Under the pieces are notes generated by a model. The model saw only the letters and a program-made list of their open reading frames with translations. It searched no databases and had not been told where the DNA came from. From a virus: 25,952 nt of DNA. Location of the stretch: positions 1 to 25,952 of IMG/VR virus record IMGVR_UViG_3300009154_000241, one strand, 5' to 3'. Positions 1 through 25,952 of the stretch are shown here, in pieces (the stretch's first letter is position 1; every line of letters starts with the position of its first letter). The translations under genes and the position numbers were made by a program.

Positions 1-73
1 CGCTACGGTCGTAACCGGCGGCGCTGTTGCTGTCCCCGTATATTCAGACGGAACTAACTGGAAAGTCGGTTGA
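1..73 (+). CDS. 3' end of a phage structural protein (partial)
   Basis: An open frame enters from the left edge (frame starting at base 2) and stops with TGA at 71-73. The visible 23 residues end in a Thr/Val/Gly-rich strand followed by YSDGTNWKVG. A C-terminus of the type 'V-Y-x-DGTNW-x' is common at the end of beta-rich tail or fibre-like phage proteins, and the gene lies directly upstream of virion genes, so a structural role is likely. Only the last 23 residues are visible; no domain can be assigned. Confidence 0.5.
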   Translation, partial: ATVVTGGAVAVPVYSDGTNWKVG

Positions 74-101
74 CATGATAATATCGGATAACCCCCCTTT
101 T

Positions 102-107
102 AAGAGG
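102..107 (+). promoter_or_regulatory. Ribosome binding site of the 1038-aa gene
   Basis: AAGAGG lies 5 bases ahead of the ATG at 113 and supports that start. The gap from the preceding stop (74-101) holds a TTGACA-like hexamer but no well-spaced -10 box, so I do not call a promoter here. Confidence 0.5.
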
Positions 108-112
108 CAAAT

Positions 113-3100
113 ATGAGCCTGCAAGTACTCGCAAACCACATGGCCGCGCAGGGTCGCGGGCCTGACTCTACGCTCGTCCACATGTCACCCAAAGAGGTGC
201 AGAGTCTTCAAAAGCTGGCTCAGGCACATGGCGGTACACTGACTATCAACCCCGAAACGGGACTACCCGAAGCTGGGTTTTTGGACAACCTGCTGCCCAC
301 ATTGGCTGGCGCGGCTCTTGCTTTTGTGGCTCCCGAGGCTATGCTGGCTGTTGGCAGCACTTTTGGTGGCGGCGCAGCGCTGGGCGCTGGTTTGACTGTT
401 GGCGGTATTGATGCGTTGGCTACGGGAAGTTTGTCGCATGGGCTGATGTCTGGCCTTGGTGCTTGGGGCGGCGCTGGTATTGAAGGCGGTTTGGCTAATG
501 CCGGAACAAGCGCGATGGCGCAAGCTGCTGAAAATCAAACAGCACAAGAAACCGCCCGCCTTGCCGCCAAAGAGGCAATGAACCCCGCGAACATTTTGGC
601 CAACCGAGGCGCTACGGACATTGCCTCACAAATGGCCGGGGCTCAAAACCCCATGACTGCCGGTTTGGAGCAAGCAGCATCAAACCCCTTGGGAGTGGCA
701 AAGTCAATTGGCTGGAAGCCTATGGCCGCAGCAGCGCTGCCGGTACTGGCCAATATCAATACAACGACCCAACTGCCGACCAGCACCAATACGCCCCAGT
801 ACATCCGCCCGTTTGCGTATGACCCACGCACCCAAGGCTTGCAGTCGTTGGGAATTAGAGACGCTTCTACAGTGCACTTGGCTGGCGGCGGTTCTACCAA
901 GACTCCGGTCTGGGGGCCAGATGGAAAAAAGTATCCTGACGCGTCTGCTGCATTAGACGCAGGAGTAACAAACTACACGACAACAGATCCCGGTACGGCT
1001 GCTACCCCCGTAGCTCCAGCTGCAACTTCTATAACTGGCCAAAAATCTTTGTCCGGCGCGGATATGGGGTACGGAACCGATCTCAGCCCGCAACTAGCCG
1101 AGCGCCCAGTTCTTGGAATTAACCGCCCACCGATAGGCAACTTCCCAACACAAGGTGTTGGTGATAACACCAAGCAGCCGTTCTCGCTTAACACGCTGCG
1201 TTATTTCCAAAATAACCCTGACGCACATGCTGCGTACATGGCAAACTCGCGCGGTCTAAGCCCTAATCAGTACGCGGCTTTTCACTACAACACGATTGGC
1301 GCTGCTCAAGGCCGCGCTTCTCCAGCAGCGTTGGGCCCCGGATATAGTATGACCGGCGATTCTGCCGAGGCGTATAACTACTTAATGGGTTACGGCCCCT
1401 CTGGCGGCCAAGTACCTACCCCCGTGCCCCGACCGCCCGTAGCCCCGACACCGGTTACCCCCACGCCTACAGGCCCAGTAACCCCAACACCCACAGGCCC
1501 AGTAACCCCCGTATATGTACCCACGCCTGTAAGCCCGACTCCGGTAAGCCCGACTCCGGTAAGCCCAACTCCGGTAAGCCCGACGCCAGTAGCTCCTACG
1601 CCTGTGGCTCCTACGCCTGTCTCGCCGACTCCGGTAAGCCCAACGCCTGTCTCGCCAACGCCTGTCTCGCCAACGCCTGTCTCGCCAACGCCTGTAAGCC
1701 CAACGCCTGTAAGCCCAACGCCTGTAAGCCCAACGCCAGTAAGCCCAACGCCTGTAAGCCCAACGCCTGTAAGCCCAACGCCTGTAAGCCCAACGCCTGT
1801 AAGCCCAACGCCTGTCTCGCCAACGCCTGTCAGCCCAACACCAGTAAGCCCAACACCAGTAAGCCCAACACCAGTAAGCCCAACGCCCGTGGCTCCGACC
1901 CCAACGCCGGGGCCGGATTTACCTGTGCCTGTATATGTGCCGAGCCCACCAGTACCATCGCCTGTAAGCCCAACACCAGTACCCGATATTCCGGTGCCCG
2001 GAATCCCCACGCCGACCAACATCGACGATATAACCAAGTACTTGACTGAGGGCAACACGGTAACAACAACCCCAACGCCTACGCCAAATACCACGGTTAC
2101 GACCAATCCAGCGGTAACGTATACCGATGCGCAGATCCAAAATGCTATTGACGCATCAAGAGCGCAGGGGTTTACTGATGACCAAATTCGACAAGGTGCG
2201 GCGCGATACGGCGTTAATGACCTGACTAAGTACTTGACAGAAGTACCGGTAACACCTGTATCCCCAACTCCGGTAAGCCCGACTCCGGTATCCCCGACTC
2301 CAGTAAGCCCAACCCCCGTTGCGCCCACACCGGTAACAGAAAGCAATACGGTACTATCCCAAACTGATTTGGATGCCATAGCTGCGCACGATGCGTTTGT
2401 TCAAGGCAATGCAAATACTGGAAGCGGTAGTAACTTAAACAATATCTTAAATAACCTCCCCGTAGTCCCGGTTCCGCAGTCGTACACAGTGCAAGTCGGC
2501 CCATTAACTGGCACAGTGCCAGCAGGCTACAACGCCAACAGCATATATGATCCCAACAACCCTTATGCCGCTGAAAATGCAAATACACAGGCGTTGTTAA
2601 AAGCAGGGGTTCCGGGATTAGCGGAATCACTAGGGGCTCGTAACGTCACAACACAACTGACCCCTGACCAAATAGCGGACATTGCAAACGCTAGACAACA
2701 AGCAGCCATAACGAATACGCAAAACGCAGCAGTTAGTGCGCAGTCTCCAACGGGGCTGTCAGGCCTAGCCACAATGCCTGTCGGCGGAACACTAACAGAC
2801 CAACCTGCGTTTGACCAACCAGACTTTGCGGGTGGTATTGCGGGTGGCACTGGAAACAAAGCCAATGAAATACAAGAAATCCCAGAAGCCAAAGGCGGTT
2901 TGCTCTCGTTGGCTATGGGCGGCATGGCCCAAGGCGGAATGTATAACCTAGGTTCATACTCTGATGGTGGCCGGTTATTGCGTGGCCCCGGCGATGGCGT
3001 ATCTGATAGCATCCCTGCTACCATTGGGCAACACCAGCCAGCACGCTTGGCTGACGGAGAGTTCGTGATCCCCGCCCGTATAGTGTCTGAATTGGGCAAC

Positions 3101-3229
3101 GGCTCAACCGAAGCTGGGGCACGTAAACTGTACGCCATGATGGATCGTGTTCAACAGGCCCGTGGCAAAACCACAGGCAAAAATAGCGTAGCCGTGAACA
3201 GCCGCGCAGATAAACACCTGCCGATATGA
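113..3229 (+). CDS. Large virion protein with Pro-rich SPTPV repeat tracts
   Basis: Putative virion or internal core protein of 1038 residues; exact role unknown. Residues about 56-130 form a Gly/Ala-rich hydrophobic segment that could insert in a membrane, as in other ejection proteins. Around residues 364-402 there is a module of the 'YxxNPD...HY...G...GR' type that recurs in bacterial surface and phage proteins. Residues 474-593 are 24 units of S/A-P-T-P-V, and residues 717-741 are five more. Between them lies a short helical module (DAQIQNAI...[11 protein letters not shown]...YGV) preceded and followed by copies of TKYLTE. The C-terminus (about 925-1038) is Gly-rich and then reads [14 protein letters not shown]...[17 protein letters not shown], a conserved-looking tail found in many podovirus virion proteins. 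It ends in ATGA, overlapping the next gene. The Pro-rich tract is probably an extended stalk or linker; the identity is by context, not by a defined family. Confidence 0.85.
1532..1891 (+). repeat. 24-unit tandem 15-bp coding repeat (S/A-P-T-P-V)
   Basis: Twenty-four contiguous 15-bp units, all in frame. Twenty-two encode SPTPV and two (units 5 and 6) encode APTPV. The commonest DNA unit is agcccaacgcctgta (units 12, 13 and 15-18). A second class starts with tcg (units 7, 9-11 and 20). Units 21-23 share aca-cca. Runs of identical neighbours are the mark of recent slippage or unequal exchange. The array continues more loosely on both sides (PTPTGPV units upstream, PTPTPG and VPSPP downstream). 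Confidence 0.95.
2261..2335 (+). repeat. Second, 5-unit [10 protein letters not shown] repeat block
   Basis: Five further 15-bp units, four SPTPV and one APTPV, in the same gene about 370 bp downstream of the main array. Ser codons alternate tcc and agc, and Thr codons are act, acc and aca, so this block is more diverged from the main array than the array units are from each other. It directly follows the second copy of the TKYLTE peptide. Confidence 0.9.
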
Positions 3230-3630
3230 AACTAGAGGTCGTCGATTTGGCTTGGGTACACCGTGTCTGGGACGCGGCAGAGCCCCACGTTGCTTCGGCG
3301 CTGGAGTATTCCAAGGGCGATTACACTGTTGATCAAGTTAAAGCCTATGTAGCCCAAGGGCAGTGGGCGTTGCTAGTTGTGACAGAAGATGAGAAAATTC
3401 ACGGCGCGGTTACCGTGGAGTTTTTTAATAGGGCAAACGACCGTGTAGCTTTTATTACGGCAATTGGGGGCAAACTGATTTCAAACCCCGACACCTTTGC
3501 CCAGTTAAAGGCATACGCAGTAAGTATGGGCGCTACCGTTATGGAAGGCGCGACTCGTGAGTCAGTTACGCGTTTGTGGAAACGCTACGGGTTTGAACCC
3601 AAATACCAAATTATTGAGGTGAAATTATGA
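3226..3630 (+). CDS. GNAT-fold internal virion protein (T7 gp13-like position)
   Basis: Small protein of 134 residues with a GNAT (N-acetyltransferase-like) pattern: a central strand with the small side chains of IHGAVTVEFF, a middle helix at KAYAVSMGA, and a C-terminal 'RLWKRYGFEPKYQIIEVKL' of the kind that ends GNAT domains. T7 gp13, an internal virion protein, has a comparable size and a GNAT-like fold and also lies directly ahead of the core genes. Here the gene likewise precedes three core-like genes, so a scaffolding or core-assembly role is more likely than enzymatic acetylation; I cannot see a clear acetyl-CoA P-loop (Q/RxxGxG/A). The ATG overlaps the previous stop (ATGA) and has no strong SD of its own, so translation is probably coupled. 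It ends in ATGA, overlapping the next gene. Confidence 0.7.
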   Translation: MKLEVVDLAWVHRVWDAAEPHVASALEYSKGDYTVDQVKAYVAQGQWALLVVTEDEKIHGAVTVEFFNRANDRVAFITAIGGKLISNPDTFAQLKAYAVSMGATVMEGATRESVTRLWKRYGFEPKYQIIEVKL

Positions 3631-4856
3631 GCGGTGGCGGCAGCAGCGGCGGTGGCGGAGCAACAATCCCCACATCAACATCCAGCAGTCAAACTACGAT
3701 CCCCGACTATGCCGCGCCGTATGTGCAGCAAATGTTGGGCGCTGGAGCTAGCACGGTATTCCAATACGGAAAAGATGCCAGCGGTAATGCTACGGACGCC
3801 ACGGGAATGCCAAACATTACCGGGTTCCAAGGCTACCAACAATACCCCGGCCAGCAAGTTGCCCAATTTACTCCATTGCAGCAGCAAGCGTTCCAAGGCG
3901 CTGAGCAAATGCAAGCTGCCCCTCAGTTAGGCAACGCTACTGGGGCCGCAAACCAAGCCACATACAACGCACTGACCGCACAGTACAACTACGACCCCTA
4001 TCGTACACAAAGCGCTATTGGCCCAGTCGGTAGGCAGCGTGGGTTTTTTGATGGTATGGGCGGTGGCCAAGGAATGATGGGCGGCTTGGGTGGTTTGCCC
4101 GGAGCGCAGGCAATACGTCCTGACCTCATGCCGCAAAATAATGTGTCGGCATACATGAGTCCTTACATGCAAAGTGTAGTGGACGTTCAGTCACAGGCTG
4201 CGCGGCGTAATGCAGGTATGGCCGGTGCCCAACAGCAGGCGCAGGCTACCCAAGCCGGAGCTTTTGGTGGAGGCCGGGACGCAGTGATGCGCGCCCAAGG
4301 CAATGCTGGCTTGCAACAAAATCTAGCAGGCATCCAAGCCACAGGATCGCAGGCAGCGTACAACCAAGCGTTGCAACAGTTCAACACCGAGCAGCAAGCA
4401 CGTCAGGCGGCAGCTCAACTCAATGCACAACAGCAACAGTTTGGCGCGGGTCTTGGATTGCAAGGTGCCCAAACGGCACTAACTGGCGCTAACACGCTGG
4501 GTAGCTTGGGGCAAAATCAGTACGCCCAAAACATGGGTATTAACCAATTGCAGAATGCGCTGGGCACCCAGCAGCAACAAAATGTTCAGAATGTACTGAA
4601 CTCGCAAATAACTGATTTCCGTAACGCGGCCAACTACCCGCAACAGCAGCTTGGGTTTATGTCCAGCCTGCTTCGCGGTTTGCCTATCGCTCAGGAATCA
4701 AAACAAACGTACAACGCTCCCCCCAGCGCTTTGTCGCAGCTTGGTGGTTTGGGTATGACTGCCGCGTCTATGGGCTACAAACCGTTTGCCAAGGGCGGGC
4801 ACGTCAAAGAAAGCGACGGTCTGGCCGGGCTAGCCATCGCACGTATGGGGAAATAA
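3627..4856 (+). CDS. Gln/Gly/Ala-rich virion protein (gp14-like position)
   Basis: Protein of 409 residues, rich in Gln, Ala and Gly, starting with a Gly/Ser-rich tail (SGGGSSGGGG) and the segment IPDYAAPYVQQMLG. Residues about 180-345 are a long helical stretch with many Gln (ARRNAGMAGAQQQAQATQ and QQQFGAGLGLQGAQ) that resembles the low-complexity helical cores of ejection proteins. The C-terminus has PFAKGGHVKESDGLAGLAIARMGK, a Gly-Gly motif that recurs in its two neighbours. It is preceded by GAGGTG as SD and by a 4-base ATGA overlap; one base separates its TAA from the next ATG. By order it corresponds to T7 gp14 (internal virion protein), but there is no sequence motif that proves it. 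Confidence 0.75.
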   Translation: MSGGGSSGGGGATIPTSTSSSQTTIPDYAAPYVQQMLGAGASTVFQYGKDASGNATDATGMPNITGFQGYQQYPGQQVAQFTPLQQQAFQGAEQMQAAPQLGNATGAANQATYNALTAQYNYDPYRTQSAIGPVGRQRGFFDGMGGGQGMMGGLGGLPGAQAIRPDLMPQNNVSAYMSPYMQSVVDVQSQAARRNAGMAGAQQQAQATQAGAFGGGRDAVMRAQGNAGLQQNLAGIQATGSQAAYNQALQQFNTEQQARQAAAQLNAQQQQFGAGLGLQGAQTALTGANTLGSLGQNQYAQNMGINQLQNALGTQQQQNVQNVLNSQITDFRNAANYPQQQLGFMSSLLRGLPIAQESKQTYNAPPSALSQLGGLGMTAASMGYKPFAKGGHVKESDGLAGLAIARMGK

Positions 4857-4857
4857 T

Positions 4858-6672
4858 ATGCCGATCCCAAATGTAAACCAAATCACGACAACGCTGCGCG
4901 GCATGCCTGACCAGCAGTTGCAGCAGTATGCTGCAATACACAAAAACGACCCGTACATTCTGTCGTTGGCAATCCAAGAGAGCAACGGCCGCCAGCAACT
5001 GCGCACAGCAGCAATGGCAAAAATGGCAGGGCAGCAGCCCCCAACTGTGGCTGAGCAAGATATTGCCAAAATGGCGCAGCCGGTTATGCCCCCGCAGATG
5101 CCGCAAGGCATGCCCCAACAGATGCCGCAAGGCGGAGCAGCGCCCGGCCCGCAGGCTGCCCCAATTCCCCAAGCGCCTCAAGACCAAGGACTGCCCTCGC
5201 TCCCCGCACAGAATCTGCAAAGTATGGCCGAAGGCGGTATTGCTGGCTATGCTGGAGGTGGCGCTGGGCGTGGCGAGGGCGATGCTATTGACGCGTACCG
5301 CCAGTATGCGATTGCCAAAGCGCGCCAGATGGGCCTGAGCCCCTACTTGGCCGACAGCATTTTCCGTATCGAGTCTGGCTACAACCCCAACGCTAGATCC
5401 AAGACCGGCCCCGTGGGCATCGGCCAACTGACAAAAGCGACAGGACAAGCCTACGGCGTTGACCCCGACGAGCGTACCGACCCATACAAAAACATTGACG
5501 CTTCAATTGCGTACATGTCCGACTTGCAGAAAAAATACGGCGGCGATAGCGCCAAGATGGCGGTGGCTTACAACCAAGGCGAGGGTGTCCTCAACAAACA
5601 CTTGCGCGATAACAACGGGCAGATTAACCCCAGCACACTACCAAACGAAGCCCAAGGTTATTTGAAAAAGTTCAGCAAGCTGTTGACCGCCGTCATGCCC
5701 GGCTCAAACGCCCAAGCAGCCGAACTCCCCTCCGCTGCGCCTGCGCAACCTGCGGCAGCCCCCGCTGAAACTCCCCCAACAAGCGCGGTGGGTAAAGCAT
5801 TTGGTAATGCGGCCAGCACAGTCGGCACCGCCTTCAGCAACGCGGGTAAAGGTATCGCTGATCTTCTAAATCCAACAACGGCAGGTTATGCCGGTGAAGC
5901 GGGGATTTCTCCTGAGTTGGCCCAAGCAGTTACGCAGCAGCGTGCTGATGCCAGCCAAGCCGCACAAGTTGGCGGCTACGATACTAGCGCTGGCGCGGAT
6001 TGGGAAAACATAAACCCCTCCGCAGGATTCGCCTCATACAAACCAAAACCCGCAGAGGACGCGTTGGGGGCATTTGATACCAGCGCCAGTGCAGACTATG
6101 AGAATGAAAACCCAGAAGCAGGCTCCGCGTCTGGCATTGCCGCTTTAACTGCCCCGGAAACCAAGAAAGAAGAAGGCGGTTTCCACATGAGCAACGAGGA
6201 TATGTTTAATATGGGCATGGCGTTGCTGGCCGGTAAGTCGCAATATGCGCTGCAAAACTTGGGCGAAGCCGGTATCTCAATGGCTCAACTGCGCAACCAA
6301 CGCCAGAAACAAGCGGCAGAAATTTCCCACCTTAATGCTACGGCACGCCAAGCAAACGCGATGGCCGACATTGCGCCTGAACGCGCGGCGTTGTTTGATG
6401 CCCGCGCCGCTGAACTTGCAAACCGCGTACCTGCGGCGCAAAAACAACAGTTCAATGTGCTGCAAGCACAGGCCAAAGGCGAGCAAGCTGCCGCCGCGTT
6501 GTTGGCAAAAACAAACCCGCTTGACCCACAAGTTGCTATTCATCAAGCCAACGCAGCGCGATTGCTGCAACAGATGACAAGCATGGCTGGCACAAGTACA
6601 ATGGCGGCTGCTGCACCCACCGGAACTGTTCCGCTACCTGCGGGGGTAACCGTAAATAAAATTGGGTCGTAA
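4858..6672 (+). CDS. Ejection protein with lytic transglycosylase (SLT) domain
   Basis: Virion protein of 604 residues. Residues about 1-60 (LRGMPDQQLQQYAAIHKNDP) form a helical N-terminal module, followed by a Pro/Met/Gln-rich linker. Residues about 143-250 are a soluble lytic transglycosylase domain: the catalytic Glu172 in FRIESGYNP, the substrate-cleft GPVGIGQL at 184-191, and the AYNQGEG motif at 237-243. This domain cleaves the glycan strands of peptidoglycan and helps the core proteins pass the cell wall during DNA injection. A duplicated 22-aa acidic unit lies near residues 372-425. The C-terminal third is Ala/Gln-rich and helical. In T7 the transglycosylase domain is at the N-terminus of gp16; here it is in a separate, smaller protein upstream of the giant one. 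SD: GGGG 7 bases ahead of the ATG. Confidence 0.88.
   Translation: MPIPNVNQITTTLRGMPDQQLQQYAAIHKNDPYILSLAIQESNGRQQLRTAAMAKMAGQQPPTVAEQDIAKMAQPVMPPQMPQGMPQQMPQGGAAPGPQAAPIPQAPQDQGLPSLPAQNLQSMAEGGIAGYAGGGAGRGEGDAIDAYRQYAIAKARQMGLSPYLADSIFRIESGYNPNARSKTGPVGIGQLTKATGQAYGVDPDERTDPYKNIDASIAYMSDLQKKYGGDSAKMAVAYNQGEGVLNKHLRDNNGQINPSTLPNEAQGYLKKFSKLLTAVMPGSNAQAAELPSAAPAQPAAAPAETPPTSAVGKAFGNAASTVGTAFSNAGKGIADLLNPTTAGYAGEAGISPELAQAVTQQRADASQAAQVGGYDTSAGADWENINPSAGFASYKPKPAEDALGAFDTSASADYENENPEAGSASGIAALTAPETKKEEGGFHMSNEDMFNMGMALLAGKSQYALQNLGEAGISMAQLRNQRQKQAAEISHLNATARQANAMADIAPERAALFDARAAELANRVPAAQKQQFNVLQAQAKGEQAAAALLAKTNPLDPQVAIHQANAARLLQQMTSMAGTSTMAAAAPTGTVPLPAGVTVNKIGS
5971..6132 (+). repeat. Duplicated 22-aa unit in the transglycosylase protein
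   Basis: Two in-frame 66-bp units (5971-6036 and 6067-6132) encode related peptides: GG-Y-DTSAGADWENINPSAG and GA-F-DTSASADYENENPEAG. They are separated by 10 residues. The protein similarity is much higher than the DNA identity, so the duplication is old and the peptide is kept. Both units are acidic and aromatic (Y/F-DTSA, W/Y-EN, NP). Confidence 0.75.
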
Positions 6673-6693
6673 CCAACTACTGCGAGGTGGGTA

Positions 6694-9600
6694 ATGCCCC
6701 AATACGAAATAAATGTCCCCGGATCAGGAACTTATCGTGTTGACTCGCCCGTAGAACTTACAGACGAACAGGCCTACGCGGCTGTTCAAAGTCAAATAGC
6801 TAGCGCCGGAGCGCAGCCCAAACCCACTACCGGCATTTTGTCCGCGTTGGGTTCTGGGTTCAGGGGCGGTATTGGGCAGTTTGCCGAGGACACTGGGACA
6901 GAGTTGGGCCTAGAGGGGTTGACCAAGTTTGGCCAGCGCCAGCAGCAAAAGGCTCAGCAAGGCTACCGCCCAACAACCGAAGCAGACATTGAAGCCGCAA
7001 GCCAGCGCGGTCTTTTCCCAGAACTTGGTGCGTACGCATCCAAAGCAATCGAGCCGCTTGCACAAGACATTGGTGCTATGGGCGGGCGGTTTGTTACGCC
7101 AATGGCCGCTGCTGCGGCTGTTCCTTTTATTGCCCCCGAAGCTGGGGCCGTAGCCGCTGGCGCGGCTTTTGTTGGTGCAGATGTTTCCGCAGATATAGGC
7201 GAGCTGGCCAAACGCCGCAAAGCCGCAGGACAACCCCCAGACCACATGGCTGATATCGCCGGTGGTATCACCAATGCAGTCATCAACGCATTCTCGGGTG
7301 TGGCTATGGCCGGGCCAATTAAAGGCTTGCTGGGTAAAACAGCCGCCGAGCAGGCCGCAGCCCTTGCGCCAAAAGTAGCCGCCGGAGAACTGACTGCCGA
7401 AGCCGCCGCTAAACAAGTGTCGGGTACGCTGACAAATATCGCCCACAGCACGGCAGAAAATGCACTCATCGGCACAGGCATGATGGTGGGCAACGAGGCT
7501 GTGTCTCGGGCAGCGCTGGGGCAGGACTTGACCTCCCCCGAGGCCATGCAGCAATACCTCGAGTCCACAAAAGGGGCATTGGGCTTGGCCCCCATATTCG
7601 GGCTGGCGCACGGCATTGGTGCACGACGCGGCGCAGTAGGCGAGTTAAACACCGCCGAAGGAATCCGCAACGCTGACGTGCGAGCCCAAGCAGAAGCCGA
7701 TCAAGCCAAGACCGAAGCGCAGGCTGCGGCAGCAGAACAGCAACGCACACAAAGCCCCGAGTACGCCCAGCAGGCGCAGGCTACTTATCAGGCTGAACAG
7801 CAGAAATACGACGATCTTAAGTCGCAGCTCATACCCAAACCGCAGACCGAAATTGACAAGCAGCGCAACGCTGCCGTGGTGGCCCAGCTCAAAGAGCAAT
7901 ACAAGACACTCAAAACCGCAGCCGCTGAAGCGCTGCGCAGCGAGCAGTTCCTGCCCAAAACCCCCGAGGCCCCGGCAGCAGAAGCACCAGCCGCGCCAAC
8001 CGTACCGGAAGCGCCCAAACCCGACTTGTACAAGTCGATGGAGCAGCATGACCTGCTCACCAAGCAGCTCGATACGCTTAAAGCCCAAGCGGCTGACGCA
8101 GCGCAGAAGCAGGATACTGGCGCGGTGCGCGACCTTAGCGCGCAGATCAAAGACCTTCAAGGGAGGATGGAACAGTCATCCCAGCAAATTGAAAGTCTTG
8201 GCGGCACGACCCAAACCCCCGAGGGGCTGGAGACCCAGCACCAAGCCAACCTGTCGGCGCTCGACAGCAAGATCGACTCTACCAAGAAGAAGATGCTTGA
8301 CGCCACACAAGGCGAAGACTTTGACGCAGCCAGCCAGCACGCTACTACACTGGACGAACTTCAAGCCCAACGGTCGCAGCAGATACAGGACTACACACAA
8401 CGCGTAAATGCGCTCCGAGGCAAAGTTACGTCCAAGGGCGAAACCATCGGTATGTTTACCGAGAAAGAAGCGCCTGCACCAAAAGAGGCCGAAGTCGCCA
8501 AAGAAGAAACGCCAGCCGAAGTGCCAGCACCAGCCAAAGAAGAAAAAGGCCCGGTGCAGCAAGAACTGTTTGGCGAGTACAACATCCTGAACACTGCGCT
8601 GCAAAACAAAGACGAGCCCACCATCAAGCGGATGACGCAAGCCTACGAGCAGAAGAAACTGCAAGAGCGCAACAAAACGCGTGACCAAGAGAAAGCTGAC
8701 AATGACAAGCTCATTAAATCTTTGGACGATCGGCTTAATCTTGAGGGCACCAAAGTTAAGCGCACCGAAATGGCGGGGGATGATTACAACCGCCTGCTTG
8801 AAAAAATTCAAACCGAAAGAGACAAGATTGAGAAACCGCAAGGTAATGCCCGCATTTCGGTACTTGACCGGCTTTACGAACTGGCTGACGAACACGGCAA
8901 GCTGCAAGAAAAAATTGACAGCCCCACTACCAGCGCCAAAGATAAGGCCTACGCGCAGCGCCGCATGGGCACACTGGCCAAAGAATACGCTCGTCTTGTC
9001 GAGACTCGGGTTGAGCCTGCCAAACAAAAGGTAATTGACCTGCACAAGCGGTTTCGCACGATTGAGCCTGCTAAGTCCGCCGAAACCTTGCGGGCCGAAA
9101 AGAAAGCCGAAAGCGATCGACTGGCCCGTGAGGCCGGAGAAAAAGGCCCGTCCCCCGAAGCCAAGCGCGCAGCGCGGATTAACGCCGGTGATATCCGGTA
9201 CGAGGTGGAGAAGTCCAAAGACTTCCGTGACTTATCGGTGCTGCTCGGCCAAGAACACCCTGACTTTAAACCCCAGCTTGCAGAAGTACAGAAACGCCTC
9301 AAGGCGTTGCGGGACAAGTACGGCCCAGACGATAAGGCCGTTGCAGAGTACAAACAGGAAGCCACCAAGCAACTAGGTGAAACGGCAAAGAAACTGGGCC
9401 GCTCTACCCCCGAGTACAAAGAGACGCTAAAGCAACGGCTTGAAGATATGCGTGAGTCCCTTGCCAGCGCTGGCAAGCAGGAGGTTAAGAGCAAGCGCAC
9501 AACGCAAGAAACGCGCACTGTACGGCGCGCTCCACGGGAACTTGGCAAACAACTCTACCGTGACTTTGAAGAAGGTATCGCATCCGAGAAGAACGGCCCG

Positions 9601-12600
9601 GCTGTTTACCAAACGCGGGAGAGCAGTGGCCCTGCCATGCGCGAAGAAGAGGTCAAGCGGTTTATCACCCGCATAGTGCAGGACTGGAAGAAAGTCCCCA
9701 ATATCGTCTTTGCCCGCAACTTTGACGCGTTGCCAGAGAATATTAAGGCGCAAGCCCGCGCTGACAATATGGAAGGCAAAATCCCCGGCGTTTACGATCC
9801 GGCTACTAAGACGGCTTACATTGTTGGCGACAAGATGCACACCGCCGAGGACGTTATTGCCACGGTGGCCCATGAGGTTACCGGCCACTTTGGCCTGCGC
9901 GAAGTACTTGGCGAAGAGTACAACAGCAAAATGAACGAGCTGTATGACGGCAACAACGAGGTGCGTAAACGCGCCGACGAGAAACTCAAGGCGAGCGATG
10001 CGGGCGAAGGCCCCAAGCTGAACAAGGAAGTTGCTGTCGAAGAAGTGCTGGCAGAGATGGCCGAGAACCCCAAGCCGTCCCCCGAAGAGCGCGGCGCTGT
10101 GCGCAAGATCATCGACGATATCAAGGAATGGTTCAAGAAGACATTCAAAGGCCAAACTTTAAGCGACGAGGCCGTGCGCCAGATCGTTGCTGACGCCCGC
10201 CAGTATGTTATCGAGGGAACCGAGCGCGGCAAGGGCGAAGCCCCCGCTGGCAAAGCTGCATACCGCACCGCTAAGTATGACCCTAAGCTGAAAGAAGCAG
10301 GCGACTTGGCAGAGAAAGTTATTGCTACCGACCGCCCACTGCACGAGAGCATGACCGCCAGCGCTCTGGGCCGCAAAGCATTGGAACTTGAAGTCAAGCT
10401 GGTCGACCAGTTTGCGCCTATAGCACGGCTTGCCAAGAAAATGGATCAGCTTGCTGGTACACAAATGATGTACTACCTGCGTATGGCGCAACAACGCACG
10501 AACCTTTTGGGCCAAGTTGTTGGCCGGGGCGTTCCTGAGTTGCGCAAAATTACCCGCCCGGACGGCCGCACCGAGTACCTGTACGAAACCAAAGACAAGA
10601 ACAACTCGCTGGTCAATGTGGCCAAGACGCTGGAGCCTGCCAACAAACTGACAGGTAGCCCAGAAGCTACAAACAACTTGTTCTCCCTGTACGAAGTTGC
10701 GCAGCGCGCCAAGGACGTCGGTCTCGAAAAGCTAGACTACAGCGGCAAAATAACACAGGCCCAACTTGATTCGGCCATGCGCCAGATTGCATCTGTGCCG
10801 GGGTTGGAGAACATCTTTAAAAATGCCAAGGAAGAATACCGCCGCTTTAACCAAGACATGATTAAGTTTGGCGTAAGCACCGGGCAGTTCTCCAAAGAGC
10901 TTGGCGCAAAGATGATGGCCAACAAGGACTACGTTCCTTACTACCGCGAGAACTCTGACGGCAGCGTGTCGCTGATGATGGGCAATGAGTCCATAACCAA
11001 AGTGGGCAACGTCAAAGACAAACCGTATCTGCATGAGCTTGTTGGGGATGATTCCCGAGTTGTGGATTTTGCTACCAGCTCAGTGCGTAACGCCAATATG
11101 ATTCTTGAGATGGGCTTGAACAACCAAGCGATTAAGAACACGGCATTTGAATTGCAAAAAATTGGGCTGGCCGATGTGCGCAAAGGCAAGACTACCGCTC
11201 GGGGCAACGTCCTTAACTTCAAGGTAGACGGCGAAGACCACTACGCCATAGTCAAAGACACCGACGAAGTTCCTGCGGAGCTTTTGGTCAAAGGCATGGA
11301 AGGCATGCCTATCCAGCCCAGCGCTTTGATGCGCCTTGTGGGCGCTCCCAGCCGGTTAATCCGTACCATGTTTGTTGCCAACCCCGTATCTGCCGGGCGC
11401 ATCTTGTTTAAGGACACGATCTCATCGGCAATGGTTGCTGGCTCGGATTTCAAAGGCATGGCGGATGCAATTAAAAACGTCAAGTCTGATTTGATGGAGC
11501 GCCGTGGTTTGTCCGGCGGCGAGGTCTACACCGGCCTGCCCGATGACCTGACCAATATCCTAAAGAAAGTTCAAGCTGGCGGCCCAAACTGGGAAAAGTT
11601 GCTGGCCAAGGGCTACGAGCTGCACGGCAAAGCCGACGCTATGACTCGTCAGATTCGTTACGAAAGCTACCTCAAGCAGGGGCTATCCGAAATGGAAGCC
11701 AGCTACATGGCGCTGGAGTCCATGAACTTTACGCGGCGCGGAATATCGCCTAGCCTGCACGTACTGAACGCCATCAATCCGTTCATGAACTCCCAAATCC
11801 AAGGCATCAATACTTTGGTCAAGGCGCTGCGCGGCAACATGCCGATGGAAGAGAAGTTGCAGATCAAACAGAAAATCATTCAGCGCGGGATGATGCTGGC
11901 TGGGGCTTCTATGGTGTACGCCGCCATGATGCAGGACGACGAGACGTACAAGAACGCGCTGCCAGAGCAAAAGTACAACAACTTCTTTGTGCCGTTCCCC
12001 GGCGTGGACGAGATGGTGCGGGTACCGATTCCGTTTGAAGCGGGCATCGTATTCAAGTCTTTGCCAGAAGCGGTGATGAACTACATCTACGGCCACGACA
12101 AGGAAGCTGCCACGGCAATACGCATGATGGCGCAGAAACTTCTTCCCGGCGGTGACACAGATTACGTGCCGCAGATCCTCAAGCCTGCCATCGAGGTGGG
12201 GTTGGGCAAGTCGTTCTACACAGGCCGTGACATTGAGAGCAAACATGAGCAATCCTTGACGCCCGGTATGCGGGTGCGGGACAGCACGTCTGGCTTTGCT
12301 GCTGAGCTGGGCTCCGCGCTCAATATATCCCCAGTCAAAATTGACCACCTGATAAGCGGATACACCGGGTCGATGGGGCTGGCAGTTGCGCAGATGGCAA
12401 GCTCGCTGGTATTTGGGCCGCAGAACCCCAATGAGCCGGAGAAGAACTTGTCGCGGGAACCTATTGTAGGCACGCTGTTCCAACCCAAAGACGCTGGCAA
12501 CATTGTCGAGGAAGCCTACCAGACCATGACCGAGGCTGAGCAAGTCCGGGCTACGGTTGCCGACCTGCTCAAGAAAAACAAACCCGACGAAGCCAAAGCA

Positions 12601-12804
12601 TTTTTGGATAAGAACGCCGAGGCTTTTGCTCGCGGCGCTTCAGCAGGCAGTTTCAACACCGTGATGCGTAACTACCAAACTCAGATGCAGGCGGTCACCG
12701 TTGATCCCAACCTGACACCAGAGCAAAAACGTACACGGCTGGAAGAACTGCGGGCCAAGCGTACGGAGTACGCCGAGAAAATGCAGCAAATGATGCAGCG
12801 CTAG
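6694..12804 (+). CDS. Giant (2036 aa) ejection protein: zincin and LPD38-like domains
   Basis: Very large virion protein in the position of T7 gp16. It begins with a small beta-type module (YEINVPGSGTYRVDSP...LTDEQAY) found at the N-terminus of related phage proteins. Residues about 130-270 contain hydrophobic Ala/Gly-rich segments that could cross a membrane. Residues about 325-960 are charged, Ala/Gln/Lys-rich coiled coil. Residues about 1000-1130 form a zinc metallopeptidase (zincin)-like domain: an upstream GVYDPATKTAYIVGD strand, HEVTGH at 1060-1065 followed by FGLREVL, and a later EEVLAEMAEN that may supply the third ligand. Residues about 1540-1790 resemble LPD38, a domain of large polyvalent proteins: VANPVSAGRILFKDT, then YLKQGLSEMEASYMA, then NAINPFMNSQIQG. 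Predicted roles are DNA ejection and protein cleavage in the infected cell. GAGGTGGG ahead of the ATG is the SD. The stop is TAG in the shared CTAG. Confidence 0.85.
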   Translation: MPQYEINVPGSGTYRVDSPVELTDEQAYAAVQSQIASAGAQPKPTTGILSALGSGFRGGIGQFAEDTGTELGLEGLTKFGQRQQQKAQQGYRPTTEADIEAASQRGLFPELGAYASKAIEPLAQDIGAMGGRFVTPMAAAAAVPFIAPEAGAVAAGAAFVGADVSADIGELAKRRKAAGQPPDHMADIAGGITNAVINAFSGVAMAGPIKGLLGKTAAEQAAALAPKVAAGELTAEAAAKQVSGTLTNIAHSTAENALIGTGMMVGNEAVSRAALGQDLTSPEAMQQYLESTKGALGLAPIFGLAHGIGARRGAVGELNTAEGIRNADVRAQAEADQAKTEAQAAAAEQQRTQSPEYAQQAQATYQAEQQKYDDLKSQLIPKPQTEIDKQRNAAVVAQLKEQYKTLKTAAAEALRSEQFLPKTPEAPAAEAPAAPTVPEAPKPDLYKSMEQHDLLTKQLDTLKAQAADAAQKQDTGAVRDLSAQIKDLQGRMEQSSQQIESLGGTTQTPEGLETQHQANLSALDSKIDSTKKKMLDATQGEDFDAASQHATTLDELQAQRSQQIQDYTQRVNALRGKVTSKGETIGMFTEKEAPAPKEAEVAKEETPAEVPAPAKEEKGPVQQELFGEYNILNTALQNKDEPTIKRMTQAYEQKKLQERNKTRDQEKADNDKLIKSLDDRLNLEGTKVKRTEMAGDDYNRLLEKIQTERDKIEKPQGNARISVLDRLYELADEHGKLQEKIDSPTTSAKDKAYAQRRMGTLAKEYARLVETRVEPAKQKVIDLHKRFRTIEPAKSAETLRAEKKAESDRLAREAGEKGPSPEAKRAARINAGDIRYEVEKSKDFRDLSVLLGQEHPDFKPQLAEVQKRLKALRDKYGPDDKAVAEYKQEATKQLGETAKKLGRSTPEYKETLKQRLEDMRESLASAGKQEVKSKRTTQETRTVRRAPRELGKQLYRDFEEGIASEKNGPAVYQTRESSGPAMREEEVKRFITRIVQDWKKVPNIVFARNFDALPENIKAQARADNMEGKIPGVYDPATKTAYIVGDKMHTAEDVIATVAHEVTGHFGLREVLGEEYNSKMNELYDGNNEVRKRADEKLKASDAGEGPKLNKEVAVEEVLAEMAENPKPSPEERGAVRKIIDDIKEWFKKTFKGQTLSDEAVRQIVADARQYVIEGTERGKGEAPAGKAAYRTAKYDPKLKEAGDLAEKVIATDRPLHESMTASALGRKALELEVKLVDQFAPIARLAKKMDQLAGTQMMYYLRMAQQRTNLLGQVVGRGVPELRKITRPDGRTEYLYETKDKNNSLVNVAKTLEPANKLTGSPEATNNLFSLYEVAQRAKDVGLEKLDYSGKITQAQLDSAMRQIASVPGLENIFKNAKEEYRRFNQDMIKFGVSTGQFSKELGAKMMANKDYVPYYRENSDGSVSLMMGNESITKVGNVKDKPYLHELVGDDSRVVDFATSSVRNANMILEMGLNNQAIKNTAFELQKIGLADVRKGKTTARGNVLNFKVDGEDHYAIVKDTDEVPAELLVKGMEGMPIQPSALMRLVGAPSRLIRTMFVANPVSAGRILFKDTISSAMVAGSDFKGMADAIKNVKSDLMERRGLSGGEVYTGLPDDLTNILKKVQAGGPNWEKLLAKGYELHGKADAMTRQIRYESYLKQGLSEMEASYMALESMNFTRRGISPSLHVLNAINPFMNSQIQGINTLVKALRGNMPMEEKLQIKQKIIQRGMMLAGASMVYAAMMQDDETYKNALPEQKYNNFFVPFPGVDEMVRVPIPFEAGIVFKSLPEAVMNYIYGHDKEAATAIRMMAQKLLPGGDTDYVPQILKPAIEVGLGKSFYTGRDIESKHEQSLTPGMRVRDSTSGFAAELGSALNISPVKIDHLISGYTGSMGLAVAQMASSLVFGPQNPNEPEKNLSREPIVGTLFQPKDAGNIVEEAYQTMTEAEQVRATVADLLKKNKPDEAKAFLDKNAEAFARGASAGSFNTVMRNYQTQMQAVTVDPNLTPEQKRTRLEELRAKRTEYAEKMQQMMQR
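12801..12804. other. CTAG shared by the stop codons of two convergent genes
   Basis: The palindrome CTAG gives TAG at 12802-12804 on the + strand (end of the 2036-aa gene) and TAG at 12803-12801 on the - strand (end of the 67-aa gene). The two transcription blocks therefore meet with no untranslated spacer, and any terminator must lie inside coding DNA. Confidence 0.9.
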
Positions 12805-13004
12805 GGCTTCATGGGCAGGCGGTAGAACCACACACCGGCCTGCCCTTCATAAATACCCGGCTGCGCCCGGGCATCAAATAGCCTCAAGAGCGTAGCTTTT
12901 TTGAGCCCCTCCGTCCTGACGGACTCGGGGTCTAGGCAGGGGACAAAGAACCCCTGCCCACGCTCAACCTTTGCCCACGGATAGGTGATCTTCAAGCGAT
13001 TCAT
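12801..13004 (-). CDS. Small phage protein, unknown function
   Basis: Encodes 67 residues: MNRLKITYPWAKVERGQGFF followed by VPCLDPESVRTEG. The 'YPW.K...GqgFFVPCLD' segment has the look of a small conserved phage protein: a beta-rich start with a hydrophobic FFVPCLD core, then a basic helix (KKATLLRLFDARAQ), and a C-terminal VWFYRLPM strand. No family with known function can be named. The start lies 41 bases inside the primase-helicase gene, and it is the last gene of the - strand run. The alternative, a chance ORF, is disfavoured because it fills otherwise empty DNA exactly up to the + gene's stop. Confidence 0.7.
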   Translation of the reverse strand: MNRLKITYPWAKVERGQGFFVPCLDPESVRTEGLKKATLLRLFDARAQPGIYEGQAGVWFYRLPMKP

Positions 13005-15912
13005 CGACCGGCCTTGTGATCTTGATAACGCTGGTGCGCATCGGGGGAGCGCCGGTCTTGGCGGTCAAGTCCTTACGTGGCAGATACTGGATTGCAAACA
13101 GCTTCTCAAGCTGCTCCTTGAACTCAGCATAGCCAAAGTTCATGGTGGAGCAGAACGTCTTGAGCACGCGCTCCTCGATGTAGAATTCAGAGAATCCGAC
13201 TGTAACGCCGTTCTCAATACGCCCATGCACCTCACTGCGGGTAGTGTTCTTGCCCAACGCTGCGCCGTTGCCCATCTCGGCCAGTACGCCGCCAGACGTA
13301 CCAAAGTTGACCACCACGAAGCGGCCTATGTTCTCGCGGATGAATTCGTTAAGGACGTCCTCAGCGGTGCGCTTGTTGGATTTAATGACCACGCGCTGGT
13401 ACTCAATGCGCTTGCCGTAGGCTTGAATAATTTTCTCCAGCGGGAAGTTAACAATCCCTGCGTGGGCGTCGCTCATCAAAATACCGGCGGCAATGTTGGC
13501 CCCAACACTAGCCATCCAAAAGCGCTCGTCATTGGTGGCGTTGTACTCGTCGTACATCTTCTCAACAATCTGCGGCACAAAGGTCTTGAGCATGTCCACG
13601 TTCTTGGCGTAGAAGTCAGCCAGTATATGACCTGCCACACCGTAGTTGTCTTGCAGTGACTTAATTACCGCCACCTCAGCATGTGTCCACACCTCTTTGT
13701 CGTTCATGCGGAACTCCAGCAGGCGGCGCATCTCGCCTTCCGAGCCAACCTTACGCAGGCCTGTCAGGCTGTCGACCACGTAGGTATTGGAAGACATGAT
13801 GGCGTTAGCCATCCACGTCGAGTTGTTGATGCGTTCCTTGTTGGCCCCGGACTCCATACGCTCCTTGCCACGGCCCTCGGTCATGTCCAGCAGGAACTCC
13901 GAAAACCAATTGGGCGTCTCGCGGTTCTTGCTGGTAATCTCGTCGGTCACCAAGGGCAGGCTGTTAAGCAAGCCAAGGCGCTGTTGCATCGCCACCATTG
14001 AGGTGCTCTTACCTGTGCGGTAGTGGGTGGGATGACCCCAAATCGAGGCCGCGCCCTCAAGCGCTAGCGACTTGCCAGTACCCGAGTCCCGCGCTGCGCA
14101 GTGGTACGTCATGCCGTAGATGCCAGTAAAGCGCATCAGCGGGGAGCCAGCGCCGGCTAGGACAACTGCTAAGTGGTCGTACATCTCGTGGCGGATAAGC
14201 AGGTTGATCCAGCTGCGCCACGCTTCGATACTGCCTGTGGGCTGCGTATTGTTGACGATGTTTTCCAGCCCGGCCATAGGTACGGCCACCGGCTTGCCTT
14301 TGGAATAGATTTGCCCCGCGTAGACGAAGGTGTCATCCTTCTGCCAGCCGTAGCTTTCGGGTACTCGTACAGGTGCTTTTTCCATGCTCATTTTTTCTAC
14401 ACTCGCTCGTATATATTGAAATAAATTGTTGTCGTTCAGGGAGCCAAAAGAAGCTATGACGTTTTGATTGGCAAGGCTTTTTAATGTCTCGTCTTTACTG
14501 ACAACGGCTTTTTGCGCCAGCGTTACCGTCTGGCTACCATCGGGGCGCAACGCTACCATGTGCACCACGTGTTCTTTGTTGGCCACCAGTATGTCTACCG
14601 GAAACAAATCGTAGGGCACAACCATGATCTTGCGCTGCACCTTATTACCGTCGGCATCCTCGTCGTCTTTCAAAACAAAGATGCCGCCGTTTGCTCCATA
14701 GGCATAACCCTTGGGCGGCTCGGGACGCAGCACGCTGCGCACCTCCTCAGATATTGTCGGCTCAGAGACCGCAATTTCCTTAGCTTCAATACTTATTGCC
14801 GTATCTCGGCCCAGCGCCAATGGGTTGGTGATCTTGCCCCAATGTACACACGTTGTACACACGCCCGGATTCTCCGAGTCAAACTTGGTGCAGGGGTATG
14901 GCCCCTTGATCTCGGCCAACTTGGTGCGCATCCGATCTTCGTCGTAGGGGTGCAGGCTGCTAAGCCAAATCGCCGCCTTCTCGCCGTCCTGACACTTCTG
15001 CGCAATACTAAGCATCCCGCGCCACAGCGGCTCCATGCCATCGTCCGATGCGTTCTCCGCGTAGAAGCGAAGCTGATCGCAACCCCGACCCTGCTTGGTC
15101 GCTTTGAAGATGTTGCCAAACTTGGTTATGCTGTTGGCGTACAACTGCACGTGCGACGTCGGCTCCTTGGTTGGGCGTTTGCCCGGCAGTACCAAATCCC
15201 CGCCCGGCGTTATTGGCTTGATGGCATACGCCGTCCCGACCAGCTCGCGCTCCAGCAAAGCGCGGATGTCCTGCAAATCAAACAGGTCGCCCTCGTTCAT
15301 GAAGCGCACGTTGGTCTCCCCGCGTACTTGCTTCTTGCCCTTGAATCCTCGGTTGGTCGTTGCCGGTACGCGTAGCACCCGCGCCGCATCTCCAGTCACA
15401 GTCGGGTCGATGCCCAGCTTCTTCTGAACACACAGGCGCTTGAACGCCTCGGCCACCGGCTTCCACTCGTCAATGCTCACGGCCTCCGTCAGCGGCCAGT
15501 ATGCGTGCACTCCACCGCCCGAAGCGACCAACCACGGGTTCCCCAGTGCAGCCAGCCCCACCTCCTCGGTGAAGTTCATGATGGCCTGCGCCGCTAGGCG
15601 GGCAGATGCGTACGCCTTGGGTTTGATTGTGCCGTTTTTCTCCGGCACGTCCTTGGGGTGATTGCAGTCAACGTCGATTGCAATGCACTTTGACATCTTG
15701 GCATTGGCGGCCACCCGCCTGTCCTCGTCCCCAAAGGTTGTCAGCGCAAAGTAGATATCGTACTTTGCTTGGTTCCAGCGATTGATTGGCCCACTTAGTT
15801 GATCTAGCTCCTCTACATAAACGTGTTCTTTTTTATCAGTCAGTTCCACCGCACAATAGCGCCCGTTACCCGGGGGCGGTAGAACCGCCGCCATAAAATC
15901 TAGCGGTTCCAT
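12964..15912 (-). CDS. Primase-helicase fusion (AEP-like primase plus DUF927-like ATPase)
   Basis: Predicted replicative primase-helicase, 982 residues. The N-terminal third resembles archaeo-eukaryotic primases: the metal-binding IDVD (D80, D82), then SGGGVHAYWPL with H136, and a later arginine-rich RVLRVPATTNRG. Residues about 275-360 carry QGRGCDQLRFY and a Cys cluster (C341, C352, C355, followed by HWG) of the kind that forms a zinc ribbon. The C-terminal half is a P-loop helicase domain of the DUF927/SF3-like type: Walker A GTGKS at 611-615, Walker B LVTDEIT (D657, E658), and a later arginine-containing EGEMRRLLEFRM segment. Together they would prime and unwind at the fork served by the family A polymerase in the same run. 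GAGG lies upstream of the ATG. It overlaps the 67-aa gene at its 3' end. T7 instead uses a TOPRIM-DnaB fusion. Confidence 0.85.
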   Translation of the reverse strand: MEPLDFMAAVLPPPGNGRYCAVELTDKKEHVYVEELDQLSGPINRWNQAKYDIYFALTTFGDEDRRVAANAKMSKCIAIDVDCNHPKDVPEKNGTIKPKAYASARLAAQAIMNFTEEVGLAALGNPWLVASGGGVHAYWPLTEAVSIDEWKPVAEAFKRLCVQKKLGIDPTVTGDAARVLRVPATTNRGFKGKKQVRGETNVRFMNEGDLFDLQDIRALLERELVGTAYAIKPITPGGDLVLPGKRPTKEPTSHVQLYANSITKFGNIFKATKQGRGCDQLRFYAENASDDGMEPLWRGMLSIAQKCQDGEKAAIWLSSLHPYDEDRMRTKLAEIKGPYPCTKFDSENPGVCTTCVHWGKITNPLALGRDTAISIEAKEIAVSEPTISEEVRSVLRPEPPKGYAYGANGGIFVLKDDEDADGNKVQRKIMVVPYDLFPVDILVANKEHVVHMVALRPDGSQTVTLAQKAVVSKDETLKSLANQNVIASFGSLNDNNLFQYIRASVEKMSMEKAPVRVPESYGWQKDDTFVYAGQIYSKGKPVAVPMAGLENIVNNTQPTGSIEAWRSWINLLIRHEMYDHLAVVLAGAGSPLMRFTGIYGMTYHCAARDSGTGKSLALEGAASIWGHPTHYRTGKSTSMVAMQQRLGLLNSLPLVTDEITSKNRETPNWFSEFLLDMTEGRGKERMESGANKERINNSTWMANAIMSSNTYVVDSLTGLRKVGSEGEMRRLLEFRMNDKEVWTHAEVAVIKSLQDNYGVAGHILADFYAKNVDMLKTFVPQIVEKMYDEYNATNDERFWMASVGANIAAGILMSDAHAGIVNFPLEKIIQAYGKRIEYQRVVIKSNKRTAEDVLNEFIRENIGRFVVVNFGTSGGVLAEMGNGAALGKNTTRSEVHGRIENGVTVGFSEFYIEERVLKTFCSTMNFGYAEFKEQLEKLFAIQYLPRKDLTAKTGAPPMRTSVIKITRPVDESLEDHLSVGKG

Positions 15913-15931
15913 AGGAATCCTCGGGGTGGGT

Positions 15932-16108
15932 TTAAGACAGGTCTAGTTCTAGTTGGTCAGGGTTCTTGGGCTTTTCGTCTGTCCAGTTTTTCTCGGTACG
16001 GCGCAGCAGTTCAGTAACCCACTCCGCTGGAATCTTCTCTTGTCCGATGATGTAAGTCAGGCGCTCCAGCTCGGAGTTTGTCAGGGATTGAGGTTGTAGA
16101 CCGTGCAT
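15932..16108 (-). CDS. Small acidic phage protein, unknown function
   Basis: The frame allows 62 residues from the ATG at 16120, but that ATG has GAGG only one base away. The ATG at 16108 has GGAG at a spacing of 6, so I prefer the 58-aa form starting MHGLQPQ. It is helical and charged (NSELERLTYIIGQEKIPAEW), ending in PKNPDQLELDLS. The C-terminal QLELDL loosely resembles the hexapeptide by which proteins dock on the bacterial sliding clamp. The start overlaps the end of the HTH gene, and the stop lies 19 bases before the primase-helicase start. No family recognised. Confidence 0.6.
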   Translation of the reverse strand: MHGLQPQSLTNSELERLTYIIGQEKIPAEWVTELLRRTEKNWTDEKPKNPDQLELDLS

Positions 16109-16359
16109 ATTCTTCTCCATGCCTCGTCGGCAGTTTTTGATGTTGACATAATGCTGGTGAGCAGTTCGACGCGCTGTTGATAGGCGACAAATACTTCCTT
16201 GCCAGCAAACCAGTTATAGACCGTCTGACGCGTCACGCCCAAGGCGTACGCAATCTTGGTCACAGGAAACTCAAGATGCACAGCCCAGCGACCCAGCGTA
16301 TTGCCAGAGGTGCGCGGGGCGTGCGTTATCAAGTCGATAGTTCGTTGTGAATAGGCCAT
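16081..16359 (-). CDS. Helix-turn-helix DNA-binding protein
   Basis: Protein of 92 residues with a clear helix-turn-helix at about residues 33-54: VTKIAYALGVTRQTVYNWFAGKEV, the pattern of Cro/CI or resolvase-type HTH with the Gly at the turn. The rest is helical (YQQRVELLTSIMST). It is likely a DNA-binding regulator or a replication accessory factor; nothing in the sequence distinguishes these. It sits between the candidate SSB and the primase-helicase, after the widest nominal gap of the - strand run (16360-16464). Its ATG has no Shine-Dalgarno sequence (upstream is C-rich), so translation may depend on the overlapping 38-aa ORF or on an unusual initiation. Confidence 0.75.
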   Translation of the reverse strand: MAYSQRTIDLITHAPRTSGNTLGRWAVHLEFPVTKIAYALGVTRQTVYNWFAGKEVFVAYQQRVELLTSIMSTSKTADEAWRRICTVYNLNP

Positions 16360-16445
16360 AGTATTAGGGCGGGGGTACTCGCTGCGTCTGGCGGCAATAA
16401 CTTTGCTCGGTTAGGGGTAGGTCTGTTCAACTCCACCCCCAGCAT
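16329..16445 (-). CDS. Possible 38-aa leader ORF before the HTH gene
   Basis: The 105-bp gap between the candidate SSB gene and the HTH gene contains an ATG at 16445 with a G-rich SD-like run (AGGGGGG) about 7 bases upstream. The frame runs 38 codons (MLGVELNRPTPNRAKLLPP at its start) and ends 31 bases inside the HTH gene. If translated, ribosomes finishing it could reinitiate at the SD-less HTH start. It is short and has no recognised homologue, so it may be a chance ORF. Apart from this I see nothing definite in the gap; GGGGTGG...CCTACCCC (near 16408-16432) could form a weak hairpin without a T-tract. Confidence 0.35.
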   Translation of the reverse strand: MLGVELNRPTPNRAKLLPPDAASTPALILWPIHNELST

Positions 16446-16464
16446 CCGCTTTCCCCCCTAAAAA

Positions 16465-17403
16465 TTACTCGTCGTCCCAGTCAGACACAATGTCAGCCAG
16501 CTTGCTCTTTGCCGCAGGAACTGCGGTGGGCTTGGCGGCTGGTTTGCGTACCTCTGGCTCGGGGGCAATGTCTTCTCCCTCGGGAACTGCCTCGGCTTTT
16601 ACTTTAGCTTTGGGGGCTTCTACCGCAGGTGCTTTGCCGGTAAGTTTCAAAGGAGCCGTCGCTGGAGCAGAGGCAGCGGCAGTAGCGCCGTAGCCAGTGA
16701 CAGCCTTCTTGGCGTCTTCTGTTTCTTTTTGGCCCAACACCACGTCATACTCCTCGTCGTTCAGCCAGCGCGTTGCGGAGAACAGCAGCTTGGGGCCTTC
16801 AGACGAAGTATCAAACTTCATGCGGGTGACGATCTGCTCGGGGTTGACCGGCGGGTTTTGCATAGCCAAGTACTTGGCAAATGCTTGCAGCGGGCGCTTG
16901 TCGCCGTTTTCTTTACCAAAAATAGACGTGGCAGGCAGGGTCAACTGCATGACGTGGCCACCGATGTCGTTGGCCAGTACCACGGCCACGCGCTGCAAGT
17001 AACGGCACGCACGGCTATTGCCTGTGCCCGAACCGGCCACATTGTTGGGGCACGACACACAGGCTTCGGCTTGCTTGTTTTTAGAAGTGGCATCAGGGGT
17101 CTTGCCGTCTTCGCTGGTGCAGTCAGGGGCCGCTACAGCGTCAGCACTGTAGGACGCGCTGTAATACTGGCGGCTTACGTCAGGCGCAGCCTTGACGATC
17201 ACAACATCCAAATGGCGCTCGTCAATCGAAGCCAACTCTTTGCCGCCGTCAATCAAACGGAACACGCCGCCCTTGATCGAGATGCGTTTGATTCCCAAAC
17301 CTAAGTTGCCGCCGCCGGTCAGGGCGCGGGCTGTGTCCGACAGGGTGTTGTTGCGAGCAAACGCGGGGACGTTTGCGCCAGAAAAAATAGATACGTTACT
17401 CAT
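16465..17403 (-). CDS. Candidate ssDNA-binding protein with Cys cluster and acidic tail
   Basis: Phage protein of 312 residues, of a kind widespread in podovirus replication blocks but, as far as I know, not characterised. The N-terminal 200 residues look like a folded beta-rich domain (LGLGIKRISIKGGVFRLIDG). It holds four cysteines, C95, C115, C118 and C133, in the context ACVSCPNN...SRACRY, consistent with a zinc site. Residues about 238-300 are a low-complexity Ala/Pro/Lys linker, and the C-terminus is acidic, ending in SDWDDE. A folded domain, a flexible linker and an acidic tip are the layout of bacterial and T7 (gp2.5) ssDNA-binding proteins, and the gene lies among replication genes, so SSB is my best inference. 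GAGG lies upstream of the ATG. No OB-fold signature can be confirmed by eye. Confidence 0.6.
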   Translation of the reverse strand: MSNVSIFSGANVPAFARNNTLSDTARALTGGGNLGLGIKRISIKGGVFRLIDGGKELASIDERHLDVVIVKAAPDVSRQYYSASYSADAVAAPDCTSEDGKTPDATSKNKQAEACVSCPNNVAGSGTGNSRACRYLQRVAVVLANDIGGHVMQLTLPATSIFGKENGDKRPLQAFAKYLAMQNPPVNPEQIVTRMKFDTSSEGPKLLFSATRWLNDEEYDVVLGQKETEDAKKAVTGYGATAAASAPATAPLKLTGKAPAVEAPKAKVKAEAVPEGEDIAPEPEVRKPAAKPTAVPAAKSKLADIVSDWDDE

Positions 17404-17413
17404 AATACTTACC

Positions 17414-17818
17414 TCACTTGCTTGGTTTAGTTACGCGGATTTCAAAATCCGAAAACGAATTCAGACCGGGGGGTACTGAACCGGGGTTTTCTTCAAGGAA
17501 CTTTGCCATGTTGGTTTGCGCAATGCGTTTCTCCAGCAGATCTACAACGTCGTTTTCTACGATGAATCGTTTGAACGAGTCCCAGTCCTGCGTCGAGTAG
17601 CGCGTCTTGTGCACCATAGACACGGTTCCGAAGGTGGTTTGAACAGATCTAACGCCGAGCGCTTGCATCTGGTCTTTCATTGCGAATTTGATTTCGTCTT
17701 GTTGCTCTTTCAGGGATGCGAACTTGGTGTCGTACTCCTGCGTGAGCGTGTCGATCTCGGCCTTTATCTTGCGATAGACGCGGGCTAGTTTGTCGATTGG
17801 TACTGCAATTTCAGTCAT
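17414..17818 (-). CDS. Conserved phage protein of unknown function
   Basis: Protein of 134 residues. The first 55 are a coiled coil (YRKIKAEIDTLTQEYDTKFA), followed by a strand pair (VRSVQTTFGTVSMVHKTRYS) and a helical C-terminus with VDLLEKRIAQTNMAKFLEEN and PPGLNSFSDFEIRV. The order 'coiled coil; T-x-x-G-T strand; W-x-x-F; LEKR; FLEENPGSVPPGL' is one I associate with small proteins of phage replication blocks without known function. It lies between the SNF2 helicase and the candidate SSB gene and is probably co-translated with the latter (10 bases apart). AGGAG precedes the ATG. Confidence 0.75.
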   Translation of the reverse strand: MTEIAVPIDKLARVYRKIKAEIDTLTQEYDTKFASLKEQQDEIKFAMKDQMQALGVRSVQTTFGTVSMVHKTRYSTQDWDSFKRFIVENDVVDLLEKRIAQTNMAKFLEENPGSVPPGLNSFSDFEIRVTKPSK

Positions 17819-17887
17819 TTACTACTCCTGTTATTTTGTCTAAGGGTTGACAGTGTACACGGGATTTTTGCTTTGCGAACTCCTTTC
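17819..17887 (-). other. Untranslated spacer in the - strand run
   Basis: About 69 bases between the helicase stop and the next gene's ATG. It contains the 8-bp palindrome GTGTACAC (17853-17860) and a SD-like AAAGGAG just after the helicase stop that has no suitably spaced start. No convincing -35/-10 pair or terminator hairpin is visible on the - strand. With the 16360-16464 gap it is one of the two places where an internal promoter could sit. Confidence 0.4.
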
Positions 17888-19447
17888 TTAAGAACTTATA
17901 GCTATTTCAAACATACTCGTTATAAGCGAGTTGTCTATGACTTTGGAAGCCAGCGCTTTGAACATCTGCTTCTCCACAGGGCTGCCCTCGATGTGGATAA
18001 CGGTTACCTTGTCCGAGTTCTGCCCCTTGCGATCAGCCCGCGCTATGCACTGGATGTACTGCTCGACGCTCATCAGGGGGCCGAAGAATACCACCGTGTC
18101 GGCGGCTGTCAAGGTAATACCATGCGCCGATGCCTGCGGCTGCATGACCAGCACGCGGGGGTCTTGTTCGTTTTGAAACCGGCGAATAATGTCGCCGCGT
18201 TTGTTGGCCGTTATGCCGCCGTGGATGCACTCCGCGCGGATGCCTTTCTTGGTCAGGTAGGCGTGGATGGTGTCGATGCTGGATCGGAACAGGGCAAAGA
18301 TCAGCACCTTGCGATCGGTCTCCTCCAGTATCTCCTCCAGCACCGCAAGGCGCGGGGCAGCATCGAACTCCACGACTTCTTTGTCGTCTGTATATACAGC
18401 GCCGCAGGATATTTGCAGCAGCTTGCTCAGGTTGGCCGCCGCGTTGACCGCTGTGATGGTTGCGCCCGCTGCCTCGGCTGCCATGCGGTCTTTGAGCAGG
18501 TTGTAATACTTGGCCTGCTGGGGCGTCAAAGGTACTATGCGGGTGGTAGTCAGCACGTCCGGCAAGTCCAAGCACTGCGCCTTGGTGAATCTAATAGCGG
18601 GCTGCAAAGCTGCATGCACTGTCTCGGCGGCGTTGGGTTTGGGAGACCACTTGAACATCGTGACCTTGTGCATCACCATATCGCGCCATGCCGTGAAGAA
18701 CTTGGGCACGTTGTTGGGGTTGACCAGCTTGGCCAGCCCATAGGCATCGGCAGGCGACTGCGAAGCAGGCGTGCCTGTCATCATCCACAAGTAGGTCTCC
18801 GGCCCGAGTATGGAGGCCAGCGATTTCCAGCGCCGTGTGGTCTGCGTCTTGTACGCATTGGCTTCGTCCACAATGACCAGATCAAAGCGCCCATCGTTGC
18901 GCACTTCGTTTGCGATCAGGTTCAACCCATCGTAGTTTGTGATAACAAACTCGTAGTCCTGCTGCACCATCTCAATACGGCGGCTAGCCTGCGAGTGGTG
19001 CGCTACAACGGCAGACCGGTGGATGATGCTGTTGTTCAGATCGCCCAGCCAAGCCGACTGCATGATCGACAGCGGGCACAGAATCAATACACGGCGTACC
19101 TTACCAATGCTCATAAGGTAATCCGCTGCCCATAACGCTGATAGCGTCTTGCCAGTACCCGGCTCAGAGAACACAAACGCTTTGCGGTGCAGCGTCAAGA
19201 ACTCGGCTGTTTCGCGTTGGTGGGCCATAGGCTTGTAGCGCCCGGGCCAGTTGTATCTTTTTGTGATAGGTGAAGGAACATTCCTAACGCCTAAGTTGCG
19301 CAGTACTTTGACTTCCTCCAGCCCCCAGTACACCAATACTCCGTACGTGCCGTTCTCCTGCGAGACGATCTTGTGCTTGGGAATGATGGAGTATTTGTCG
19401 GGGTTGCGGGTCTTTAGTAGTAAGGCTTTGTCATCAATGATTTGCAT
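17888..19447 (-). CDS. SNF2-type SF2 helicase/ATPase
   Basis: DNA-dependent ATPase of 519 residues with two RecA-like domains. Visible SF2 motifs: Q-motif-like region MAHQRETAEFL (about 74-84), Walker A EPGTGKT (95-101), motif Ib region ITNYDGL, DEAN box (194-197), TGTP (224-227), a C-terminal domain with LIFALFRSSIDTI and RAECIHGGI, motif V ASAHGITLTAAD, and motif VI RADRKGQ (470-476). 'R-x-x-R-x-GQ' is typical of the SNF2 family. It is about the size of phage SNF2 helicases, which lack the large insertions of eukaryotic remodellers. It likely unwinds or translocates on DNA in phage replication or recombination. It follows the HNH gene by 13 bases; the SD is weak (AAGAG). Confidence 0.9.
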   Translation of the reverse strand: MQIIDDKALLLKTRNPDKYSIIPKHKIVSQENGTYGVLVYWGLEEVKVLRNLGVRNVPSPITKRYNWPGRYKPMAHQRETAEFLTLHRKAFVFSEPGTGKTLSALWAADYLMSIGKVRRVLILCPLSIMQSAWLGDLNNSIIHRSAVVAHHSQASRRIEMVQQDYEFVITNYDGLNLIANEVRNDGRFDLVIVDEANAYKTQTTRRWKSLASILGPETYLWMMTGTPASQSPADAYGLAKLVNPNNVPKFFTAWRDMVMHKVTMFKWSPKPNAAETVHAALQPAIRFTKAQCLDLPDVLTTTRIVPLTPQQAKYYNLLKDRMAAEAAGATITAVNAAANLSKLLQISCGAVYTDDKEVVEFDAAPRLAVLEEILEETDRKVLIFALFRSSIDTIHAYLTKKGIRAECIHGGITANKRGDIIRRFQNEQDPRVLVMQPQASAHGITLTAADTVVFFGPLMSVEQYIQCIARADRKGQNSDKVTVIHIEGSPVEKQMFKALASKVIDNSLITSMFEIAISS

Positions 19448-19460
19448 TTGCTTCTCTTAT

Positions 19461-19721
19461 TTATTTTATGGAGTGGTCGCTCTTGCGGGCGAACGATCGG
19501 TTGGCTGTTGCTGATTTCACACGCAGGTTACTGCGTACTGTTGCGCCGCCTTTGCTTAGCGCTTTCTTGTGGTCGACGTCTTTGCCGTCGCCTTTATGCA
19601 CCAGCCCTTCTTTCTCAAGCATTGCGCGAGCTTTGTTGCGTGCTGCGCGTTTCTTTTTGACTTCAGGCTTTTGATCGTACGCCGGATAACCAGCGCGATC
19701 TTCGGGATTTTTGTAAGGCAT
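19461..19721 (-). CDS. Small HNH-type nuclease
   Basis: Protein of 86 residues. The N-terminal half is very basic (KKKRAARNKARAMLEKEG). The C-terminal half carries an HNH-type beta-beta-alpha metal motif: VDHKKALSKGG (D50, H51), SNLRVKS (N65) and ATANRSF, in which the third position is N74 rather than His (H-N-N form). It would cut or nick DNA. Small free-standing HNH proteins of this form are common in phages and are often found next to replication or packaging genes; here it is between the Cas4/AddB-like nuclease and the SNF2 helicase. AAGGA lies at suitable spacing before the ATG. There is no sign that it is a homing nuclease inside an intron. Confidence 0.8.
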   Translation of the reverse strand: MPYKNPEDRAGYPAYDQKPEVKKKRAARNKARAMLEKEGLVHKGDGKDVDHKKALSKGGATVRSNLRVKSATANRSFARKSDHSIK

Positions 19722-19730
19722 GATAGTTCC

Positions 19731-20399
19731 TTAATGTTTGGGATGGTGGACACAAGTGGTGGCCGGACACCACGGACATAACGGCGAGGGTTGGGCGTTC
19801 CATACGTTTGTTGCGTAGGCTTGCTCGATGCGGGCAGCACGCTCGCGGTAGTCCCACCAGTGCGCATCGGCTTGATCGTAGGTCATGCTGTGCTTGACCA
19901 TGCTGCCTCTGACAATAAACAAAAGCGCTGAGTTGACCTTGCGGATGTGCGGGTAGTGTGCGAACACCATGATCGACATGAGCTTGAGCTGGTCGCGGTC
20001 TGGATATTTATCCGAGCCGGTCTTCCAATCTACTACCCACGCCATCAAGTTGTCGTCATCCATAATCAGCAAGTCAGCGATACCCCGCACCCACACATCG
20101 CTGGCTTTCCAGTCGCAAGGACGCAAGTCCTTGGTCAACGCCATCTGCTGCTCAGCCAGTTTGCGTCCGGGCTTTTTAAGCAGCTCATCAACCACAGGCT
20201 GGAATTGTGCGTAGGCTTCGGGTATCGGCGTGTTATCGCGGATGTACAGCTCGATGGCTTTGTGTACCTCGTTGCCGTATCGCGTGGCTGTTGTCTCTGT
20301 GAACGGATAGTTCTTCAAGACCTTGACCTCTTGATACCGCTTGGGGCATCCCTCGTAATCCTTTAGAGCGCTGTGACTCCACGATATAACTTTGGTCAT
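19731..20399 (-). CDS. PD-(D/E)XK nuclease with four-Cys cluster (Cas4/AddB/RecB-like)
   Basis: Nuclease of 222 residues of the PDDEXK_1 type. N-terminal SHSALKDYEGCPKRY gives the first Cys (C18) next to a Ser-rich start typical of the family. H46 lies in YGNEVHKAIE, D109 in RGIADLLI, and D124-x-K126 in WVVDWKTG: the RecB-family motifs. The C-terminus CPWCPATTC adds C208, C211 and C216. One Cys near the start and three at the end is the arrangement that holds a 4Fe-4S cluster in Cas4, AddB and related exonucleases, so an Fe-S nuclease is likely. It probably degrades or trims DNA ends in phage recombination or host-DNA breakdown. The start is separated from the previous stop by one base (TAGTATG) and has no SD, so it probably relies on coupling. 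Confidence 0.88.
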   Translation of the reverse strand: MTKVISWSHSALKDYEGCPKRYQEVKVLKNYPFTETTATRYGNEVHKAIELYIRDNTPIPEAYAQFQPVVDELLKKPGRKLAEQQMALTKDLRPCDWKASDVWVRGIADLLIMDDDNLMAWVVDWKTGSDKYPDRDQLKLMSIMVFAHYPHIRKVNSALLFIVRGSMVKHSMTYDQADAHWWDYRERAARIEQAYATNVWNAQPSPLCPWCPATTCVHHPKH

Positions 20400-20400
20400 A

Positions 20401-20718
20401 CTAAAACTTTGCTGAGTCTATGGCCTGTGACAGCCGGGATGCAAAACCAATTACAAACGCCTCGTCGCGGTTCAGATTGTCACGGCCCATGTCATGCAAG
20501 ATTGCGTGCACAGTCTCATGCCAAAACGAATCACGTACTTCAGCGTTAGCAATCTTACGGCCGGGCGAACGATGCGATGCAATTTGAATAAGGCGTTCGT
20601 TGTAATGCACACGCCCCATGCAGTTCTTGTCGATCAACGCCTCGACTACTTCGACCGAGTACATCTTTTTGCCCACGCGCATACGCCGTGGGATTGGTGT
20701 TCTTTCTTTTGTTGCCAT
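20401..20718 (-). CDS. Small HExxH putative metalloprotein
   Basis: Protein of 105 residues. The central helix SFWHETVHAILHD contains HETVH (67-71), the zinc-binding HExxH of metallopeptidases, with a possible third ligand E86 in LNRDEAFVIGFASRL, the glutamate-helix arrangement of gluzincin/M78 (ImmA/IrrE)-like proteins. The N-terminus is basic and beta-rich (RRMRVGKKMYSVEVVEAL). Substrate unknown: in the M78 family such proteins cut repressors, so cleavage of a host or phage regulator is possible, but the fold is only inferred from the motif. AGGAG precedes the ATG. It lies 8 bases after the polymerase stop and directly before the nuclease start. Confidence 0.7.
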   Translation of the reverse strand: MATKERTPIPRRMRVGKKMYSVEVVEALIDKNCMGRVHYNERLIQIASHRSPGRKIANAEVRDSFWHETVHAILHDMGRDNLNRDEAFVIGFASRLSQAIDSAKF

Positions 20719-20726
20719 TGCTTCTC

Positions 20727-22712
20727 CTATCCTTTTGCTAACCCATAACGACGATGCGCGCCACCGTCAGCGTTCAACGGAATCCCCGGCATATACCGTG
20801 GCTCCATAGTCATTTGCGCCAAGACCCAAGTCTTAGCGTCATCTAATTCTGCATCGGGCGCAACGGCAATAAGCTCGTCATGCACTGTGCCTTTGATGGG
20901 GTATCTCTTTGCTACGCGGAGCATCCCATCAGTCATCACTATCCGGGCTACGCCCTGCACAATATTGTTCGTTATTTTACCAGCATACAACTTGGTTGCA
21001 TCGGGGCCATAGACCCACTGCATCCGATCTTTGTCGTCCTTGACCTGCCTCAGCTCGGGGTACAGTAGCTTCATGCCGTTGGGCAGCTCGATCTCACCCT
21101 TGCGAAACACAACGCATTTATACCTGAACTCGCGCCCCTGCGCAAGAGAGGAAGCGATAAGGCCGCTGCACATCTCCCAGAACGAGGCGACAGGATGCGC
21201 GGTGCTACGGTAAATGTCGATGATCTTCTTGGCAGCCACGCAGTGAATAAGCAGCTCGCCATCCGTGCAGGTGTGGGGAATCTCCGCCATCTTCTTGAGG
21301 TTGTCCTCCCAGTCGATGAACTTCTCCACGTACGCCGCATCCACGCCCAGCTTGCGGGCGAAGGCTTTGTCGTAGCGCACAGGCGGCGCGCCTAGGAAAC
21401 CCACCATAAGCTGCGAAGCAAACGATGCCCAGCCTAACCCATAGCCGCAGCCCAGCAGCGCAGATTTAGCCGACTGCCGCAGATCGGGGTGGCTGTCCTT
21501 GGTCATGCCGGGGATGTTAAACATCTGTGCACCAAACGCAGCGTAGGGGTCAGCGCCTGATCGGAAGATGTCCAGCATATCCTCGTAGTCCGATATCCAA
21601 GCCAGCACACGCGGCTCAATCTGCGACAAGTCGCCCACCACCAACTGGTAGCCCTCGGGGGCCATGATCGCCTTGCGCAGGAACGACCCACGCTTGAGGT
21701 TCTGCATATTGATAGCGCTGCCCTTGCTGGCCGTCCACCGCCCAGTGCCAGCGCCGTAGTAGGACAGGGGTACAGGCAGCGGGCCACGTTGGGATATTTC
21801 TAAAAACCGCTGCGCCCTTGTGCGCTCAGTCGTTGACTTGACCTTGAGCCTAGCCTCGCACAGCGCAGCCACGTCCTCGTTGTCGCCGTTGAGCATAGCT
21901 TGGAACATAGCGTCGGTCTTGGCAAAGGCGAAGTTAACGCCCACCGGCTTGGGTGTCTTGGCCGTCGGCTTTTTCTTTTTGGTCGGCGGCTCCACACCAA
22001 GGGTGCGCAGCAGCTCAGCAAACTGGCCGTTGCTTGCCAGCGCAGCATCCGTAACACCAAGACGTTTGAGCAGGGCTTCGCGCATCTCGCGCTCCTCGTC
22101 GATTGCATTGACTAGCATCAGCTTGTCAAGCAGCAAGACCGGCTCGGTGTACATCTTCAAGGTCATGTCGATGAGGCGCAACTCGGAAGACGGATACCCC
22201 GCAACTAAGCGCTCAAAGATGGCTTCGCACAAAGCCACGTCGTGCTTGCAGTATTCTGCCAATTCACTTTCGATCTGCGCATCCAACTCCCTGAGTCCGT
22301 CTGTAGAGTGCACGGCACGTCCCTTCTCAGGAAGCCCGAAATCTGTTGCAAGTCGGGCGAGACTGTTGCCAACCTCCACGCCGCGTAAAGCTCGCGCCAT
22401 TGATAGCGTGTCGAAGATGAAGGCTGGGGTAACTCCGTACTTCCACGAGAGTATCGAAACATCAAATTGGGCGTTATGTGCAAGCACGGCGGTTCGTCCC
22501 CAGTCGATTCCAGATAGGTACTCAGGTAGGTCGTCTCCTCTAACCCATTGAGTAGGTTGTCCACTGCCGTATTCATGGAAGCAGCATCCAAACGCTCGGA
22601 AAGACTTGTCACGTATGTACTCCTCGGTCGTCATCTTGGACAGCGTGTAGGTCTTGCTGTTCCAGTAGGTTTCAAAGTCAGCAGTCAGTATGCGATCGTA
22701 GGGCGCGCTCAA
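20727..22712 (-). CDS. Family A DNA polymerase with 3'-5' exonuclease (TTG start)
   Basis: Phage replicative polymerase, 661 residues. Exonuclease domain: Exo I ADFET (D12, E14), Exo II HNAQFD (D84), Exo III YCKHD (D158). Polymerase domain: motif A DLSQIEPR (D361), motif B R412-x3-K416-x3-L420-x3-Y424G, motif C HDE (611-613). The position matching Phe762 of E. coli Pol I is Leu420. There is no 5'-3' exonuclease domain, as in T7 gp5. The start is TTG at 22712-22710: an in-frame TAA lies just upstream and the next Met (M27) would delete Exo I, so no ATG start can give the full exonuclease. A perfect AAGGAG SD lies 8 bases upstream. The TTG overlaps the preceding TGA (TTGA), giving translational coupling. 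A Lys-rich linker (EPPTKKKKPT, about 241-250) separates exo and pol. Confidence 0.95.
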   Translation of the reverse strand: MSAPYDRILTADFETYWNSKTYTLSKMTTEEYIRDKSFRAFGCCFHEYGSGQPTQWVRGDDLPEYLSGIDWGRTAVLAHNAQFDVSILSWKYGVTPAFIFDTLSMARALRGVEVGNSLARLATDFGLPEKGRAVHSTDGLRELDAQIESELAEYCKHDVALCEAIFERLVAGYPSSELRLIDMTLKMYTEPVLLLDKLMLVNAIDEEREMREALLKRLGVTDAALASNGQFAELLRTLGVEPPTKKKKPTAKTPKPVGVNFAFAKTDAMFQAMLNGDNEDVAALCEARLKVKSTTERTRAQRFLEISQRGPLPVPLSYYGAGTGRWTASKGSAINMQNLKRGSFLRKAIMAPEGYQLVVGDLSQIEPRVLAWISDYEDMLDIFRSGADPYAAFGAQMFNIPGMTKDSHPDLRQSAKSALLGCGYGLGWASFASQLMVGFLGAPPVRYDKAFARKLGVDAAYVEKFIDWEDNLKKMAEIPHTCTDGELLIHCVAAKKIIDIYRSTAHPVASFWEMCSGLIASSLAQGREFRYKCVVFRKGEIELPNGMKLLYPELRQVKDDKDRMQWVYGPDATKLYAGKITNNIVQGVARIVMTDGMLRVAKRYPIKGTVHDELIAVAPDAELDDAKTWVLAQMTMEPRYMPGIPLNADGGAHRRYGLAKG

Positions 22713-22993
22713 TTAAACATCTCCTTGGGCGGGGCACCAAGCATGATATCGCTTTGCAGTTTGATGGCCAATGCCCCGACAAGCTCGGCAGCGGCTACCT
22801 CGTCGACGTTGATGCTCGATAGCATCACGCCATTTTTCAACACCTCTATTACGATCACGCCGTGGCTGTTGTCGGAACCGGCTTTGGCTATTGACTCAAA
22901 CATACGCAGCATGGCATCGACCCGCGCGCTGTTCATGTTCACGATGCAACCCTCGATCACGTCGCTGATGCGGTGGAATTCTTCTTTATCCAT
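22709..22993 (-). CDS. Small phage protein, unknown function
   Basis: Protein of 94 residues: a helical N-terminal half (RISDVIEGCIVNMNSARVD) and then a strand pair (GVIVIEVLKNGVMLSSINVD) and a helix (AAAELVGALAIKLQSDI). Overall acidic and compact; it could be a small alpha/beta accessory factor. No family recognised. It overlaps the VRR-NUC gene by 37 bases at its start and the polymerase TTG by 4 bases at its end, so it is embedded in the coupled chain. GAGGAG precedes the ATG at suitable spacing. Confidence 0.75.
   Translation of the reverse strand: MDKEEFHRISDVIEGCIVNMNSARVDAMLRMFESIAKAGSDNSHGVIVIEVLKNGVMLSSINVDEVAAAELVGALAIKLQSDIMLGAPPKEMFN
22721..22726 (-). promoter_or_regulatory. Strong Shine-Dalgarno (AAGGAG) for the TTG start of the polymerase
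   Basis: On the - strand AAGGAG lies 8 bases before TTG 22712. It sits inside the last codons of the 94-aa gene and decides the polymerase start together with the in-frame stop immediately upstream. Confidence 0.8.
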
Positions 22994-23268
22994 AGTATCT
23001 TCTCCTCTAGTTCATCTATATTTGTTTCGCGGATGACCAGCGCGTGGCCACCTGCTGCTTGGATTGCTGCAATCTGTCTGTCTTGCAACGCAGTTGTTTT
23101 GCCTTTGCCTGCCTTGGCCTCCACCGCTAGGAAGACGCCATCGACACAGCACAGGAAGTCAGGCACCCCCGCCGCTCCGAAGCCAGCCCCAAGGGGCATG
23201 GCGTAGTAGACCTTGTAGTGCGATAGCACAGCCTTGATTGTTTTCTTAACAAGACCCTCGGGTGTCAT
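22957..23268 (-). CDS. VRR-NUC domain nuclease
   Basis: Nuclease of 103 residues from the ATG at 23268. The frame is open further (to an ATG at 23409), but that extension overlaps two other genes and has a Cys/Gly-rich, unfamily-like sequence, whereas the 23268 ATG has GAGG at proper spacing and forms ATGA with the preceding stop. Visible VRR-NUC features: GFGAAGVPDFLCC (D37), the core FLAVEAKAGKG (E50, K52), and LQDRQIAAIQ (Q65). VRR-NUC is a PD-(D/E)XK-type Holliday-junction or flap nuclease family found in Fan1 and many phages. It sits directly in the polymerase cluster, so resolving or trimming replication intermediates is likely. Confidence 0.9.
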   Translation of the reverse strand: MTPEGLVKKTIKAVLSHYKVYYAMPLGAGFGAAGVPDFLCCVDGVFLAVEAKAGKGKTTALQDRQIAAIQAAGGHALVIRETNIDELEEKILWIKKNSTASAT

Positions 23269-23441
23269 TTGCTTGCCTCGATCATTGCTTTGCGTGCAGC
23301 TTCCAGTGCAGCCTTGGCGTCCAGCTTGAGGTGCTCGTTCTCCTCCTGCAACTCCTGCATGCGCATATACGCCTCGGCTGCAAAGTTTGCCAAGTTCTCG
23401 TTGCTCCACGCAGCAAAGTTGGGCAGGTCTTTTTGTTTCAT
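23265..23441 (-). CDS. Small coiled-coil protein (58 aa)
   Basis: A short frame that falls below usual ORF length cut-offs: MKQKDLPNFAAWSNENLANF then a helical, charged stretch (LQEENEHLKLDAKAALEAA) ending in IEASK. The stop and the VRR-NUC start share ATGA, and its own ATG overlaps the stop of the 70-aa gene upstream (ATGA). AAGGA lies 6 bases ahead of its ATG. Two perfect 4-base overlaps and a clean heptad-like helix make it very probably real. Function unknown; a short coiled coil next to a nuclease might be a partner or inhibitor. Confidence 0.75.
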   Translation of the reverse strand: MKQKDLPNFAAWSNENLANFAAEAYMRMQELQEENEHLKLDAKAALEAARKAMIEASK

Positions 23442-23650
23442 GGTTGTTCCTTTTTTCTTCGGTTGATCTTGATGGCGGCTATGCCCTCCTCGGATTCAGA
23501 GGTAGGCTCGGCCTGCCGCGCTGCAATGAAGGCGTTGGCAATATCAAGTGCTTGCTCGTGCGGGTGGTTGTCGTACTTGTTCCTAACCAACAGCGCAGCC
23601 ATAGCAAACATGGCCGCCAAGTCCCGCAGGTTTTGTTCGTGTTCAGTCAT
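23438..23650 (-). CDS. Small phage protein, unknown function (70 aa)
   Basis: Protein of 70 residues: MTEHEQNLRDLAAMFAMAAL then a helical run, with an acidic middle (EPTSESEEGIAAI) and a basic end (KINRRKKEQP). It could be a helical bundle with a disordered basic tail. GGAG is 7 bases from the ATG. It lies 2 bases after the end of the JmjC gene and overlaps the 58-aa gene by 4 bases, forming a unit with it. No family recognised. Confidence 0.7.
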   Translation of the reverse strand: MTEHEQNLRDLAAMFAMAALLVRNKYDNHPHEQALDIANAFIAARQAEPTSESEEGIAAIKINRRKKEQP

Positions 23651-23652
23651 TG

Positions 23653-24663
23653 TTATCTCCGTACGGGTTTATAAAAGCTCCACCTATTATCGAACGGAAA
23701 TCCTGTCAGCGTCAGCGATACGCACGGCGTCAAAGACTGCACTGCGTGCCACCAGTTTATTGGTATAAAAATTGCTTCGCCTTCGTTTACCACAACGTCC
23801 ATGACATGCACGTCACGCATCTTGGGAAACTTGTTGTAGTCGATATCAAAAATATTTACCTCTGAAAAAACGCCTACGTGGTTGTACAGATACGTGCAGT
23901 AGTTGGGGCTTATCATTATCCATCGTTTAGATCCGTGCAGGTTTGGGTGAATGATTCCCGACTCGTCGTGGTGCAGCGGCGTCAGCGTACCCTTTGGCCC
24001 GACCCACAGATGCGCGGTGTGTGAGTCAGCTGTTGGTGGTGTGCAGTAGTCAGGTATGTTTTCCAACGTCTTTAGCACATCCCCTAAGCGCGTGTTTCTT
24101 ATAGAGAAGTTGTTGGCCGTCATGTAGAAGTCGTTGGTATCTCCAGTGTCCAGTATGCGTTTAATAAACTTGGACATGGATATGGTTGACTTCAGCTTGG
24201 TGCTGTTGATTTCATACTCGGGGTCAGCCATCCGGCCTTCTTGTATTTCCACGACTTCGTCGCCGTAGTTGTGCAGCAAGTAGTCCATAGTCCAGCGATC
24301 GTAGTTATCGCACCGATCAAGAAAGTCCGTGATGATGACCGGCTTGTTTGCTATCCAGTAATCGTGGAAGAAGCTCTCCTTGGTCAGCCCTGATACTCTA
24401 TCAATCGTCAGGCGCGTGGGGTCTTGGGCAAGCAGCTTTTGGTGGTTTAAATTTACCGACTCCAACTTGCGTATCTGATCTCCCAGCTTTAGCGCTGTGC
24501 GGTATCCCGATACTCGGTTTATATTGCTGGCCAAAGTTATTACTTCTGACTCGGGCACATCTGCTGCCAGCATGGCGGTCACAATCGCTTTGGGGTCTAC
24601 GCCCATAGCAAGGTTTTCCAAATACCATTCTATCCAGCGTGGTTCTAAATTAAGTGCAAACAT
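23653..24663 (-). CDS. JmjC/cupin_8 Fe(II)/2-oxoglutarate-dependent oxygenase
   Basis: Oxygenase of 336 residues. Residues about 10-80 are a helical N-terminal module (WIEWYLENLAMGVDPKAIV) of the kind seen ahead of bacterial cupin-like proteins. Residues about 85-325 are the JmjC/cupin_8 fold: NKPVIITDF near 106-114, then the metal site H231-x-D233 (LHHDES), the 2-oxoglutarate lysine K246 in GSKRWIMISP (13 residues after the Asp, as in FIH), and the distal His H306 in NWWHAVQS. All iron ligands and the probable co-substrate lysine are present, so it should be active. The family hydroxylates Asn, Asp, His, Arg or Lys side chains of proteins, or demethylates. Target here unknown. It follows the glycosyltransferase by 2 bases and uses a SD (AAAGGAG) within that gene's last codons. 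Confidence 0.88.
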   Translation of the reverse strand: MFALNLEPRWIEWYLENLAMGVDPKAIVTAMLAADVPESEVITLASNINRVSGYRTALKLGDQIRKLESVNLNHQKLLAQDPTRLTIDRVSGLTKESFFHDYWIANKPVIITDFLDRCDNYDRWTMDYLLHNYGDEVVEIQEGRMADPEYEINSTKLKSTISMSKFIKRILDTGDTNDFYMTANNFSIRNTRLGDVLKTLENIPDYCTPPTADSHTAHLWVGPKGTLTPLHHDESGIIHPNLHGSKRWIMISPNYCTYLYNHVGVFSEVNIFDIDYNKFPKMRDVHVMDVVVNEGEAIFIPINWWHAVQSLTPCVSLTLTGFPFDNRWSFYKPVRR

Positions 24664-24665
24664 TT

Positions 24666-25793
24666 CTACTCCTTTGTCCAGTGTGGGTGTGTTGAGTTAT
24701 CCCAAGACCAGCGCTTATCTGCTCGCAGTGTCCAAGGCATGGGGCTGTCTATATAAGCGGGTCTGTCCTTGGGCATTTCTTTCCAGCCGCCTTCTGTGTA
24801 AAGCACTGTGTTGATGCCCATGTAATCATCTGCCTGTCTGCCAGCTTCGCCTCTGATCTTGTTGATCTTTGCTGAGTACGTCGACGGCTTTGTGCCCATG
24901 AAAAACTTAGCGTTGCTACAGATGATCTGCTCGACTATCGCCTTCTCCAAGGGCGTGAAATCAAAACCAAAGTCATCATAGAAAGCCAGTTCGTACTGGC
25001 CCTTGAACGCATCAAACAAATCGCGGTTGGTCTCGTCTGTGGCGATGTACAGCGGCGGGCCGTTGTACTCCTCGAACTTCTTAACCTGATCGAGCAGCTT
25101 ATCCCCAGTGTCGATACCCTTGAGGAACTCGCTGTATTGATGGAAAAAATCCCCACGCCGTACGTGCGCTGCGTTGTAGCTGCCCAACTTCTTTGCGACC
25201 TCTTTGGCCATGTAGAAGTACATCTCCTTGTAACGCATGGCGTTGGCCATCTTGTCCTTGAGGATGTTGCGCTGCTCCTTATCGCAGTAGACGTGGTAGA
25301 AATAATGCCCAAACAAATTGTTTTCAAAGTGCAGAAACTTTTCAGGCCGATCCAAGTCAACCGGTATTCTGTCTGCTGCAAACACTTTGTAGTCCTCTGT
25401 GTCGGGCCTGCCGTTTACCAGCAACGCGTGCTCTTCGCACACTACGTTGCCTTCCCTCGGTTTGTACCAAAATAAATTTGGCACGTGCTCAAGGATGTTG
25501 CCTGTGTATGACCGTTTCGTCTGCATCTTCTCCTTGGCTGCGCGCAGCTCAGGCACATCATCAAAATCAATAACAGAAAACGCCTCGGCCACCGCTGGCT
25601 TGTAGAGCACGTCCCACATATCAATGAACTTATCCCTGTGGTTCTCCGTAGATAGAAACGCCATGAACGCCTTGGGCGGCAACACCAGCGTCCTGCCAGT
25701 GATGTGCGCTATGCTCAACGCCAACTCGTAGCTCATCAGTACATTGCCCAGCCCCGCGTAGTACGGACTAAAGGTAACGTACCGCGCAGTCAT
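24666..25793 (-). CDS. O-fucosyltransferase-like GT-B glycosyltransferase
   Basis: Predicted glycosyltransferase of 375 residues. The N-terminus YYAGLGNVLMSYELALSIAH (G14-L15-G16-N17) is the nucleotide-sugar loop common to fucosyltransferase-type GT-B enzymes. HVRRGD (210-215) is the motif that holds GDP-fucose in O-FucT, alpha1,6-FucT and alpha1,2-FucT families. Next come LYIATDE (248-254) and FFMGTKPSTYSAKINKIRG (297-315), equivalent to the 'F-x-G-x-x-x-S-S/T-F/Y' segment of POFUT-type enzymes. It should use a GDP-sugar, likely GDP-fucose, and add it to protein or glycan. No membrane segment or signal peptide is evident, so it is probably cytoplasmic. It overlaps the preceding truncated gene by 4 bases (ATGA) and is followed by the JmjC gene 2 bases later. 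Substrate unknown; sugar specificity cannot be read from motifs. Confidence 0.82.
   Translation of the reverse strand: MTARYVTFSPYYAGLGNVLMSYELALSIAHITGRTLVLPPKAFMAFLSTENHRDKFIDMWDVLYKPAVAEAFSVIDFDDVPELRAAKEKMQTKRSYTGNILEHVPNLFWYKPREGNVVCEEHALLVNGRPDTEDYKVFAADRIPVDLDRPEKFLHFENNLFGHYFYHVYCDKEQRNILKDKMANAMRYKEMYFYMAKEVAKKLGSYNAAHVRRGDFFHQYSEFLKGIDTGDKLLDQVKKFEEYNGPPLYIATDETNRDLFDAFKGQYELAFYDDFGFDFTPLEKAIVEQIICSNAKFFMGTKPSTYSAKINKIRGEAGRQADDYMGINTVLYTEGGWKEMPKDRPAYIDSPMPWTLRADKRWSWDNSTHPHWTKE
24669..24675 (-). promoter_or_regulatory. Shine-Dalgarno of the JmjC gene inside the glycosyltransferase end
   Basis: AAAGGAG on the - strand is formed by the codons for the last Lys-Glu of the glycosyltransferase, followed by its TAG and, 5 bases on, the ATG of the JmjC gene. 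The overlap ties translation of the two enzymes together. Confidence 0.75.
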
Positions 25794-25952
25794 TCATCAG
25801 CTCCGTCAGGGTGGGGGCAGTTTTCTGGGGGCACTATAGCGCAGTAAACCGCCCGCCACTTACCAATGCCTTTGATGGAATCTGTCCTAGGCACCCAGCG
25901 GTCAATGTAAACATCGGGCATATTGGTCAAATAGTTTTTTGTGTTGGTGTAG
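25790..25952 (-). CDS. 3' end of an unknown gene upstream of the glycosyltransferase (partial)
   Basis: An open frame enters from the right edge and ends with TGA at 25792-25790, inside the ATGA start of the glycosyltransferase. The visible 53 residues include DVYIDRWVPRTDSIKGIGKW and RAVYCAIVPPENCPHPDGADE, with two Cys. An internal Met (MPDVYI) could be a start, but no SD is clear ahead of it, so I treat it as a truncated longer gene. No family recognised. The 4-base overlap puts it in the same run as the glycosyltransferase and JmjC genes, so it may belong to the same pathway. Confidence 0.55.
   Translation of the reverse strand, partial: YTNTKNYLTNMPDVYIDRWVPRTDSIKGIGKWRAVYCAIVPPENCPHPDGADE

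What the first reader, a model, noticed from the sequence alone, without database searches (positions are those of the whole stretch)
23653..25793. Phage-borne pair: POFUT-like glycosyltransferase and JmjC oxygenase, translationally coupled
A GDP-sugar glycosyltransferase with the HVRRGD and G-x-x-x-STYS motifs sits 2 bases from a JmjC/cupin_8 oxygenase that retains both iron His, the Asp and the likely 2-oxoglutarate Lys. The SD of the second gene lies in the end of the first. Such a pair at the head of a replication run suggests a coordinated modification (hydroxylation plus glycosylation of a protein, or host takeover by modifying a host factor). I do not know of a described phage system of this form; individual members are seen in aquatic phages.
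Basis: partly seen in the sequence, partly recalled or inferred. Interest (0 to 1): 0.75.

Follow-up and report, generated by a model that had tools for sequence, protein, structure and literature searches.

The report
Phage oxygenase–fucosyltransferase protein-modifying gene pair
A bacterial virus from environmental DNA carries two coupled genes, an iron-dependent hydroxylase and an O-fucosyltransferase-like enzyme, that move between viruses as one cassette; relatives of the transferase are nearly always coupled or fused to an oxygenase, which points to a phage version of hydroxylating and then sugar-coating a protein, a chemistry known mainly from plants and animals.

Summary
Window 24666-25793(-) is a PF10250 O-FucT-family glycosyltransferase (GT; nearest solved fold POFUT2). 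Window 23653-24663(-) is a Cupin_8/JmjC Fe(II)/2OG oxygenase (nearest JMJD5) with its iron and 2OG residues intact. They lie 2 bases apart, the second gene's SD inside the first, and both are under strong purifying selection (dN/dS about 0.05). In this phage group the two genes are present together or absent together; between two genomes the pair is one block of 93-95% identity with flanks at 75-85%.

This GT subfamily is linked to an Fe/2OG oxygenase in 20 of 21 viral contigs found through the GT: JmjC in the window's clade, another family in cyanophages, in varying gene order and as fusions. Oxygenases also occur without the GT, rarely the reverse, which fits hydroxylation first. In four contigs a sister GT domain lies between hydroxyproline-glycosyltransferase-type domains (HPAT; PF11397) beside a prolyl-4-hydroxylase, once next to a Thr/Pro-repeat protein.

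Best reading: a mobile two-step protein hydroxylation/O-glycosylation cassette. Substrate, sugar and order are inferred. A Thr/Ser/Pro-repeat virion protein is a weakly supported candidate substrate.

The parts
24666..25793 (-). O-FucT-family glycosyltransferase (375 aa), GT-B fold, POFUT2-like
   Evidence: PF10250 2.4e-16; PDB profile search POFUT2 3e-16; AF2 model pLDDT 84, pTM 0.88, best Foldseek hits POFUT2/POFUT1/NodZ; N17, H210, R212, R213, D215, F216, S304, T305 invariant in 21 phage relatives
23653..24663 (-). Cupin_8/JmjC Fe(II)/2-oxoglutarate oxygenase (336 aa) with an ~80-aa N-terminal extension
   Evidence: PF13621 1.4e-34, JmjC 1.3e-8; PDB best JMJD5 1.4e-20, then FIH, TYW5; H231/D233/H306 and K246 conserved
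24664..24674 (-). junction: 2-base spacer, stop TAG and SD-like AAGGAG inside the end of the GT gene (translational coupling)
   Evidence: sequence read
25790..25793 (-). ATGA overlap between the stop of the upstream small gene and the GT start
23644..25864 (-). block shared at 93% nt with L003 while flanks are 75-85%: approximate limits of the mobile cassette
   Evidence: the site is empty in close relatives such as L096-L103, where the upstream small gene abuts or overlaps the next gene
1427..2335 (+). candidate substrate (weak): (SPTPV)n Thr/Ser/Pro repeat region inside the 1038-aa virion-type protein 113-3229
   Evidence: Pro-rich repeats also in three pair-less relatives, so linkage is not shown

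Best explanation
The pair is a two-gene, translationally coupled, horizontally moving cassette that modifies protein side chains in two steps. The JmjC enzyme uses Fe(II), O2 and 2-oxoglutarate to hydroxylate residues of a target protein, and the O-FucT-family enzyme transfers a sugar from a GDP-sugar (most likely GDP-fucose) to the same target, probably to the hydroxyl just made or to Ser/Thr beside it. The most likely targets are the phage's own virion proteins, a decoration that could alter adsorption, stability or recognition; a host target is not excluded. Shown: family of both enzymes, intact active-site residues, coupling, joint gain and loss, purifying selection, near-universal oxygenase linkage of the GT subfamily. 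Inferred: protein as substrate, fucose as sugar, order of steps, which protein.
For: Enzyme families and active sites. Coupling. Pair present together in 3 and absent together in 19 of 22 records of the phage group; empty site in close relatives; pair block 93-95% identical where flanks are 75-85%. dN/dS 0.06 and 0.04. Among 21 viral contigs found by the GT alone, 19 have the oxygenase immediately adjacent or fused, 1 three genes away, 1 none. Orders GT-OX and OX-GT, two fusion lineages and a JmjC partner are spread over the GT tree. OX relatives often occur without the GT, the GT rarely without OX: the pattern expected if the oxygenase acts first. Sister GT domains lie in one polypeptide with HPAT and PF11397 domains after a prolyl-4-hydroxylase, a protein-directed chemistry; in L094 the neighbour is a Thr/Pro-repeat protein. 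JmjC relative L245 sits directly behind a gene that reads as a major capsid protein.
Against: No substrate is identified. Pro-rich repeats of the window's virion protein also occur in pair-less relatives, and S-SCSM1 and the other cyanophage loci have no such repeat protein. The cassette lies among replication genes, not structural genes. JmjC relatives occur without a GT. One GT contig (L037, 49-kb fragment) lacks a detected oxygenase. Cyanophages carry many 2OG oxygenases (24 in S-SCSM1, PMC9602691), so adjacency there is less striking than elsewhere. In S-SCSM1 the pair lies by a sugar-nucleotide/glycosyltransferase cluster, which would also fit glycan tailoring.
Confidence: 0.52

Rival explanations
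1. Glycan tailoring: the pair modifies a host polysaccharide (LPS, capsule) or lipid-linked sugar, the oxygenase oxidising and the GT fucosylating a carbohydrate, to change receptors or block superinfection.
For: In S-SCSM1 the homologous pair lies next to nucleotide-sugar epimerases, a NodZ-type fucosyltransferase, several GTs and carbamoyltransferases; [quoted passage not shown] The fold is shared with carbohydrate fucosyltransferases NodZ, FUT8 and FUT1.
Against: Nearest sequence and fold relatives are protein O-fucosyltransferases; characterised JmjC relatives hydroxylate proteins or tRNA (and general knowledge); no glycan cluster is visible in the window; the sister form sits with P4H and hydroxyproline-GT-type domains.
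Confidence: 0.2
2. Host takeover: the same two-step chemistry, but the target is a host protein (for example a ribosomal, RNA-polymerase or defence protein).
For: Position among replication genes; JMJD5-like and related enzymes act on cellular proteins (general knowledge).
Against: Nothing in the data points to a host factor; no match of either protein to defence-system models; close relatives do without the cassette.
Confidence: 0.13
3. DNA hypermodification of the TET/JBP-plus-glycosyltransferase kind: the oxygenase hydroxylates a base or nucleotide and the GT glycosylates it.
For: Such oxygenase-GT clusters exist in phages (general knowledge); the PF11397 region of the L092 triple-GT protein weakly matches the TET-associated GT model (E 0.018).
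Against: Neither window protein matches Tet_JBP or a phage DNA-GT family; both belong to families whose characterised members act on protein, RNA or glycans; close relatives with the same replication genes lack the pair.
Confidence: 0.06
4. Two unrelated accessory genes that happen to sit together in a variable spot and do not share a substrate.
For: The site is variable between relatives and lies among small genes.
Against: Joint presence and absence, translational coupling, and repeated pairing or fusion of the same GT subfamily with an oxygenase.
Confidence: 0.07

Closest known systems
Synechococcus phage S-SCSM1 gp259/gp258 (O-FucT plus 2OG-Fe(II) oxygenase)
   Same: GT 39.6% identical over 99% of its length; oxygenase gene directly downstream with a 4-base overlap
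   Different: oxygenase is not JmjC (weak PF13640/PF13661); the phage is a 229-kb cyanophage with a glycan cluster; the passages of PMC9602691 that were read list the GT under cell wall genes and do not discuss the pair
Protein O-fucosyltransferase 2 (POFUT2, GT68)
   Same: best sequence profile match (3e-16) and best fold match; H-x-R-R-x-D-F and Q-x-x-C....F-x-G-x-x-x-S-T-F/Y motifs
   Different: 13-16% identity in the fold alignment, TM-scores about 0.5; the eukaryotic enzyme works in the ER on folded thrombospondin repeats (general knowledge)
JMJD5/KDM8 and other JmjC protein hydroxylases
   Same: JmjC domain at E 1e-20 with Fe and 2OG residues conserved
   Different: phage-type N-terminal extension, not alignable in the S. 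meliloti relative; substrate unknown
Eukaryotic hydroxyproline O-glycosylation (P4H then HPAT; Skp1 P4H then PF11397-type GlcNAc-transferase)
   Same: same logic of 2OG oxygenase plus GT; sister GT domains lie between HPAT and PF11397 domains beside a P4H in L092-L095
   Different: the window itself has JmjC rather than P4H and no HPAT or PF11397
Phage TET/JBP-glycosyltransferase DNA modification clusters
   Same: 2OG oxygenase next to a GT in a phage
   Different: different oxygenase and GT families; no sign of a DNA target

Membership tests
O-FucT superfamily (PF10250) | score above Pfam's curated cut-off | tested here: met
   60.7 bits against 31.5
O-FucT superfamily (PF10250) | GDP-sugar-binding motif (H-x-R-R-x-D) and C-terminal S-T motif | tested here: met
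   invariant in 21 phage relatives
O-FucT superfamily (PF10250) | GT-B fold of the POFUT/NodZ/FUT8 type | tested here: met
   AF2 model, Foldseek E down to 1e-10, TM about 0.5
POFUT2 / GT68 proper | GDP-fucose donor and thrombospondin-type acceptor | not testable with these tools
   needs biochemistry
POFUT2 / GT68 proper | catalytic Glu (E54 of the human enzyme) | tested here: inconclusive
   no sequence alignment of the N-terminal half with POFUT2 was obtained
JmjC/Cupin_8 2OG oxygenases (PF13621/PF02373) | score above curated cut-offs | tested here: met
   120.5 bits against 27.4 and 35.7 against 24
JmjC/Cupin_8 2OG oxygenases (PF13621/PF02373) | HxD...H iron triad and 2OG-binding Lys | tested here: met
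   H231, D233, H306, K246
JmjC/Cupin_8 2OG oxygenases (PF13621/PF02373) | double-stranded beta-helix fold by structure prediction | tested here: inconclusive
   only three near-identical rows in the alignment; pLDDT 35, model not usable
JMJD5-type arginyl hydroxylase | hydroxylation of arginine | not testable with these tools
   best PDB match only
Hydroxyproline O-glycosylation pathway | prolyl 4-hydroxylase in the same genome | tested here: not met
   no PF13640 match in the window, L002 and L003 records, all fragments; met in the L092-L094 records
Hydroxyproline O-glycosylation pathway | HPAT (PF23452) or PF11397 GT domain | tested here: not met
   window GT has PF10250 only; met in L092-L095 (PF23452) and L092, L094 (PF11397)
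Phage TET/JBP-GT DNA modification | Tet_JBP-family oxygenase | tested here: not met
   the JmjC protein matches only Cupin_8, JmjC and JmjC_2

The most novel reading that the evidence does not exclude
Phages have a mobile class of hydroxylation-primed protein O-glycosylation cassettes in which one O-FucT-like GT subfamily is combined with exchangeable Fe/2OG oxygenases (JmjC, a cyanophage 2OG family, or a prolyl-4-hydroxylase together with HPAT- and PF11397-type GTs): a bacteriophage counterpart of eukaryotic hydroxyproline or hydroxylysine glycosylation, acting on virion proteins.
Probability: 0.4. Interest if true: 0.82.

Novelty: new variant of a known kind. Interest (0 to 1): 0.66.

Why it matters
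Hydroxylation followed by glycosylation of the same residue is a hallmark of plant cell-wall proteins, collagen and Skp1; I found no paper on it in phages. A compact two-gene or single-polypeptide phage version would be a tractable model of that chemistry, a possible glyco-engineering tool, and would give the many unexplained 2OG oxygenases of aquatic phages a concrete, testable role. It also predicts chemically decorated virions.

Tried and rejected
GT relatives in cellular genomes: two scans of 84,980 genomes with peptide patterns found none; the patterns were narrow, so this is weak evidence of absence. Plasmids: no GT; JmjC relatives at about 21-31% identity in diverse bacteria, some next to NRPS or radical-SAM genes; in the three neighbourhoods looked at, none beside an O-FucT. 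Phage isolates: no JmjC match even at E<5 apart from short chance hits. The Thr/Ser/Pro repeat of the window virion protein as the substrate was tested by comparing pair-plus and pair-minus relatives; Pro-rich repeats occur in both, so it is kept only as a candidate. JmjC structure prediction failed for lack of a deep alignment. A search of bacterial phyla from an E. coli centre was not possible. PADLOC and NCBIfam gave no match for either protein. Literature: no paper on this topic held the combinations JmjC/phage/GT or hydroxyproline/phage/GT; only open-licence PMC was searched.

Full report
OBSERVATION. The window is a 25,952-base virus contig, a fragment. Pfam gives O-FucT for the GT (2.4e-16) and Cupin_8 (1.4e-34) plus JmjC (1.3e-8) for the second protein. 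PDB sequence searches give POFUT2 for the GT (3e-6 with one sequence, 3e-16 with a profile) and JMJD5 (1e-20), FIH and TYW5 for the JmjC protein. Active-site residues are kept: GT N17, H210, R212, R213, D215, S304, T305 are invariant in 21 phage relatives; JmjC H231, D233, K246, H306. The GT model is good (pLDDT 84, pTM 0.88) and matches POFUT2, POFUT1 and NodZ. The JmjC model failed.

THE PAIR IS ONE CASSETTE. Near-identical pairs occur in three IMG/VR contigs. Eighty relatives of the window phage were collected by its DNA polymerase; apart from those contigs none has either gene in the stretch held. In close relatives (polymerase about 86-95% identical) the upstream small gene abuts or overlaps the next gene, so the site is empty. 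Whole-record searches of 22 records find O-FucT and Cupin_8 in exactly the same three (window, L002 and L003 records) and in none of the other 19. Between the window and L003 the pair is one block of 93% identity (GT 95%, JmjC 93%), ending at the pair, while polymerase, nuclease and helicase genes are 85, 82 and 78% identical. dN/dS between these two is 0.06 for the GT and 0.04 for JmjC. So the genes move and are selected as a unit.

THE GT SUBFAMILY IS BOUND TO OXYGENASES. The only phage isolate with a relative is Synechococcus phage S-SCSM1 (39.6%), where the next gene, with a 4-base overlap, is a different 2OG-Fe(II) oxygenase. A scan with the GT alignment alone found 21 contigs. Three have the JmjC; 16 have the S-SCSM1-type oxygenase adjacent or fused; one has it three genes upstream; one (L037) has none and none elsewhere in its 49 kb. 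A scan from the oxygenase side added reversed order (L058, L059, L060), fusions of 632 aa (L062, L063, L064, L065, L068; another of 605 aa in L038) and many oxygenases without the GT (L061, L066, L067, L070-L091). Whole-record searches of 15 such records (two of them JmjC contigs) gave no GT match in 13 and two weak partial ones. Several entries are near-copies, so these are counts of contigs, not of events; the tree separates the two fusion lineages and the JmjC clade, though deep branches are long and unresolved. The asymmetry (oxygenase without GT common, GT without oxygenase rare) is what a pathway with the oxygenase first would give. This is inference.

LINK TO HYDROXYPROLINE GLYCOSYLATION. 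Contigs L092-L095 carry a 423-430-aa protein with a P4H-type domain (for L094, solved prolyl-4-hydroxylases match at 1e-24 and the Chlamydomonas enzyme at 5e-20) followed by the cyanophage-type oxygenase domain, and then, after 2 bases, a protein of 862-1039 aa (cut off in L095) with HPAT (PF23452), O-FucT and PF11397 domains. PF23452 is the hydroxyproline O-arabinosyltransferase family; PF11397 includes the Skp1 hydroxyproline GlcNAc-transferase (my knowledge). In L094 the gene just upstream encodes a 449-aa (A/S)PT-repeat protein, and the L093 record has another about 5 kb away. Their O-FucT domains are 28-30% identical to the window GT. This is the strongest hint that the subfamily works on protein, but it concerns distant relatives, not the window.

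SUBSTRATE. The window's virion-type protein 113-3229 carries long (SPTPV)n repeats. Among 18 relatives, such repeats are seen in the pair-positive L002 record, but Pro-rich repeats also occur in the pair-negative records behind L097, L101 and L144; the others lack them. So it is a candidate, not a finding. S-SCSM1 has no such protein. A JmjC relative (L245, 30%) lies directly behind a gene that reads as a major capsid protein, without a GT; another (L244, 34%) also stands without a GT. They support a phage target only loosely, and show that JmjC does not need this GT.

VERDICT. Ordinary parts, in an unusual and repeatedly selected combination. I commit to a two-step protein hydroxylation plus O-glycosylation cassette (0.52), with glycan tailoring as main rival (0.2). 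It is not a member of the TET/JBP-GT DNA-modification kind (defining oxygenase family absent), and the window itself is not a P4H/HPAT system, though it may work like one in outline.

Noticed in passing
L092:2950-7343, L093:1272-5665, L094:4275-8158, L095:4290-6970: Phage contigs with a P4H-plus-oxygenase protein followed by a HPAT/O-FucT/PF11397 triple glycosyltransferase (L095 copy cut off at the locus end); further PF11397 GTs and, in L093, a carbamoyltransferase follow.
   Followed up: partly
L094:2846-4195 and L224:10399-11949: Thr/Ala/Ser-Pro repeat proteins (449 and 516 aa), one directly upstream of the P4H/triple-GT genes: possible glycosylation substrates.
   Followed up: partly
L245:4854-5984: Phage JmjC protein placed directly behind a gene that reads as a major capsid protein; possible capsid hydroxylase.
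   Followed up: no
window 113-3229; L194:53-4282: Virion-type protein with long Pro-rich repeats; the relative in L194 (1409 aa) has SPS-rich repeats and a HINT-like domain (PF07591, 2.6e-4, below its cut-off).
   Followed up: partly
L037 (contig 3300021364_000034): The one GT relative with no oxygenase detected in its 49-kb contig fragment.
   Followed up: partly
S-SCSM1 gp260 (L006:9412-9996), annotated ferrochelatase: A similar gene at the same place upstream of the GT (L029:5385-5993) is a PF13640 2OG oxygenase (2.7e-18), so the annotation looks wrong.
   Followed up: partly
BFVD A0A3G5AHU0 (Sylvanvirus): Fold match (E 2.4e-4) of the GT model to a giant-virus protein named for a TPA1/OFD1 prolyl hydroxylase domain: possible further oxygenase-GT fusion.
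   Followed up: no
window 6694-12804: 2036-aa protein with an LPD38 domain (8e-32).
   Followed up: no
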